Assembly (NCBI GenBank): GCA_028871055.1
Contig: JAGWON010000007.1
Span: 1-64,000 of the forward strand
Length of the DNA: 64,000 bases
Reading direction: 5' to 3'
Origin: Alphaproteobacteria bacterium
GTDB lineage: Bacteria > Pseudomonadota > Alphaproteobacteria > ATCC43930 > CGMCC-115725
The notes below the pieces were generated by a model. That model was not told the origin of the DNA. It saw nothing but the letters and a program-made list of their open reading frames with translations, and made no database searches. Positions 1 through 64,000 of this stretch are shown here, one piece after another. The translations under genes were made by a program, and so were the position numbers. Within the stretch, counting starts at the first letter, position 1; every line of letters begins with the position of its first letter.

Positions 1-148
1 GATCGATCCGCTGACGCGCGAGATCGTCCAGAACATCTACATCCGGCGGGTGGAGAAGGTGGGCGGCAAGCTCGCCAACGTCGAGTTCGAGACCTTCCCG
101 ATGGTCAAGGATCCGTGGAAGGAGACGAATCCGCCGCCGAAGCCGTAA
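1..148 (+). CDS. C-terminal end of an ABC transporter substrate-binding protein (partial)
   Basis: The frame starting at base 2 is open to a TAA at 146-148 and gives 48 residues, with DPLTREIVQNIYIRRVEKV near its start and a proline-rich tail. This end resembles the C-terminus of LivK-type periplasmic binding proteins for branched-chain amino acids or aromatic acids (family knowledge recalled, not searched). The gene begins upstream of the window. Only the tail is visible, so the substrate cannot be inferred, but a second LivK-type system would suit an aromatic-acid specialist. A strong hairpin follows the stop codon. Confidence 0.55.
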   Translation, partial: IDPLTREIVQNIYIRRVEKVGGKLANVEFETFPMVKDPWKETNPPPKP

Positions 149-168
149 GGCGGAACCGGACGATGCAG

Positions 169-202
169 GCGATCGCCGGCGCCGATCTTCGCCGGCGATC
201 GC
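169..202 (+). terminator. Hairpin after the ABC-binding-protein gene, probable terminator
   Basis: Bases 169-181 and 190-202 form a perfect 13-bp inverted repeat (GCGATCGCCGGCG and its complement) around an 8-base loop. It lies 20 bases after the stop codon and between two convergent genes. No long T tract follows, so it may act in both directions or only as an mRNA 3' stabiliser. Confidence 0.55.
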
Positions 203-324
203 GCCTTGCGGTCGTCGCGTTGCCTCGCAGGGGATACGTCCTCTAGCGAAATGTCTTTCGGGATCGCGCTGCCACAGCCCGGACCCGTTGCGGACGCCGC
301 CCTCCGCAACGCGGCTCCGATCGC

Positions 325-2448
325 TCAGACTACGTCTTCGGCCTTCCCGATCCGGCAAAGCAGCGCCCGCAACTGATAGGTGCCCATTGCCGGATCGTAA
401 GGTGGCTGGTTATCCGTCAACAGGTTGACGTTACACCGCCAGACGCCGTATTCCGGCGGACCCTCTTCCGGGAACCACCATCCATGCTCGGCGGCGATGA
501 CCCGGGGATCGATCCCGCGCGTCAGCTTGGCCTTCTGACGCATTCTGCCACGTCGCGTCTCGATCCACATCCAGTCGCCGTCGGAAATCCCGAAACGCGC
601 CGCGGTTTCCGGGTGAATCTCGGACAATGGATCGGGCCGGGCTTTTCTAACGCGCGACAATTGGCGGTGCTCCGAGTTGAAGAAGAACGGAATGCGCGCG
701 CCTGTCGTCAGCACAAGCGGATAATCCTTGGCGACGTCTGGGCTGCTGATCGGACTCTCCGGCGGCTCCTCGTAATAGGGAAGCGGCGAGTAGCCGAGTT
801 CGGCGAACCGCGTGGCATAAAGCTCGATCTTGCCGGTGGGCGTCTTGAAGCCGCCCGGTTCGAACTTCCGGTAGCGGAACGGCAGCTTGACGAATCCCGT
901 TTCTTTCAGCTCGTCGAACGTGAGACCGACACCGCCCGCCCGAAGCTGTGCGTTGAGAACGTCGACGACCGGTTCGGTGCAGGACTCGAGCTTCATCCGC
1001 CGGGCAAGCGCGACGAAAATTTCCTCGTCCGACTTGCATTCTCCGATGCGCACCGCCCGCTGCTGGGCGAGCACGACATTCGCCGCGACCGTGGGAAGCC
1101 CGGCGACCTCGTCAAGCTCCGGCCACGAGGCGGCGGGCAGCACGATGTCCGCAAGCTCGGCCGTCGGCGTCATAAAGAGATCGGCGCACACCATGAAATC
1201 GAGCTTCAGGAGGGCATCCAAGACGCGCGACGAATGGGCGTAGGTCGTCAGCGTGTTGTTGCCGAAGACGAGGAACGCTTTGACGGGATAGGGCTTGCCC
1301 TCGGCGATCGCCTGGAGCAGCGTCGGAATGTGCGCCGCGGGAAGATCGGCGCCCGCGCCGCCCAAGAGCTTGAAGCGCTCGGCGCCGAGACGTTTCGCGT
1401 TCGTTTCGGGGCTGAGCTTCTCGATCAAGCTGGGGAATCGGCCGATGCCGTGCATGCCGAAAACCCAGCCACCGGGAATGTCGATGTTGCCGGTGAGCGC
1501 TGGCAGTATCGAAATGGCTCGGACAGTCTGGATGCAGTTGGGCGTATGCTCGATGGCGCAGCCCCATTCGAGCATCGCAGGCCGGGTCTCGGCGAAAAGG
1601 CGCGCAGCGGCGCGGATCTTCTCGGCCGCAACCCAGGTGATGGGCTCGGCCCACTCCGGCGTATGCGTCCTGACCCGCTCCGCCAGAGCCTCGAAGCCGT
1701 ATGTCCACGACTTGACGAACGGCTCGTCGTAGAGCTGCTCGCCGATGATGACATTGAGCATGGCGAGGGCCAGCGCATCGTCGGTGCCGGGACGGACCTG
1801 GAGCCACACATCGGCTCGTTTGGCGAGTTCCGTGGCGCGCGGATCGACGACGATGACCTTCGGGTGATGCCGCAGCCCGTCGCGCGCGTTGAAGCGGGTT
1901 TCGCCGTCCGGACCCGAATTGAGCGGATTGTGTCCCCAGTAGAGGATGCATTTCGGCGGAACATCTCCGGTGTAGTCGCAGACCGGAAAATCGCCGAACG
2001 TAAGGATCGTCGTATTGACGCGCGGATGGAAGCATTGGGCGAAACCGGGCTCGCACCAGTTGGGCGTGCCGAGTGCATTTCCGAACCGCGATACCCAGCG
2101 GATGTGGTGGCGGCCGGTGCCGGTCCCCAAGGCAATTGCCTCGGCGCCGAACTCGCGGCGGATCGCGAGCAGACGGTCGGCGATTTCATCGAGCGCCTCA
2201 TCCCAGGAGATGCGCTGCCATTGGCCGGATCCACGCTTGCCGATGCGGCGCCGGGGATAGGTCAGCCGGTCACGGTGGTAAACGAGATCGCGCGTCGACA
2301 CGCCGATCGGACACAAGCGACCGCGGTTCAGCGGCGATTCTGGATCGCCCTCGACCTTGACCAATTCGTCTTCTTGCACGTGCAGCAGAACGCCGCAGCC
2401 GCCGTGGCAGCTCCGGCAGACGCTCTTGAAAACCGTGGTGGTGGCGAT
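325..2448 (-). CDS. Molybdopterin (Mo/W) oxidoreductase of the acetylene-hydratase-like group
   Basis: This is a DMSO-reductase-superfamily catalytic subunit of about 707 residues. The N-terminus holds a [4Fe-4S] motif CRSCHGGC with the fourth Cys in GRLCPIG, followed by [11 protein letters not shown], the pterin-binding core and a C-terminal MopB domain. Long stretches, for example GKPYPVKAF, DLFMTPTAELAD and TPTGKIELY, resemble acetylene hydratase as I remember it, including a Cys at the expected metal-ligand position (PNWCEPGFAQC). However, the Asp beside the cluster of acetylene hydratase (CQSCD) is His here (CRSCH), so acetylene hydration should not be assumed. No ATG, GTG or TTG lies in frame upstream of the Cys motif. 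The start given is an ATC codon at 2448-2446, placed just after a strong Shine-Dalgarno (GGGAGGAC). The first standard codon (GTG, 2379) would remove three of the four cluster cysteines. The substrate is unknown; the neighbouring ubiD suggests aromatic chemistry. Confidence 0.75.
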   Translation of the reverse strand: MATTTVFKSVCRSCHGGCGVLLHVQEDELVKVEGDPESPLNRGRLCPIGVSTRDLVYHRDRLTYPRRRIGKRGSGQWQRISWDEALDEIADRLLAIRREFGAEAIALGTGTGRHHIRWVSRFGNALGTPNWCEPGFAQCFHPRVNTTILTFGDFPVCDYTGDVPPKCILYWGHNPLNSGPDGETRFNARDGLRHHPKVIVVDPRATELAKRADVWLQVRPGTDDALALAMLNVIIGEQLYDEPFVKSWTYGFEALAERVRTHTPEWAEPITWVAAEKIRAAARLFAETRPAMLEWGCAIEHTPNCIQTVRAISILPALTGNIDIPGGWVFGMHGIGRFPSLIEKLSPETNAKRLGAERFKLLGGAGADLPAAHIPTLLQAIAEGKPYPVKAFLVFGNNTLTTYAHSSRVLDALLKLDFMVCADLFMTPTAELADIVLPAASWPELDEVAGLPTVAANVVLAQQRAVRIGECKSDEEIFVALARRMKLESCTEPVVDVLNAQLRAGGVGLTFDELKETGFVKLPFRYRKFEPGGFKTPTGKIELYATRFAELGYSPLPYYEEPPESPISSPDVAKDYPLVLTTGARIPFFFNSEHRQLSRVRKARPDPLSEIHPETAARFGISDGDWMWIETRRGRMRQKAKLTRGIDPRVIAAEHGWWFPEEGPPEYGVWRCNVNLLTDNQPPYDPAMGTYQLRALLCRIGKAEDVV

Positions 2449-2517
2449 CGCTGTCCTCCCTTGCCCGATGCGACCGAGCCATCGGCGGTATAAAGGGCGA
2501 CGCTTCGGCCCCCTTCA

Positions 2518-2531
2518 TTGACATGGATCAA
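2518..2531. promoter_or_regulatory. FNR/FixK-type box upstream of the molybdoenzyme gene
   Basis: TTGACATGGATCAA matches the FNR consensus TTGAT-N4-ATCAA at nine of ten defined positions. Its centre lies about 77 bases upstream of the proposed start of the minus-strand molybdoenzyme gene, a normal place for anaerobic activation by an FNR or AadR-like protein. Confidence 0.6.
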
Positions 2532-2698
2532 GATTGTACCGTGATTCGCGGCACTGACCAGCGCTCTGCTTGCGCTCATAGCCGTCCCAGACGGGGGCGA
2601 TTGAATTCATCGTGACGTCGGAATGACCTGTTGAACCCGTCATGAGTCACACAGGGCATTCGTGAAATCGTGGATTCCCGCTTTTGGTGGGCGCTGCA

Positions 2699-2712
2699 TT
2701 GATCTATATCAA
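2699..2712. promoter_or_regulatory. Perfect FNR box upstream of the ubiD region
   Basis: TTGATCTATATCAA is a perfect match to the FNR consensus TTGAT-N4-ATCAA. It sits in the divergent region between the molybdoenzyme gene (minus) and the ubiD genes (plus), 27 bases before the ATG of the ubiD remnant. The spacing fits a class II site, centred near -41, for transcription towards ubiD. The rest of 2449-2698 shows no gene. Confidence 0.7.
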
Positions 2713-2738
2713 GAGAGCTTCCCGGTGCCCCAATTAGG

Positions 2739-3058
2739 ATGTTTAGAATCCTAACAAAAAGAACAAATAACGTGGCACTTCAGGAGGAACGCGCTGACGT
2801 GAAATCGCCGGTCAGCGGGCGGATGAAAGTCGGGTTCAACCCGATGGCCGCCCGCCACGCCCCTTACGACGACCTGCGCGGCTGGATCGATGAGGCCCGG
2901 AAGCTCGGGAAAATTCGCGAGGTCAAGGGCCCGTCTTGGCGCGAAGACATCGGCATGGCCGATCTCCGTTTCGCCGAGTCGATTTTGATCTGACTCCGGT
3001 CGCGACGATTGCGCCGCGTATTTCGCTGGACCTCAGTCCCGACGACGTGAATTGGTAG
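2739..3058 (+). pseudogene. Truncated and frameshifted UbiD-family decarboxylase remnant
   Basis: An ATG at 2739 opens an 84-residue frame whose second half, YDDLRGWIDEARKLGKIREV followed by WREDIGM, looks like the N-terminus of a UbiD-family protein; it ends at a TGA (2991-2993). In another frame, 2993-3058 encodes PVATIAPRISLDLSPDDVNW before a TAG, which could be the C-terminus of the same kind of protein with the middle deleted. This reading of the tail is inference. A complete ubiD gene follows at once. The remnant keeps the FNR promoter position, so the downstream gene may now be read through it. Confidence 0.5.
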
Positions 3059-3116
3059 TCCTCTCGGCAGTCCCAGATCGGGGCATCCCTTTCAAACATT
3101 GTTAAAGGTCATCGCA

Positions 3117-4760
3117 ATGCAGCAGATGGTTCAAGACAGCCAAACGAAATCCGGCCCGGCAAAAAGGGTGAGGACCGCACCCATACGGGACCTGCGCGAA
3201 TGGCTTTCGCGGGTCGAGCAAATCGGCGAACTGATCCGCGTCCGCGAGCCGGTCGATCCCGATCAAGAAATGAGCGCGATCTCCTACCTCGTCGCCAAGC
3301 AACAGCCGTCGCCGGCTGTGCTGTTCGAACGGGCGCGCGGTTTTGCCGGAAGCCGCATTCCTGCCAAGCTGTTATGGAACATCCTCGGTCCGAGCCTGAG
3401 GCGCATCGCCCTCACCCTCGAGGAGCCGCCGGACACACCGACGGTCGAATTGATCCGCCGGGTGAAAGACAAGCTCAAGCGGCGCGTGCCGCCGCACGAG
3501 GTGTCGGCGAACGAAGCCCCCGTCTATGAGAACACGATCACCGGACGGCAGATCGATCTCGAGGAATTGCCGATCCCGAAACATTGGCCGCTTGACGGCG
3601 GACGTTACGCGGGGACGGCGGACGCGGTGATCACGCGCGATCCCGACAGCGGCTATCTGAACGTCGGCACCTACCGGATGATGCTGCAGGGAAAGTCAAA
3701 AGTCGGTCTTTACCTCTCGCCGGGAAAGGACGCACGGCTCCACATCACGCGGGCCTGGCAGCAAGGAAAGTCGATCGAGGTCGCAGCCGCATGGGGGATC
3801 GATCCCTTGTTCATGCTGGTCGGCTCGCAGACCTTTCCTAAAAACATTTCGGAATATGAGTTTGCCGGCGGCATCAAGGGCGAGCCCATACCAGTCGTGC
3901 GCGGAAAGACGACCGGACTGCTGCTGCCCGCCAACGGGGAGCTCGTCATCGAAGGAATAATTCGGCCGAATTCGGTGAAGGCGGAAGGCCCGTTCGGCGA
4001 GTTTCCGGGTTATTACGGAAGACCGGAGGCGGGCTGCCCTCTCGTCGACGTGACGGCGGTGCACTACCGTTCCAGTCCTGTCCTGACCAATGCCTTGATG
4101 GCCGATTATCCCTCGTGCGAGCAAAGCGGTTTCTTCTCAGTCATCCGCTCCGCGAAAATCTGGGATGATCTCGACAAGCTCGGCATTCCGGGGATCCGGG
4201 GAGTCTATTCCCATCCGGCAGCGGCCGGAGGGTTTGGCATGACCGTCATCAGCATCGAGCAGCGCCACGCCGGCCACGCGGCGCAGGTGCTGGCGCTGGC
4301 GGCGCAGGTTCCCGGCGGGGCCTACTATACGAAGTGGATCATTGCTGTCGACGAGGACATCGACCCGACGGACATGAATCAGGTCATCTGGGCGATGGCG
4401 AGCCGGTGCAATCCGATCGATGACATCGATATCCTGAGAAACACCTGGAGCACCTGGCTCGATCCGACCCAGAATCCGCCCGAAAAGAGGCCCTACGGCT
4501 CAAAGGCCCTGATCAACGCGTGCAAGGAGCATCGCTATCTGCCGGTTTTCTCCAAACGAACCGCGCTGCGCGAGAGTGTCTATGAAAAAGTCGGCAGCCG
4601 CTGGAAAGAACTTGGATTTCCCGGGCAAATCCCGGCGATCAGCTCGTTCGAAGCCGAAAACAAAGTTACCTATCACGAGGTCGGAGACTTCGAACCTGGC
4701 TTGCAACCCGGCGAGGTGAAAGCCGTACGCGGGAAGAAAGCAAGGAAAACGTCGCGCTAG
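3117..4760 (+). CDS. UbiD-family (prenylated-FMN) decarboxylase/carboxylase
   Basis: This 547-residue protein has the usual length and layout of the UbiD family: an N-terminal DLREWLSRVEQIGELIRV segment, a central flavin-binding split-barrel domain, and a C-terminal domain. The region EGPFGEFPGYYG carries the two glutamates (E-x4-E) of the catalytic Glu-Arg-Glu set, and Arg in NVGTYRMM fits the catalytic arginine. Such enzymes use prenylated FMN made by UbiX and add or remove CO2 from aromatic or unsaturated acids. In anaerobic degraders relatives carboxylate phenylphosphate or benzene-type substrates or decarboxylate hydroxybenzoates. No ubiX or phenylphosphate-synthase genes are in the window, so the substrate and direction are open. 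I chose ATG 3117 (preceded by AAAGG) over a TTG at 3099. Expression is probably anaerobic through the FNR box at 2699. Confidence 0.85.
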   Translation: MQQMVQDSQTKSGPAKRVRTAPIRDLREWLSRVEQIGELIRVREPVDPDQEMSAISYLVAKQQPSPAVLFERARGFAGSRIPAKLLWNILGPSLRRIALTLEEPPDTPTVELIRRVKDKLKRRVPPHEVSANEAPVYENTITGRQIDLEELPIPKHWPLDGGRYAGTADAVITRDPDSGYLNVGTYRMMLQGKSKVGLYLSPGKDARLHITRAWQQGKSIEVAAAWGIDPLFMLVGSQTFPKNISEYEFAGGIKGEPIPVVRGKTTGLLLPANGELVIEGIIRPNSVKAEGPFGEFPGYYGRPEAGCPLVDVTAVHYRSSPVLTNALMADYPSCEQSGFFSVIRSAKIWDDLDKLGIPGIRGVYSHPAAAGGFGMTVISIEQRHAGHAAQVLALAAQVPGGAYYTKWIIAVDEDIDPTDMNQVIWAMASRCNPIDDIDILRNTWSTWLDPTQNPPEKRPYGSKALINACKEHRYLPVFSKRTALRESVYEKVGSRWKELGFPGQIPAISSFEAENKVTYHEVGDFEPGLQPGEVKAVRGKKARKTSR

Positions 4761-4786
4761 TCAACCACCGCGGAAATTGCGGGCAC

Positions 4787-6385
4787 TTACCCTGCGCGCG
4801 AGGTCCTTTCCGTCTCCGATCGAGGCGCTGCCGCGAGCTCGCGCAGGCGGAAGCGTTGGATCTTGCCTGTGGCGGTGCGGGGAATCTGTGCAACGAACCG
4901 GATATCGCGCGGGCATTTGTAGATCGAGAGCTGCGATTTTATGTGCTCTTGAATGCGCACGGCGAGCTCGGGTCCGCCGGCGCGGGCGCCCGGCACGACG
5001 AACATCGCGAGCCGCACCAACCCGTCGGTGTTCTCGACGCCGACGACCGCAGCTTCGAGGACGCCAGGCATTGTCAGGACGCAATCTTCGATCTGCATCG
5101 GCGACACCCATTGTCCCGAGATTTTCAGCAGCTCGTCAGCCCGGCCATGATGGTACCACCAGCCTTCACTGTCGAAGCTGAAGACGTCCCCGGTGCAATA
5201 CCAGCCACCGATGAAGCTTGCCGCCGTCTTCGCCGCCTGCCGCCAATAGCCATTGCACAGCGATGGCATCCGCACCCACAGGGTGCCGGATTGGCCCGGC
5301 TCGGTAATACATTCCCCGCGTTCGTCCAGGAGACGCAGCTCGACTCTCGGTTGAGGCCGTCCGGTGGCTCCCGCGCGGTAAGCTTGAGGCGTATTGGCAA
5401 TGAAGAGAAATAAGGTCTCGGTTGCACCGATACCGTCGAGAATGGGCTTACCCGTGGCTTGGCGCCAGTGCTCGAACAACGCCGCAGGAAGCCTTTCGCC
5501 AGCGGAAACGAAGCATCGCACAGAGCGGAATGCTTCGTCGGTTGCATAGCCATCGCGCAGCAGATTGCGGTAGATGGTCGGCACGCTGAACATCACATCC
5601 GGGCGATGGCATCGGACGGTTTCGGCAATGGCGTCGGCGGCCGGCCAGCGATTATCGATGATCACGGTTGCGCCGACGCGCAGACCACCAAGAAGACAAT
5701 GTGTGAGGGCAAAGGAGAAGAACAGCTTTGACGACGAGAACAACCGATCCCCCGGTCGGACGCCGAGAATCTCGCCGAGATAGAGATTGCCCGGCAGCAC
5801 GTCGCGATGGCAATGGACAGCCGCCTTGGGTATTCCGGTCGTTCCCGACGTGTAGATCCAGAACGCCATGTCGTCCGCAGACATGGCAGCGCTCATCAGA
5901 CGGTCGGATTGTCCGTCGAGGAACGTGCGGAAGCTTACCGCTGGAGGAGAGGGATCCGCCTCGGCCCCACAGACGACCAGCACGGGCGGATGACGACCAC
6001 CTTCGGCCATTGCCTCGTCGAGGAGCCGGACGAACTCGGCGTCGATGAACATTGCACGGCAGGCGCTGTCCGCTATGGCGAAGCGAAGATCTTTGGCTGC
6101 CGAACGCGTGTTCAGCGCGACTGCTACGCCGCCGATCTTTATCGTAGCGAGAAAGCCGGCGACGAGCTCGGGCGTATCCTTGAGCAGAAACAGCACCCGC
6201 TCGCCGCGCACGACCCCATGCGCGGTAAGCGCATTGCCGAAGCGGTTCACCATCGAACCGAGCTCGGCATAACTCAAGCTCGCATCGCCGTAGATCAACG
6301 CCGGGCTCGATCCACGACCCATCGCGATCGCCGGTCCAAGCAACGCGTCGCACGCGTTCATCGGAGCCGCGGCAGCCGCCGTCAT
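4787..6385 (-). CDS. Benzoate-CoA ligase family acyl-CoA synthetase
   Basis: This 532-residue ANL-superfamily adenylating enzyme shows the P-loop-like motif YTSGTTGIPKAAVH near residue 180, GIGATET, the GWYCTGDVF aspartate motif, a KISGQWVSP hinge, and the catalytic lysine in RTATGKIQR near the C-terminus. HCHRDVLPG and KLFFSFALTH are typical of the benzoate-CoA ligase family. It would convert an aromatic or alicyclic carboxylic acid, CoA and ATP to the CoA thioester, AMP and pyrophosphate. It is the only candidate in the window for activating benzoate or 4-hydroxybenzoate. Its position next to the TetR gene and the beta-oxidation operon could instead point to a more specialised acid. It is convergent with ubiD. 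Its promoter lies in the region shared with the TetR gene. Confidence 0.85.
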   Translation of the reverse strand: MTAAAAAPMNACDALLGPAIAMGRGSSPALIYGDASLSYAELGSMVNRFGNALTAHGVVRGERVLFLLKDTPELVAGFLATIKIGGVAVALNTRSAAKDLRFAIADSACRAMFIDAEFVRLLDEAMAEGGRHPPVLVVCGAEADPSPPAVSFRTFLDGQSDRLMSAAMSADDMAFWIYTSGTTGIPKAAVHCHRDVLPGNLYLGEILGVRPGDRLFSSSKLFFSFALTHCLLGGLRVGATVIIDNRWPAADAIAETVRCHRPDVMFSVPTIYRNLLRDGYATDEAFRSVRCFVSAGERLPAALFEHWRQATGKPILDGIGATETLFLFIANTPQAYRAGATGRPQPRVELRLLDERGECITEPGQSGTLWVRMPSLCNGYWRQAAKTAASFIGGWYCTGDVFSFDSEGWWYHHGRADELLKISGQWVSPMQIEDCVLTMPGVLEAAVVGVENTDGLVRLAMFVVPGARAGGPELAVRIQEHIKSQLSIYKCPRDIRFVAQIPRTATGKIQRFRLRELAAAPRSETERTSRAG

Positions 6386-6519
6386 GCAAGTTCACCCGAT
6401 TCCGCGATCAGAGCGAAGCACCGCCCGATAGCGTGTCGATCTCCGAAGAGGCGCATCGTGTTTCCGCCCTCTGCCGGCCGGCTTCGTGCCCCGGTCATTG
6501 CCCGGTCCGCGCTTTGGAA

Positions 6520-6586
6520 TTGCTTTTGGCCGCGCTCGAGCCTAACAATGGGTGAATGACTGTTCAGTTAAATGAATGATCATTCG
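6520..6586 (+). promoter_or_regulatory. Promoter and twin TetR-type operators in front of the TetR gene
   Basis: Two similar palindromic sites, TGAATGACTGTTCA (6553-6566) and TGAATGATCATTCG (6573-6586, containing the perfect palindrome GAATGATCATTC), start exactly 20 bases apart. A possible sigma-70 promoter (TTGCTT at 6520, 17-base gap, TAACAA at 6543) lies just upstream, so bound repressor would block it. The same pair pattern recurs at 7542-7575. The sites resemble operators of FadR/PsrA-like TetR regulators that sense acyl-CoA (family knowledge). No other gene is seen in 6386-6736. Confidence 0.6.
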
Positions 6587-6736
6587 ATTAGCCCACGGAG
6601 TCAACCCCTTCTTTGGGCCGGCCGCATCGCTGAGCGCGGCACGATGCGCGCCGCGGCCATCGGCGGATCGACTATAAAATCCGCGGCGGAACGGGGACGG
6701 CGCAGCATGCGAATCGGCAACGCGGCGGAAGGCTTG

Positions 6737-7459
6737 ATGGCAAGGGGAACCGACATAACGATGACGCCGGAGGTCGCGATCAAGAGCCAGGTCGCCGATG
6801 CGGCGCTGGTCCAACGCCGCCGCGGCCAGATCGTAGCCGCGGCCGTGGAGTTGTTCTCCGAGCAGGGATTTTACCGCACGACGATACAGGACGTGGCGCG
6901 TAAGGCAGGAGTCAGCATTGGGCTCATCTATCAATATGTCCATGACAAGGATGACGTGCTGCTGCTTGCCCTCCTCAGCGTGCTCGATTCGTATCGACGC
7001 GAAATCCCGCGGGCTCTCGAGGGCGTCATCGATCCGTTAACGCGCTGCTGGGTAGCGGTCGACGCCTATTGCCGCGTGGTTGACAGCCGCCGTGAGGCCA
7101 CCGTCCTCGCCTATCGCTCGACCAAATCCTTGCCCAAGGAACGCCGCGAACTCGTCATGAAGGCCGAGATTGAAACCAACGAGTTCATCGCCGAATGTCT
7201 GCGCGATGGCATCCGGCATGGACTTTTCCGGCCGGTCAACGTCGACCTGACCACGTACCATTTCGTCCTCTTCGCCCATGGCTGGGCGTTGAAACACTGG
7301 CGCATCCGCGAGTTTTGCAGCCTCAATCACTACATCGAGGACGGACTGGACTTTCTGCTAACGGCTCTGCTGACGCCGAAGGGCGCGCGCCAATACCGCC
7401 AGATGCGTGCGCGGCTGAGCGCTGGCGGGGGCCGCGTCGTCTCCCCGGTGCCACGCTGA
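6737..7459 (+). CDS. TetR/AcrR-family transcriptional regulator
   Basis: This protein of about 240 residues has an N-terminal helix-turn-helix with TIQDVARKAGVSIGLIYQYV followed by KDDVL, and a C-terminal ligand domain of the kind found in acyl-CoA-sensing TetR proteins. The start at ATG 6737 is preceded by GGAAGG. ATG 6707 and 6761 are alternatives, and an ATG at 6572 is unlikely because it overlaps the operator. The gene lies between an acyl-CoA synthetase gene (divergent) and a beta-oxidation-like operon (same strand). Matching operator pairs occur before the regulator gene and before the operon, so it is probably an autorepressor released by an aromatic or alicyclic CoA thioester (inference). 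Confidence 0.85.
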   Translation: MARGTDITMTPEVAIKSQVADAALVQRRRGQIVAAAVELFSEQGFYRTTIQDVARKAGVSIGLIYQYVHDKDDVLLLALLSVLDSYRREIPRALEGVIDPLTRCWVAVDAYCRVVDSRREATVLAYRSTKSLPKERRELVMKAEIETNEFIAECLRDGIRHGLFRPVNVDLTTYHFVLFAHGWALKHWRIREFCSLNHYIEDGLDFLLTALLTPKGARQYRQMRARLSAGGGRVVSPVPR

Positions 7460-7523
7460 CAGGCGGCCTCCGGCGCGGCGGCTACTCTCACCGCGACTGC
7501 AGACGACGGCGCGCCAAAAAGAG

Positions 7524-7575
7524 TTGACTCAAAGCCAAATATGAACGAGCATTCATTCAGATGAATATACGTTCA
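7524..7575 (+). promoter_or_regulatory. Promoter region with twin TetR-type operators before the crotonase operon
   Basis: TGAACGAGCATTCA (7542-7555) and TGAATATACGTTCA (7562-7575) start exactly 20 bases apart, as in the pair before the TetR gene. All four sites fit TGAAYGANCRTTCA with a few mismatches. A -35-like TTGACT lies at 7524-7529, so the sites would cover the -10 and start region. The operon start codon (7617) follows 42 bases later. Confidence 0.6.
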
Positions 7576-7616
7576 GTTTGCGGCCTTACGCGGCTGAACG
7601 CGAGAGACGGGCACCT

Positions 7617-8423
7617 ATGATCGGCAGTCAACAGGTTGGACGGGCTTTTGTCGTCACGTTGTCGCAGCCTCCGGTCAACGCGATCAACGACGCGTGGATC
7701 GACCGCTTCGACGGCGCTCTCGACGCAATGGAGCGGCGCGGCAGTACCACCGTCCTGCACATTCGCAGCGACCAGCGCGTGTTCTCCGCCGGTGCGGACC
7801 TGAAGACCATGCGATCGTGCTTCACCACGCCGGATGGTCCAGACAAGATGGTGGCTATGGTGCGTCGCCTGCAGGCGCTCTACGCTCGCATCGAGCGCCT
7901 TCCGCAGGTGACGGTGACCGAGATTGGTGGGTCGGCCCTGGGCGGCGGATTCGAGCTGGCGCTCGCCTGCGATCTTCGTGTCGCGTCGCTCGACGCTCGC
8001 CTCGGCCTCCCTGAAGCACGGCTGGGCTTGATCCCCGGCGCGGGCGGGACACAACGTCTCGCTCGGCTCTGCGGAAGCGGCGTAGCGCGGCGCATGATCC
8101 TTTCGGCCGAGCTTGTCGACGGCGAAGCCGCCCGTTCACTTGGTATCGTCCAGTGGGCGGTGGCGTTGCAGGAACTGTCGGAATTCACGACGAAGCTGGT
8201 CGCATCCGTCGCGGCGCTGCCGCCGGCCGCTCTTGCCGCCTGCAAGCGCTGTATCTCCCAGGCGAGCGAGCCCGGTCCGGCGGGTTTCCTTGCCGAAGTG
8301 CAGGAGACGCACCAGCTGCTCGATGACCCCGAGACGCGTGCGCTCGTAACCGCTTTTCTCGAGCGGCGGCCGATGCCGCGCACCAGCGATTTACAGCCCG
8401 AACGGAAGCGAGTGGCACCATGA
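7617..8423 (+). CDS. Enoyl-CoA hydratase/isomerase (crotonase) family protein
   Basis: This 268-residue crotonase-fold protein has SAGADLKTM at the CoA-binding/oxyanion-hole loop and GGSALGGGFELALACD at the second oxyanion loop. It carries a glutamate in LPEARLGLIPGAGG, as in true hydratases. It should add water to, or isomerise, an unsaturated acyl-CoA. It is the first gene of an operon whose next genes overlap by 4 bases. ATG 7617 was chosen over an upstream TTG (7578) because the latter starts inside the operator region. Together with the SDR and acyl-CoA dehydrogenase it fits beta-oxidation of ring-cleavage or alicyclic CoA esters. Exact substrate unknown. Confidence 0.85.
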   Translation: MIGSQQVGRAFVVTLSQPPVNAINDAWIDRFDGALDAMERRGSTTVLHIRSDQRVFSAGADLKTMRSCFTTPDGPDKMVAMVRRLQALYARIERLPQVTVTEIGGSALGGGFELALACDLRVASLDARLGLPEARLGLIPGAGGTQRLARLCGSGVARRMILSAELVDGEAARSLGIVQWAVALQELSEFTTKLVASVAALPPAALAACKRCISQASEPGPAGFLAEVQETHQLLDDPETRALVTAFLERRPMPRTSDLQPERKRVAP

Positions 8424-9166
8424 AGCTTACGGGAAAAACGGCCGTCGTCACGGGCGCCGCCTCGGGAATCGGCCTCGCCATCGCCGAGGCCGTGGCCGAG
8501 GCAGGCGCACACGTGATTCTGGGCGATATCGCCGCGGAAAAGGCAGAGTCCGAAGCCCATCGGCTCAGGCAGCGGAACCTCGCGGCCGACGCGGTTACTC
8601 TCGACGTGACGGACGACCGCTCCATCTCCGCCTTTACTGCCGCGGCGCTGGCGTTTGACAACCGCGTCGATGTCGTCGTCAATGCCGCTGGCTGGGGAAA
8701 GGTGCAACCGTTCGTCGAGAATACGCCCGAATTCTGGGAGCGCGTCGTCGCGCTCAATCTCATGGGGCCGATCAAGCTCACTCGCGCTTTCCTGCCCGGC
8801 ATGATGGAGCGGCGCTCCGGCAAGGTCGTCAACGTGTCGAGCGACGCCGGGCGCGTCGGGAGTCTCGGCGAGACTGTCTATTCCGGCGCCAAGGCCGGTG
8901 CCATCGGCTTCACCAAGGGTCTCGCCCGCGAGATGGCGCGCTATGGGGTCAGCATCAACTGCGTCTGCCCCGGGCCGACCGATACGCCGCTGCTGGCAGC
9001 GGTGCCGGAGAAGTTCCGCGAGGCGTTTCTGCGCGCAATCCCGATGCGGCGATTCGGCAAGCCCGCCGATGTCGCCGGCGCCGTCGTCTTCTTCGCGAGT
9101 CCACGCGCCGATTACATCACCGGCCAGGTGTTGAGCGTGAGCGGCGGCTTGACGATGGCCGGATGA
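8420..9166 (+). CDS. Short-chain dehydrogenase (3-hydroxyacyl-CoA dehydrogenase type)
   Basis: This classical SDR of 248 residues has the NAD-binding motif [18 protein letters not shown] in [10 protein letters not shown], the serine of VNVSSDAG, the catalytic YSGAK, and a C-terminal [14 protein letters not shown]. The sequence is reminiscent of BadH, the 2-hydroxycyclohexanecarboxyl-CoA dehydrogenase of Rhodopseudomonas palustris, but I cannot separate that from other 3-hydroxyacyl-CoA dehydrogenases by eye. Its start overlaps the preceding crotonase stop (ATGA), which shows translational coupling. It most likely oxidises the alcohol formed by one of the two flanking hydratases with NAD+. Confidence 0.82.
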
Positions 9167-10041
9167 ACCCGTTTGCCCCAATGGTCGAAATGGTCGAGGA
9201 GCTCAAAGTCATGAAAGAACTACGCGCTGCGGATTTCAAACCCGCCCATTTCGCCTGGTCGGTCACCGGTAAGGTGGCGACGATCCGTCTCAACCGTCCG
9301 GAGCGGAAGAACCCGCTGACGTTTCAGTCGTATGGCGAGCTGCGCGATCTTTTCCGCGATCTCGCCTATGCACGCGACGTCAAGGCGGTGGTGGTGACCG
9401 GCGAAGGCGGCAATTTTTGCTCGGGCGGTGACGTTCATGAAATCATCGGTCCGCTCGTACGCATGCAGGAAACAGGCGACATGGGCGGTCTGCTCGCCTT
9501 CACGCGCATGACCGGCGATCTCGTCAAGGCGATGCGCGCCTGTCCACAGCCGATCGTCGCCGCGGTTGACGGCATCTGCGCCGGCGCCGGAGCGATTCTC
9601 GCCATGGCTGCCGATCTGCGCTATGGCACCGCGCGCAGCAAGGTCGCCTTCCTCTTCGTGCGCGTCGGGCTCGCCGGCGCGGATATGGGCGCCTGCAACA
9701 TCCTGCCGCGAATCATCGGTGTCGGCCGCGCGGCGGAATTGCTCTATACCGGACGCGCGATCGACGGCAATGAGGCGGAGCGCTGGGGCTTCTATAATAA
9801 GCTTTGTGCGCCGGAGACTGTCCTTGCGGATGCCCAGGCGCTCGCGGCCACGCTCGCGGCCGGCCCGACTTTCGCCCATGCGATGACCAAGAAGTGCATC
9901 CATCAGGAATGGGACATGTCGATCGACGCCGCGATCGAGGCCGAAGCACAGGCGCAGGCGATCTGCATGCAGACGCGGGATTATGGTCGTGCCTATCGCG
10001 CATTCGTCGCCAAGGAGAAACCGGCGTTCGAAGGTGATTGA
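9163..10041 (+). CDS. Second enoyl-CoA hydratase/isomerase family protein
   Basis: This 292-residue crotonase-family protein has an N-terminal extension of about 35 residues, the core [13 protein letters not shown], the oxyanion loop [11 protein letters not shown], and [17 protein letters not shown]. The second catalytic region reads [19 protein letters not shown]. This lacks the usual glutamate seen in the first crotonase of the operon, so it may be an isomerase or have another specificity. The start overlaps the SDR stop. A later ATG (9211) is an alternative. Its role is probably in the same CoA-ester oxidation pathway. Confidence 0.8.
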
Positions 10042-10043
10042 TA

Positions 10044-11246
10044 TTGGACCGTAGTTTCCTCGACTGGCCATTTTTCGAGGCCGAGCATCGCGCCGCTGCG
10101 GCGGCGTTCGAGCGCTGGGCGGCGGAGGCGCTGCCAAACGTGCTGGGCACAGACGAGGAAGCGGAGCGCGACGTGCACGGGACTGTACGCCGGCTAGTCG
10201 CCGCGCTCGGGCGCGCCGGGCTGCTGCGCCATGCGGCTCCAGGCGCCGAAGGTCCGAATGGCGGCCACGTGCTGCGCACGTTGTGTCTTGCCCGCGAAAC
10301 CTTTGCCCGCAGCTCCAGTCTCGCCGATTTTGCCTTCGCCATGCAGGGACTCGGCAGCGCGCCGATCAGCCTCTACGGCACCGACGCCCAACGTCGGCGA
10401 TACCTGCCGGGAGTGTGCGCTGGCAAAACCATCGCCGCCTTCGCTCTCTCCGAAGCCGAGGCCGGCTCCGATGTCGCTGCCATGACGACAAGCGCCGTCA
10501 AATGTGCCGGTGGCTACCGCCTCGACGGCGGCAAAACATGGATCTCGAATGCCGGACTCGCCGATTTCTACGTCGTCTTCGCGCGTACCGGCGAGGGCGC
10601 CCGCAGCAAGGGGATCTCGGCCTTCATCGTCGATAGCGGCACGCCTGGCTTCACCATTGGCAAGAACATCGACATTATCGCGCCGCATCCCCTCGGCAGC
10701 CTCGGTTTCGAGAACTGCGTCGTCGGCGAAAATCAACTCCTCGGCAAGCCCGGCGAGGGATTCAAGATTGCCATGGCGACGCTCGACATCTTTCGCTCGA
10801 CGGTGGGCGCGGCGGCGTTGGGCTTCGCGCGCCGGGCCTTCGACGAAGCCGTCCAACGCAGCGTGAAGCGCCAACTCTTCGGCAACGCCATGGCGTCGTT
10901 GCAAATGATCCAGGAGAAGATCGCCGACATGGCGCTTGCGATCGACGCGGCTGCGCTGCTGATCTACCGCGCCGCCTGGACGAAAGACACGCGCGGCGGC
11001 CGCATCAGCCGTGAAGCGAGCATGGCCAAGCTCTATGCCACCGAGGAGGCGCAGCGCGTCATCGATCAGGCAGTGCAGATCTTCGGTGGCCTTGGCGTCG
11101 TGCGCGGCGTCGCGGTCGAGCGACTCTACCGGGAGATTCGCGCTTTGCGGATTTACGAGGGCGCGAGCGAGGTCCAGAAGCTGGTTATTGCCGGTGAAGT
11201 GCTTCAGGCGGCGCGCTCCGATCCGTCGCACGAACGCCAGCCATGA
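10044..11246 (+). CDS. Acyl-CoA dehydrogenase
   Basis: This FAD-dependent acyl-CoA dehydrogenase of about 400 residues has the [14 protein letters not shown] motif, [17 protein letters not shown], the middle beta domain, [21 protein letters not shown], and the C-terminal [22 protein letters not shown] and [14 protein letters not shown]. The glutamate in YEGASE is the usual catalytic-base position. The start must be TTG (10044, with AAGG upstream, or 10038) because no ATG lies near. It is the last gene of the operon and would feed electrons from an acyl-CoA to an electron-transfer flavoprotein not seen here. Confidence 0.88.
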
Positions 11247-11337
11247 TCGCGGTTCTGGAAGGAAACAGCGTCGGCACGGCGATGGTGCGCGCCTCGAGAC
11301 TGCCGAAGATATCGCTGGGCTGAGGCCGTGCGGCGCG

Positions 11338-12336
11338 TTAAGCGCTGAAGGGCGACTCCGCTGCGGCAGCGAACAATCGCCCCGTTAGACGGCAGGCAAG
11401 CGCCGATCCGACGCGGCGCCGATATTGCGCCGGTGCGAGCGTGGTCCGCATCGGTGATACCTGTTTCTGCACGAGCTTTCCGATCTGTTGCAGCGCTGCG
11501 GCGTCGACGGGACGACCGACGAGCGCCTCGCAGCCGGAGACGAGCAACGGCCGCGAGTTGGTGCCCGTCAACGCAATCCGCAGATCGGCGAGGATATCGT
11601 CCTTCCGGCGCAGCGAAACCGCGACGCCGGCGAGTGGAAAGTCGATGGCGCCGCGGAAGCGCATCTTCTCGTAACCGGCCACCAGTCCGGAATCGATTGG
11701 AATCCAAACGGAAAGCAGCATTTCGTCGCTACCGAGTGTGAGGTGCGCCGCACCGTCGTCGCGGAACAACTCATTAAGCGCAATCGACCGCCGGCCCTCG
11801 CCACCGCCGAGTTCGGCACGCGCGCCCAGCACCAGCAGCACCGGCGCGGTATCACCGCTATAGGCCGCATGGCAGCGGTGGCCGGTCGGCGCCGTATGGC
11901 AGACGGTGCCGCGATATTTGAGGCAGAAGCCGTTGCTGTGTCGCCACCAGTCACTCTGATTGTAAAAGATGCAGCGGGTGTCGAGGCAGAGATTGCCGCC
12001 GAGCGTGGCGCTCGTTCGATGTGCGGGCCCTGCGATCGTGGTGATGGCATAGACCAGCGCCGGGAAATAACGTCGGATCAAAGGATCATCAACAAGGCGC
12101 GACAAGGTCACGCCGGCGCCGATGCGAACGCCGTTCGCCTCCGCTGCGATCTCTTGCATCCCAGGGAGCCCGGTGATGTCAACCAGCGCCGGCGGATCGC
12201 TGAGGCCACGGCGAAGATTGGCGATGAGATCGCTGCCGCCGGCGAGTAATCGGCAGCCAGGATGGCTGCGGCGCGCCGCGACCACCTCGGCCAGGCTCGT
12301 GGCGCGAATGAGCTCGAATGGAGGGAGTGCGGTCAT
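11338..12336 (-). CDS. hcrB: 4-Hydroxybenzoyl-CoA reductase, beta (FAD) subunit
   Basis: This 332-residue protein of the xanthine-oxidase family flavin subunit has the FAD loop [12 protein letters not shown] and the second motif [13 protein letters not shown] Cys-rich insertion has cysteines at 122, 138, 146 and 155. These are the ligands I recall for the extra [4Fe-4S] cluster found only in 4-hydroxybenzoyl-CoA reductases, where electron flow is reversed to drive reductive dehydroxylation. This is strong support for the assignment over a generic molybdenum hydroxylase. It is the last gene of a seven-gene coupled operon, and its start overlaps the hcrA stop. It is convergent with the acyl-CoA dehydrogenase gene. 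Confidence 0.93.
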
Positions 12337-14653
12337 GACGCGGCTCCCCGGGCTGCGGCAATCCGGCTGTCGCGCTGACGTCGCGCGAGCGCCTCGAGAA
12401 TTCGGTCGGGCGTGAGTGGCAGATCGCAGAAACGCAAACCGATCGCATCCGCCACGGCATTGGTGACGGCGGGCAGGAAGCCGGCAAGCGATCCCTCGCT
12501 CGCTTCCTTGGCGCCGAAGGGACCGTTGGGATCGAGGCATTCGACGATGTGCACCTCGATGGGCGGCGATTCCACGATCGTCGGAATGCCATAGTTGAGC
12601 AGGCTCACATGGAGCGGCAGACCATGGTCATAGCGAGTCTCTTCGCCAAGGGCTTGCGCCATGCCCATCCAGACCGAGCCCTGCACCTGCGCCTCGACGG
12701 CGAGCGGATTGATGGCGCGGCCGCAGTCGTGCGCGACCCAGACCTTTTCGACACGGACCATGCCGGTGTCGATGTCAACCTCGACTTCGACGACCTGCGC
12801 CGAATAACTGAGCGCCATGGTCGAGCCGACGGCGCCGCCGCGATGCTTGCCGCCTTGATACTCGACGGGCACGGTGAACGTCCCCTTCACGGTGATGCTG
12901 CCGCCTTGCGCCAGTGCCCCCGCCGCCGTGTCGCGGAAGGAAAGGCCGTCATCGTTGCTGCCGATGGCACGAAAATTTTCGCCGACACGCTCGATCCGCT
13001 CCGGCTGAACGCCGAGCCGGTGCGCCGCGCCGGCAACCAGAATGTCGCGGAGCTGTCGGGCGGCGTCGATCGCCGCGTTGCCCACCATGTAAGTGACACG
13101 CGAGGAATAGGAGCCGTTGTCCTTGGGCGTTACTGCGCTGTCGGCGGCGATCACGCGCAATCGGCCGAGATCGGCGCCGACAACCTCGGCCACGGCCTGG
13201 GCGAGGATGGTCGAGGAGCCTTGTCCGATGTCGGCGGCCCCGGTCAAAATGGTGACGGCACCGTCGAAGTCGAGCCGCAACTCCACCACCGCATGCGGCT
13301 CGCCCGTGCGATGGATCGGCTTGCCGGCGCCGCTCACGTAGTGCGAGCACGCCATGCCGAGACCGCGCCCGGATGGCAGGTGTCCCTTGCGCTGCCGCCA
13401 TCCGCTTGCTTTCTCTACTCGAGCGAGGCATTCGGGCAAGCCGTAGGAGTTGACGATGATGCCGTTCGCCGTCTGCATCGGCGTCTTGAGCAGGTTGGCG
13501 CGGCGCACTTCGAAGGGATCAAGGCCCAACTCGGCGGCGATCGCGTCGAGCAGGCACTCGAAGGCATGGCGCGCGTCGACCGAGCCATGGCCGCGCATGG
13601 CGCCACATGGCGGCGTGTTGGTGTAGACGCGGTAGCCGTCGTATTTCACCGCCGGAATATCGTAAAGCGCATGGAGCAGCGCGCCAGCATAGAGGATCGT
13701 GATGACGCCGTAGCTGGCGTAGGCGCCGCCGCGCTGCACCACTTCGCAGGCGGCCGCTGTCAAGCGTCCTTGGCGCGTCATGCCGAGCTTGACGCGGATC
13801 TCTGTCTCGGGCCGGCCGCGGTGGGTAAGGAACGTCTCCTCGCGCGTGAGATCGAGCCGCACCGTGCCGAGGGCGGCACGGGCGAGAAGCGCGGCGATGA
13901 TCTCGAAATTGAGCGGCTCGACGCGGGCACCGAAGCCGCCGCCGACGAAGGGCTTCACCACGCGGATCCGCGATTCCTCGAGCCCGAGGCAATGAGCCAG
14001 CATGAGATGGACGTAATACGGCACTTGCGTCACGCTGTGCAGGGTCAGCCTCTGCCGCTCGGTGTCGTACTCGGCAAGCGCCGCATGCGGCTCCATTTGC
14101 CCGTGCACTACCTCAGCGCAGCGATATCGTGCCTCGCGCACAATGTCGGCCGCGGCGAAACCGGCATCGACATCGCCAAACTCGTCATGGACCTCGCGCA
14201 GCAGGTTGCCGGGGCGACCATCGTGCAGCAGGACCGCGTCTGGCGCCCGCGCCGTCTCGGCCGAGAAATAAGCGGGCAGCTCTTTTACCTTCAGCTGGAT
14301 CAGCGCGAGCGCCCGCTCGGCGGTCTCCGCGTCGACAGCGGCGACCGCCGCAACCGGCTCGCCGCGATAGCGCACGCGCCCTCGCGCCAGCGGGAACTCG
14401 TTCATGGTGATGGGCAGGACGCCAAACGGCTTGTCGCAATCCTCGCCCGTGATGACCGCAACGACCCCCGGTAACGCCCGCGCCGCGGTGACGTCGACCC
14501 CGAGCAGCTCGGCGTGGGCGTAAGGGCTGCGCAGGATCCGGCCGACTAGCGCTTGGGCGCGGAGATCAGCCGTGTAGGCGGCGCGGCCCGTCACCTTTTC
14601 GATGCCGTCGATCAGCGGCAAGCGCCGCCCAACGGCGGGTTCGTAGAGCGCGA

Positions 14654-14657
<4 letters not shown>
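12333..14657 (-). CDS. hcrA: 4-Hydroxybenzoyl-CoA reductase, alpha (molybdopterin) subunit
   Basis: This catalytic subunit of about 774 residues belongs to the xanthine oxidase family. It shows [12 protein letters not shown] at the start, [47 protein letters not shown] and the C-terminal [13 protein letters not shown] with the active-site glutamate. It binds molybdopterin-cytosine dinucleotide and removes the para-hydroxyl of 4-hydroxybenzoyl-CoA to give benzoyl-CoA, with electrons from reduced ferredoxin. The start is ATG 14657, overlapping the hcrC stop. The HcrB Fe-S insertion and the adjacent bcr operon fix the subfamily. Confidence 0.92.
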
Positions 14658-15127
<470 letters not shown>

Positions 15128-15131
15128 CCTC

Positions 15132-15530
15132 TCAGGACGTGGCGAGGACAGCCGTGGCCTCGAGCTCCACTTTGGCCGGGCTGTCGAGCAGATCGGTAAC
15201 GAAGACCAGGGTCATCGCCGGGAAATATCGTCCCATCCGCCGGCGCCAGATTTGTCCCAGCTCGCGCCGCATGCCGAGATAGGCGGGCTTGTCGGTGCAA
15301 TAGACCGTCATTCGGCAGATCTGCTCCGGCCGTCCGCCGGCTTTGGCGAGCACGGCGAGCACGTTGTCGAGCGCCTGCTCGAATTGCGGCGCAAGCTCGG
15401 ACGAGTGGAATACCTGTTGCGCATCCCAGCCCACTTGGCCAGCGATGAAGACGATTCGTCCGGGCCCCGCAACGATGCCGTTGGCATAGCCGATGGGCGG
15501 TTTCCAGCCTTCTGGCAATAGCCCCGTCAT
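15132..15530 (-). CDS. RidA-family (YjgF/UK114) protein
   Basis: This 132-residue protein has the RidA fold signatures IVFIAGQVGWD, FEQALDNVLAVL and MTVYCTDKPAYL, and a C-terminal VELEATAVL. RidA proteins hydrolyse reactive enamine/imine intermediates; related clades act in aromatic pathways. The Arg of the deaminase-type signature (usually CxRATxxV) is not obvious here, so it may not be a true imine deaminase. It overlaps the ferritin-like gene and precedes hcrC by a few bases. The start at ATG 15530 follows GGGAG. Confidence 0.85.
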   Translation of the reverse strand: MTGLLPEGWKPPIGYANGIVAGPGRIVFIAGQVGWDAQQVFHSSELAPQFEQALDNVLAVLAKAGGRPEQICRMTVYCTDKPAYLGMRRELGQIWRRRMGRYFPAMTLVFVTDLLDSPAKVELEATAVLATS

Positions 15531-15541
15531 CGCTGCTCCCA

Positions 15542-16084
15542 TCAGTCTGGCATGCGGGCATCGTCGGGATCGTAGGCCCAATCCGCGCTAGGCTCAGGCA
15601 AGCGTGTGAGCCAAGTGCTCATGAGTTTGACATGCCGCTTTTTCTCATCCGCCAACTTGGCAGCGAGATGGTGGACTTCATCGGACGCCGCGTTCTCGGC
15701 GAGACCCGCGAAGAAAGCGAGGGCGCGCTCCTCGTTCTTTAGCGCGATCTGCAGGGCGTGATGAGGCGTCATCAGATAATGCAGCGCGTCGCCAGAGATG
15801 GTCTCGAGCTCATCGCGACCCGACGCAGCCAAAGCCGTGTTCACGGCAACCGCGCTGCCGTCATCGGCAAGGTCGGTGGCCATCGTCTCGGCGTGACGGC
15901 GTCCGATGCCCGAGAGTTCGCGAAAAAGCCCGGCAATGTCGCGATTGTTGTGAACCTCCATCCACGCCGCGAATTCATCGTAGCGCTCGGCCGCCTCGAC
16001 CTCCATGGCGCGCGCGCGGGCGAGCAGGCTGTCGGCGCCGGTGAGCGCTTCGGCTGCCATATCGCCGATCCGGGAGGCGCTCAC
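15542..16084 (-). CDS. Ferritin-like/rubrerythrin-type diiron protein
   Basis: This 180-residue helical protein contains the E-x6-H-type iron ligand patterns EVEAAERYDEFAAWMEVH, GIGRRHAE, LKNEERALAFF and ADEKKRHVKLM, expected for a four-helix ferritin-like bundle. There is no Cys at all, so there is no rubredoxin domain. Such proteins commonly remove peroxide or hold iron in anaerobes. It is a GTG-started gene overlapping the korB stop, inside the operon that supplies low-potential electrons for Hcr and Bcr. A role in protecting those oxygen-sensitive Fe-S enzymes is inference. Confidence 0.75.
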   Translation of the reverse strand: MSASRIGDMAAEALTGADSLLARARAMEVEAAERYDEFAAWMEVHNNRDIAGLFRELSGIGRRHAETMATDLADDGSAVAVNTALAASGRDELETISGDALHYLMTPHHALQIALKNEERALAFFAGLAENAASDEVHHLAAKLADEKKRHVKLMSTWLTRLPEPSADWAYDPDDARMPD

Positions 16085-16914
16085 AGCGCGAACCCCTGCG
16101 CCAGAGCGTTGAGCGGTTTTCGCTCCTGCCCGGTCGCGGGTTGATAGGGCTTGCGGTTGCCGGTGTAGAGCACGCCGATGTTGAAGCCGTCATCCGTCAT
16201 GAGACGCCGGGCGGCGCGCGCGGGATCGTCGGTCGGCGGCACCGGCGACGGCCGCGCGAGCTCCTTCCATTCGCGCTGCTCGGGACGGAAGGTGACGCAG
16301 GGGCTCATGATTTCGACGAAGGCGAAGCCGGGCGCCTTGATTGCCTGCGCGACAATCTCGGCGGTGCCGGTGATATCGCCCGAAAAGGCGCGGGCGACGA
16401 AGTTGGCGCCCGAGGCGAGAGCGATGACGAGCGGCTGGAACGGTCGTACGCCGGTGCCGCCCGGCATCAGCGCGTTGTCCCAATCGGGCTCGGTCGTCGG
16501 CGAGGACTGGCCCTTGGTCATGCCATAGACGTGGTTGTCCATGACGATGTAGGTGAGGTCGACGTTTCGCCGGCAGGCATGGATAAAGTGATTGCCGCCG
16601 ATCGAATAGCCGTCGCCGTCGCCGCCCGTGGCGATGACCGTGAGATCGGGTCGCGCCACCTTGAGACCCGTAGCGACCGCGAGCGCCCGACCATGCACGC
16701 CGTGGAAGCCGTAGCAATTCATATAGGCGGGCATGCGCGAGGAGCAGCCGATGCCTGAGACTACGGCGACGTTCTCGGGACGCAGCGCAAGATCGGCCAG
16801 CGCTCGCGTAAGCAACGTCAGCACGCCGTAATCGCCGCAGCCGGGGCACCACACCGGCTTCGTGTCGGACTTGAAGTCCTTGGCCGCGAGCAGGGTCGGA
16901 GAGGGCGCGTTCAT
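16081..16914 (-). CDS. korB: 2-Oxoacid:ferredoxin oxidoreductase, beta subunit (2-oxoglutarate type)
   Basis: This 277-residue thiamine-diphosphate-binding beta subunit has the N-terminal WCPGCGDYG Cys motif of a [4Fe-4S] site, SGIGCSSRMPAYMNCYGFHG, and the TPP/Mg motif GGDGDGYSIGGNH ending near VMDNHVYGMTKGQ. With KorA it oxidises a 2-oxoacid, by analogy with Thauera 2-oxoglutarate, to the acyl-CoA and reduces ferredoxin. In Thauera aromatica this enzyme regenerates the reduced ferredoxin used by benzoyl-CoA reductase (established). Its position beside hcr and bcr fits that role. The start ATG 16914 overlaps the korA stop. Confidence 0.9.
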   Translation of the reverse strand: MNAPSPTLLAAKDFKSDTKPVWCPGCGDYGVLTLLTRALADLALRPENVAVVSGIGCSSRMPAYMNCYGFHGVHGRALAVATGLKVARPDLTVIATGGDGDGYSIGGNHFIHACRRNVDLTYIVMDNHVYGMTKGQSSPTTEPDWDNALMPGGTGVRPFQPLVIALASGANFVARAFSGDITGTAEIVAQAIKAPGFAFVEIMSPCVTFRPEQREWKELARPSPVPPTDDPARAARRLMTDDGFNIGVLYTGNRKPYQPATGQERKPLNALAQGFAL

Positions 16915-18650
16915 GGGCGGCTCCAACGGACGAGTTCGTCGCGGATGTCGCCGGGCCGCATCGGCAGCGGCCCGGGACGGCGCATGGATTTGAGCTCGGC
17001 AGCGAGCGTGTGCTCGGCGCGGAGATAGCGATGGAATTGTCCGCTGTGCGTCTGCTCGACGACGAGGACACGCTTCACGCCCGCGAGCGCGGCGGCGAGG
17101 CGATCGGGCTGCGCCGGCAACAGCAGTCGCAGCGAAACGAGCTTCACGGCGATGCCCTGATCACGCGCGCGGGCGATAGCCTCGCGCACGGCGCCGGTAC
17201 ACGAGCCCCAGGTGAGGACCGCGATCTCGCCCTCGCCCTCGATGTCGGCCCAGTGCGGCCCGAAATCGACGGCATGGAGCTTGCGCTCCCGCTTGTCGAG
17301 CTGCGCCAGATGGTCCTTGGCTTGGCTCGAGGGCGTGCCGCGCTCGCTGTGCTCGAGCCCGTCGGCGGTGTACATGAGGCCGGCCATGCCGGGGATAGCC
17401 ATGGGAGAGATGCCCGAGGGCGTGAGCGCATAGCGCCGATAGGCCTCGCCGTTCGCAGCGGCGAGCTGGCGCTCGCCGACAAAGCCCCGGTCGGGCGGCG
17501 GGTCGATCACCATGCGGGTCTGCCCCATCAACTGGTCGGAGAGCACCACCACCGGCACCTGCATCGCCTCGGCGAGATGCACAGCCCATTGCGTCGTCGC
17601 GAGGCAATCGGCCACTGAATTGGGTGCGACGACGACATGCGGCGCATCGCCATGCTGTCCATAAAGCGCGATGTTGAGGTCGCTCTGCTCCATCTTGGTC
17701 GGAATGCCGGTCGAGGGGCCGGCGCGCATGACGTCGACGACGACGATTGGCACCTCGGCGGCAACCGCGAGGCCCAGCGATTCCATCATCAGCGAAAGCC
17801 CCGGTCCCGAGGTGGCGGTAAGCGCTGGTGTTCCGCCGTAGGAGGCGCCGATCGCCATGTTGATCGAGGCAAGCTCGTCCTCGGCCTGCACCAGAACGCC
17901 GCCGATCTCGGTCAAGGCTGGCGACATCCATTCCAACATTTCGGTGGCTGGAGTGATCGGATAGGCGGCGACGAAGCGCACACCGCCCTTGAGCGCGCCA
18001 TAACCGGCCGCCTCGTTTCCCGTCATCAGCCAGCGCTCGTCGCGGTGCGCGAGGTCAGGCACCAGCTTGTGCGGATAATCCACCGCCGAGGCGGCGATCC
18101 GGCCTGCCTTGATGGCGGCAAGACTGGCAGCCAGACGGTCGCTCTCGGCACCCAGAGTACGCTGGACTGCGTCTGCAACCGCTGCTTCCGGCAGGCCGAT
18201 GAGGCAGGCAACATAGCCGAGCGCCACCATGTTTGGTCGGCCGCCGGGGATCTTCTTCGCCATGTCCTTCATCGGCAGCGCCAGGCGCCTGATACCGGGG
18301 ACCATGATCGAAGCGGGCGGCTCGCCCTGGCTGGGATCTCCGATGACGATTGCGTTGGCGCCGAGCTGAATCTCGGCGGTGAGGCGCTCGAGGTTGAGCC
18401 AATCAACCGAGATCAGCAGGTCGAAGCAATCGGCGTAGCCCTCGACCGGCCCGCTGGCGAGGCGTATGAGCGCCGCTGCTTCGCCGCCGCGGATCTGTGG
18501 CCCGCTGGTGCGGCCCATGAAGCCGTAGCAGCCGGCCAGAGCCGCCGCCTCGAGCAGCATGTTGCCGGCGGTCATCACCCCGGTTCCGCCGCTGCCGGTC
18601 ACGGCGATGGATACCGGGGGCGAGGTCTTGGGCCGAGCCGCCACTGTCAT
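16911..18650 (-). CDS. korA: 2-Oxoacid:ferredoxin oxidoreductase, fused gamma-alpha subunit
   Basis: This protein of about 579 residues begins with a gamma domain (GSGGTGVMTAGNMLLEAA and GRTSGPQIRGGEAAALIRL) and continues with the alpha pyrimidine-binding domain (GAEAAGYGALKGGVRF-like region, AYPITPATEMLEW, DELASINMAIGASYGG, TSGPGLSLM) and a C-terminal domain. It is the partner of KorB. Two adjacent ATGs (18653, 18650) follow AAGGAG, and the second has the better spacing. It heads the seven-gene operon ending in hcrB, so ferredoxin reduction and 4-hydroxybenzoyl-CoA reduction are expressed together. An FNR-like box lies upstream. Confidence 0.9.
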   Translation of the reverse strand: MTVAARPKTSPPVSIAVTGSGGTGVMTAGNMLLEAAALAGCYGFMGRTSGPQIRGGEAAALIRLASGPVEGYADCFDLLISVDWLNLERLTAEIQLGANAIVIGDPSQGEPPASIMVPGIRRLALPMKDMAKKIPGGRPNMVALGYVACLIGLPEAAVADAVQRTLGAESDRLAASLAAIKAGRIAASAVDYPHKLVPDLAHRDERWLMTGNEAAGYGALKGGVRFVAAYPITPATEMLEWMSPALTEIGGVLVQAEDELASINMAIGASYGGTPALTATSGPGLSLMMESLGLAVAAEVPIVVVDVMRAGPSTGIPTKMEQSDLNIALYGQHGDAPHVVVAPNSVADCLATTQWAVHLAEAMQVPVVVLSDQLMGQTRMVIDPPPDRGFVGERQLAAANGEAYRRYALTPSGISPMAIPGMAGLMYTADGLEHSERGTPSSQAKDHLAQLDKRERKLHAVDFGPHWADIEGEGEIAVLTWGSCTGAVREAIARARDQGIAVKLVSLRLLLPAQPDRLAAALAGVKRVLVVEQTHSGQFHRYLRAEHTLAAELKSMRRPGPLPMRPGDIRDELVRWSRP

Positions 18651-18702
18651 CATCGTCTCCTTACTCGCGGATTCACTATCGACGCGCAGTGGCGGCGAAC
18701 GA

Positions 18703-18716
18703 CTGATCTGGATCAA
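18703..18716. promoter_or_regulatory. FNR-like box upstream of korA
   Basis: CTGATCTGGATCAA differs from TTGAT-N4-ATCAA at one position. Its centre is about 60 bases before the korA start on the minus strand, and it is also within 130 bases of the divergent had-bcr operon start, so it could serve either operon. Confidence 0.55.
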
Positions 18717-18754
18717 ACAGCACGAATGGAAAATGACCCATGGTTCGTTTCGGC

Positions 18755-18796
18755 TTGACGGCCTAACCTGTAATCCGGTACTGTAATACGATATTA
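18755..18796 (+). promoter_or_regulatory. Repeat-containing promoter region of the had-oah-dch-bcr operon
   Basis: The region contains TTGACG (18755-18760), a direct repeat of CTGTAAT (18768-18774 and 18781-18787), and an inverted repeat TAATA-CGA-TATTA (18784-18796). A -35/-10 reading would be TTGACG, 18 bases, TACTGT. The direct repeats and palindrome overlap the likely promoter and are plausible binding sites for the local Rrf2 (BadM-like) or another regulator. Which one binds is not known. Confidence 0.4.
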
Positions 18797-18838
18797 GCGA
18801 AAACCGGCCCCTAAGTCAAGGCAGAATCGGAAGAAAAG

Positions 18839-19951
18839 ATGGGGCCAGCGCTCGGGCCGCTGATGAAGGGGACGATGACGCAGCTATCTGCCTATCGCTG
18901 GATGATGACGGCGGTCAAAGCGCCGCTGGTGGCGACTGCGTTCGATCCATTTGCCCTCGCCGCTGGCGAGGTGGCGGTCGCGGTGGCGGGCTGCGGCGTG
19001 TGCCACACCGATCTCGGATATTACTATGACGGCGTGCGGCTCAATCATGCGCTGCCGCTGACGCTCGGCCATGAGGTGAGCGGTCGCGTGGTCGCAACCG
19101 GCGTCGGCGCGGAGGAATGGCGCGGCAAGAGCGTCGTCGTGCCAGCCGTACTGCCGTGCGGCGAATGCGATCTTTGCCGACGCGGGCGCGGCACCATCTG
19201 CCGCCGCCAGAAGATGCCCGGCAACGATATCCAGGGCGGCTTCGCCAGCCACATTGTCGTGCCTGCGCGCGGACTTTGCGCGGTCGACGACGCGCGTCTC
19301 AAAGCCGCCGGCCTCAGCCTTGCCGAGGTCTCCATCGTTGCCGACGCTCTCACCACTCCTTATCAGGCGGTGACGCGCGCGGGAGTTCGGCCGGGCTCGC
19401 TCGCGATCGTTATCGGCGTCGGCGGCGTCGGCGGCTATGCCGCGCAGGTCGCTAAGGCTTTCGGCGCTATGGTTGTCGCCGTCGATGTCGATGAGGAGAG
19501 GCTCGCCACGATTGCACGCTATGGCGCTGCTTACACGCTCAATGCGCGCAAGCTGGAGGGTCGGGCGCTCAAGACCACGATCCAGGCGTTCGCCAAGGAG
19601 CACAGCCTAGCCGAGACCGAATGGTTCATTTTCGAATGCTCCGGCACAGCCGCGGGCCAGATCACCGCGTACGGGCTCATCGTCCCTGGTGCGACGCTCT
19701 CGGTCGTGGGCTTCACGCTCGACAAGGTCGAGCTTCGACTCTCCAACTTGATGGCGTTTGATGCGCGCGCAATCGGAAATTGGGGCTGTTCACCGGAGCT
19801 CTATCCCGAAGCGCTGAATCTCGTCCTCGACGGTAAGGTGCTGATCAAGCCCTTCATCGAAGAACGCCCGTTGCATGAGATCAACGCCGTCTTCGACGCG
19901 GCGCATCGCCACGAACTGAAGCGCCGCGTCGTACTCGTTCCCACGACTTGA
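18839..19951 (+). CDS. had: 6-Hydroxycyclohex-1-ene-1-carbonyl-CoA dehydrogenase
   Basis: This 370-residue zinc-dependent medium-chain alcohol dehydrogenase has catalytic-zinc ligands in [14 protein letters not shown] and GHEVSG, structural-zinc cysteines in [19 protein letters not shown], and the NAD-binding loop [12 protein letters not shown]. The position directly upstream of oah and dch identifies it as the Thauera-type enzyme that oxidises 6-hydroxycyclohex-1-ene-1-carbonyl-CoA to the 6-oxo compound with NAD+. ATG 18839 is used; ATG 18875 (after AAGGGG) is an alternative start. It overlaps oah in the long frame and is the first gene of the bcr operon. Confidence 0.9.
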
Positions 19952-19974
19952 AGAAAGCAAAGAGGATGATCGCC

Positions 19975-21114
19975 ATGGCCCCATCGACGCTCTCCATCGC
20001 CGCCAAGACGAAGCCCGCGGCGCTTCGGGATCACAATCTGGTTCCCGAGTTCTGTGTGCCCGGAGTCCGCGTCGAGAAGCGTGCGGCGAAGAGGCTCGAT
20101 GGTGCCGTCGTTCCTGGCCTCTACAACGCTTGGATCATCTTTGACAACCCAGGTCAGTTCAATTCCTACACGACCGAGATGGCGAAGGGCGCAATCATGG
20201 CGTTCCGCGCAGCGAGCGCGGCGCGCGACATCGTCGCGGTGGTCTTCACAGGCGCTGGAGATAAGGCTTTCTGCAGCGGTGGGAACACCAAAGAATATGC
20301 CGAGTATTACGCCGGCAATCCGCAGGAATACCGGCAGTATATGCGTCTCTTCAACGATATGGTCTCCGCCATCCTCGGCTGCGACAAGCCGGTGATCTGC
20401 CGCGTCAACGGCATGCGCATCGCCGGTGGCCAGGAGATCGGCATGGCCTGCGATTTTTCCGTCGCGCAGGATCTCGCGCGCTTCGGCCAAGCCGGCCCCA
20501 AGCACGGCTCCGCTGCGCTCGGCGGTGCGACCGATTTCCTTCCGGTCATGGTCGGCATGGAGCGGGCGATGGAATCCGGCACGCTCTGCGAGCCCTGGTC
20601 GGCGCACAAGGCCTATCGCCTGGGGCTGATCTCCGACATCGCGCCGGCGCTCAAGGTCGACGGCAAGTTCGTGCCCAATCCGCTGGTGGTGACCGACCGC
20701 TATCTCGACGAGTACGGTCGCATCGTCCATGGCGAGCCCAAGACCGGCGCGGCGCTCGCCGAGGGAAAAAGTATGCTCGCGCGCGGCACGGTCGATCTCT
20801 CGCTGCTCGATGAGAAGGTGGAGCAACTCTGTGCCAAGCTCCTCCTCACTTTCCCGGAATGCCTCACCAAGAGCTTCGAGGAGCTGCGCAAGCCCAAGAT
20901 CGACGTCTGGAACCGCAACAAGGAGAATTCGCGCGCCTGGCTCGCCCTCAACATGATGACCGAAGCGCGCGCCGGCTTCCGCGCCTTCAACGAGGGGCCG
21001 AAGGATCGCCGCGAGATCGACTTCGTGGCGTTGCGCCAGTCGCTTGCCAACGGCGCGCCGTGGACCGAGGAGCTCATCGAGAGCCTCATTCCCAAGACCG
21101 GAGAGGCGCGGTGA
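19975..21114 (+). CDS. oah: 6-Oxocyclohex-1-ene-1-carbonyl-CoA hydrolase (ring-opening)
   Basis: This crotonase-superfamily protein of about 379 residues is longer than ordinary crotonases, as is characteristic of Oah. The oxyanion loops are FCSGGNTKEYAEYYAGNP and RIAGGQEIGMACDFS, followed by GQAGPKHGSAALGGATDF. The enzyme adds two waters to 6-oxocyclohexene-carbonyl-CoA and opens the ring to 3-hydroxypimelyl-CoA. ATG 19975 follows AGAGGA; ATG 19966 is an alternative. The stop overlaps the GTG start of dch. Confidence 0.93.
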   Translation: MAPSTLSIAAKTKPAALRDHNLVPEFCVPGVRVEKRAAKRLDGAVVPGLYNAWIIFDNPGQFNSYTTEMAKGAIMAFRAASAARDIVAVVFTGAGDKAFCSGGNTKEYAEYYAGNPQEYRQYMRLFNDMVSAILGCDKPVICRVNGMRIAGGQEIGMACDFSVAQDLARFGQAGPKHGSAALGGATDFLPVMVGMERAMESGTLCEPWSAHKAYRLGLISDIAPALKVDGKFVPNPLVVTDRYLDEYGRIVHGEPKTGAALAEGKSMLARGTVDLSLLDEKVEQLCAKLLLTFPECLTKSFEELRKPKIDVWNRNKENSRAWLALNMMTEARAGFRAFNEGPKDRREIDFVALRQSLANGAPWTEELIESLIPKTGEAR

Positions 21115-21890
21115 TCACAACACCGGCCTCCCCGCTGCGCGTCTGGCTCGAGGAGGGCGGCGGCCTGTTACGGCTGCGCCTAGCGCGGCCCAAGGCCAAT
21201 GTCATCGACGCCGCCATGATCACCGCACTCCAGCGCGCGCTCGAGCAGCATCTCGCCAAGACCGACCTCCTCGGCGTGCTGATCGATGCGGAAGGGCCCA
21301 ATTTCAGCTTCGGCGCCAGCGTCGAGGAGCATCTGCCCGGCCGTTGTGCGGCGATGCTGAAAAGTCTGCACGCCGTCTTGCTCAGCCTCCTCGCGGCGCC
21401 AGTACCGGTGCTGGTGGCAGCGCGTGGGCAATGTCTCGGCGGCGGGCTGGAGCTGGCGCTCGCGGGAACGCTGCTGTTCGTCGGACCCGACGCCAAGCTC
21501 GGCCAGCCCGAGATCAGGCTTGGGGTCATGGCGCCGGCGGCATCCTGCCTGCTGCCGGAGCGGGTCGGGCGCGCCCGCGCCGACGAGCTGCTGCTCTCGG
21601 GTCGCAGTATCGGCGCCGAGGAGGCACAGGCGCTCGGTCTCGTGACATCCGTCGCCGCCGATCCCGAGGGAGCGGCGCTCGCATGGTTCAAGGAGCATCT
21701 CGCCGGCAGAAGCGCGGTCGCGTTGCGCTATGCGCTGCGCGCCGCGCGCCTCGATTTCGTCGAGCGCGTGCGCGACAAGCTCGCGCGCGTCGAGTCGCTT
21801 TATCTCGAGGAGCTGATGGCAAGCCGCGATGCGGTCGAAGGCCTCGAGGCCTTCCTCGCCAAGCGGCCGCCGCAATGGGAGCACCGCTGA
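21111..21890 (+). CDS. dch: Cyclohexa-1,5-diene-1-carbonyl-CoA hydratase
   Basis: This 259-residue crotonase-family hydratase starts with GTG overlapping the oah stop (GTGA). Visible signatures are NFSFGASVEEHLPG, ARGQCLGGGLELALAG and the catalytic region GQPEIRLGVMAPAASCLLPERVG. It adds water to the dienoyl-CoA made by benzoyl-CoA reductase to form 6-hydroxycyclohex-1-ene-1-carbonyl-CoA. Length and gene order (had-oah-dch-bcrCBAD) match the Thauera/Magnetospirillum arrangement rather than the badDEFG-K-H-I pathway of Rhodopseudomonas palustris. Confidence 0.92.
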   Translation: MITTPASPLRVWLEEGGGLLRLRLARPKANVIDAAMITALQRALEQHLAKTDLLGVLIDAEGPNFSFGASVEEHLPGRCAAMLKSLHAVLLSLLAAPVPVLVAARGQCLGGGLELALAGTLLFVGPDAKLGQPEIRLGVMAPAASCLLPERVGRARADELLLSGRSIGAEEAQALGLVTSVAADPEGAALAWFKEHLAGRSAVALRYALRAARLDFVERVRDKLARVESLYLEELMASRDAVEGLEAFLAKRPPQWEHR

Positions 21891-21892
21891 CC

Positions 21893-23074
21893 ATGACCAT
21901 GACCTCAACCGCGACCGCCGACATCGTCGCCCGGTGTCAGAGCCTGTTCGACGACCTCAATTTCGCCTATGCGCGGGAATGGAAGGCGGCGACGCCGGGC
22001 CGGAAGGTGATTGGCTATCTGCCGTTCTACGTCCCGCGCGAGCTCATCCACGCGGCGGGAGCGTTGCCGCTCGGGGTACTCGGCGGCGGCGATCAGCTCG
22101 AGGTCATCCACGGCGACGCCTATTACCAGAGCTACATCTGCCGCATTCCGCGCTCGACCGTCGAGCTCGGCGTCACCGGAAGGCTCGACTTCGTCGACGG
22201 CATGCTGTTTCCCAGCATCTGCGACGTCATCCGCAACCTGTCGGGCATGTGGAAGATCATGTTCCCGAAGGTGAAGAGCCGCTACTTCGACGTGCCGCAG
22301 AACTATCGCGACGAGGTCGGCGGCACTTTCTATATCAATGAACTCGGGGAACTTCGCCAGATGCTGGCGGAAATAAGCGGCCGCGAGGTCGGCGACGACG
22401 CGATCCGCGCCTCGATCGCTCTCTACAACGAGAACCGGCGCCTCGTGCGCGAGGTCTATGCGTTCCGCGCCAAGCAGCCCTGGAAGGCGCCCTCGGCGGA
22501 GGTCTATCTCGTGATGCGCGCCGGGATGATCCTGGCGGTGGAGGAGCACAATCGCCTGCTTCGCGACTATCTCGCTGCCGCGGCGGCCGAGGATCGGCCG
22601 CGGCGCGACAACTCCCGTGTCGTCATCACCGGCGCTTTCTGCGAGCAGCCGCCGCTCAGTCTCATCAAGTCGATCGAGCTCGCCGGCTGCTACATCGTCG
22701 ACGACGATTTCATGCTGGTGAATCGCTGGGAACACTCGGACGTGCCGGTCGAGGGCGACCCGATCCAGAACCTCGCCTTGGCCTATCTCCACAATTCCGG
22801 CGACACCTCCGCCAAGTACGAACCCGACCAGAAAAAGAAGGGCCTCTATCTCGTCGAGGCGGTGAAGCGCAGCGGCGCCGAAGGCGTCATCTTCGCAGCG
22901 CCGAGCTTCTGCGATCCAGCGCTGCTCGAGCGGCCAATGCTGCAGGAGGTGCTCGCCGCCCACGGCATCCCCTACATCGCTTTCAAATACGCGGAGAATT
23001 CCGGGCAGATGCAGCCGATCCGCGAGCAGGCCGGCACTTTTGCCGATTCCATCAAGCTTTGGAGCGAACAATGA
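21893..23074 (+). CDS. bcrC: Benzoyl-CoA reductase, subunit C
   Basis: This protein of 393 residues is in the HgdB/2-hydroxyglutaryl-CoA dehydratase beta-like family. It shows GYLPFYVPRELIHAAGALPLGVLGG, YYQSYICRIPRSTVELG and MLFPSICDVIRNLSGMW. With BcrB it forms the module that binds benzoyl-CoA and carries a [4Fe-4S] cluster. The length is close to that of Thauera BcrC. ATG 21893 is preceded by GGGAG; an ATG at 21875 is possible. The stop overlaps the bcrB start (ATGA). Confidence 0.93.
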   Translation: MTMTSTATADIVARCQSLFDDLNFAYAREWKAATPGRKVIGYLPFYVPRELIHAAGALPLGVLGGGDQLEVIHGDAYYQSYICRIPRSTVELGVTGRLDFVDGMLFPSICDVIRNLSGMWKIMFPKVKSRYFDVPQNYRDEVGGTFYINELGELRQMLAEISGREVGDDAIRASIALYNENRRLVREVYAFRAKQPWKAPSAEVYLVMRAGMILAVEEHNRLLRDYLAAAAAEDRPRRDNSRVVITGAFCEQPPLSLIKSIELAGCYIVDDDFMLVNRWEHSDVPVEGDPIQNLALAYLHNSGDTSAKYEPDQKKKGLYLVEAVKRSGAEGVIFAAPSFCDPALLERPMLQEVLAAHGIPYIAFKYAENSGQMQPIREQAGTFADSIKLWSEQ

Positions 23075-24375
23075 GCGCCATGCCAGCGAGCGAGACGGTC
23101 AAAGAGCTGTCGATGCTCAAGCAGAAGGAAATGATTGCCGGAAATTACGAGATGCTCGCCACCGCCAAGGAAGCCGGGCGCAAGGTCGTCTCGACCTTCG
23201 TGCCCGGCAATCTCAACGAGCTGATGATGTGCTTCGACATGGTCAACAACCTGCCGGAGATCAACGCCATCCAAAACGCCATGCGCAAGAAGAGCGGCGG
23301 CTACATCATGGAGGCGGAGAAGCGCGGCCATTCCGAGGACGTCTGCACCTACGTCAAGGCGGATCTCGGCATGCTGGCCAAGGGCAATCTTGGCCCTGAC
23401 GGCAGGCCGCTGCCGGACCCGGACCTGCTGCTGCTGTCCTATACAGGCTGCTTCACCTTCATGAAATGGTTCGAGCTGTTGCGCCAACAGTACAAATGCG
23501 AGACGGCGATGCTGCACGTGCCCTACGAGGGTGACGGCCACGCCTCCAAGAACATGCGGGACTACGTCGTGAAGCAGCTCAAGGAGGAGGTCATCCCCAA
23601 GCTTGAGCGGGTGAGCGGCATCAAGTTCGACATCGATCGGCTGCGGCAATATCTCAAGGAATCGGCCAAGGCGGAGGAGGATTTCGTCTGGGTCCTGGAG
23701 TCGGCGAAGCACAAGCCGTCGCCGATCGACGCCTATTTCGGCGGCGTCTACTACATTGGACCGATCTTCACCGCCTTCCGCGGCACCGCGGACGCGACCG
23801 AGTACTACCGCCTGCTGCGGCAAGAGATTGAACAGCGCGTGGCGCAGAAGCTCGGGCCGGTGACGCCCGACGGTGAGATCCACCAGGAGCGCTATCGCCT
23901 CGTCGTCGAGGGGCCACCCAATTGGACGAGCTTCCGTGACTTCTGGAAAATGTTCTACGACGAAGGCGCGATCGTCGTCGCCAGCAGCTATACCAAGGTG
24001 GGCGGCGTCTACGATTTGGGCTTCCGCCACGACCCCGAGCATCCCCTGGAGTCGCTCGCGGAGTATTGCCTCGGCTGCTACACCAACCGCAACCTGCCCT
24101 CGCGTATTGACCTCCTCGAGAAGTACATCCGCGACTACGAAGCGGACGGTCTCCTTATCAATTCAATCAAGAGTTGCAACAGCTTTTCCGCCGGCCAGCT
24201 CCTTGTGCTGCGCGAGATCGAGCGGCGCACCGGCAAGCCGGCCGCCTTCATCGAGACGGATCTGTGCGACCCTCGCTATTTCTCGCCGGCGAACATCAAG
24301 ACTCGGCTCGAGAGCTATCTGCAGATGATCGAGCAGAAGCGTCACGGCGCCGCGCCGTCGGTCGCGGCTGAGTGA
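23071..24375 (+). CDS. bcrB: Benzoyl-CoA reductase, subunit B
   Basis: This 434-residue HgdB-like subunit has characteristic [45 protein letters not shown] and [16 protein letters not shown], followed by [11 protein letters not shown]. The cysteines in the last three segments are candidate Fe-S ligands. BcrB and BcrC make up the ring-reduction module, which transfers two electrons to benzoyl-CoA to give cyclohexa-1,5-diene-1-carbonyl-CoA. The start is ATG 23071 with GGAG seven bases upstream, overlapping bcrC. It is the second of four bcr genes in canonical order C-B-A-D. Confidence 0.94.
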
Positions 24376-24391
24376 GCGGAAGGAGAGGACC

Positions 24392-25705
24392 ATGCGCTGC
24401 TTCATCGGCATCGATCTCGGCTCCACCACCACCAAGGCCATACTGATGGACGAGCAGTTCGAAGTGCTCGGTCGCGGCATCACCAATTCGCGCTCGAACT
24501 ACGACACTGCAACGCGGGCGGCCAAGTACGAGGCGTTCATCGACACGCGCTTCACTCTGTTCCGTCGGGCACTCTCGGCCGTGCCGGATATTGGCGACAA
24601 ACTCGATCTGTTTCTTGGCGATCTCGAACGGAACTTCCGGCTCGAGCAGTTCGTCGACCAACTCGCCGACCTTGAGAGGACCTGTCTCGAGAATGTCAAA
24701 GGCGAGCGTTTCAAGGGCAAAGAGCGCGCCGTCGGCGAGGCGCTCGTCGCTGTATTCGCGCAGCTGCGCGAGGAAGCACCCGCATTATTCGCCCGCGACG
24801 CTAAGCGCAAATCGGACTTCTTTCGCGACATCGCCGGCTCGCGTTTTATGGCCGTGGCTCAAGAGATCGCCAAGCGCAGCAGCCTGTCCTATGACCTGAT
24901 GCTCAATGTCTACGATAAGGCCATAATCGACGTCGAGAACCGGCCGCCAAGCGGCGAAATGGCCGACAAGTGTTTGAAGGCTCTCAACCGCGTCATGTCG
25001 GCGGCACCGGAATTCGCGGGACTTGCCGGCCGGGTCGCCGGTCCGGTGCGCGAGGCGCTCGATGTTCCGCTCGAGGAAACCTATCTCGTCGGCACCGGTT
25101 ATGGGCGTGTGACGCTGCCCTTCTCGAAGGAGCATATCCGCTCGGAAATTCTCTGCCACGGCCTCGGCGCTCACATCATGTATCCGCAGACCCGCAGCGT
25201 GCTCGACATCGGCGGCCAAGACACCAAGGCCATCCAGGTCGATCCGGCGGGGATCGTCGAGAACTTCCAGATGAACGACCGCTGCGCCGCTGGCTGCGGC
25301 CGCTACCTTGGCTACATCGCTGACGAGATGAACATGGGTCTGCACGAGCTGGGCCCGATGGCAATGAAGGCAACCCGGACGGTGCGCATCAACTCGACCT
25401 GTACCGTCTTTGCCGGCGCCGAGCTGCGCGACCGGCTGGCGCTCGGCGAGAAACGCGAGGACATCATGGCGGGCCTCCACCGCTCGATCATCCTGCGCGC
25501 CATGTCGATCATCGCGCGCTCCGGCGGGGTGCGCGACCAGTTCACCTTCACTGGCGGCGTTGCCAAGAACGAAGCCGCCGTGAAGGAGCTGCGCCAGCTC
25601 ATCCGCGAGAATTACGGCGACGTCGTCATCAACATCAATCCCGACTCGATCTACACGGGTGCGCTCGGTGCGGCTGCGTTCGCGCGCCGCGCGGTCGCGA
25701 ACTGA
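24392..25705 (+). CDS. bcrA: Benzoyl-CoA reductase, ATPase subunit A
   Basis: This 437-residue ASKHA-family ATPase has phosphate-1 motif [16 protein letters not shown] at the N-terminus, [13 protein letters not shown], the Fe-S bridging region [13 protein letters not shown], and the adenosine motif [12 protein letters not shown]. The middle insertion (about residues 60-170) is typical of BcrA and absent from BcrD. With BcrD it hydrolyses two ATP per electron pair and passes low-potential electrons from ferredoxin to BcrBC. The SD AAGGAGAGG precedes ATG 24392. Confidence 0.94.
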
Positions 25706-25719
25706 GAGAGGGCTAGTCT

Positions 25720-26562
25720 ATGACCGTCACTGCAGGAATCGATGTCGGCACCGGCGCCATCAAGGCCGTTCTTTTCGAGGTCGAGAGCGGCGAGACGCGC
25801 TGGATCGCCCGCCGAACCGAGCGCGTGCGCCAGCGCGACCCGTTCAAGCTCGCCGAACAGGCTTACGACGGCGTCCTTGAGGAGGCGGGTTTGAAGCGCG
25901 GCGATGTCGCCTATGTGGCGACGACCGGCGACGGCGAGGCGCTCTCCTTCCACACCGGCCATTTCTATTCCATGACCACCCATGGCCGCGGCGCGATCTA
26001 CCTCGATCCCGAAGCACGCGCGGCGCTCGATGTCGGGGCGCTGCACGGCCGCGCCATCCGCCTCGACGCGCGCGGCAAGGTGCTTGCCTACAAGATGACG
26101 AGCCAGTGCGCCTCGGGTTCCGGCCAATTCCTCGAGAACATTGCGCGCTACCTTGGCATCGCCCATGACGAGATTGGGGCGCTCTCCAAGCAGGCCGACA
26201 ATCCCGAGAAGGTGAGTGGAATCTGCGCCGTGCTGGCCGAAACCGATGTCATCAACATGGTGTCGCGCGGCATCTCTACGCCCAACATCCTGAAGGGCAT
26301 CCACTCTTCGATGGCCGATCGCCTGGCCAAGCTTATCAAGACCATCGGCAGCATTGACGGCCGCGTGCTCATGACTGGCGGGCTCGCGCTCGATGAAGGC
26401 TTGGTTGCCGCCATGCAAGAAGCGATGGCGAAGGAAAAGGTGACATATGCCGTGCGGTGCCATCCGGATTCGATCTATGCCGGCGCCATCGGCGCGGCGC
26501 TCTGGGGCGCCTTTCGTCACGAGAAACTGGCGCAGCTCGACGAGCTCGCCAAGGCATCCTAA
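25720..26562 (+). CDS. bcrD: Benzoyl-CoA reductase, ATPase subunit D
   Basis: This 280-residue ASKHA ATPase is the compact partner of BcrA. It shows GIDVGTGAIKAVLFE, TTGDGEALSFHTG, the cluster region SQCASGSGQFLENIARYLG, CAVLAETDVIN and LMTGGLALDEGLV. One [4Fe-4S] cluster is bridged between BcrA and BcrD in this family. It completes the bcrCBAD set, and the ferredoxin gene follows after a short gap. Confidence 0.94.
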   Translation: MTVTAGIDVGTGAIKAVLFEVESGETRWIARRTERVRQRDPFKLAEQAYDGVLEEAGLKRGDVAYVATTGDGEALSFHTGHFYSMTTHGRGAIYLDPEARAALDVGALHGRAIRLDARGKVLAYKMTSQCASGSGQFLENIARYLGIAHDEIGALSKQADNPEKVSGICAVLAETDVINMVSRGISTPNILKGIHSSMADRLAKLIKTIGSIDGRVLMTGGLALDEGLVAAMQEAMAKEKVTYAVRCHPDSIYAGAIGAALWGAFRHEKLAQLDELAKAS

Positions 26563-26573
26563 GGAGGATCATT

Positions 26574-26819
26574 ATGGCGCTCACAATCGTCGATACCTGC
26601 ACCAATTGCGATGCCTGCCGCCCGGTCTGTCCAAACGAGGCAATCACCATCGGCGACAACATCTATGTGATCGATCCGTTGCGCTGCACGGAATGCGTCG
26701 GCGCCGAGGATGAGCCGCAATGCAAGCTCGCCTGTCCGGCCGACTGCATCCTGCCGCATCCGGATTTCCGCGAGACCAAGGAGCAACTGCTGGCGAAGTA
26801 TCAGCAGATCCACGGATAA
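26574..26819 (+). CDS. 2x[4Fe-4S] ferredoxin, electron donor of benzoyl-CoA reductase
   Basis: This 81-residue ferredoxin has motif I CTNCDACRPVC and motif II CTECVGAEDEPQCKLAC, where an eight-residue insertion separates the second and third cysteines. This Allochromatium-type insertion gives very low redox potentials and is found in the Thauera benzoyl-CoA reductase ferredoxin (established). A perfect AAGGAGG lies before ATG 26574. It is reduced by KorAB and donates to BcrAD, and probably also to Hcr. It is the last gene of the operon and is convergent with the next gene. Confidence 0.94.
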   Translation: MALTIVDTCTNCDACRPVCPNEAITIGDNIYVIDPLRCTECVGAEDEPQCKLACPADCILPHPDFRETKEQLLAKYQQIHG

Positions 26820-26832
26820 GGCTCTACGGCTG

Positions 26833-27882
26833 CTATCTTACCGTTCGCTTGAGCGCCAGCCGGCTTTGCGGGCGGAAGCCGAGCCGATCGAGAAAGCTCA
26901 GTAGACCGAACTGATTCCAGCCGACCTCGGTACGCACGTTTTCCACGCGCAAGCCCGCGAGGTTGGTTATGAGTTGCGACACGAGGGCAGTGCCGACGCC
27001 GTTGTGGCCGCGATCGGCATCGACGCCGATGGTGTCGATGACGGCCTCGGACTCGACGCTACCGAACTCGCCGAGCTCGACCCGCGCCATAACGAAGCCC
27101 GCGACTGCCGCATCGACTACGGCGACGAGGGAGACGCGCACGCCCGATTCGTCCATGGCCTCCGCGAGCTTGTGTTTGAAATAGGCAGTCCGGTCGCGGC
27201 CAGTGAGGCGCCGGTCGATATGGAGGATAGCAGCGAAATCGTCCGTAACCATCGACCGGATCGGCACGCGATCGTGCGACAGCGCCTCGAAGTCGTCGCC
27301 GCTCGGACTGCTGTAATCGATCTCGGCAGAGCGAGCGGCCTTGCGCCGTGTCGGTGATCGTGCATTCACCGCGGCGATACCGCGCTCGAGCACGAGGCGT
27401 GGCGCTGGCGAGAACCCCATGCGCGCGAAGAACCCGCTGAGAGCGGTATCGGTCCAATCGACCTCCGTCGAAAGCTCCTTGATCGAGTGGATGCGCATCG
27501 CCGCCATCATGGCATCAACGAGGCTCCGCCCAACGCCATGATGACGTGCATCGGCGGCGACGCCAATGGCGTCGAGCGCGGCCTCCGGGGCGTCGCCACC
27601 GAATTCGCCTTGATAGAGGCGAGCCAAGGCGAAGCCCGCGAGCTTGCGCGGCCGCTCGGCCGCAAGCGCGATGAAAGCTGCTGGCTCGCGCGTCAAATGT
27701 GCGATGCGCTTCTCGTAGAAGCCGCGGCGCGACCGGCCGGCGACCGCCCTGTCGATGCCGACGACCGCGGCCAGATCGTCCGGCACGAGCGGGCGGATTG
27801 TCACCGCCTCCGGTGACCGAGGCGGTGTAACGATAGGTTGCTTGGTTGGCATCATCGGCGTGTTTCCTGTCATTGCTTTCAC
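26833..27882 (-). CDS. Tandem GNAT-family N-acetyltransferase
   Basis: This 349-residue protein has two consecutive GNAT domains, about residues 27-175 and 205-349. Each carries an acetyl-CoA-binding signature: ARHHGVGRSLVDAMM in the first and RGHNGVGTALVSQLI in the second. The two halves are clearly related (TIRPLVPDDLAAVVGIDR and IRSMVTDDFAAILHIDR), so it arose by duplication and fusion. GTG 27882 overlaps the hemerythrin stop; ATG 27855 is an alternative start. The substrate is unknown. In this context, lysine acetylation of aryl-CoA ligases or regulators, as known in Rhodopseudomonas, is possible but not shown. Confidence 0.8.
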   Translation of the reverse strand: MKAMTGNTPMMPTKQPIVTPPRSPEAVTIRPLVPDDLAAVVGIDRAVAGRSRRGFYEKRIAHLTREPAAFIALAAERPRKLAGFALARLYQGEFGGDAPEAALDAIGVAADARHHGVGRSLVDAMMAAMRIHSIKELSTEVDWTDTALSGFFARMGFSPAPRLVLERGIAAVNARSPTRRKAARSAEIDYSSPSGDDFEALSHDRVPIRSMVTDDFAAILHIDRRLTGRDRTAYFKHKLAEAMDESGVRVSLVAVVDAAVAGFVMARVELGEFGSVESEAVIDTIGVDADRGHNGVGTALVSQLITNLAGLRVENVRTEVGWNQFGLLSFLDRLGFRPQSRLALKRTVR

Positions 27883-28403
27883 CGTCGCGCGGCAAACTCG
27901 ATGGCAAGCTTGCCGTCGGTCTCCTCATCGAGCGCCTCGTCGAGCGCTGGCAAGAGGCCCATATCTTCCTTCTGGATATGCGAGACAAACCGCTCAACCA
28001 GCGATGCACCAATCTCATGGAATTCGGCCCAGGCTTCGGCCGTGAACCCGGCCTCACGCGCAAGCTTGGCGAGTTCAACGAGGCGCTCGGCTAGCGGCAG
28101 GATCGTGCGATGTTCCTCGATCAGATACTCGCCCATTTCCTGGTCGCCATTCGCAGCGAGGAATGGAAAGACGGCTTCCTCTTCGAAGGCGAAATGCGGG
28201 CCGATCTCGACATCGACAGCGCGGACCAAATCCTTGAGAAAGCGCGTGGTATCCGCGCTTTGAGCGTCGGGCGGTCGCCCCGCGCCGTGGCGTCCCAGCA
28301 GCGTCTCGAGGCGCGCAAGAATCGCGAGGCTTGCCGCATGATCCTGGTGCAGCGCGCGGGAAACATGTCGACGAAATTCCATCGGGGTCGACTCCAATCT
28401 CAT
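27879..28403 (-). CDS. Hemerythrin HHE-domain protein
   Basis: This 174-residue all-helical protein carries hemerythrin diiron ligands: ALHQDHAASL at the start, IGPHFAFEEEAVFPFL, LIEEHRTILPL and FVSHIQKEDMGLLPAL. HHE proteins bind O2, NO or iron. It sits between the phenylacetate-CoA ligase gene and the tandem GNAT gene, with both junctions overlapping or nearly so, at the end of the pad operon. A sensing or scavenging role protecting the anaerobic enzymes is inference. ATG 28403 follows AGGTGG; GTG 28409 is possible. Confidence 0.85.
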   Translation of the reverse strand: MRLESTPMEFRRHVSRALHQDHAASLAILARLETLLGRHGAGRPPDAQSADTTRFLKDLVRAVDVEIGPHFAFEEEAVFPFLAANGDQEMGEYLIEEHRTILPLAERLVELAKLAREAGFTAEAWAEFHEIGASLVERFVSHIQKEDMGLLPALDEALDEETDGKLAIEFAARR

Positions 28404-28409
28404 CGCCAC

Positions 28410-29765
28410 CTAAACACCTGGCTTCGGCCGCAGGTCGCGAACGCGCACCGCCTTGCCTTGCGAGCGCGGCACCTCGCCGGGGCGTTTCACTATTACCTCG
28501 CATGAGATTCCGACGAGCGATTTCAGGTGGTGACTGACCGCATCAGCGATCGACCGGCGCGTCGCCATATCGTCAATCGCCACCAACGGATCTGCCTCGA
28601 CCTCTACCGTCACCTGGTCGAGAGCACCCTTGCGCTCGATCACGAGCTGATAATGCGGCGAAATTCGCGGCAGGCCGACCAATGCCGCCTCGATCTGCGA
28701 CGGATAGACGTTGACGCCGCGCACGATCAGCATGTCGTCGCTGCGGCCGGTGATGCGCCGTATGCGCACATGGGTGCGTCCGCAGCGGCAAGGCTCGTCG
28801 CTGAGCCGCGTGATGTCGCGTGTGCGGTAACGAATCATCGGCAGCGCTTCCTTGGTCAGTGTGGTGATGACCAGCTCCCCGGTTTCGCCCATGTCGAGCG
28901 GCTCGCCCGTCTCGGGATCGACGATCTCGAAGAAAAAATGGTCTTCCCAACCGTGCAATCCCGCCTGAGCCTCGTGACATTCGACGGCGACTCCGGGTCC
29001 CAAGACCTCGGAGAGGCCATAGATGTCGATGGCCTTGAGGCCCAGCCGACTCTCCAGTTCCTGGCGCAACGCCTCGCTCCACGGCTCGGCGCCGAACAGC
29101 CCGATGCGCAGCGGCCCGCCGCGCAAATCGACGTTCATGCGCTCGGCGACCTCGGCGATGTTGAGGGCATAGGACGGCGTCGCGCACAACACGTTCGCGG
29201 CGAAATCTGCCATCAGCGTCACCTGCCGCTCCGTGCCGCCGCCCGAGGCCGGCACGACGGTGCAGCCGAGCCGCTGCGCCCCGTCATGGGCGCCGAGCCC
29301 GCCAGTGAAGAGACCGTACCCGTACGCATTGTGCACGATATCGCCGCGACGCGCGCCGGCGCAGACGAATGAGCGCGCCATCAGCAGCGCCCAGTTGGCG
29401 AGGTCGGCGGCGGTGTATCCGACGACAGTCGCCTTTCCCGTCGTGCCCGATGAGGCATGGAGCCGAATGACGTCTTCGCGCGGTACGGCGAAGAGGCCGA
29501 AGGGATAATTGTCGCGCAGAGCCGTCTTCGAGGTGAACGGAAAGCGGGGAAGGTCGCCGAGTCCGCGCAAGGCAAGGGGCGTTACGCGGGCGGCCTCGAA
29601 GCTGCGGCGGTAATGCGGCACGTTGGCGTAGGCGTGATGCAGCACGTGCCTCAAGCGCTCGAACTGCAGCCGCTGGAGCTGTTTCCGGGGCATCGTCTCG
29701 ACGTCCGGCGAGAAATAGGCGTGTTGTCGCCCGCCGTTTTTGTTGCGCAATGCATGTGTGGCCAT
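28410..29765 (-). CDS. Phenylacetate-CoA ligase
   Basis: This 451-residue PaaK-type adenylating enzyme has SSGTTGKATVVGYT near residue 105, GLFGAEPWSEALRQ, DIYGLSEVLGPG, TTLTKEALPMIRYRTRDI and ITGRSDDMLIVRGVNVYPSQIE. It activates phenylacetate with ATP and CoA, providing the substrate of PadBCD. Four bases separate it from padD. It is the anaerobic counterpart (padJ-like) of aerobic PaaK; by sequence alone the two cannot be separated, and the neighbours decide. Confidence 0.92.
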   Translation of the reverse strand: MATHALRNKNGGRQHAYFSPDVETMPRKQLQRLQFERLRHVLHHAYANVPHYRRSFEAARVTPLALRGLGDLPRFPFTSKTALRDNYPFGLFAVPREDVIRLHASSGTTGKATVVGYTAADLANWALLMARSFVCAGARRGDIVHNAYGYGLFTGGLGAHDGAQRLGCTVVPASGGGTERQVTLMADFAANVLCATPSYALNIAEVAERMNVDLRGGPLRIGLFGAEPWSEALRQELESRLGLKAIDIYGLSEVLGPGVAVECHEAQAGLHGWEDHFFFEIVDPETGEPLDMGETGELVITTLTKEALPMIRYRTRDITRLSDEPCRCGRTHVRIRRITGRSDDMLIVRGVNVYPSQIEAALVGLPRISPHYQLVIERKGALDQVTVEVEADPLVAIDDMATRRSIADAVSHHLKSLVGISCEVIVKRPGEVPRSQGKAVRVRDLRPKPGV

Positions 29766-29768
29766 GTC

Positions 29769-30626
29769 TCAGCCCCCCTTTGGTGCACTCGATTCCTCGC
29801 CCGCGGTGCGACGCCGGGGCAGATGCGGCAAAGCAAATCCCTGATTGAAGGCAGCACGAGTCACGATCACGCCTTTGACTAACCAACCGCTGCCGAGCGC
29901 CAGCAATCCCGCTGCAAGCGCGAGTGGGACGGCGAGGCGGGGCAAGACGAGCGCGGCGACGAGGAGAACCAAGGGCGCAACCGTGCCCAGCAACAGCACT
30001 GGCGCGTCGATCGCCGTGAGCGCGGCAAGCGCGCCGATGGGGGCGCCATTGCGCCCAAGGCGCCGGCGATACGTGGTCCAAGCGAACCATCGTGCAATGA
30101 TCGCGGCGATCGCGACGACCAGCACAAATGTATCTGCGGCGGCCAGCGCAAGAAACGCGCCAGCGCCGTCCGCGAATCCAGTCGCAAGCATCAGCGGCAC
30201 GATTGCGGGTTCGCGCCACGCCGGAATGCCTTGCGCCGCGCGTAGGATGCGGGCCTGAGAATAGAGGAAAGCGAGGGCGAGCAATGCGGCGAACGCGGTC
30301 GCTACACCATCGCCGGTCCAGGCCGCGGCAGCGAGCGCGAGGAGGAGCGGGGGCGCGAGCAGGGCCTCACGCGTCATCCACGAGGTCTGCGGGTGGAAAA
30401 AGACGTGCAGAAACCGCCACGGCCGGCCGATCTCGAGCCAGACCAGGGCAAGACCGGCTGCGATGGCGAGCGCCGCGACGGCCAGAGGCGGCCGCTGCAA
30501 ATTACCGCTCCAGAGCGCGCTCGCCGCCGCAATCATCGCTAAGCCGCTGCCGGTGCCGCCACCAATGAAATTGCCCGCGGCGCGACGGTCCCAACTGGTC
30601 TGCAACCAAGGGGCGATGTGTTCCAT
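29769..30626 (-). CDS. padD: Phenylacetyl-CoA:acceptor oxidoreductase, membrane anchor subunit
   Basis: This 285-residue hydrophobic protein has about eight or nine predicted membrane segments, rich in Ala and Leu, of the NrfD/DmsC anchor type. It shows WLEIGRPWRFLHVFFHPQTSWMTREA, a typical NrfD-family signature. It would anchor PadBC in the membrane and pass electrons to the quinone pool. The gene order padB-padC-padD and the neighbouring CoA ligase support the assignment made for Thauera/Azoarcus phenylacetyl-CoA oxidation. Confidence 0.85.
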   Translation of the reverse strand: MEHIAPWLQTSWDRRAAGNFIGGGTGSGLAMIAAASALWSGNLQRPPLAVAALAIAAGLALVWLEIGRPWRFLHVFFHPQTSWMTREALLAPPLLLALAAAAWTGDGVATAFAALLALAFLYSQARILRAAQGIPAWREPAIVPLMLATGFADGAGAFLALAAADTFVLVVAIAAIIARWFAWTTYRRRLGRNGAPIGALAALTAIDAPVLLLGTVAPLVLLVAALVLPRLAVPLALAAGLLALGSGWLVKGVIVTRAAFNQGFALPHLPRRRTAGEESSAPKGG

Positions 30627-30628
30627 GG

Positions 30629-31273
30629 TTAGTCCTGGAGGTAATAGATGCGAGGGCCGGTCCCGAGCTCCTCATGCATGCGGCAGTGGTGATTCTTGGC
30701 CAGCAGGACCGAAACTTTACTCTCGGCACGCTCGATGTCGCCGAAATGGAGCGCGCCAGCGATGCAGGAATTGACGCAGGCCGGCGTTGCCTCGGGATCG
30801 ACACCCGGTGTCAGGCCCTGTTCGATGCCGGCATCGATGCGATCGACGCAGAAAGTGCACTTCGTCGCCACACCCAGCCGTCTCTCGTCGAAGCACTTGG
30901 CCTCCGCCTCATTAGGATTACTGCCGCCATAGGCGAAGTTGGCGCGGTCGGTCCGATAACGAGCCTGATAGGGGCAGGCGACGATGCAATAGCCGCAGCC
31001 GATGCAAAGATCATAATCGATCGTGACGATGCCGTCGGCGCGCTTGCGCGTCGCGGTCGACGGGCATACCGACATGCAGGGCGGGTCGTCGCAATGCATG
31101 CAGCCGACGGGCACGAAGGTGCGGCGAACGTCGGGATAAGCGCCTGTCTCCATATCGAGAACGCGCCGCCATTGCACGTCAGGCGGCGTCGCGTTGGCCT
31201 GTTTGCAAGCGGCGGTGCAGGTCTGGCAGCCGACGCAGCGATCGAGATCGACGACCATCACCCAGCGCGTCAT
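30629..31273 (-). CDS. padC: Phenylacetyl-CoA:acceptor oxidoreductase, Fe-S subunit
   Basis: This 214-residue DmsB/NrfC-type electron-transfer subunit has four complete cysteine motifs: CVGCQTCTAAC, CMHCDDPPCMSVC, CIGCGYCIVAC, and CTFC with the CVNSC group downstream. It should therefore hold four [4Fe-4S] clusters. It links the PadB active site to the PadD membrane anchor. Its start overlaps the padB stop. Confidence 0.9.
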   Translation of the reverse strand: MTRWVMVVDLDRCVGCQTCTAACKQANATPPDVQWRRVLDMETGAYPDVRRTFVPVGCMHCDDPPCMSVCPSTATRKRADGIVTIDYDLCIGCGYCIVACPYQARYRTDRANFAYGGSNPNEAEAKCFDERRLGVATKCTFCVDRIDAGIEQGLTPGVDPEATPACVNSCIAGALHFGDIERAESKVSVLLAKNHHCRMHEELGTGPRIYYLQD

Positions 31274-34005
31274 GACGGCCCGCTCAAGCGTTTAAGGCCG
31301 ACGCGCACGAGATCGGCACCCGAGCCGGTCGCGTCGGTGAGATCGAGCGAAAGTGGCACCAGCGCGTTCATGCTGGGGACATCGAGGTCGCGCGCAAAGG
31401 GGGTGGCCCAGTGATCGAACTGCCCGATCATAAGCAACGTATCCGGACGGATACCCTGGCGAAGCACCGCCCGACCGCGCGTCGAACGCCGCGGCGTGCG
31501 GATCTCGACAAGGTCGCCGTCGGCTATGTCAAGCCGCGCGGCAACGCCGGCATTGATGATGACGCCGCCATGGCCGGCGATGTTTGCCGCCACCTCGTGG
31601 ATGAGTTGAATGCCGACGTTGCCGCCCCAGGCGTATTGCATGCTGCGGGCGGTAACGAGCCAGAAGGGGAAGTCTTCCGGCTTACTGCCCATCTGGACGA
31701 CCGCTTTTTCCCAGAGAGCCGGGAAATTCTTCCACGCGGGCAGCGCCTGATATTCGCTGAGTTGGTTGTCCCACCAAGTCATGCCGCGCTCGTGAAGGCG
31801 GCGCCCGAGTTCCTGGCCGATGCGGTAGAGCCGTTCCTGGTACGGCAGCTCGAAGCGCAATCCGTGCCGTTCGAGCGCTGGGTAGAGATACCAGTCGCTG
31901 TGCGGGAACGGCCGGGTTCGGAAACCGTGTGTCTTGTACCAGTCGAGACCGTCGGTAGCAGCGCCCTCGGTGACCTCGGCGCTGGCGGCACGGCAGACGG
32001 CATCCCAGATTTCGTCCCGCCGGTGCGGAATGGTGGGAGCGAGGCTGAAATCGTAGCGCTCCGTCTTCAGAGGTACGCCCGCGGCGCCGCGGTTGATGGC
32101 GGCGTTGTAGCCTTCGATGAGGCCCGTCCGCCGCGCCAGCTCCGTCGCGATATCGGTGAAGTCGCGGGCGGTGCCGCGCGGCTCGACCGCCGGCTGACGC
32201 AGGGCGAACCCTTCCTGTTCCCAGAACTGTTCGACATATTTCGTGCCGCCGATGCGGATGAGCTGCAGCCCCTCGAGATCCGTGCATTCCGGGAGCAGGA
32301 TGTCCGCCATGTGGTTCGATTCGTCGTGCGTATAGGCGAAGGCGACGACGAAGGGGAAACGCGCCATCTTGTCGACAAGCGCTGCCGTGTCCCAGAAGGA
32401 AATGGCCGGGTTGGTGCGGTAGAGGAACCAAAGCTCGGGAAAGGTCACCTTCGGCAGGCCGTCGGGTGTCCCGTCCAGGAACATCCAGGCGAGATGCGTC
32501 GGGCCCAGCGCTTGGCTCCAAGGACCGTTGGCGGCGATTGGCACCAGCGTGCGATAGGCATTGCGAATATTGGGCCGCGGCGACCAATGCGCAGGGTCGG
32601 TCGGATTGAACGGATAGTCCATGAACCCGTCGCCCCCGGGCTTGACGCTGCCGATGCGATCGGACATCGGCCGGTTGAGCCGCACCGTTGTGCCGAGCGT
32701 CCCGCCGGGAACCTCGAGCGCGCCGACCAGCGCCACCGCCACCGTGCGCGCCCAGCAACACTCATATCCGCCCCAGCCGTTGTTAACGGTCTTGCCGAGC
32801 GTTATGGCGACCGGTCGGAAGGGGAGCGTCTGGCCGTCGATCTCGACGGTTTCGCCGATAGAAGCCTGCGCGAGAAACTCATTGGCGATCCGGCGAATGG
32901 TCGCTGCCGGCACATCGCAGACTGTCGCCGCCCATTCGGGCGTGTAGGGCGCCACATGCGCGACAAGCTTGGCGAATCCGGTCTCACCGACAAGCTCGCC
33001 TTCGGCAAGGCGCTCGCCATCAGGACCGATCTCGACCGCCGCAGCACTGAAGCGGCCTTCGAGCGCCGGCGCGGCGCCTGACGCATCGTAGCTGACCGCT
33101 GAATTGCGCTGCCGGTCCCAGATCAGCGGCTTTCGGGTCGCCGGATCGCGCAAATAATAGCCGTGGGCGCCGACGAGATAGGGCGAGGCCGTGCGCTCGG
33201 CGAGGAACGCAAGATCGAGGCGGGTGCGCGGCTGCTCGTGCAACAAGACATGGATGAGGGCATAGAGGAACGCTGCGTCCGTTTTCGGACGGATCGGGAC
33301 CCATTCCGCCGAACAGGCGCCGGTCACCGAGAGATGCGGCTCGATCTGGACACGGCGGAGGCCCCGGGCGCGCGCATCGGCGTGTCGCTTGACGCCGGCG
33401 ACGCCGCCCGACGCATCGGTGTTGCTACCGAGCGAGATGACGTAGCGGCAGGAGGGCGTGTCCGGCGAGACCGTGAAGGCGCGATGCCAGAGCTCGCCAT
33501 AGAGATGTTCCGAGTGGTAGCATTTGACACCCTGGCCGCTGCCAAAGCCCATGTCGATCGGCCCCCAGGCGGCGAGGAAGGCGGGAAAGGTTCCCATATA
33601 GAATTGCGGCGTGCCGCCGCCACCGAAGCTCGCGGCCACCTTGGGGTAGCCCGAGTCATCGAGCAGGCCGGCAGCGCGAATGGCGTTGAGCTTCTCAGCG
33701 ATGATGTCGAACGCCTCGTCCCACGAGATCGGGACGAATCCGGGATCCTGGTCGCGCCCCTTTCTTGGATTGGTGCGCTTCATCGGCGTCAGGATGCGAT
33801 GCGGATTGTATGTTTTCTGGATCAGCCCGTAGGCCTTGACGCATATCCGCCCCGCGCCAGGATGGATTGCGGAGGCGCAAAAATCCGGGTCGACCGCAAG
33901 CGCGACGCCATCCTGCACGCGGACGGTGAAGAGGTCGGGGCCGGCCACGCATTGGTAGCAATAGGTCGGAACCCGCTTCGCGCCGGCCGTTGAGGCCGCC
34001 GTCAT
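31270..34005 (-). CDS. padB: Phenylacetyl-CoA:acceptor oxidoreductase, molybdopterin subunit
   Basis: This 911-residue DMSO-reductase-family catalytic subunit has PISWDEAFDIIAEKL, NTDASGGVAGVKRHADARARGL, AYTHDESNHMADILLPECTDLEG and a C-terminal MopB domain with NVGIQLIHEVA. It oxidises phenylacetyl-CoA to phenylglyoxylate, releasing CoA, with quinone as acceptor (Azoarcus/Thauera knowledge). The N-terminal cluster motif is unusual: C16 and C19 are present, the expected third Cys position is Pro (CYQCVAGPD), and C43 and C55 follow. No twin-arginine signal is visible, so it acts on the cytoplasmic side. The length fits PadB. Confidence 0.88.
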   Translation of the reverse strand: MTAASTAGAKRVPTYCYQCVAGPDLFTVRVQDGVALAVDPDFCASAIHPGAGRICVKAYGLIQKTYNPHRILTPMKRTNPRKGRDQDPGFVPISWDEAFDIIAEKLNAIRAAGLLDDSGYPKVAASFGGGGTPQFYMGTFPAFLAAWGPIDMGFGSGQGVKCYHSEHLYGELWHRAFTVSPDTPSCRYVISLGSNTDASGGVAGVKRHADARARGLRRVQIEPHLSVTGACSAEWVPIRPKTDAAFLYALIHVLLHEQPRTRLDLAFLAERTASPYLVGAHGYYLRDPATRKPLIWDRQRNSAVSYDASGAAPALEGRFSAAAVEIGPDGERLAEGELVGETGFAKLVAHVAPYTPEWAATVCDVPAATIRRIANEFLAQASIGETVEIDGQTLPFRPVAITLGKTVNNGWGGYECCWARTVAVALVGALEVPGGTLGTTVRLNRPMSDRIGSVKPGGDGFMDYPFNPTDPAHWSPRPNIRNAYRTLVPIAANGPWSQALGPTHLAWMFLDGTPDGLPKVTFPELWFLYRTNPAISFWDTAALVDKMARFPFVVAFAYTHDESNHMADILLPECTDLEGLQLIRIGGTKYVEQFWEQEGFALRQPAVEPRGTARDFTDIATELARRTGLIEGYNAAINRGAAGVPLKTERYDFSLAPTIPHRRDEIWDAVCRAASAEVTEGAATDGLDWYKTHGFRTRPFPHSDWYLYPALERHGLRFELPYQERLYRIGQELGRRLHERGMTWWDNQLSEYQALPAWKNFPALWEKAVVQMGSKPEDFPFWLVTARSMQYAWGGNVGIQLIHEVAANIAGHGGVIINAGVAARLDIADGDLVEIRTPRRSTRGRAVLRQGIRPDTLLMIGQFDHWATPFARDLDVPSMNALVPLSLDLTDATGSGADLVRVGLKRLSGPS

Positions 34006-34424
34006 GAGCCGGGCACCCCTACCGTTTTCGCTTTCGCCGCCTTGGCCTTGAGCCGCTCGATCGTCTTTTCGGTGTCGACGACGAAGCGCACATGCTTGCC
34101 GCGCGCAATCTGATCCAACGGATCACGCGCGACGATCTCAAGGGTGACGAGCCGGCCCTTAAGCCCGGTCACCGTTGCCCGGATATCGACGGCCATGCCG
34201 AGCAGAGTCGGCGCCAAATGGTCGAGTTCGATGCGTGCGCCGACGGAATCCTCGCCGGCATCGAGATGCTTAAGGAGACCGTCCCGACACGTATGCTCAA
34301 TGTCACGCACCAGGGCCGGCGTCGCATAGACGCGCCCCGCTTCGCCCATGAAGCCGATGGTGCGAGCATCGTCGACAACGAGCCGGCGCTCGAAAACGAC
34401 CCCGGCCACCAAGCTCGGCTTCAT
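34002..34424 (-). CDS. Hotdog-fold thioesterase (fluoroacetyl-CoA thioesterase-like)
   Basis: This 140-residue protein has a hotdog-fold thioesterase pattern: VYATPALVRDIEHTC, GARIELDHLAPTLLGMAVDI and LVTLEIVARDPLDQIARGKHVRFVVD. It resembles the FlK-like thioesterase group. As the first gene of the pad operon it may hydrolyse phenylacetyl-CoA or the CoA ester formed during alpha-oxidation, or recycle CoA from dead-end thioesters; this is inference. ATG 34424 follows GGGAGAAG. The stop overlaps the padB start. Confidence 0.82.
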   Translation of the reverse strand: MKPSLVAGVVFERRLVVDDARTIGFMGEAGRVYATPALVRDIEHTCRDGLLKHLDAGEDSVGARIELDHLAPTLLGMAVDIRATVTGLKGRLVTLEIVARDPLDQIARGKHVRFVVDTEKTIERLKAKAAKAKTVGVPGS

Positions 34425-34501
34425 GACGCTTCTCCCTCGCTTATTCGGCACTTGAATACCGATTTAGCCGCAAAGTTTGAACTCTTCGGCGAAGCCTGTA
34501 T

Positions 34502-34515
34502 TTGATCTGGATCAA
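34502..34515. promoter_or_regulatory. Perfect FNR box upstream of the pad operon
   Basis: TTGATCTGGATCAA is a perfect FNR consensus site centred about 84 bases before the thioesterase start on the minus strand. It is one of two in the 302-base divergent region 34425-34726, which otherwise holds no gene. Confidence 0.65.
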
Positions 34516-34643
34516 TGCGTGTCCAGTCGGCTGGCGCCAGCGGCCGCCCCCGCTTGGATCGGCAGCGTCGGTGCAACCGACAATGCCTCGTGTCCCTGGC
34601 ACGTCGCTCGGCAAACGTAGGCATGCAGGCAGGCTGCACGGGA

Positions 34644-34657
34644 TTGATCTAGATCAA
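34644..34657. promoter_or_regulatory. Perfect FNR box upstream of the aromatic ABC importer operon
   Basis: TTGATCTAGATCAA is a fully palindromic perfect FNR site centred about 76 bases before the ATG of the binding-protein gene at 34727. Each of the two divergent operons therefore has its own box. Confidence 0.65.
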
Positions 34658-34726
34658 GGCAGAAGCCTGGGAAACGCGCTTCCCTACTGTGGGGAAGAAT
34701 GTGACATGCCCCAGGGAGGAAACAAT

Positions 34727-35890
34727 ATGAAGACGCCCATCCGCCTCGTTTCGCTGTTGGCCGCCGCTTTCGTTGCCGTGACGGCAAGCGGCGGACACGC
34801 GGTGGCTCAGGACATCAAGATCGGCACCGTCCTTTCGGCGACCGGACCGGCCTCGTTTCTCGGCTCGCCCGAGGAGAAGACGCTCCGCCTCTATGTCGAC
34901 AAGATCAACGCGGCAGGCGGCGTTCTCGGTAAGAAGATCGCACTCGTGGTCTATGACGATGGCGCCGATCCCACCAAGGCGCGCACCTTTGCTACCCGCC
35001 TTATCGAGGTGGACAAAGTGACGGCGATGGTCGGCGGCACGACCACGGGCACGAGCCTCGCCATGGCGCCAATCTTCGAGGACGCGCATATTCCTTTTAT
35101 CTCGCTCGCCGGTGCCGTGGAGATCATCGAGCCGGTGCGTAAATACGTGTTCAAGACGCCTCAAACCGACCGCATGGCCTGCGAAAAGATCTTCGGCGAT
35201 CTCAAGGCGCGCAAGCTCACCAAGATCGGCATGATCTCGGGCACCGACGCCTTCGGCAAGTCGATGCACGACCAATGCCTCAAGATCGCGGGCAAGTACG
35301 GCATCAGCATTCTCGCCGATGAGAGCTACGGCGCGCAGGACAGCGACATGACCCCGCAGCTCACCAACATCAAGAACAAGCCGGGCATCCAGGCGGTTGT
35401 GAATCCGGGCTTTGGACAGGGCCCGGCGATCGTCACGCGCAACTACCGGCAGCTCGGCATTACCGTGCCGCTCTACGAAAGCCACGGCGTCGCCTCGAAG
35501 AGCTATATCAAGCTGGCGGGACCGGCGGCCGAAGGCGTGCGATTGCCCGCCGATGCGCTGCTGGTGGCCGAGCAGCTGCCCAAAAACGATCCGCAACGGG
35601 CGGTCGACGTCGCCTACAAGCAGACTTATGAGAAGGCCACCGGGGAGCCGGTGTCCACCTTCGGCGGTCATGCCTATGACGGGCTCTTTATTCTGGTCAA
35701 CGCGATGAAGCGCGCCCGCAGCACCGACCCCGCGAAAGTCCGCGACGAGATCGAGAAGACCAAGCACTTCATCGGCACCGACGGCATCTTCAACATGTCG
35801 CCGACCGACCATCTCGGCCTCAATCTCGCGGCATTTCGAATGCTCGAGATCAGGAACGGCGACTGGAAACTGTTGCAAGCCGCGCGATGA
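34727..35890 (+). CDS. ABC transporter substrate-binding protein (LivK type, probably aromatic acids)
   Basis: This 387-residue periplasmic binding protein has an N-terminal signal peptide (MKTPIRLVSLLAAAF to about residue 27, cleavage after AVAQ) followed by DIKIGTVLSATGPASFLGSPEEK, the start of the LivK fold. Further on it has VYDDGADPTKARTFATRLI and MVGGTTTGTSLAM. A strong GGGAGGAAA precedes ATG 34727. Homologous systems in aromatic degraders take up benzoate, phenylacetate or hydroxybenzoates. The pad operon opposite suggests phenylacetate-type substrates (inference). A hairpin after the gene probably gives it higher expression than the permease genes. Confidence 0.88.
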   Translation: MKTPIRLVSLLAAAFVAVTASGGHAVAQDIKIGTVLSATGPASFLGSPEEKTLRLYVDKINAAGGVLGKKIALVVYDDGADPTKARTFATRLIEVDKVTAMVGGTTTGTSLAMAPIFEDAHIPFISLAGAVEIIEPVRKYVFKTPQTDRMACEKIFGDLKARKLTKIGMISGTDAFGKSMHDQCLKIAGKYGISILADESYGAQDSDMTPQLTNIKNKPGIQAVVNPGFGQGPAIVTRNYRQLGITVPLYESHGVASKSYIKLAGPAAEGVRLPADALLVAEQLPKNDPQRAVDVAYKQTYEKATGEPVSTFGGHAYDGLFILVNAMKRARSTDPAKVRDEIEKTKHFIGTDGIFNMSPTDHLGLNLAAFRMLEIRNGDWKLLQAAR

Positions 35891-35930
35891 GCGTGAACCT
35901 GCCGGCGGCGCCGGCGGCACGGACAGACAG

Positions 35931-35956
35931 CGCCCCTCGCCAACCGGCGAGGGGCG
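35931..35956 (+). terminator. Intra-operon hairpin between binding-protein and permease genes
   Basis: A perfect 11-bp stem, CGCCCCTCGCC (35931-35941) with its complement (35946-35956), encloses the loop AACC. It lies 40 bases after the binding-protein stop. Such hairpins commonly stabilise or attenuate the message so that the binding protein is made in excess. No T run follows, so full termination is unlikely. Confidence 0.6.
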
Positions 35957-35986
35957 TCGCATGTTGGCTGGTGGCGAATCGCTGTG

Positions 35987-36859
35987 ATGGCTGAGGTCCT
36001 TCAATTCTGCTTTTCCGGACTGACGGTCGGTGCCGTCTATGCACTGGTCGCGCTCGGCTTCACCATCATCTACAACGCCTCCGATGTGGTGAATTTTGCC
36101 CAGGGCGAATTCGTCATGCTGGGCGGCATGGTGACCGTCGCCCTCGCCGCCGCGGGCATGCCGCTGCCGGTCGCCGCCGTCGCCGCCGTCGGTGTCGCGG
36201 CTGTAGTCGGCGTGGCGCTTCACCGCCTGGCGATCGAGCCCGCGCGCGGCGCCTCGCCGGTCGGCCTCATCATCATAACGATCGGCGCCTCGATCTTCAT
36301 CCGCGGCATCGCGCAGGTCGTTTTCGACAAGCAGTTTCACAAGCTGCCCGCTTTTTCTGGTGACACGCCTTTCGCCGTGCTGGGCGCGACAATTTTGCCG
36401 CAGAGCCTGTGGGTGCTCGGCGGGACGGCGGCGATCGTGGTCGGCCTCCATGTATTCTTTGAACGTACCCTCATTGGCAAGGCCGTCGCGGCGACAGCGG
36501 CCAATCGGCTGGCCGCGCGACTCGCCGGCATCAACACCACGTCAATGATGACGCTCTCCTTTGCGCTGGCGGGCGCGATCGGCGCCGTCGCCGGGATTCT
36601 CGTCACGCCGATCACGCTGACGAGCTATAATGTGGGCACGCTCCTCGCGCTGAAGGGCTTCGCCGCCGGCATGTTGGGCGGCATCGGCAACCCGCTGGGC
36701 GCCGTTCTGGGCGGGCTGATGCTCGGCCTGATCGAGGCCTTCGGGGCGGGCTATCTGAGCTCGGCCTACAAGGACGGCATCGCCTTCGTCGTCATCCTCG
36801 TCGTGCTTTTTGCCTTCCCGCGCGGCCTCATCGGCAAGCGCAGCGCCGAGCGGGTTTGA
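35987..36859 (+). CDS. ABC transporter permease (LivH type)
   Basis: This 290-residue hydrophobic permease of the branched-chain amino acid/aromatic acid family has GLTVGAVYALVALGFTIIYNASDVVNFAQGEF at the start, the usual LivH signature, and AAGMLGGIGNPLGAVLGGLMLGLIEAFG near the end, the cytoplasmic loop that contacts the ATPases. About eight membrane segments are visible. The start is ATG 35987, directly after a GTG (35984) that could also serve. It forms the channel with the next permease. Confidence 0.9.
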   Translation: MAEVLQFCFSGLTVGAVYALVALGFTIIYNASDVVNFAQGEFVMLGGMVTVALAAAGMPLPVAAVAAVGVAAVVGVALHRLAIEPARGASPVGLIIITIGASIFIRGIAQVVFDKQFHKLPAFSGDTPFAVLGATILPQSLWVLGGTAAIVVGLHVFFERTLIGKAVAATAANRLAARLAGINTTSMMTLSFALAGAIGAVAGILVTPITLTSYNVGTLLALKGFAAGMLGGIGNPLGAVLGGLMLGLIEAFGAGYLSSAYKDGIAFVVILVVLFAFPRGLIGKRSAERV

Positions 36860-36860
36860 G

Positions 36861-37805
36861 TTGCGCGCGCTGCTGTCGAGCCGGTGGACGACGCTAGGCC
36901 TTCTGTGCCTCGTCATCGCTGCACTGCCGCTCGTCTTTCCGTCGGGCTATTACTACCGCGTCGCCGCCCTGGTCTGGATTTCGGCCATTGCCGCCGTCGG
37001 TCTCAACATCTTCATGGGCTATGCTGGCCAGGTGAGCCTCGGGCATGCCGGCTTTTTTGGCATCGGCGCCTATGCCGTCGCGATCGGACCCGCGCGCTTC
37101 GGCCTGAACTCCTGGCTCTGCATTTTCCTCGGCGTATTCCTTTCGGCGGCGCTGGCCTGGCTCGTCGGCCGGCCGATCCTGCGGCTCAGGGGGCATTATC
37201 TCGCCATCGCCACGCTCGGTCTCGGATTCCTGATTGCGCTCGTGCTCGCGAACGAGGCGCGCTGGACCGGAGGCCCGGATGGAACGGCCGTGCCCAGGCT
37301 CACCATCGCCGGCGCTCGCCTGATGGAGCCGGTGACATGGTATTGGATCTCGGGCGGATTGCTCACGCTCGGTACGGCCCTCGCGCTCAATCTCGAGAAC
37401 AGCGCCGTTGGCCGCGCGCTGCGAGCGCTTCATGACAGCGAGATCGCGGCGGCGCTCGCGGGCATCGACGTCGCCCGACACAAGCTTCGAGCCTTCGTCA
37501 TCGCCGCGGTATATGCGTCGCTTGCAGGTTCGGCGCTGGCACTCTTCGATGGTTTCATCACCCCCGACGCGGCCGGCTTCCTCCGCTCGATCGAGCTGGT
37601 AGCCATGGTGGTGGTGGGCGGCATCGGCTCGACCGCCGGCAGCATCGTCGGCGCTGGATTGCTCGTCACCCTGCCGCAGATCCTCGCCGTCTTCGTCGAA
37701 TACGAACAGATCGCGCTCGGCTTGATCATCATGGTAGTGATGATCTTCCTGCGACGCGGCATCGTGCCGAGCGCGCGACGACTCATCGTGCGCCGCGCTC
37801 CATGA
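36861..37805 (+). CDS. ABC transporter permease (LivM type)
   Basis: This 314-residue permease has VGLNIFMGYAGQVSLGHAGFFGIGAYAVA, GHYLAIATLGLGFLIALVLAN, and VVVGGIGSTAGSIVGAGLLVTLPQIL, all typical of LivM. No ATG is available near the start of the conserved region. TTG 36861, two bases after the LivH stop, is the likely start. It pairs with the LivH-type permease, and its stop overlaps the ATG of the ATPase gene. Confidence 0.87.
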   Translation: MRALLSSRWTTLGLLCLVIAALPLVFPSGYYYRVAALVWISAIAAVGLNIFMGYAGQVSLGHAGFFGIGAYAVAIGPARFGLNSWLCIFLGVFLSAALAWLVGRPILRLRGHYLAIATLGLGFLIALVLANEARWTGGPDGTAVPRLTIAGARLMEPVTWYWISGGLLTLGTALALNLENSAVGRALRALHDSEIAAALAGIDVARHKLRAFVIAAVYASLAGSALALFDGFITPDAAGFLRSIELVAMVVVGGIGSTAGSIVGAGLLVTLPQILAVFVEYEQIALGLIIMVVMIFLRRGIVPSARRLIVRRAP

Positions 37806-38590
37806 CGCTCCTCGTTGCCGAGACTCTCGGCATCCATTTCGGCGGCGTGCAAGCGGTCGACGATGTCAGCTTCGCCGTCGAGACCGGCCGGATCTTCTCG
37901 ATCATCGGACCGAATGGTGCCGGCAAGACGACGCTGTTCAACCTCATCTCCGGAATCTACCGGCCGAATACCGGCAGGATTCTGTTGGCAGGCGAAGACG
38001 TGACCGGCCTACCGCCGCACCGCCTCGCGGCCAAGGGGATCGCGCGAACGTTCCAGAATCTTCAGGTCTTCTACGGAATGACCGTGATCGAGAACGTGAT
38101 GGTCGGCCGTCATCTGCGCGAGGAGCGGCGTCTCGTTCCGGCGATGCTCGGCTTGCCGTCGGTCACGCGCCAGAATCGCGCGACACGGAAAAAGGCGCAC
38201 GAGATTCTTGCGTTCGTCGGCCTCGACGAACGGATCGATGAACCCGCGGGAGCGTTGTCCTATGGCGACCTCCGGCGGCTCGAAATCGGTCGCGCGCTGG
38301 CGCTCGAGCCGAAGCTTCTCCTCCTCGACGAACCCGCGGCCGGATGTAATCCGGTCGAGACCGCAGAGTTGATAGGGCTGGTGAGAAACATCGCCGAGCA
38401 AGGGGTGACAATCGTGCTCGTCGAACACGACATGCGCTTCGTCATGCAGATCTCGGATCGCGTGCTCGTGCTCGACGGCGGTCGGATGCTCGCCGAAGGC
38501 TCGCCCGAGGCTGTGCGCCAAAATCCCGAGGTCGTCGCCGCCTATCTCGGCCGCCATGGCGCGCGTGAGGCTGGCTATGCTCGCGGTTGA
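37802..38590 (+). CDS. ABC transporter ATP-binding protein (LivG type)
   Basis: This 262-residue ATPase has Walker A GPNGAGKTTLFNL, Q-loop FQNLQVF, signature LSYGDLRRLEIGRALALEP, and Walker B LLLLDEPAAGCNPVE. The signature has Y and D in place of the usual GGQ, which is common in LivG proteins. It hydrolyses ATP for import through the two permeases. ATGA overlap with the upstream permease stop. Confidence 0.9.
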   Translation: MTLLVAETLGIHFGGVQAVDDVSFAVETGRIFSIIGPNGAGKTTLFNLISGIYRPNTGRILLAGEDVTGLPPHRLAAKGIARTFQNLQVFYGMTVIENVMVGRHLREERRLVPAMLGLPSVTRQNRATRKKAHEILAFVGLDERIDEPAGALSYGDLRRLEIGRALALEPKLLLLDEPAAGCNPVETAELIGLVRNIAEQGVTIVLVEHDMRFVMQISDRVLVLDGGRMLAEGSPEAVRQNPEVVAAYLGRHGAREAGYARG

Positions 38591-39278
38591 GGGCGTGGTC
38601 ACGGCCTATGGCCGGATTGTCGCGTTGCGCGGCGTGAGCCTCGACGTATCCGAAGGCGAAATCGTCGCGCTCATCGGCGCAAACGGCGCCGGCAAGACAA
38701 CACTGCTTCGCGTAATCTCGGGCATCCAGCCGATCCAGGCCGGCCACATCCACTTTGCCGGCGAATCAATCGACCGTCTGGCGGCACATCGGCGTGTCGC
38801 GAAAGGCATCCTCCATGTTCCCGAGGGCCGGCAGGTGTTCGGTCCGTTGTGTGTCGAAGATCATTTGCGCCTTGGCGCCTATCTCAGAAAGGATGCGGCG
38901 ATCGCCGCGGACATCGAGCGTCTCTATGCTCGCTTCCCGCGCCTCAAAAAGAGCCGACACCGTGCGGCTGGCAATCTCTCGGGCGGGGAGCAGCAGATGC
39001 TGGCGATCGGCCGCGCGCTCATGGGGCGGCCCCGGTTACTACTGCTCGACGAACCGAGCATGGGCCTCGCGCCCATGCTGGTCGATGAGATTTTCGACGT
39101 CATCATCGATCTCAAGGCGACGGGCATCACAGTCTTACTGGTCGAGCAAAACGCCGTCGCTGCGCTTGCGATCGCCGACCGCGGCTATGTGATCGAGACC
39201 GGAGCCATTGTGCATAGTGGCACCGGACGTGTCCTGCTTGAAGATCCCAAGGTTCGGGCGTCATATCTAGGTCTCTGA
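38577..39278 (+). CDS. ABC transporter ATP-binding protein (LivF type)
   Basis: This 233-residue ATPase has Walker A GANGAGKTTLLRVISG, VPEGRQVFGPLCVEDHLRLGAY, signature LSGGEQQMLAIGRALMGRP, and Walker B LLLLDEPSMGLAPMLVDE. It is the second ATPase of the importer. ATG 38577 is preceded by GAGG at good spacing and overlaps the end of the LivG gene by 14 bases; ATG 38556 is an alternative. Confidence 0.9.
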   Translation: MLAVEGVVTAYGRIVALRGVSLDVSEGEIVALIGANGAGKTTLLRVISGIQPIQAGHIHFAGESIDRLAAHRRVAKGILHVPEGRQVFGPLCVEDHLRLGAYLRKDAAIAADIERLYARFPRLKKSRHRAAGNLSGGEQQMLAIGRALMGRPRLLLLDEPSMGLAPMLVDEIFDVIIDLKATGITVLLVEQNAVAALAIADRGYVIETGAIVHSGTGRVLLEDPKVRASYLGL

Positions 39279-39293
39279 AGAGGAAGGTTTCAT

Positions 39294-40028
39294 ATGGCCA
39301 CAACCGCCGCCGCAGCCGAGATTGACGCCGTTTTTCGACAGCCGGCCCATTTCATCGACAGTGACCATCCAAGCGTGACCGCCTTCGCGGCACGTGTCGC
39401 CGGAGCGGAAAGCGGTGCGGTCGCCGCTGCGGTCAAGCTTTATTACGCGGTGCGCGACGAGATCCGTTATGATCCCTATATGCGCTATGACGATCTCGAT
39501 ACCTATCGCGCGAGCGCAGTACTCGCGCGCGGGCGCGGCTACTGCGTTGGCAAAGCCGCTCTATTCGCAGCGGCGGCCAGAGCGCGTGGCATCCCGGCGC
39601 GCGTCGCCTTCGCCGATGTTCGCAATCACCTCGCGACGCCGCGTCTGCTGGCGCTCATCGGCACCGACACCTTCATCTATCACGGCTTCACCGAACTTTG
39701 GCTCGAGAGGCGCTGGGTGAAAGCGACTCCGACCTTCAACCTCTCGCTTTGTGAGAAGTTTAGGCTTCGGGCGCTCGACTTCGATGGCCGCGCCGACGCC
39801 TTACTTCATCCCTTCGATCACAGCGGACGGACTCACATGGAGTACCTGCGGCAGCGCGGCAGCTACGCCGATGTACCGGTGGAAATCATCATGCCGACAA
39901 TGCGCGACGCCTATCCGCGCCTCACCAGCCTCGCCGAGGGAGACCGCGGTGACTTCGCGAAAGAGGCGGACGAACAGGCGCGCGGCGGCGAAGCGGCTTC
40001 GAGTCGACCGGCGTCGTTGCCGCGGTAA
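39294..40028 (+). CDS. Transglutaminase-like (papain-fold) domain protein
   Basis: This 244-residue protein has a transglutaminase-like core: VLARGRGYCVGKAALFAAAARARGIPARVAF contains the candidate nucleophile Cys, and YHGFTELWLERRWVKATPTF contains the candidate His. The Asp expected in the VDPT-type motif is replaced (KATPT), so the third member of the triad is not evident. It sits 15 bases after the ABC importer as its probable last gene. The function is unknown; processing or maturation of a transporter or CoA-pathway component is only a guess. Confidence 0.7.
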   Translation: MATTAAAAEIDAVFRQPAHFIDSDHPSVTAFAARVAGAESGAVAAAVKLYYAVRDEIRYDPYMRYDDLDTYRASAVLARGRGYCVGKAALFAAAARARGIPARVAFADVRNHLATPRLLALIGTDTFIYHGFTELWLERRWVKATPTFNLSLCEKFRLRALDFDGRADALLHPFDHSGRTHMEYLRQRGSYADVPVEIIMPTMRDAYPRLTSLAEGDRGDFAKEADEQARGGEAASSRPASLPR

Positions 40029-40095
40029 GCACTGATCCACGGGCGAACGCCGGCAGCACGGCGGTCACGGCATCGCGCTGTGGATCGAGCCACCC

Positions 40096-40128
40096 AAACA
40101 GGCATATCTAGTACCTAATTACCTGTTT
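40096..40128. promoter_or_regulatory. Inverted repeat in the badL-like promoter region
   Basis: AAACAGG (40096-40102) and CCTGTTT (40122-40128) form a perfect 7-bp inverted repeat separated by 19 AT-rich bases in the 290-base gap before the GNAT gene. This spacing could fit an operator for the Rrf2-family regulator encoded two genes downstream. No other gene is evident in 40029-40319. Confidence 0.35.
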
Positions 40129-40319
40129 ACATCCGTCATGAACTGCGCCATTTTGTCATGCAGCGCAGATCGCTGGATCGGCGACAGCAACCCAGATTTC
40201 CTGCGGGATATGCCAGGGAATCTGCGCGGTTGGGGCGTGGGGCATGTAACGGATTGTTCGGCCGGCCTTCGCCTGCGACGGGCGTTTCGGCGCATCATAT
40301 TCGCCGAACGAGGAAGGTG

Positions 40320-40790
40320 ATGAAGGCAGCGTTAGCGGTTGAAACCGATGTGGCGTTGGAAATCCGGCCTGCCGTCGCGGCGGACGTGCCATTGGTGATC
40401 GCGCTCGATGAGGAGGTCACCGGCCTCGCCAAACCCGACTATTGGCAGGATACGTTCGAGCGCTTCGGCGCGCGCCAGCGGGGCGAGCGCTTCTTCCTCG
40501 TGGCCGAGCGCCAGGGCCGCGTCGAAGGCTTCGTGATCGGCGAAATCCGCGCCTGGGAGTTTGGTTCACCGCCCTGCGGCTGGATTTTTGCCATCCAGGT
40601 CCGGCCGAAGAGCCGACTCAAAGGTGTCGCAACGCAGCTTTTCGATGCAATCTGCGACTGTTTTCGCAAGGTCGGTGTTGTCAACATTCGCACGATGGCA
40701 GCGCGCGACGATATCACGATCCTGTCTTTTTTCCGCAGCCAGGGAATGATGGCAGGCCCCTTCTTCGAGCTCGAGGCCACGCTAGAATGA
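40320..40790 (+). CDS. GNAT-family N-acetyltransferase, BadL-like
   Basis: This 156-residue single-domain GNAT protein has LEIRPAVAADVPLVIALDEEV, IFAIQVRPKSRLKGVATQLFDAI (the acetyl-CoA-binding loop) and FFRSQGMMAGPFFELEATLE. In Rhodopseudomonas palustris badL (acetyltransferase) is adjacent to badM (Rrf2 regulator) and both affect benzoyl-CoA reductase gene expression. The same pair order is seen here. ATG 40320 follows GAGGAAGG. The target is unknown. Confidence 0.78.
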   Translation: MKAALAVETDVALEIRPAVAADVPLVIALDEEVTGLAKPDYWQDTFERFGARQRGERFFLVAERQGRVEGFVIGEIRAWEFGSPPCGWIFAIQVRPKSRLKGVATQLFDAICDCFRKVGVVNIRTMAARDDITILSFFRSQGMMAGPFFELEATLE

Positions 40791-40827
40791 GCGCACTGCC
40801 GGTGCCAAGGCTCGACCGCCAACGTCC

Positions 40828-41304
40828 ATGAAGCTGCAGAAGGCCACCTGCTTCGCCCTCTTCGCCGTGCTCGAGCTTGCGGCCGATCCGGCACGTCAGC
40901 TCGCCGCAGCCGAGATCGCCGACAAATACGGCATCTCGCAGCACCATCTGGCGAAGGTGCTTCGGTATTTAGGCCGCACCGGAATTGTCGAGTCGGCGCG
41001 AGGCATCGGCGGCGGGTACCGCTTTACCGGTAATTCGAAGCGGCTGACGCTGATGGATGTGATCGAGCTGTTCGAACCGATTGAGCCGACTCACAGGCGC
41101 GGCGAGGAACTTCGTCCAACCACCGACGTCGGCCGCGCGTTGCGTGTCGTCCTCAATGAGGTTGACGAGCAGGCCCTCGCGACCTTCCGTTCGATCACCA
41201 TTTCGACCATGCTCAAAATTGTATCCCTTCGGCCGTGGGCGGCGAATATCCGCGAGCGGCAGTCGTCAGCCGAATCACGCCGGTCAGAAGCGCGTCACCG
41301 CTAA
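40828..41304 (+). CDS. Rrf2-family transcriptional regulator, BadM-like
   Basis: This 158-residue regulator has an N-terminal winged helix (KATCFALFAVLELAADPARQL, ISQHHLAKVLRYLGRTGIVES and RGIGGGYRF, the Rrf2 signature). Apart from Cys8 it has no cysteine, so the three Fe-S ligands of IscR/NsrR are absent. BadM of R. palustris is an Rrf2-family repressor of the benzoyl-CoA reductase genes (established). With the adjacent GNAT gene and the nearby bcr operon this is the best candidate regulator of had-bcr here. Confidence 0.82.
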   Translation: MKLQKATCFALFAVLELAADPARQLAAAEIADKYGISQHHLAKVLRYLGRTGIVESARGIGGGYRFTGNSKRLTLMDVIELFEPIEPTHRRGEELRPTTDVGRALRVVLNEVDEQALATFRSITISTMLKIVSLRPWAANIRERQSSAESRRSEARHR

Positions 41305-41415
41305 GTTTTCCGGCCATTGCCGCCGAGAGAAAGTGTCAGCTCCGGCCGTATGTCATTGCTCGCGTTTCTCGACGCGGCTATCGCGAGCGACGGCTGCTGC
41401 GGATCGTCTATGGCC

Positions 41416-41445
41416 TTGACACCGTTTTATCAAATACTGCAAAAT
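41416..41445 (+). promoter_or_regulatory. AT-rich sigma-70-type promoter before the IclR gene
   Basis: TTGACA (41416-41421) followed after 18 bases by CAAAAT (41440-41445) lies in an unusually AT-rich stretch (about 41422-41480) for this GC-rich window. The GTG start of the IclR gene with GGAGGG follows at 41505. Confidence 0.5.
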
Positions 41446-41504
41446 ATGTCAAAATAATATACATGGAGTTATCCTATATCAGTAAAAACGGAGGGTCGTC
41501 TAAA

Positions 41505-42386
41505 GTGGGTAAGTCTGCGAAAGGTCGGTCATCGCGAAAATTTCGAGTGGCGGGAAAACCCCGCCAAACCGCTGCTCAGCCTGCGGTGGATGGCAGTGGC
41601 GATCGCATGTTGGCGGTTCTCGAATTCTTCACGATCGATAAGCCGGAATGGACAGTTGAAGAAGCGGCGGCAAGACTCGGCGTGTCGACGGCGACGGCTT
41701 ATCGCTATTTCAAACGCCTCACCAAGGTCGGGCTTCTCAGCCCTTTGGCCGGTGCGCATTACTCGCTCGGACCCGCCATCATCCAGATGGATCGCCAGAT
41801 TCAGATTTGCGATCCAATGTTGCGCGCAGCGCGCCCAGTGATGATCGATCTTATCCAGTACGCGCCGGAAGGTTCGACGATGTTGTTGAGCCGACCGTTC
41901 CACGATTGCGTTATGTGCGTGCACCAAGTCCTGGGACACGGACCGCAGCAGCCGGTGAGTTACGAACGTGGGCGGCTCATGCCGTTGTTCCGCGGCGCCA
42001 CTTCGACGATCATTCTGGCGCATTTGTCGCCGCGGCATCTCAAATCCTTGTTCAAACGTCATTCGGCTGAAATCGCGAATGCCGGCCTCGGCAAGACTTG
42101 GGATCAGTTCCGCAGCACCTTGGCCGGATTCCGCCGCGCCGGCGGATGCATCACACGAGGTGACATCGATTCCGGCCGCGTCGGCATTGCGGCACCCATC
42201 TTGGATTCCAACGGCGCCATTCTCGGCAGCCTCAGTTTCGTTCTGTTGCAGGCGAAGGCCGACGAGGCAATTACCGGTCGACTTTTTTCGCTTACTTGTG
42301 CGGGCGCACGGGAAATCGAACGCGCCATGGCCGATGAGACCGTCGTGCGACCGGCACGCATGAAAATGGCGCTACGGGCAGTCTGA
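41505..42386 (+). CDS. IclR-family transcriptional regulator
   Basis: This 293-residue regulator has an N-terminal winged helix-turn-helix ([29 protein letters not shown]) and a GAF-like IclR effector domain ([58 protein letters not shown]). The start is GTG 41505 after GGAGGG at nine bases. The ATG at 41463 has no ribosome-binding site and lies in the promoter. It is immediately upstream of, and likely controls, the transhydroxylase-like operon, as IclR proteins often regulate aromatic catabolic genes. Confidence 0.85.
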
Positions 42387-42433
42387 AAGAACGTCCCAGA
42401 ACGGGACAGCCGAAACGCGACAGGAGGATCGTC

Positions 42434-45400
42434 ATGAAGATCGCAACGCGCAAATTCTCGATCATCCTGTTCGGCTTGTCGCTGCTCCTCAAGTGGAAGG
42501 CCATCCGCCACCCGGTCTTTCGCGCGCGTCTCAAGGAGCGCAATTTCGTAGCGCAAATTCTCGCACGCGATGAAGAGATTGGGCGTTGGTTCGCATTCCG
42601 CGACGGTAAGCTCGTAACGGGTGTCGGCTACCACGCGAATCCCGATATCAAGCTGCTGTTCAAGAACGCCGCGATCGGCGCCAAGCTTTTGACACCGCCG
42701 ATCAACTGGCTCAATCAGATCAACGCGCAGAAGGACTTCACGCTCGGCGTCGACGGACCCGAGGATCTGACCAACTGGTTCGCGCAGACGGTGATGATGG
42801 CGCAAACCGTCGGCTGGAAATTCGGCACGAAAATGCCGGACGGCATCACGCGATATTGCAACATGACGAATGGCGGACCGGTTTTTATCGACGTCAAGGA
42901 CGGCAAGATCGTCCGAATGACGCCGATCGAATTCGACGCTAAAGACCCGCAGCCCTGGACCATCAAGGCGCGCGGAATGAGCTTTACGCCGCCGCGCAAG
43001 ACGACGTTGGCGCCGCACGGGCAGAACGCCAAATCGATCATCTATTCGCCCGATCGCCTGCTTCATCCCATGAAACGGGTCGACTTCGACTCGAACGGCG
43101 ACCGCAATCCGCAGAATCGCGGCAAGTCGGGTTACGTCCGGATTTCGTGGGACGAGGCGCTCGATCTCGTTGCCGACGAGATCAAGCGCTGCAAACGCGA
43201 TCACGGTCCGGGCGCGATCGCAACCTCGCACGGCTCACATCACACCTGGGGCAATATCGGTTACTACCTTTCAGCGCTCTACCGCTTCGCCAATGCGATC
43301 GGCATGACCCGCGTCCATCACAATCCCGACTCGTGGGAAGGCTGGTACTGGGGCGCGGTCCATCATTGGGGCTACACGCTGCGCGTCGGCCAAAGCGAGA
43401 CCTACGGCACGGTCGAGGACTGTCTCCAAAACTGCGACATGATCGTGTTCTGGGCCGCGGATCCGGAGAGCACCAGCGGCTCCTACGGCGCACAGGAAGG
43501 CACGGTGCGCCGGCAGTGGCTCAAGAATCCGAAGCTCGGCATCAAGGTCGTCCACGTCGATCCCTACTACAACGCCTCGGCCCAGTTCCTGCCCGGCAAG
43601 TGGTTCGCGCCGCGGCCGACGACCTCGGTCGCGATGGCCATGGCCATCGCCTATGTCTGGATTAAGGAAGGCCTCTACGACAAAGGCTACGTCGCCATCC
43701 ATACGGTCGGCTTCGACACGTGGAAGGCGTATCTGCTGGGCGACGAAGACGGCATCCCCAAGACGCCGGAATGGCAGGAAGCCGAAACCGGCGTTCCCGC
43801 CAAGGATGTTCGCGCGCTCGCTCGCGAGTGGGGCAAGAAGCGCGTCTATCTCGCGCCCGGCGGCTGGGGCAACGGCCACGGCGGCGCCTGCCGCAACCAG
43901 ACGGGCATCCAATGGGCCCGCGTCATGGTGTGCCTCGCTTCGATGCAAGGATTGGGCAAGCCCGGGATCAACCTGGGTCATCTGCAATGGGGCAGTCCGC
44001 TCGACTTCAATTTCTATTTCCCTGGTTACGCCGACGGCGGCATGTCGGGCGATCTCGAGAACACGTCGATGCCGGTCGAGCTCTATCAGCGCATGCCGCA
44101 GCTGCCAACCATGAACTCGAGTTTCCAGCGCATTCCGCGCATCTGGATGCCCGAGGCAATCGCCGACGGGAAGGCAGAAGGCTGGCCGTGGGTCGGTAAG
44201 TCGATCGAGCACCAGTTCGCCAAATTCAGCTACCCGGCACCGGGCCATTCGCCGGTCAAGATGCTCTACAAGTACGGCGGCTCAATGCTGTCGACGATGA
44301 ACAACACCAACCGCCACGTGCGCATGTACCAGTCGCCGAATCTCGAATTCGTCGTCAACCAGTCGATCTGGTTCGAGGGTGAGGCGAAATTCGCCGATCT
44401 GATTTTGCCAGCCTGCACCAATTTCGAGCGTGTCGACATCTGCGAGTGGGCCGGTCTCGGCGGCTATGGCCACCATGGCCAGCAGCAGCTCAATCACCGC
44501 GTCATCGTCTTCCAGGCGCCGGCGATCGCGCCGCTCGGTGAGTCCAAATCCGATTACTGGATTTTCAACGAGATCTGCAAGCGTCTCGGTCTCGCCAACT
44601 ATTTCTCCGAGGGCGTCAACGAGATCGACTGGGTCAAGCGGCATTTCGATGCATCGGACCTGCCGCAGGTGATTTCCTGGAAGAGGTTCATGAAACGCGG
44701 CTATTACGTCGTGCCGGCGGAAAAGGAGCATCTGCGTGCGCCGGTATCATTCCGCTGGTTCTGGGAAAATCGCAAAAAGGACGTTCCCGAGGCGCAACCG
44801 CTGCCGTCCGATTATCATGGCGAGTACCTCAAGGGGCTGCAGACCCAATCGGGCAAGCTCGAGTTCGAATGCAACAGCTTGAAGCGCTTCAAGGATCCGG
44901 AGCGGCCGCCGATCGTCAAATACGAGCCGTCGTGGGAGGGGCCGCATTCGGGCGCGCTCTACCGCAAATACCCGCTACAGCTCCTGACGCCGCACTCGAA
45001 GTACAGCTACCACACCCAGGGCGACGGCAAGGACAGCTTCCTGCTCAATATCGAGGATCACCGCGTCAATGTCGGTGGCTGGTACTATCTAGTGCTGCGG
45101 CTCAACGAGGAGGACGCGAAGGAGCGCGGCATCAGGAAGCACGATCTGGTCAAAATCTACAACGACCGCGGTGCGGTTATTTGTGCCGCCTTGCCGACCC
45201 AACGCCTGCCGCGCGGCGTCTGTCACGGCTACGAATCGTCGGCGATCTACGATCCGATGGGCGAGCCCGGCAAATCGGTGGACCGCGGCGGTTGCCTCAA
45301 CCTGCTGACGCCGCATCGCACGCAGACTCGCAACACGCATTCGCTCGCCGGCTCGCAAGCGCTCGTCCAAATCGAACCGTGGGATGGCAAGACCGAGCAC

Positions 45401-45472
45401 ATTTCGGAGGTTTTCGCGGAGACAAAGCTGCCGTCCGAATTGCGCATCGGTGACGTCGTGCCCGCGCAGTAG
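42434..45472 (+). CDS. Large Mo subunit of a pyrogallol-phloroglucinol transhydroxylase-like enzyme, with N-terminal extension
   Basis: This protein has 1012 residues. From about residue 140 on it closely follows the pyrogallol transhydroxylase large chain as I remember it: [64 protein letters not shown] (Asp-Ser, the Mo-ligand Ser in the model enzyme), [10 protein letters not shown] and [15 protein letters not shown]. As in that enzyme, no N-terminal Cys cluster motif is present. The family transfers hydroxyl groups between phenols (pyrogallol to phloroglucinol) or hydroxylates resorcinol-type rings. The first ~135 residues are extra: a hydrophobic segment [10 protein letters not shown], then a domain including [22 protein letters not shown] and [17 protein letters not shown], which recalls an SCP2-like lipid-binding fold (inference). 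The start has AGGAGG. The actual substrate is undetermined. Confidence 0.85.
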
Positions 45473-45491
45473 AGCCGGCCGGAGGAAGCAT

Positions 45492-46331
45492 ATGAAGAAG
45501 TGGAACATGATCATCGACGTGGCGGAGTGTACCAACTGCAACCTGTGCACCCTCGCGGCAATGGACGAGTACGTCGGCAATGAATTCCCGGGTTATGCGG
45601 CGCCGATGCCGAAGCACGGTCATCAGTGGATCAAAATCCTGCAAAAGGAGCGGGGACAAATGCCGATGATCGACATCGCTTATGTCCCGACCATGTGCAA
45701 TCACTGCGACGACGCGCCGTGCATCAAGGCGGCGACGAACGGCGCAATCGTGAAGCGCGACGACGGCATCGTTCTGATCGATCCGGTCAAGGCCAGAGGC
45801 CAGAAGCAGTTGGTCGACGCCTGTCCCTACGGCCATATCTGGTGGAACGAGGAGTTGGGCGTACCGCAGGCATGGCCGTTCGACGCCCATCTCATCGATC
45901 AGGGTTGGGACAAGACGCGCGGAGCGCTGTCGTGCCCGACCGGCGCGATGAAGACGGTGAAGCTCGACGACGATGAAATGGCACGACTAGCGCGCGAAGA
46001 AAATCTCGACGTGATCAAGCCCGAGATCAACGCACGGCCGCGGGTCTACTACAAGAACCTGTGGCGCTACACCACGTGTTTCCTCGGCGGATCGCTGTCC
46101 GTCGAACGCGGCGGAATTATCGATTGCGTCGAAGGTGCGCGCGTCAGGCTGCTCAAGGACGGTGCTACCGTCGCCGAAATCCTCAGCGACAACTACGGCG
46201 ATTTCAAGTTCGACAAGCTCGAGCCGGGGTCGGGGCGGTATTCAATTGAGATCAGTGCCGCTGGCCGTGCACCCAAAACGGTTGCGGTCGATCTCCACGA
46301 CAGCCTCAATCTTGGCGAAATACGCTTATAG
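45492..46331 (+). CDS. Fe-S small subunit of the transhydroxylase-like enzyme
   Basis: This 279-residue protein has an N-terminal ferredoxin-like part and a C-terminal beta-sandwich (about residues 200-279, GARVRLLKDGATVAEILSDN, DFKFDKLEPG), as in the pyrogallol transhydroxylase small chain (PRVYYKNL is shared). Cysteines are at 13, 16, 19, 69, 72, 77, 111, 148, 196 and 212. The first eight fit two [4Fe-4S] clusters (13/16/19/148 and 69/72/77/111). The model enzyme carries three clusters. Here the fourth Cys of motif I is Ala and the Cys-x2-Cys of motif III is absent (AWPFDAHLI). It starts 19 bases after the large subunit with GGAGGAAG. Confidence 0.85.
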   Translation: MKKWNMIIDVAECTNCNLCTLAAMDEYVGNEFPGYAAPMPKHGHQWIKILQKERGQMPMIDIAYVPTMCNHCDDAPCIKAATNGAIVKRDDGIVLIDPVKARGQKQLVDACPYGHIWWNEELGVPQAWPFDAHLIDQGWDKTRGALSCPTGAMKTVKLDDDEMARLAREENLDVIKPEINARPRVYYKNLWRYTTCFLGGSLSVERGGIIDCVEGARVRLLKDGATVAEILSDNYGDFKFDKLEPGSGRYSIEISAAGRAPKTVAVDLHDSLNLGEIRL

Positions 46332-46350
46332 CGGTTCCATCGTGCTCGAA

Positions 46351-46788
46351 ATGGGGGGATTGGAGGGCGCGCTCGTGCCGGCCGCCGAAGCGCTATTGCG
46401 GATCACGGTCGGCTTGCTGCTGATTCCACATGGGCTGCGCGCATTCTACGGGATGTTCCCGAATACGGGATCGCGCGTTCTCGATTTCACGGCGCTGGCG
46501 AAGGTCCTCGCGGAAGCCGGCTACCGACCCGGGCGATTCTGGGCGGCGGTGACGTGGTTCGTCGAATTCGTCGCCGGTCCCATGCTGGCGCTCGGCGTTC
46601 TGACGCGCATCGCGGCGCTATTCGTATTCGTCTTCATGTTGGGCTCGACCGTCGAACACGCGCGCGTCGATGGCTATTTCTGGAACAAGCTTGGGCTCGA
46701 ATATCCCCTGCTTTGGACGATCGCTGCGTTGTTCTTTGCGGTCGCTGGCGGCGGACCGTATTCCGTCGATCATTGTCTCGGCTGGTAA
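46351..46788 (+). CDS. DoxX-family membrane protein
   Basis: This 145-residue protein has about four hydrophobic segments and the DoxX pattern RITVGLLLIPHGLRAFYGMF, FVEFVAGPMLALGVLTRI, and ALFFAVAGGGPYSVDHCLGW at the C-terminus. It follows the transhydroxylase-like genes by 19 bases. DoxX proteins are quinone- or redox-linked membrane proteins; here it could take electrons or anchor the enzyme (inference). ATG 46351 is used; GTG 46342 is possible. Confidence 0.8.
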   Translation: MGGLEGALVPAAEALLRITVGLLLIPHGLRAFYGMFPNTGSRVLDFTALAKVLAEAGYRPGRFWAAVTWFVEFVAGPMLALGVLTRIAALFVFVFMLGSTVEHARVDGYFWNKLGLEYPLLWTIAALFFAVAGGGPYSVDHCLGW

Positions 46789-47063
46789 GCGGACCGTGAC
46801 CGAGAGCGATCTATTGATCGGCGCGTTCAGCGACGGCCAGATCGGCTACAATCGGGCCCGTTTACAATGCGGCGCAGGTCATCCTGGCCGAGCTTGGCAT
46901 CAAGGCCGACTGGGTCGCCACCGGTGGGTGAGGAGTTGGCCCGCATATGAACCTTATGGGACGTGCGCATATGTCTGGTTGAAGCCGACGGCCGCGATCC
47001 ACTATCTGACGGGGCTGCTGGCGTATACTGCCGGCCGGGTGGAATCATTTTCGAGGAATAGAC
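46789..47063. other. Intergenic stretch with possible gene remnant
   Basis: No complete gene is seen in these 275 bases. A short segment at about 46859-46930 reads VYNAAQVILAELGIKADWVATGG in one frame and has coding-like composition, but it is bordered by frame breaks. It may be a decayed gene end. The origin could not be identified. A GAGGAATAG ribosome-binding site for the next gene lies at its right end. Confidence 0.3.
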
Positions 47064-48215
47064 ATGGCAGAGCAACGTCTCGGCTTGATCATGAACGGTG
47101 TCACCGGCCGGATGGGAACGAACCAACATCTCGTCCGCTCGATCGTCGCCATTCGCGCGCAGGGCGGCGTGACGCTGGCGAACGGCGATCGGGTGATGCC
47201 CGATCCGGTCCTGGTCGGCCGCAACGCGGCAAAGCTCGAGGAGCTGGCGGAGGCGCACGGCATCGAGCGCTGGACCACGGATCTCGATGCCGCGCTCGAC
47301 AATCCCGACGATACGGTTTTCTTCGACGCCGCCACGACCCAGTTGCGCGCCAAGCTGCTGCGCAAGGCGATTGCCGCGGGCAAGCACGTCTATTGCGAAA
47401 AACCGGTGGCCGAGAACCTTGCGGATGCGCTCGATCTCGCACGCCGCGCGAAGAAGGCCGGTATCAAGCACGGCGTGGTGCAGGACAAGCTGTTCCTGCC
47501 GGGCCTGCGCAAGCTGCGTGCGCTGATCGATTCCGGCTTCTTCGGCCGTATCCTGTCGGTGCGCGGCGAGTTCGGCTATTGGGTCTTCGAGGGCGATTGG
47601 CAGCCGATCAACCGCCCGTCGTGGAATTACCGCAAGAAGGACGGCGGCGGCATCGTCCTCGACATGCTCTGCCACTGGCGCTATGTGCTCGACAATTTGT
47701 TCGGCGAGGTGCGCAGCGTCTCGTGCCTGGGCGCGATCCACGTTCCGCGGCGTTGGGACGAGAACGGCAAGGCGTACAAGGCGGACGCCGATGACGCCGC
47801 CTATGCGACGTTCGAGCTGGCGGACGGTGTCATTGCGCAAATCAACAGCTCGTGGTGCACGCGGCCGCGCCGCGACGACCTCGTGACCTTTCACGTCGAC
47901 GGCACGCTGGGTTCGGCGGTTGCCGGCCTGCACAAATGCTGGAGCCAGGCGCGCGTCAACACGCCGCGCCCGGTATGGAATCCCGACGTGCCGCAGCCGA
48001 TCGATTTGTTCAAGACCTGGGCCGAGGTGCCGGATGCGGCCGTCTACGACAACGGCTTCAAGATCGAATGGGAGATGTTCATCCGCCACGTCGTCGAGGA
48101 TGCGCCGTTCAAATGGACGCTGCTCGAAGGCGCCAAGGGCGTGCAGCTCGCCGAAGCCGGGCTCAAGAGCTGGAAGGAGCGGCGCTGGGTCGACGTCACG
48201 CCGCTCAAGGTCTGA
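47064..48215 (+). CDS. Gfo/Idh/MocA-family oxidoreductase
   Basis: This 383-residue NAD(P)-dependent oxidoreductase begins with [18 protein letters not shown] (a dinucleotide-binding loop of the G-x-x-G-R-M-G type), then [19 protein letters not shown] with the EKP motif, [21 protein letters not shown], and a C-terminal alpha/beta domain. It forms a coupled trio with the DUF993 and TIM-barrel genes. This trio points to sugar, inositol or polyol catabolism, but the substrate is not visible from sequence. Confidence 0.82.
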
Positions 48216-48218
48216 GCC

Positions 48219-49382
48219 ATGGCAACATTGCGTCTGCCGGTTGCGGGCCGCCGCCTTGCGCCGTACACCATGCGGCCGGCGGCCGCGTTTCCGCCTGCCG
48301 ACGGACCGTTCAACCGCATCGCCTATGCGGCGCCGCACGTCGTCGGCGATCCGCTCGCCGATTGCAATCCGTGGCTCGATGCGGCGGTCGATTGGGACCG
48401 CACAATCGCCTATCGCCGCTATCTGTGGTCGCTCGGTCTCGGCGTCGCCGAGGCAATGGATACCGCGCAACGCGGCATGGGGTTGGATTGGCCGCGCTCG
48501 CTCGAGCTGATCCGCCGCAGTCTCGATGCGGCGCGTGACGTTCCGGGCGCGCTGCTCGCTTCAGGCGTCGGCACCGACCATCTCGATGCTGGCGCGCCGG
48601 CGACCATCGACGACGTGATCCGCGCCTACGAGGAGCAATGCGCCGCAGTCGAGAAGCTCGGTGGCCGCATCGTGCTGATGGCGAGCCGGGCGCTGACGCG
48701 GGCCGCGCGCTCACCCGACGATTATGCCAAGGTCTATGGCCGCATCCTGCACCAGCTCAAGGACAAGGCGATCATCCACTGGCTCGGCGAGATGTTCGAT
48801 CCCGCGCTCGCCGGCTACTGGGGCCATGCCGATCACGTGCGGGCGATGGACGTGGCCGTCGATATCATCGCCGCCAATGCCTCCAAGATCGACGGCGTCA
48901 AGATCTCGCTGCTCGACAAGAACAAGGAGATCGCGATACGCCGGCGCTTGCCGCCCGGGGTGCGCATGTACACCGGCGACGATTTCAACTACGCCGAGCT
49001 GATCATCGGTGACAACAGCGGCCATTCGGATGCGCTGCTCGGTATCTTCGACGCGATCGCGCCGGCCGCCGCCGCCGCGCTGGGCGCGCTCGCGCGCGGC
49101 GACGCGAAGTCGTTCGACGCGATCCTCGCGCCGACGGTGCCGCTCTCGCGCCACATCTTCCAGGCGCCGACCCGGTTCTATAAGACCGGTGTCGTGTTCA
49201 TGGCCTATCTAAACGGCCACCAGGACCATTTCGTCATGGTCGGCGGTCAGGAGAGCGCGCGCTCGACCCTGCATCTTGCCGACCTGTTCCGCCTCGCGGA
49301 CGCGGCAGGCCTGTTGCGCGATCCCGATCGTGCGGCGGTGCGCATGCGCGCGGCGCTGGCGGTTCGCGGCATTGAGGCGTGA
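48219..49382 (+). CDS. DUF993-family (dihydrodipicolinate-synthase-like) protein
   Basis: This 387-residue protein fits the DUF993/dihydrodipicolinate-synthase-like TIM-barrel group: TIAYRRYLWSLGLGVAEAMDTAQRGMGLDWPRSLELI, GGRIVLMASRALTRAA, DGVKISLLDKNKEI (candidate Schiff-base Lys) and GDDFNYAELIIGD. It likely performs an aldolase or dehydratase step on a sugar acid between the neighbouring oxidoreductase and isomerase (inference). It starts three bases after the oxidoreductase gene. Confidence 0.75.
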   Translation: MATLRLPVAGRRLAPYTMRPAAAFPPADGPFNRIAYAAPHVVGDPLADCNPWLDAAVDWDRTIAYRRYLWSLGLGVAEAMDTAQRGMGLDWPRSLELIRRSLDAARDVPGALLASGVGTDHLDAGAPATIDDVIRAYEEQCAAVEKLGGRIVLMASRALTRAARSPDDYAKVYGRILHQLKDKAIIHWLGEMFDPALAGYWGHADHVRAMDVAVDIIAANASKIDGVKISLLDKNKEIAIRRRLPPGVRMYTGDDFNYAELIIGDNSGHSDALLGIFDAIAPAAAAALGALARGDAKSFDAILAPTVPLSRHIFQAPTRFYKTGVVFMAYLNGHQDHFVMVGGQESARSTLHLADLFRLADAAGLLRDPDRAAVRMRAALAVRGIEA

Positions 49383-49384
49383 CG

Positions 49385-50215
49385 ATGCGCGATCTGAGCC
49401 GGGATCGCCGTTGGATCGCGATCAACACCGCGACGGTCAAGGCGTGGTCGCTCGAGCAGGCGATCGACGGCTGCGCCCGCGCCGGCATCACGGCGATCGC
49501 GCCATGGCGCGACATCCTCCAGGCGTGCGGCGTCGCGCGCGCGGCTCAGCTCCTGCGAACGCACGACATGACCGTCACCGCGCTGTGCCGCGGCGGCATG
49601 TTCCCTGCCGCCGACGAAGCCGGGCGCCGTGCGGCGCTCGACGACAACCGGCGCGCGGTCGACGAGGCGGCCGGCATCGGCGCAGCATGCCTCGTCCTCG
49701 TGGTCGGCGGCTTGCCGGCGGGCTCTAAGGACATCGCTGGCGCGCGCCGCCAGGTGCGCGATGGGCTGGCGGCGCTGCTGCCCCATGCGCGCAAGGCTGG
49801 CGTGAAGCTCGCGATCGAGCCGCTCCATCCGATGTATGCCGCCGATCGCGCCTGCGTGAACACGCTCGCCCAGGCGAACGATCTGTGCGACGAGCTGGGT
49901 GACGGCCTCGGCGTCGCGGTCGATGTTTATCACGTCTGGTGGGACCCCGCGCTGGCGCGCGAGATCGCGCGCGCCGGATCGCGCATCATCAGCTATCATG
50001 TCTGCGACTGGCTGGTACCGACGACCGACCTGCTGCTCGATCGCGGCATGATGGGGGACGGCGTCATCGACCTGCGCGGCATCCGAGCCATGGTCGAGGC
50101 TGCCGGCTTCGCCGGTCACTGCGACGTCGAGATCTTCTCGGCGCGCGATTGGTGGAAACGTGACCCCAATGAGGTGCTCGGCGTTTGTCTCGAGCGCTAC
50201 CGCACGGTGGTTTAG
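49385..50215 (+). CDS. Sugar phosphate isomerase/epimerase (xylose-isomerase-like TIM barrel)
   Basis: This 276-residue TIM-barrel protein has NTATVKAWSLEQAIDGCARAGITAIAPWRD, KAGVKLAIEPLHPMYAADRACVNTL (metal-ligand Glu), GVAVDVYHVWWDP (Asp/His) and GHCDVEIFSARDWW. It is typical of the AP-endonuclease-family-2 sugar isomerases. ATG 49385 is used; a GTG at 49379 overlaps the previous stop. Its location at the end of the trio suggests one catabolic route for a sugar or polyol. Confidence 0.8.
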   Translation: MRDLSRDRRWIAINTATVKAWSLEQAIDGCARAGITAIAPWRDILQACGVARAAQLLRTHDMTVTALCRGGMFPAADEAGRRAALDDNRRAVDEAAGIGAACLVLVVGGLPAGSKDIAGARRQVRDGLAALLPHARKAGVKLAIEPLHPMYAADRACVNTLAQANDLCDELGDGLGVAVDVYHVWWDPALAREIARAGSRIISYHVCDWLVPTTDLLLDRGMMGDGVIDLRGIRAMVEAAGFAGHCDVEIFSARDWWKRDPNEVLGVCLERYRTVV

Positions 50216-50321
50216 AGGTGACAATCTCTTGCGCCGGCGGGAACGGAGCGCGCAGACGTTCTCCGTGTCCTCCATAGGTGAAAATATGCAGTGCGATTCT
50301 GCCGAAGAGTCTCGGTTCAAT

Positions 50322-50350
50322 TGCTTTTCCGCGTAGCCCTGCCGTATTGT
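50322..50350 (+). promoter_or_regulatory. Sigma-70-like promoter of the cobalamin operon
   Basis: TTGCTT (50322-50327) and TATTGT (50345-50350) are separated by 17 bases, directly before the start of the riboswitch. Each matches the consensus at four of six positions. The transcript would begin at about 50357, near the first riboswitch helix. Confidence 0.5.
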
Positions 50351-50545
50351 GGTTATGTGACGGTTCCCGCGTAGGGATCAAATGGGAATAGGGTGCGGTA
50401 TGCGTGCGATATGCGCATGCCTAGGCCCTAGCTGCCCCCGCAACTGTAAGCGGCGAGCCGATGCCAAAACGAGGCCACTGGGAAACCGGGAAGGCCGGCG
50501 TCGGCGCCTTGAGCCGCGAGCCAGGAGACCTGCCGTCGCCGAGCC
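50350..50545 (+). promoter_or_regulatory. Cobalamin (adenosylcobalamin) riboswitch
   Basis: The leader contains the conserved B12 box GCTGCCCCCGCAACTGTAAG (50431-50450) followed by CGG, and GGTTCCCGCGTAGGGA and TGGGAATAGGG at the left, GCCACTGGG (50473-50481) and CCGGGAAGGCC, and GAGCCAGGAGACCTGCC at the right. These elements occur in the standard order for the cobalamin riboswitch. It controls the cobU operon. The 516-base gap 50216-50731 has no gene. A bulged 11-bp hairpin lies downstream at 50612-50653. Confidence 0.97.
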
Positions 50546-50611
50546 AGCGCTAACCGTGGGCGGGGTTGCCTTCGGGCTCAGACCGACGTCGGACGTCGCT
50601 CTTGGCCGCTT

Positions 50612-50653
50612 TCCCCGGTGCGATGGCGAAGATTGAACTCGGTCGCACGGGGA
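50612..50653 (+). promoter_or_regulatory. Bulged hairpin between the riboswitch and cobU
   Basis: TCCCCGGTGCGA (50612-50623) pairs with TCGCACGGGGA (50643-50653) with one bulged G and a 19-base loop. It lies between the aptamer and the cobU start and might be part of the expression platform. No U tract follows it. Confidence 0.35.
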
Positions 50654-50731
50654 GCTTAGTCGTGGTCGATTGCGTCTCGCCGGGAGGACCTGGCCCGTTT
50701 CGGTCCGCCGGTTTCGACGGAGCGCGCTGAC

Positions 50732-51271
50732 ATGGCGTTGCCTCCGGTCACGCTGGTGCTGGGCGGCGCACGCTCGGGCAAGAGCCGCTATGCCGAATTC
50801 TTGATCGAGAGCCAGCCGGGCGCGTGGATTTATCTCGCCACCGCCGAGCCGCGCGATGCCGAAATGGCGTGCCGGATACAGCAGCACCGCCAACGGCGCG
50901 GCGCCCGCTGGTGCACGCGCGAGGTCCCCATCGAACTCGTGACGGCGCTCGCCGAAACTGCCGGCGCCGGGCGTACCGTTCTGGTGGATTGCCTGACGCT
51001 CTGGCTGGCGAATTTGATGGAAGCCGGCCGCGATATCGAGCGCGAGGCGGGCGCGTTGATTGCCGCGCTTGACGGACTCGCGGGACCGGTCGTGCTGGTG
51101 GCCAACGAGGTCGGTCTCGGCATCGTGCCCGACAACGCCCTGTCGCGTGCCTTTCGCGATCACGCCGGCCAGCTCAACCAATCGGTCGCGGAGCGTGCGC
51201 AATCCGTCGTCTTCATGACGGCCGGGCTTCCGGTCGCGGTGAAGTCCGCGGCGCGCGCGGCCCTCGCATGA
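50732..51271 (+). CDS. cobU: Adenosylcobinamide kinase / adenosylcobinamide-phosphate guanylyltransferase
   Basis: This 179-residue CobU/CobP-type nucleotidyltransferase has the P-loop LVLGGARSGKSRYAE, IYLATAEPRDAEMACRIQQH, the metal/nucleotide motif VDCLTLWLANLM, and VANEVGLGIVPDNALSRAFRD. It phosphorylates adenosylcobinamide and transfers GMP to it in the late steps of cobalamin synthesis. It is the first gene after the riboswitch, and its stop overlaps the cobW start (ATGA). Confidence 0.93.
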   Translation: MALPPVTLVLGGARSGKSRYAEFLIESQPGAWIYLATAEPRDAEMACRIQQHRQRRGARWCTREVPIELVTALAETAGAGRTVLVDCLTLWLANLMEAGRDIEREAGALIAALDGLAGPVVLVANEVGLGIVPDNALSRAFRDHAGQLNQSVAERAQSVVFMTAGLPVAVKSAARAALA

Positions 51272-52296
51272 GCAGCAAGATTCCCGCAACGGTCGTCACC
51301 GGTTTCCTCGGCGCCGGCAAGACCACGCTGATCCGCCACATTTTGCGGAACGCGGCTCGTCGCCGCCTGGCCTTGATCATCAACGAGTTCGGCGAAGTCG
51401 GCATCGATGGCGAATTGCTCAAGAGTTGCGGCGACACGACCTGCGGGGACGACAGCATCGTCGAGCTCACGAATGGCTGCATTTGCTGCACCGTCGCCGA
51501 CGACTTCCTTCCCGCGATGCATGCGCTGATCAACCGGCCGGAGCCGCCAGACCACTTCGTCATCGAAACCTCGGGCCTTGCCCTGCCGAAGCCGCTGGTG
51601 CAGGCCTTCAATTGGCCGGAGATACGCACGCGCGTCACGGTTGATGGGGTGATCGCCGTCGTGGATGTCGCTGCGGTAGCAGAGGGGTGCTTTGCATCCG
51701 ATCCGGTGAAGCTGGCTGCGCAGCGTGCCGCCGATTCCACCCGTGATCACGACAATCCGCTCGCCGAACTGTTCGAGGATCAGCTCGCCTGCGCCGACAT
51801 GATACTCCTCAACAAGGCTGACCTGCTCGATGCGGCCGAGCGCGCTTGCGTTGCTGATCGCATTCGCGGACAAATCCGGCCGGAGGTCAAATTGGTGACA
51901 GCCGAGCATGGCCGGGTCGATATTCGCGTCCTGCTCGGGCTTGGCGCCGCTGTCGAGGATGAGTTGCACAGTCGGCCTTCGCATCACGACAACGAGATCG
52001 AGCACGATCATGATGAATTCGCCAGCTTTTCTCTGACCTTGCCGGAAGCCGCCTCGCCCGAAGCGTTGATCGCCCACCTGAAGCCGGTGATTGCCGCGCA
52101 TAACGTGCTGCGCGTGAAAGGCTTCGCGGCCATCGCCGGCAGGCCGATGCGTCTCGTGCTGCAGGGGGTCGGTGCGCGGCTCCAGCATTACTTCGACCGC
52201 GACTGGCGGGCCGATGAGCGACGTGAGAGTCGCCTGGTGGTCATCGGTGAGCGCGGACTCGACGAAGCGGCGATCCGTGCCGCGCTGGGGGCGTAG
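51268..52296 (+). CDS. cobW: CobW-family GTPase / metallochaperone
   Basis: This 342-residue G3E-family GTPase has Walker A TGFLGAGKTTLIRHIL, the metal-binding NGCICCTVADDF, ETSGLALPKPL and LLNKADLLD. It ends with a C-terminal CobW domain preceded by a His-rich stretch (SRPSHHDNEIEHDHDE). CobW is thought to deliver cobalt to the chelatase CobN, the gene for which follows directly. It overlaps cobU. Confidence 0.93.
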   Translation: MSSKIPATVVTGFLGAGKTTLIRHILRNAARRRLALIINEFGEVGIDGELLKSCGDTTCGDDSIVELTNGCICCTVADDFLPAMHALINRPEPPDHFVIETSGLALPKPLVQAFNWPEIRTRVTVDGVIAVVDVAAVAEGCFASDPVKLAAQRAADSTRDHDNPLAELFEDQLACADMILLNKADLLDAAERACVADRIRGQIRPEVKLVTAEHGRVDIRVLLGLGAAVEDELHSRPSHHDNEIEHDHDEFASFSLTLPEAASPEALIAHLKPVIAAHNVLRVKGFAAIAGRPMRLVLQGVGARLQHYFDRDWRADERRESRLVVIGERGLDEAAIRAALGA

Positions 52297-52298
52297 CC

Positions 52299-55200
52299 GT
52301 GCACCTGCTCGCCACCACGCCCGGCGCCATCGTGGACGGCAGCGCGGCCGTCGACCTGAAGCAGTCTTCGGCTGAGATCGTGATCCTTTCCGCCGCCGAT
52401 ACGGAGCTTGCGGCGGTCGCTGCGGCCAAGGCGGAGCTCGGCGCCGTGATCCCGACGCTGCGTATCGCGAACGTGATGCAACTCACGCATAATCTATCGG
52501 TCGATCTCTACGTCGAAAACGTGGTGCGCCATGCCAAGCTCGTGCTCGTGCGCTTACTCGGCGGCATGAGCTATTGGCCCTATGGCGTCGAACGTATCGC
52601 CGAGGTCTGCCGTGCCGAGGCGATTCCCTTTGCAATGTTTCCAGGGGACGACCAGCCGGACCCGATGCTGACCGACATCGGCAGTCTATCCGCCGAGACA
52701 CGCCATCGACTCTGGCAATACTGCATCCACGGTGGCCGCGAAAACATGCGGAACCTGCTCCGCTATGCCGCGAGCCTTGTCGGTCGAACGATCGACTGGG
52801 CCGAACCCGCGCCGCTTGTGCCGGCCGCGCTTTATTGGCCGGGCCGGGAGCGGCCGATGCTCGACGATCTTCGTGCAGAATGGATTGCGGGCGCACCCGT
52901 CGCGGCCATCGTCTTCTACCGAGCGTTGATCCAGGCGGGCAATCTCGCGCCCGTCGATGCCTTGATCGCTACGCTGCGCGGACAGGGGCTCAATCCGCTG
53001 CCGGTCTATGTTACCAGCCTCAAAGAGCCGGTTTCGGCCGGGATTGTCACGACGCTCTTCCAGGCCGCGCCGCCTTCCGTCGTACTCAACGCGATCGGCT
53101 TCGCGGTGTCGAGTCCCGACCAGAAGCGTCGCGAGACCCCATTCGATGCCGCCGATTGTCCGGTGCTCCAGGTGGTGTTCGCCGGGGGCAGTGAGCGCAA
53201 TTGGCGCGGGAACCTGCGCGGCCTGTCGGCACGCGATCTCGCCATGAACGTGGCGCTGCCCGAGGTCGATGGCCGTATTCTATCGCGTGCCGTCTCGTTC
53301 AAGACCGAAGCGCGCTTCGATACCGAAACCGAGTGTTCGATTGTCACCTATGCCGCCGTGGCGGATCGCGTCGCCTTTGTTGTCGAGCTCGCCGCCCGCT
53401 GGGTACGCTTGCGCAACACGCCGCCGGCCGAACGCCGCATTGCGGTCGTGCTTGCCAATTATCCGAACCGCGACGGACGTATCGGCAACGGCGTCGGCCT
53501 CGACACGCCGGCCAGCACCGTCGAGCTTCTGAAAGCGCTCTCCGAAGCGGGTTATCGCGTCAATGCTCCGGTCGGCGACGACGGCGCCGCACTGATGCGG
53601 CAACTCACGGCCGGTCCGACCAATGCGCGCGGCGTACGCAACGGCGAAATCCGTTATCCGCTTGCCGAGTACCGAGCCTTCTTTGCGGAGCTGCCCGCCG
53701 CTGTGCAGGATGCGGTATGCAAACGCTGGGGCGATCCCGACGGCGATCCGTTTGTCGTCGACGGTCATTTCGTGCTCGCCATCCATCGGTTCGGCAACAT
53801 TGCCGTCGGTATCCAGCCGGCGCGTGGCTACAACATCGATCCGGCGAAGACCTACCACGATCCCGATCTGGTGCCGCCGCACGGCTATCTTGCTTTCTAT
53901 GCCTGGCTGCGCTCGCGCTTCGATGCGCATGCCATTGTCCACATGGGAAAGCACGGCAACCTCGAATGGCTTCCCGGCAAGGCGGTGGCTCTGTCTCACG
54001 CATGCTTTCCCGAAGCCGCGTTCGGGCCATGGCCCCACCTCTATCCATTCATCGTCAATGATCCGGGTGAAGGCACACAGGCAAAGCGACGGACCCAGGC
54101 CGTCATCATCGACCATCTTACGCCGCCGCTGACGCGGGCCGAGAGCTACGGGCCGCTGGCTGAACTCGAACAGCTGGTCGATGAATTTTATGAGGCCGCC
54201 GGCGTCGATCCGCGCCGGCTCAAGTTGTTGAGCGGCCAGATTCTCGATCTGGCAAGACGCATCGGCCTCGATCGCGATTGCGGTATCGATAGCGAAGAGC
54301 CGGAAGGGTCGGCGCTGGGCAAGCTGGACAATTATCTTTGCGAGCTGAAGGAGATGCAGATCCGCGACGGACTGCATGTGTTCGGCCGTGCGCCCGTCGG
54401 TGATCAGCTTATCGATCTGCTCGTTGCACTCGTGCGGCTGCCGCGCCTTGGCGGCGAGGGCGGCGACGCATCGCTGGTCCGCGCGATTGCCGCCGATCTC
54501 GAGCTCGACGGCTTCGATCCACTCGATTGCGTTTTGGGCGAGATGTGGAACGGTCCACGGCCGGTCGCACTCTGCACGCCTGGCACATGGCGGACGGCGG
54601 GCGATACGATCGAGCGACTGGAAGCGCTGGCGCGCGACCTGGTGTCCGGCGCCCGCCAACCGGATGCTTCCTGGCGACGTACGGGTGCCGTGCTGGCCAA
54701 GATTGTGGGCGAAATCCGGCCTGCCGTGGAATCCTGCGGCAGGCGCGAAATCGCCGGAATATGCGCCGGCCTCGGCGGTCGCTTCGTCTTGCCCGGACCG
54801 TCGGGCGCTCCGACCCGCAGTCGGCTCGACGTTTTGCCCACCGGCCGGAATTTTTACTCGCTCGACAGCCGCACCGTGCCGACTCCGGCTGCCTGGCAAC
54901 TGGGGTGGAAGTCGGCGGAATTGCTGCTCCAGCGTCATCGCCAGGAACACGGCACTTGGCCGCGCGCACTGGTGGTGAGCGCTTGGGGCACGGCCAATAT
55001 GCGAACCGGCGGAGACGATATTGCCCAAGCGCTTGCCTTGATGGGCGTGCAGCCAAGCTGGGAACCGTCCTCTCGTCGGGTCACGGGCTTCGAGATCCTG
55101 CCATTGACGGTACTTGATCGGCCGCGTGTCGACGTCACGGTTCGCGTCTCGGGCTTTTTCAGGGATGCCTTTCCAAGTCAAATCGATTTGCTCGATTCGG

Positions 55201-56042
55201 CGGCGCGGGCAGTCGCGGCGCTTGATGAGCCTTACGCACAGAACCCACTGGCTGAACGGGTCGCCGCCGACAGTGCGACACTGGTCGGTCGCGGCGTCGA
55301 CGCAAATGCTGCGCGGCGGCGTGCCGGCCATCGCGTCTTCGGCTCGAAGCCGGGCGCCTACGGCGCGGGTCTGCAAGCGCTTATTGACGAGCGCGGCTGG
55401 CAGACCGAAGGGGACCTGGCACGCGCCTATCTCGCCTGGAGCGGATATGCCTATGGCGGCGGCGCCGAAGGCACGCCTGAGCATGGCTTGTTCGAAACCC
55501 GTCTCAAGACCGTCGACGCCATCCTGCACAACCAGGACAATCGCGAGCACGATCTGCTCGATTCGGACGATTATTACCAGTTCGAGGGTGGTCTTGCCGT
55601 TGCCGCGCGCCATCTCTCCGGCCGCACGCCGAGAATCTACCACAATGATCATTCTCGGCCCGAGACGCCAAAAGTGCGCACCTTGCAGGAGGAGGTCGCT
55701 CGCGTCGTCCGCGCGCGCGTGGTGAATCCGAAGTGGATCGCCGGCGTCATGCGCCATGGCTACAAGGGCGCCTCCGAGATGGCGGCGACAACCGATTATC
55801 TCTTCGCATTCGCGGCGACCACGCGCACCGTTGCCGACCATCAATTCGATGCCGTTTATGACGCCTATCTGGGCGATGAGCGCGTGCTCGATTTCCTGCA
55901 GACGCACAACCCGGCAGCCGCGACGGAGATTGCCGAGCGGCTTATCGAGGCCCAGGAACGCGGGCTGTGGCGGCCGCGCTCGAATATCGCCTATTCGCAC
56001 CTCAAGGGTTTGGCCAATCCGCGCAACGAGGCCGTGACATGA
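52299..56042 (+). CDS. cobN: Cobaltochelatase large subunit
   Basis: This 1247-residue chelatase subunit H belongs to the aerobic cobalamin pathway. It has a long CobN/BchH domain with [18 protein letters not shown] and [27 protein letters not shown], and a C-terminal [20 protein letters not shown]. It inserts Co(II) into hydrogenobyrinate a,c-diamide with CobS and CobT, which lie outside the window. The start is GTG 52299, two bases after the cobW stop. The stop overlaps the cobO ATG. Confidence 0.95.
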   Translation: [1247 protein letters not shown]

Positions 56043-56674
56043 CACAGGATGCGTCCGAGCAGGAGGTGAATGCTCGGGCCAACGAAAAAGCGCGGCGACG
56101 GAAAGAAGTCCGTGACCGAATGCTCGCCGGCAAGACCATCGAGAAGGGGCTCCTCATGGTGCATACCGGCAAAGGCAAGGGGAAGACGACCGCGGCCATG
56201 GGCCTCGTCATGCGAGCGATCGGCAATGGCATGCGCGTCGGCATCGTGCAGTACGTCAAGGGTAAATGGCAGACCGGCGAGCGCGCCGTCCTCGAACGCT
56301 TCCCCGAGCAGGTGACGATCCGCACCATGGGCGAAGGTTTCACCTGGGAAACGCAGGACCGCGCACGCGACATCCGGGCGGCTCAGGCGGCCTGGGCCAC
56401 GTCGCGCGAAATGATTGAGGCCTGCCGCGGCCCCACTCCGCGTTACGACCTCCTCGTGTTCGACGAGATCAACATCGTCCTGCGCTACGAATATCTGCCG
56501 CTGGACGAGATTATTGCGGTGCTGCGAGCCAGACCGCCGCAGCTGCACGTCGTTGCAACCGGACGTAACGCGAAGCCCGAACTGATCGCGATTGCCGACT
56601 TGGTCACCGATATGACGATGATCAAGCACCCGTTCCAGGCGGGCGTGAAAGCGCAGAAAGGGGTCGAATTTTGA
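56039..56674 (+). CDS. cobO: Cob(I)yrinic acid a,c-diamide adenosyltransferase
   Basis: This 211-residue CobA/CobO-type adenosyltransferase has the P-loop [41 protein letters not shown], and [17 protein letters not shown]. It transfers adenosine from ATP to the cobalt. The start overlaps the cobN stop. The C-terminal [21 protein letters not shown] is typical of the family. Confidence 0.94.
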
Positions 56675-58170
56675 GCGGGATCGCGCTCATGCTCCAGGGC
56701 ACCGGTTCCGACGTGGGCAAATCGGTGATGGTCGCCGGGCTCTGCCGCGCTTTCACGCGGCGTGGCCTGCGCGTGCGTCCGTTCAAACCGCAGAACATGT
56801 CGAACAACGCAGCCGTCACCGCCGACGGCGGCGAGATCGGTCGTGCGCAGGCGCTCCAGGCGAGGGCCTGCGGCGTCGCTCCGACGGCGGACATGAATCC
56901 GGTGTTGCTGAAGCCCGAAACGGAAACTGGCGCGCAGGTGGTGTTACAGGGACGCCGCTGGCGCAGCGCGCGAGCCGCCGAGTACCGCACGCTCAAGACC
57001 GAACTCTTGCCCAGGATTCTTGAAAGCTTCGGAAGGCTTCGCGCGGATGCGGACATCGTTCTGGTCGAGGGCGCCGGCAGTCCTGCCGAAATCAATTTAC
57101 GTACCGGCGACATCGCCAACATGGGCTTCGCCGAGGCTGCCGACCTGCCGGTGGTTTTGGTGGGCGATATCGAACGCGGCGGCGTGATTGCGCAGCTGGT
57201 TGGAACCTGGGCCGTGTTGGCAGGCCCTGATCGCATGAGGCTCAGGGGCTACATCGTCAACAAGTTTCGCGGCGACATCCAATTATTTGACGCCGGCCTG
57301 GTCGAGATCGGTCGGCGGACAGGCTTGTCGTGCTTGGGCGTCGTGCCCCACTTCGATTTGGCGCGCCAGCTACCGGCCGAGGATGCAATGGCCCTCGAGC
57401 GCGTCGACCGCCGGGAGCGACGTCCCATCCGCGTCGCCGTGCCGGTGTTGTCACGCATGGCGAATTTCGACGACCTCGATCCGCTGGAGGCGGAGCCCGA
57501 TGTAGAGGTGCTTCTTATCGGCGCGGGAGATGCGCTCCCTGGCGATGCGGATTTGGTGATCCTGTGCGGGTCGAAGTCGACCTGTGCGGACCTTGCGTAT
57601 TTTTGTGCACAAGGCTGGGACATCGATTTGCGCGCGCATCTCCGTCGCGGCGGCAAGGTTCTCGGCCTTTGCGCCGGCTATCAGATGCTGGGCCGACGGA
57701 TTTCCGATCCGCAGGGTATTGAAGGGCCACCCGGCAGCGTCGACGGCCTTGGCCTGCTCGACGTCGAGACCGAACTCGTCGGCGAGAAGCAGCTTGTCGA
57801 GACGCGCGGGACCGACGTCGCGAGTGGCGCGGCCGTGCAGGGCTACGAGATGCACATGGGTCGCACCAGCGGCGCGGGAACCGCGCGCCCGATGCTGACG
57901 CTGGAGAAAGGGCCCGATGGCGCAATTTCCGACGATGGCCGCGTCTGGGGTTGCTATCTGCACGGCCTGTTTGCGGCGGACGAGTTCCGCCATCGCTTTC
58001 TCGCGCAGTTACGACCGCGGGACGCGAGCGGGCTCGAATATGAAAACTCCGTGGACGTCACGCTCGATGCGCTGGCGACGCATTTGGAGAGGCATCTTGA
58101 TCTCGATCAGCTATTGGCCATTGCGGATCGTCGGAATGATCCAGCGACTCGCAGCTTGTGGAAAGGTTAG
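56671..58170 (+). CDS. cobQ: Cobyric acid synthase
   Basis: This 499-residue protein has an N-terminal BioD-like ATPase ([46 protein letters not shown]) and a C-terminal glutamine-amidotransferase-like domain ([37 protein letters not shown]). It amidates adenosylcobyrinic acid a,c-diamide at four positions. The start is TTG 56671 overlapping the cobO stop, with AAAGGGG upstream. Confidence 0.94.
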
Positions 58171-58181
58171 GGGACCCTGCG

Positions 58182-59216
58182 ATGGATAGGCTTGGTGTAA
58201 TGCTCTGCGGGCACGGCAGCCGCGATGGTGCGGCGATCCGCGAATTTGCCGCCGTGGTCGATAAGCTGCGCGGGCGCTTGGCGACGCGTTACGATATCGA
58301 CCTGGGTTTCCTGGAATTCGCCCGGCCGATCATCCGGGAGGGGCTGGATCGGCTTGTGGCGCGCGGCCATCGTCGAATCCTCGCGCTGCCGGCCATGCTG
58401 TTCGCCGCCGGTCACGTGAAAAACGACATCTGCTCGGTGCTCAATACTTACCAGGCGGCGCATGCCGGACTGGTCATCGAGTATGGCAGCGATCTTGGAT
58501 TCGCCCCGAAGATGCTGCGCGCAGCCGGCGCACGCCTGCGCGAACCTCTGGCAAACGGAGCAAAGGATCTGCCGCCGCATGAAAGTCTGTTGGTCGTGGT
58601 CGGTCGCGGCACGTCCGATCCTGACGCCAATTCCAACATCGCCAAGGTGATGCGGATGTTGTGGGAGGGTATCGGTTTTGGCTGGGGCGAGACGGCCTAT
58701 TCCGGCGTTACCTTCCCAATGGTCGAACCAGCGCTCGAACGCGCCGCACGCCTCGGCTACAAGCGCATCGTCGTCTTTCCGTATTTCCTCTTCACCGGCG
58801 TGTTGGTCCAGCGCATCTACGAGGCGACGGACGCGGTCGCCTTGCGCCATCCCGAAATCGATTTCATCAAGGCGCCTTATCTCAACGACCATCCGCTGGT
58901 TCTCGATACGTTTTGCGAGCGTATTGACGAGATTCTTTCTGGCCACGCGGTCATGAATTGTCAGCTTTGCAAGTATCGGGAACAGGTGCTCGGTTTCGAA
59001 GGCGAGGTCGGCACGCCTCAGGCAAGTCATCATCACCATGTCGAGGGGGTCGGCGTCGATCATCACCACCCGCATGGTCATGATGGCCATGGCCTCGATC
59101 ATCACGCCGACGGCGCGCATCACCACGGCCACCAAGGCCAAAGCCACGGCCGGGTGCCATATCCGCACGCGGATCACCCCCTTGGTCCACGCACCCTCAT
59201 CCAGGACAAGGGATGA
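58182..59216 (+). CDS. cbiX: CbiX-type sirohydrochlorin cobaltochelatase with His-rich tail
   Basis: This 344-residue protein has two CbiX-like halves: an N-terminal one with VMLCGHGSRDGAAI and LALPAMLFAAGHVKNDI, and one with YKRIVVFPYFLFTGVLVQRI, followed by CQLCKYREQVLGFEGEV. The last ~70 residues (about 290-344) are extremely rich in His, an expected metal store. CbiX inserts cobalt into sirohydrochlorin in the early-insertion (anaerobic) route, yet cobN (late insertion) is in the same operon. ATG 58182 was chosen; SD AGGGGA. Coupled with cobH. Confidence 0.88.
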   Translation: MDRLGVMLCGHGSRDGAAIREFAAVVDKLRGRLATRYDIDLGFLEFARPIIREGLDRLVARGHRRILALPAMLFAAGHVKNDICSVLNTYQAAHAGLVIEYGSDLGFAPKMLRAAGARLREPLANGAKDLPPHESLLVVVGRGTSDPDANSNIAKVMRMLWEGIGFGWGETAYSGVTFPMVEPALERAARLGYKRIVVFPYFLFTGVLVQRIYEATDAVALRHPEIDFIKAPYLNDHPLVLDTFCERIDEILSGHAVMNCQLCKYREQVLGFEGEVGTPQASHHHHVEGVGVDHHHPHGHDGHGLDHHADGAHHHGHQGQSHGRVPYPHADHPLGPRTLIQDKG

Positions 59217-59848
59217 TGGCCGACTATCTTCGCGACCCGGCCGAGATTTATCGACGGTCTTTGGCGACGATCGCCGTCGAAGCCGATCTCGGCCGGTTGC
59301 CGGAAGATTTGCGTGGCGTCGCGATGCGGTTGATTCACGCTTGCGGCATGATCGATTTGGTGACCGAACTCGTCTGGTCGGATGACGTGGCAACCGCCGC
59401 GCGCAAGGCGCTCGCGCGCGGCGCGACGGTGCTGTGCGACAGCAACATGGTCTGTGCCGGCATCATTCGGCGCCGGCTGCCGGCGGAAAATCCGATCGTT
59501 TGCATGATTGATTCGCCCGAGACCACGATGCTGGCGACCGCGCGCCGCACCACCCGTTCCGCAGCGGCCGTTGATTTATGGCGATCCCATCTCGGCGGGG
59601 CGATTGTCGCCATCGGCAATGCACCGACCGCGCTTTTCCGCTTGCTCGAGATGATCGACGAGGGGGCAGAAAAACCCGCCGCGGTCGTCGCCTTTCCCGT
59701 CGGCTTCATCGGCGCAGCGGAATCCAAGACCGCGCTCGTGACCAATAGCCGAGGCGTTCCCTTTCTGACTCTACTGGGCCGGCGCGGCGGTAGCGCAATG
59801 GCCGCGGCCGCGGTCAATTCGTTCGCGGTGGAGGAGGACCTGCTGTGA
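59213..59848 (+). CDS. cobH: Precorrin-8X methylmutase
   Basis: This 211-residue CobH/CbiC has LPEDLRGVAMRLIHACGMIDLV, with the catalytic His, DSNMVCAGI, DSPETTMLATARRTTRSAAAVD and VVAFPVGFIGAAESKTAL. It rearranges precorrin-8X to hydrogenobyrinic acid. ATG 59213 overlaps the cbiX stop, and its stop overlaps the GTG of cobL. Confidence 0.95.
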   Translation: MMADYLRDPAEIYRRSLATIAVEADLGRLPEDLRGVAMRLIHACGMIDLVTELVWSDDVATAARKALARGATVLCDSNMVCAGIIRRRLPAENPIVCMIDSPETTMLATARRTTRSAAAVDLWRSHLGGAIVAIGNAPTALFRLLEMIDEGAEKPAAVVAFPVGFIGAAESKTALVTNSRGVPFLTLLGRRGGSAMAAAAVNSFAVEEDLL

Positions 59849-61050
59849 CCCGCTGGCTCTCCGTGATCGGCATCGGCGACGATGGGTTGACCGGGCTCAC
59901 TGCTGCGGCCCGTACGCTGGTCGATCAGGCCGAGGTTCTGGTCGGTGGCGAGCGCCATCTTGCCATGGTGCCCAACGATGTGCGCGAGCGTCTCATCTGG
60001 ACCAAGCCGCTCCACCGCATGGTTGACGAGATCACGCGCCGGCGCGGCACGCGCGTGTGCGTCTTGGGAACGGGCGATCCGATGTGGCATGGCATCGGCG
60101 CCACACTGGCCAAGCACATTCCCGCCATGGAGATGACCGTGCTGCCGGCGCTTTCGGCTTATAGCCTGGCGGCAGCGCGTCTCGGCTGGCCGCTGGCTCC
60201 GCTCGATATCGTCAGCCTGCACGGCCATCCGCTCGAGCGGCTTAACGCTTACCTGCAGCCGCGCCGGCGAATTCTGGCGCTGTCCGAGAATGGCCGAACA
60301 CCTGCGAAGGTGGCCGAGCTGCTTCGCCGGCGCAGCTATGAGCGAAGCCGGCTGATCGTGCTCGAACACCTGGGTGGGCCGAGCGAGCGTATTCGCGAAG
60401 GGATCGCGGCAGAGTGGACCTTGAACGATATCGCCGATCTCAACACGCTCGCCATCGAATGTCGTGCCGAACCCACGGTACCGTTGTTGCCGTGCACGGC
60501 CGGGCTGCCCGATGCGGCTTTCGAACACGATGGTCAGCTCACCAAGCGAGAGATCCGCGCCGTAACGCTTGCCGCGCTTGCGCCCATACCCGGGCAGCTC
60601 TTGTGGGATGTTGCCGCCGGCTGCGGTTCGATCGCCATCGAATGGATGCGCGCGCATGCGGATTGTCGGGCCGCGGCCATCGAGCGTGTTCCCGCGCGGC
60701 TGCAAATGATCGCGGCCAATGCTGCGGTCCTTGGCGTTCCCGACCTCACCGTGATCTCTGGCGAAGCACCCGCCGCGCTGGCGCGGCTCGACGCTCCGGA
60801 TGCCGTCTTCATCGGCGGCGGCGCGACGACACCCGGCCTGTTCGAGACATGCTGGTCGAGACTCAAGCGCGGTGGTCGATTGGTCGCCAATGCCGTAACC
60901 ATCGAGGGGGAGCGGCAGCTCTTTGCATGGCGCGATGCGATCGGCGGCGAGCTGGTGCGTTTCGGCATCGAGCACGCCACCAACATCGGCTCCTACGGCG
61001 CGTGGCAGCCATCCCGGCCGGTGACCCAGTTCCAGGCGCGAAAGCCGTGA
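59845..61050 (+). CDS. cobL: Precorrin-6Y C5,15-methyltransferase (decarboxylating)
   Basis: This 401-residue fusion of CbiE-like (N-terminal, VIGIGDDGLTGLTAAART, VCVLGTGDPMWHGIG) and CbiT-like (C-terminal, LLWDVAAGCGSIAIEWMR) methyltransferases is the aerobic CobL arrangement. It methylates C5 and C15 and decarboxylates the acetate chain. GTG 59845 overlaps the cobH stop. Confidence 0.94.
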   Translation: MTRWLSVIGIGDDGLTGLTAAARTLVDQAEVLVGGERHLAMVPNDVRERLIWTKPLHRMVDEITRRRGTRVCVLGTGDPMWHGIGATLAKHIPAMEMTVLPALSAYSLAAARLGWPLAPLDIVSLHGHPLERLNAYLQPRRRILALSENGRTPAKVAELLRRRSYERSRLIVLEHLGGPSERIREGIAAEWTLNDIADLNTLAIECRAEPTVPLLPCTAGLPDAAFEHDGQLTKREIRAVTLAALAPIPGQLLWDVAAGCGSIAIEWMRAHADCRAAAIERVPARLQMIAANAAVLGVPDLTVISGEAPAALARLDAPDAVFIGGGATTPGLFETCWSRLKRGGRLVANAVTIEGERQLFAWRDAIGGELVRFGIEHATNIGSYGAWQPSRPVTQFQARKP

Positions 61051-61757
61051 CGGCCGGCGGTCGCCTCTACGGTCTCGGCATTGGTCCCGGCGATCCGGAG
61101 TTGATCACGCTGAAGGCGCTTCGCCTTCTCAGATCGGCTGCCGTCGTCGCCTACCCCGCGCCGGAGATCGGCGAGAGCCTGGTTCGGTCGATCGCCGCGT
61201 CTTACCTTTCGTCGACGCAGGAAGAATTTGCCATCCGACTGCCGATGTCGCCGGAGCGCTTCCCTGCTGAAACAGTTTATGACCGGGCGGCAGAGGTTCT
61301 CGGTCGACACCTTGCCGCAGGACGCGACGTCGCGGTGCTGTGCGAAGGCGATCCGTTTTTCTACGGCTCGTTCATGTACCTCTTCGCCAGGCTTGCGAAA
61401 CGATTTCCGGTCGAGGCCGTACCCGGCGTCTCTTCGCTCACGGCATGTGCCGGTGCTCTGGAGATGCCGCTGGCGGCACGGAACGATGTTTTTTCGATCG
61501 TGCCGGCGCCGCTGTCTGCCGAGGCGATCACCGCCCGCATACGTGAGAGCGACGCAGCCGCGGTCATCAAGGTCGGGCGCCATTTCGCCAAGGTTCGTGA
61601 GGTTCTCGCCGGTCTCGATCTGCTGCCGCAGGCCCGCTATATCGAGCACGCCAGCATGGCGAGCCAGCGCATCTTGCCGCTGACCAAGGTCGATCCGACC
61701 GATGTGCCGTATTTCTCGATGATCCTGGTGCACCGTCGCGGCGAGGCCTGGACATGA
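61047..61757 (+). CDS. cobI: Precorrin-2 C20-methyltransferase
   Basis: This 236-residue SAM-dependent uroporphyrin-III-methyltransferase-like enzyme has LYGLGIGPGDPELITLKALRLL, VAVLCEGDPFFYGSFMYL and VEAVPGVSSLTACAGALEMPLA. It methylates C20 of precorrin-2. The start is GTG 61047 overlapping the cobL stop, and its stop overlaps the next ATG. Confidence 0.93.
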   Translation: MTAGGRLYGLGIGPGDPELITLKALRLLRSAAVVAYPAPEIGESLVRSIAASYLSSTQEEFAIRLPMSPERFPAETVYDRAAEVLGRHLAAGRDVAVLCEGDPFFYGSFMYLFARLAKRFPVEAVPGVSSLTACAGALEMPLAARNDVFSIVPAPLSAEAITARIRESDAAAVIKVGRHFAKVREVLAGLDLLPQARYIEHASMASQRILPLTKVDPTDVPYFSMILVHRRGEAWT

Positions 61758-63565
61758 GCAGGGCGCCGGTCGTCGTTGGTCTTGGCGAGAACGCCGTTCC
61801 GACGGCGCGACGGGTTGCTATGGCCTTGCCTGGCGCACGATTCCACGGCTTGGCGGGGCGCGTGCATCGCGCCGACGAATATTTCACGGACGCGATGGCG
61901 CATCTCCGTGCTCTGTTCGAAGCGGGCGTACCAATCGTCGGAGTCTGCGCTTCCGGCGTCCTGATTCGCGCGTTGGCACCGAAACTCGCCGATAAACAAA
62001 CCGAGCCGCCGGTCGTCGCCGTGGCCGAGGACGGCAGTGCAGTCGTGCCCTTGCTCGGCGGACATCGGGGCGCGAACGATCTGGCGCGGCGGATCGGCGC
62101 CGTGCTCGGCGTTGCCGCCGCGATCACCACGGCAAGCGATTCCTGTTTCGGCATTGCACTCGACGAGCCGCCCACCGGTTATACCCTCGTCAATCCCGCT
62201 GATCATAAGTCCTTCGTCGCCGCTCTTTTGGCCGGTGCCAAGCTACGCGTCGAAGGCGCAGCACCATGGCTCGCGGCGAGCCAGTTGCCGATCGATCCGA
62301 CGGGCGCTCTGACCATTGCCATAACCCCTCGCCGTGAACCGGGGGGGCCGACGCGGCTCGTCTATCATCCGCGCGTACTGGCCGTGGGCGTCGGCTGCGA
62401 ACGCGGCGCGGCGCCGGAAGAAATGCTCGCGCTTGCCAAGGCCGCCCTGGCGGATGCGGAGATGGCCGAGGCCGCGGTTGCTGGCGTCTATTCGCTCGAT
62501 CTCAAGGCCGACGAGCCGTCGATACACGTCCTCGCCGCGGCGTTTGGCGTTCCGGCCCGCTTCTTCCCGGCTGCCGTCTTGGAGGCAGAGACGCCCCGCC
62601 TGGCCAATCCGTCCGATCTGGTGTTTGCCGAAGTCGCTTGTCACGGCGTCGCCGAGGGCGCGGCCTTGGCCGCCGCCGGGCCGGATGCGCAATTGATCGT
62701 GCCGAAACGGAAGTCAGCGCAGGCGACGGTTGCCGTCGCCGCCGCTCAAACACCCTTCGATGGGGCAATCATCGGACAAGCGCAGGGGCGACTCTACGTT
62801 GTCGGTACCGGATCCGGCGATGGCGACCGGATGACTCCCGAAACCGCGACACTCATCGCCGAGGCAACTGATCTGATCGGCTATCGGCTCTATCTCGATC
62901 TGCTTGGCCCATTGGCGGCAGGCAAGATACGGCACGATTTTGCGCTTGGCGACGAGATGGCGCGCGTCCAGGCAGCGCTGGCATTGGCGGCCGAAGGCCG
63001 GACGGTCGCCCTCGTCTCGTCCGGCGACCCCGGCATTTATGCGATGGCAAGTCTGGTATTCGAGGTCTTGGACGGGGCAGCTGATCCGGCGTGGCGACGG
63101 CTAGCTTTGCGCGTCGCTCCTGGCATTTCGGCGCTTCAGGCGGCGGCGGCGCGCATCGGCGCACCGCTTGGCCACGACTTCTGCGCCATATCGCTGTCCG
63201 ATCTTCTGACGCCGTGGTCCGTCATCGAACGTCGCATCCGTGCGGCGGCGGAAGGCGACTTCGTGATCGCCTTCTATAATCCCGCGTCGCAGCGTCGGAC
63301 TCATCAACTCGGCCGCGCCCGCGACCTTTTGCTCATGCAACGTCGTGGCGACACGCCCGTCGTGATTGCACGCAATCTTGGCCGTGTCGGCGAACAGGTA
63401 ACGGTTGCGACGCTCGAGACGTTCGATCCGGGCGCGATCGACATGCTGACGCTCGTGCTGGTTGGCTCGTCGTCGACGCGCACTGTGGTTCGGGGCGATG
63501 GCCGGCTCTGGGTCTATACGCCGCGCGGCTATGCGGCGAAGCACGTCATGGCGCAAGCGCGATGA
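61754..63565 (+). CDS. cobJ: CbiG-CobJ fusion (cobalamin biosynthesis protein / precorrin-3B C17-methyltransferase)
   Basis: This 603-residue fusion contains a CbiG part to about residue 345: the N-terminal domain [17 protein letters not shown]-type start, [29 protein letters not shown]; then [14 protein letters not shown] (the CobE-like half) and [13 protein letters not shown]. The CobJ domain follows: [73 protein letters not shown]. It would combine lactone opening (CbiG-like) with C17 methylation. Overlaps cobI and cobM. Confidence 0.92.
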
Positions 63566-64000
63566 CCGTTCATATCATTGGCGCCGGGCCGGGCGCGCCC
63601 GATCTGATCACGATCCGCGGACGTGATCTGATCGCGCGGTGCCCGGTCTGCCTCTATGCCGGTTCGCTCGTCTCGCTCGAAGTCGTCGCCTATGCGCCGC
63701 CCGGTGCGCGCATCATCGATACCGCGCCGCTGACGCTGGACCAAATCATCCGGGAGATGCAGGTGGCCGATACGGCGAAGCTCGACGTTGCGCGTGTGCA
63801 CTCGGGAGACGCTTCGCTTTATGGCGCGATCGCGGAGCAGTGTCGTCGGCTCGATCGGCTCGGTATCGCCTATGACGTAACGCCGGGTGTTCCTGCTTTT
63901 GCCGCGGCGGCCGCGGCTCTCAAGTCCGAGCTTACCTTGCCGGGGGTCAGCCAGACGGTGATCCTGACCCGAACGGCGATGCAGGCGTCGCCCATGCCCG
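63562..64000 (+). CDS. cobM: Precorrin-4 C11-methyltransferase (partial)
   Basis: The first 146 residues are present, cut by the window end. [52 protein letters not shown] and [30 protein letters not shown] match CobM/CbiF. It methylates C11 of precorrin-4. ATG 63562 overlaps the cobJ stop. Confidence 0.93.

Follow-up and report, generated by a model that had tools for sequence, protein, structure and literature searches.

An acetylene hydratase-like molybdenum/tungsten enzyme beside an apparently rearranged UbiD locus: predicted FNR-type boxes and a probable SCP2-fused transhydroxylase partner

Introduction

Two FNR-type boxes lie in a divergent gap between a gene for an acetylene hydratase-like (AHY-like) bis-pterin enzyme and a gene of the UbiD family. 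Do they control a natural gene pair, and if not, what does the AHY-like enzyme work with? A sequence-only reading of this locus had proposed an anaerobically induced pair, consisting of a metal-pterin enzyme of uncertain chemistry and a prenyl-FMN (de)carboxylase, possibly working together in a single unrecognised pathway that handles a hydrocarbon or a phenol. Regulators of the AcpR/AadR type, members of the FNR family, are known to control anaerobic aromatic operons, including the bzd PN promoter (PMC6678401). We followed up the proposal in the window, that is, the whole stretch of 64,000 nucleotides analysed here, and in homologous loci of other genomes.

Table 1. Positions of the window features discussed in the text
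Feature	Position	Strand	Basis
Liv-type ABC substrate-binding protein, tail only, at the contig edge	1..149	+	40 aa match the LivBP cluster at 65-78%
AHY-like gene, bis-pterin Mo/W oxidoreductase family	325..2454	-	709-aa open frame; Molybdop_Fe4S4, Molybdopterin, Molydop_binding (Pfam)
Predicted FNR-type box, AHY-like side	2518..2531		TTGACATGGATCAA; boxes recur before homologues
Predicted FNR-type box, attributed to a lost UbiD gene (c11)	2699..2712		Exact match; same box before intact c11 in G001
Stub, probable decayed 5' end of UbiD c11	2772..2993	+	74 codons; homology stops near 2955
Intact UbiD-family gene c0, putative prenyl-FMN (de)carboxylase	3117..4760	+	UbiD_N, UbiD, UbiD_C; TIGR00148
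Aryl-CoA ligase, benzoate-CoA ligase family (HbdA-like)	4787..6385	-	Passes the TIGR02262 cut-off but not that of the HbdA model
ECH1-SDR-ECH2-ACD block	7578..11246	+	Accompanies THL or AHY in relatives
THL, transhydroxylase-like large subunit with N-terminal SCP2-fold domain	42434..45472	+	PDB 4v4c, E 5e-286; SCP2 fold; co-occurrence
THS, Fe-S small subunit	45492..46331	+	Fer4_11; beside THL in relatives

Results

The box on the AHY-like side, TTGACATGGATCAA, has one mismatch to TTGATN4ATCAA, while the second, TTGATCTATATCAA, fits this pattern exactly (Table 1). In dinucleotide shuffles of the 317-bp gap (2455-2771), at least two sites with at most one mismatch were obtained with a probability of about 1e-4, and the probability of an exact site by shuffling was about 7e-4. 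The whole window contains eight sites with at most one mismatch against 0.69 expected, a number that was reached in none of 100 shuffles. Intergenic DNA accounts for 6% of the window and holds all three exact sites and five of the eight sites overall. These five (2518, 2699, 18703, 34502 and 34644) all fall into gaps between divergent genes, with anaerobic aromatic genes alongside: the exact boxes at 34502-34515 and 34644-34657 share the gap between pad-like genes on the minus strand and a Liv-type transporter operon on the plus strand, and a weaker box at 18703 lies between the divergent kor and had genes.

Moreover, in 11 of 77 loci with AHY-like homologues the 420 bp preceding the first Fe-S cysteine contain a box that deviates from the pattern by no more than one base, where about 0.35 would be expected from the whole-window rate and about 2 from the gap's own composition. 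Two regulators of the Crp/Fnr type are encoded in the genome; both have the conserved E..SR recognition helix, and one has an N-terminal cysteine cluster. A promoter palindrome, its conservation in relatives and an encoded regulator are thus found together, as would be anticipated for an FNR-type regulon site. Because the boxes of the window go beyond chance, regulators are present in the genome and boxes also precede homologues, the AHY-like gene is likely to be under FNR-type control. Both boxes are real and probably functional, and anaerobic control of the region is plausible.

The arrangement resembles that of AcpR/AadR-controlled operons in having FNR-type boxes before anaerobic aromatic genes. 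If an FNR-activated transcription start of the AHY-like gene lay 41.5 bp from the centre of the box at 2518, it would be expected around 2483, which would give the transcript a leader of about 35 nt before an ATC at 2448; activation at -41.5 from the box at 2699 would put the predicted start about 25 bp before the first frame on that side.

This first frame is not the intact UbiD gene, termed c0 here, but a short stub. It had been claimed that the boxes flank the divergent start region of the AHY-like and UbiD genes; two boxes beyond chance are indeed there, but the one at 2699 stands before the stub, and c0 starts only at 3117. The stub protein matches the N-terminus of a second UbiD protein, c11, from a genome of the same genus (G001) with 66% over 62 aa. 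At the DNA level, homology to G001 extends from the box through the promoter into c11 and ends near position 2955, so that the box and about 250 bp behind it have their counterpart in the promoter and the 5' part of a UbiD gene that is intact in G001. There, c11 is preceded by the same box sequence, at a distance of 73 bp from its ATG; in the alignment, this ATG has become GTG in the window, and the stub contains two compensating frameshifts. A Sterolibacterium MAG (L153) has c11, X, Y and c0 in this order on one strand, and a single deletion in such a cluster would yield the order box, c11 stub and c0. The UbiD paralogues of this multi-UbiD cluster have other genes between or beside them, for an EutA-like and a cupin protein in L153 (10892-13592) and for a CoA-transferase fusion in L154 (10483-12867).

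The c0 protein contains all three UbiD domains, scores above the TIGR00148 cut-off and has conserved NVGTYR and EGPFGE motifs, whose Arg and Glu residues we take to be catalytic as in Fdc1. In its domains and catalytic motif, c0 agrees with a prenyl-FMN (de)carboxylase of the UbiD family. While c0 shares its domains and the family model with UbiD-family decarboxylases such as VdcC and the beta subunit of phenylphosphate carboxylase, it stays below every substrate-specific cut-off, and neither VdcB/D nor phenylphosphate synthase genes were seen alongside. Where we examined the DNA upstream of c0 relatives, no FNR box was found within 350 bp. This speaks against an FNR box of c0's own, and hence the box ahead of it looks like a captured promoter. 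Judged by these comparisons, the neighbourhood of the AHY-like gene and c0 is best explained by a local rearrangement.

A scan of the collection yielded 79 AHY-like loci. The protein most often encoded next to the AHY-like gene is about 1,010 residues long, shares 60-84% identity with THL of the window and is accompanied by an Fe-S small subunit. THL and/or its small subunit THS were found in 28 of 76 loci, many of which are cut by contig ends. The genes occur in the orders THL-AHY-THS (L031) and THL-THS-AHY (L019 and L024). In L012, AHY and THL diverge across a single exact TTGATCTATATCAA box, and an exact FNR box also stands ahead of the operon in L031. In 49 genomes chosen by possession of AHY, THL is present in 46, compared with 8 of 385 background genomes of the class, counted without correction for shared ancestry. 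According to these counts AHY is found almost only together with THL; THL also occurs alone. With the threshold used, the AHY gene is present in this genome only among 386 of the class and absent from 60 related genomes.

In the window, THL is located about 40 kb away from the AHY-like gene, and no FNR box was found within 400 bp upstream of it. Counterparts of the ECH1, SDR and ECH2 genes of the block in Table 1 lie beside THL or AHY in L010, L012, L158 and L160, and Liv-type binding proteins are encoded beside AHY in many relatives. Since AHY, THL/THS, the ECH-SDR-ECH-ACD block and a Liv-type tail are all on the contig, the window appears to hold the whole module in dispersed form. Directly downstream of THL/THS (47064-50215) follow GFO/IDH/MocA, DUF993 and xylose-isomerase-like genes, and then a cobalamin synthesis operon. 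At some loci with no neighbouring THL (L009, 10163-11182, and also L049, L061 and L070), an amidohydrolase-2 family gene, a possible decarboxylase, comes directly after the AHY-like gene.

THL aligns with its residues 138-987 to the whole 875-aa chain of pyrogallol-phloroglucinol transhydroxylase (AhtL/PgtL, 4v4c) and contains the Pfam AhtL-like domain. Both the large-subunit homology and the adjoining gene for an Fe-S small subunit agree with an enzyme of this type. In contrast to the solved transhydroxylase, THL has an additional N-terminal domain of about 130 aa (42434-42830). A PDB sequence search with this part gave no match, and fold comparison alone identified it: the first 142 residues, predicted with a mean pLDDT of 86, match SCP2-fold proteins, UbiJ first, with a Foldseek probability of 1.00 and a TM of about 0.6-0.7. 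The extension was kept in all 15 homologues aligned. Plasmid-borne homologues from Ensifer, Burkholderia and Salipiger (L169-L171) match from residue 23-30 onward, and their neighbours include, in varied combinations, VOC-family, fumarylacetoacetate-hydrolase and TetR proteins, acyl-CoA synthetases and FadL-like or OmpW outer-membrane proteins. The SCP2 domain and these plasmid neighbours naturally suggest a hydrophobic phenol, which is our best guess for the substrate of the AHY-like enzyme and SCP2-transhydroxylase as a unit. Our literature search found no description of an SCP2-transhydroxylase fusion, and the fusion might perhaps be new.

Among the other explanations, one takes the AHY-like enzyme and THL/THS as the hydroxylase and hydroxyhydroquinone dehydrogenase of an oxidative pathway via hydroxyhydroquinone, such as the one for resorcinol or 3,5-dihydroxybenzoate. 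The 3,5-dihydroxybenzoate operon of Thauera aromatica holds a homologue, the loss of which impairs growth (PMC7028382), and THL was placed with the PgtL/RhL-type enzymes in a comparison that did not include authentic sequences of the resorcinol hydroxylase RhL. However, the E1-type dehydrogenase that lies beside AHY in L022 has just 36-39% homologues in this genome, and we set aside a route via E1-type genes; what the window contains is instead a complete benzoyl-CoA route. On a comparison that left out the authentic Thauera/Azoarcus sequences, we regard the hydroxyhydroquinone pathway as an unlikely role for these genes.

The start of the AHY-like gene raises the question whether the region is decaying. 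The stretch from the preceding stop codon to the Fe-S motif contains no ATG, GTG or TTG in frame. In most homologues, translation begins at an ATG that precedes the first cysteine by 63-72 nt; in the window, an ATG at 2482 precedes it by 64 nt and is 1 nt out of frame. An ATC in frame is found at 2448, 30 nt before the cysteine, with GGGAGG six bases ahead. This ATC is the best placed start, or there may be a 1-nt frame error relative to the ATG at 2482; non-AUG initiation, an assembly frame error and early decay are all possible. The missing start and the truncated stub with its frameshifts would suit a region in which the AHY-like gene and the UbiD promoter are remnants and the boxes control little. 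Against this, the AHY-like frame is open over its 709 codons and its product is up to 81% identical to intact homologues, a GGGAGG precedes the ATC, the homologue in L012 likewise has its usual start out of frame, and c0 is intact. Decay of the region thus seems quite improbable to us.

We give even less credit to the view that the AHY-like enzyme and c0 are a co-regulated divergent pair in one hydrocarbon or phenol pathway. There are boxes on both sides of the gap, and both genes are part of an anaerobic aromatic island. Moreover, orthologs of c0 were found in 21 of the 49 AHY genomes compared with 5 of 385 background genomes, again uncorrected for shared ancestry. Yet no c0 ortholog is adjacent to the AHY-like gene in any of the 79 loci, three of which have a nearby, distant UbiD (about 30% identity); in addition, the c0 orthologs examined have no FNR box, and the box ahead of c0 appears to belong to another UbiD gene. 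Synteny therefore rejects a conserved pair, and of the co-occurrence sought by the sequence-only reading only the enrichment at the genome level is left. This enrichment counts against the explanation that we favour below and makes a pathway shared with c0 conceivable.

Among proteins of known structure, the AHY-like protein is most similar to acetylene hydratase (Ahy) of Pelobacter acetylenicus (2e7z, E 1.6e-117, 36% identity), with which it has the bis-pterin fold and the Fe4S4 domain in common. In our tree the proteobacterial clade holds together, the deep forks are open and acetylene hydratase sits on a long branch. Active-site residues are numbered, and their roles given, as in acetylene hydratase. 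The metal ligand Cys141 and the four Fe-S cysteines are kept, but His, Ile, Phe and Pro replace Asp13, Lys48, Ile142 and Trp179. Across the family, Asp13 is replaced by His in 67 of 69 rows, Lys48 by Ile or Leu in most, Ile142 by Phe and Trp179 by Pro. Although it is the best match of solved structure and retains the metal ligand and cluster cysteines, a true acetylene hydratase is highly improbable and we rejected acetylene hydration as its predicted function, as these four residues are replaced throughout the family and the gene surroundings point to aromatic catabolism.

Lysine is the usual residue at position 48, between the Fe-S cluster and the pterin. Its replacement by Ile in most of the family argues against simple electron transfer and hence against a reductive reaction. 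His-13 and Pro-179 are also present in Gordonibacter and Adlercreutzia proteins, which are 41-43% identical (versus 36% for acetylene hydratase), a figure that refers to Eggerthellaceae proteins not themselves shown to be characterised dehydroxylases. With the catechol dehydroxylases of the Gordonibacter type (PMC7028382, PMC11887054) the AHY-like protein shares these two residues and the size of a cytosolic catalytic subunit. The bis-MGD catechol dehydroxylase has a partner Fe-S electron-transfer protein (PMC11887054), whereas no such gene adjoins the AHY-like gene of the window, which has Ile at position 48 instead of Arg. An Fe-S protein (cluster 28) adjoins the AHY-like gene in a few distant loci, and THS and AHY are interleaved in L031. 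Given the residue replacements and the resemblance to the Gordonibacter and Adlercreutzia proteins, the AHY-like enzyme most likely acts on an aromatic hydroxyl or in a hydration step other than acetylene hydration. The absence of the acetylene hydratase residues bears out the uncertain chemistry that had been ascribed to the metal-pterin enzyme.

Discussion

Overall, we favour, with a probability of roughly 0.6, the explanation that the two boxes mark two back-to-back promoters, one of the AHY-like gene and one of the lost UbiD gene c11, that c0 lies behind the captured promoter, and that the partner of AHY is the SCP2-transhydroxylase. The box at 2518 would serve the promoter of the AHY-like gene. 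The box at 2699 would have belonged to the second UbiD gene, whose body has since been deleted, leaving c0 downstream of a captured promoter and perhaps reached by read-through. The AHY-like protein would be a cytosolic bis-pterin molybdenum/tungsten enzyme of the acetylene hydratase/catechol dehydroxylase branch, and its conserved partner the two-subunit SCP2 transhydroxylase-like enzyme (42434-46331) rather than UbiD.

In this module, the SCP2 domain may present a hydrophobic phenolic substrate to the transhydroxylase core, which would add or move a ring hydroxyl without O2. The AHY-like enzyme would then act on the polyhydroxylated ring, by dehydroxylation or, less likely, by hydration, and the CoA ligase/ECH/SDR/ACD block would lead into central anaerobic aromatic catabolism. 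The boxes suggest that FNR-type regulators switch the module on when oxygen is lacking.

More speculatively, and we consider it rather doubtful, the genes might form an O2-independent two-enzyme molybdenum/tungsten system for hydrophobic phenols, for example phenolic lipids of the alkylresorcinol type. THL/THS would hydroxylate a membrane-soluble phenol, and the AHY-like enzyme would dehydroxylate the product or hydrate it in a reaction other than that of acetylene. Other bacteria would use the same SCP2-transhydroxylase next to extradiol-type VOC proteins, fumarylacetoacetate hydrolases and outer-membrane proteins of the FadL/OmpW type.

If the favoured explanation is true, the pairing of AHY and UbiD would be corrected to a local rearrangement with a captured promoter, and a whole proteobacterial protein clade, for which acetylene hydratase is the closest relative of solved structure, would instead work alongside an SCP2-fused transhydroxylase in the anaerobic breakdown of phenols. 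It would also provide a concrete gene set for one of the few known O2-free ways to put hydroxyls on aromatic rings or to move them.
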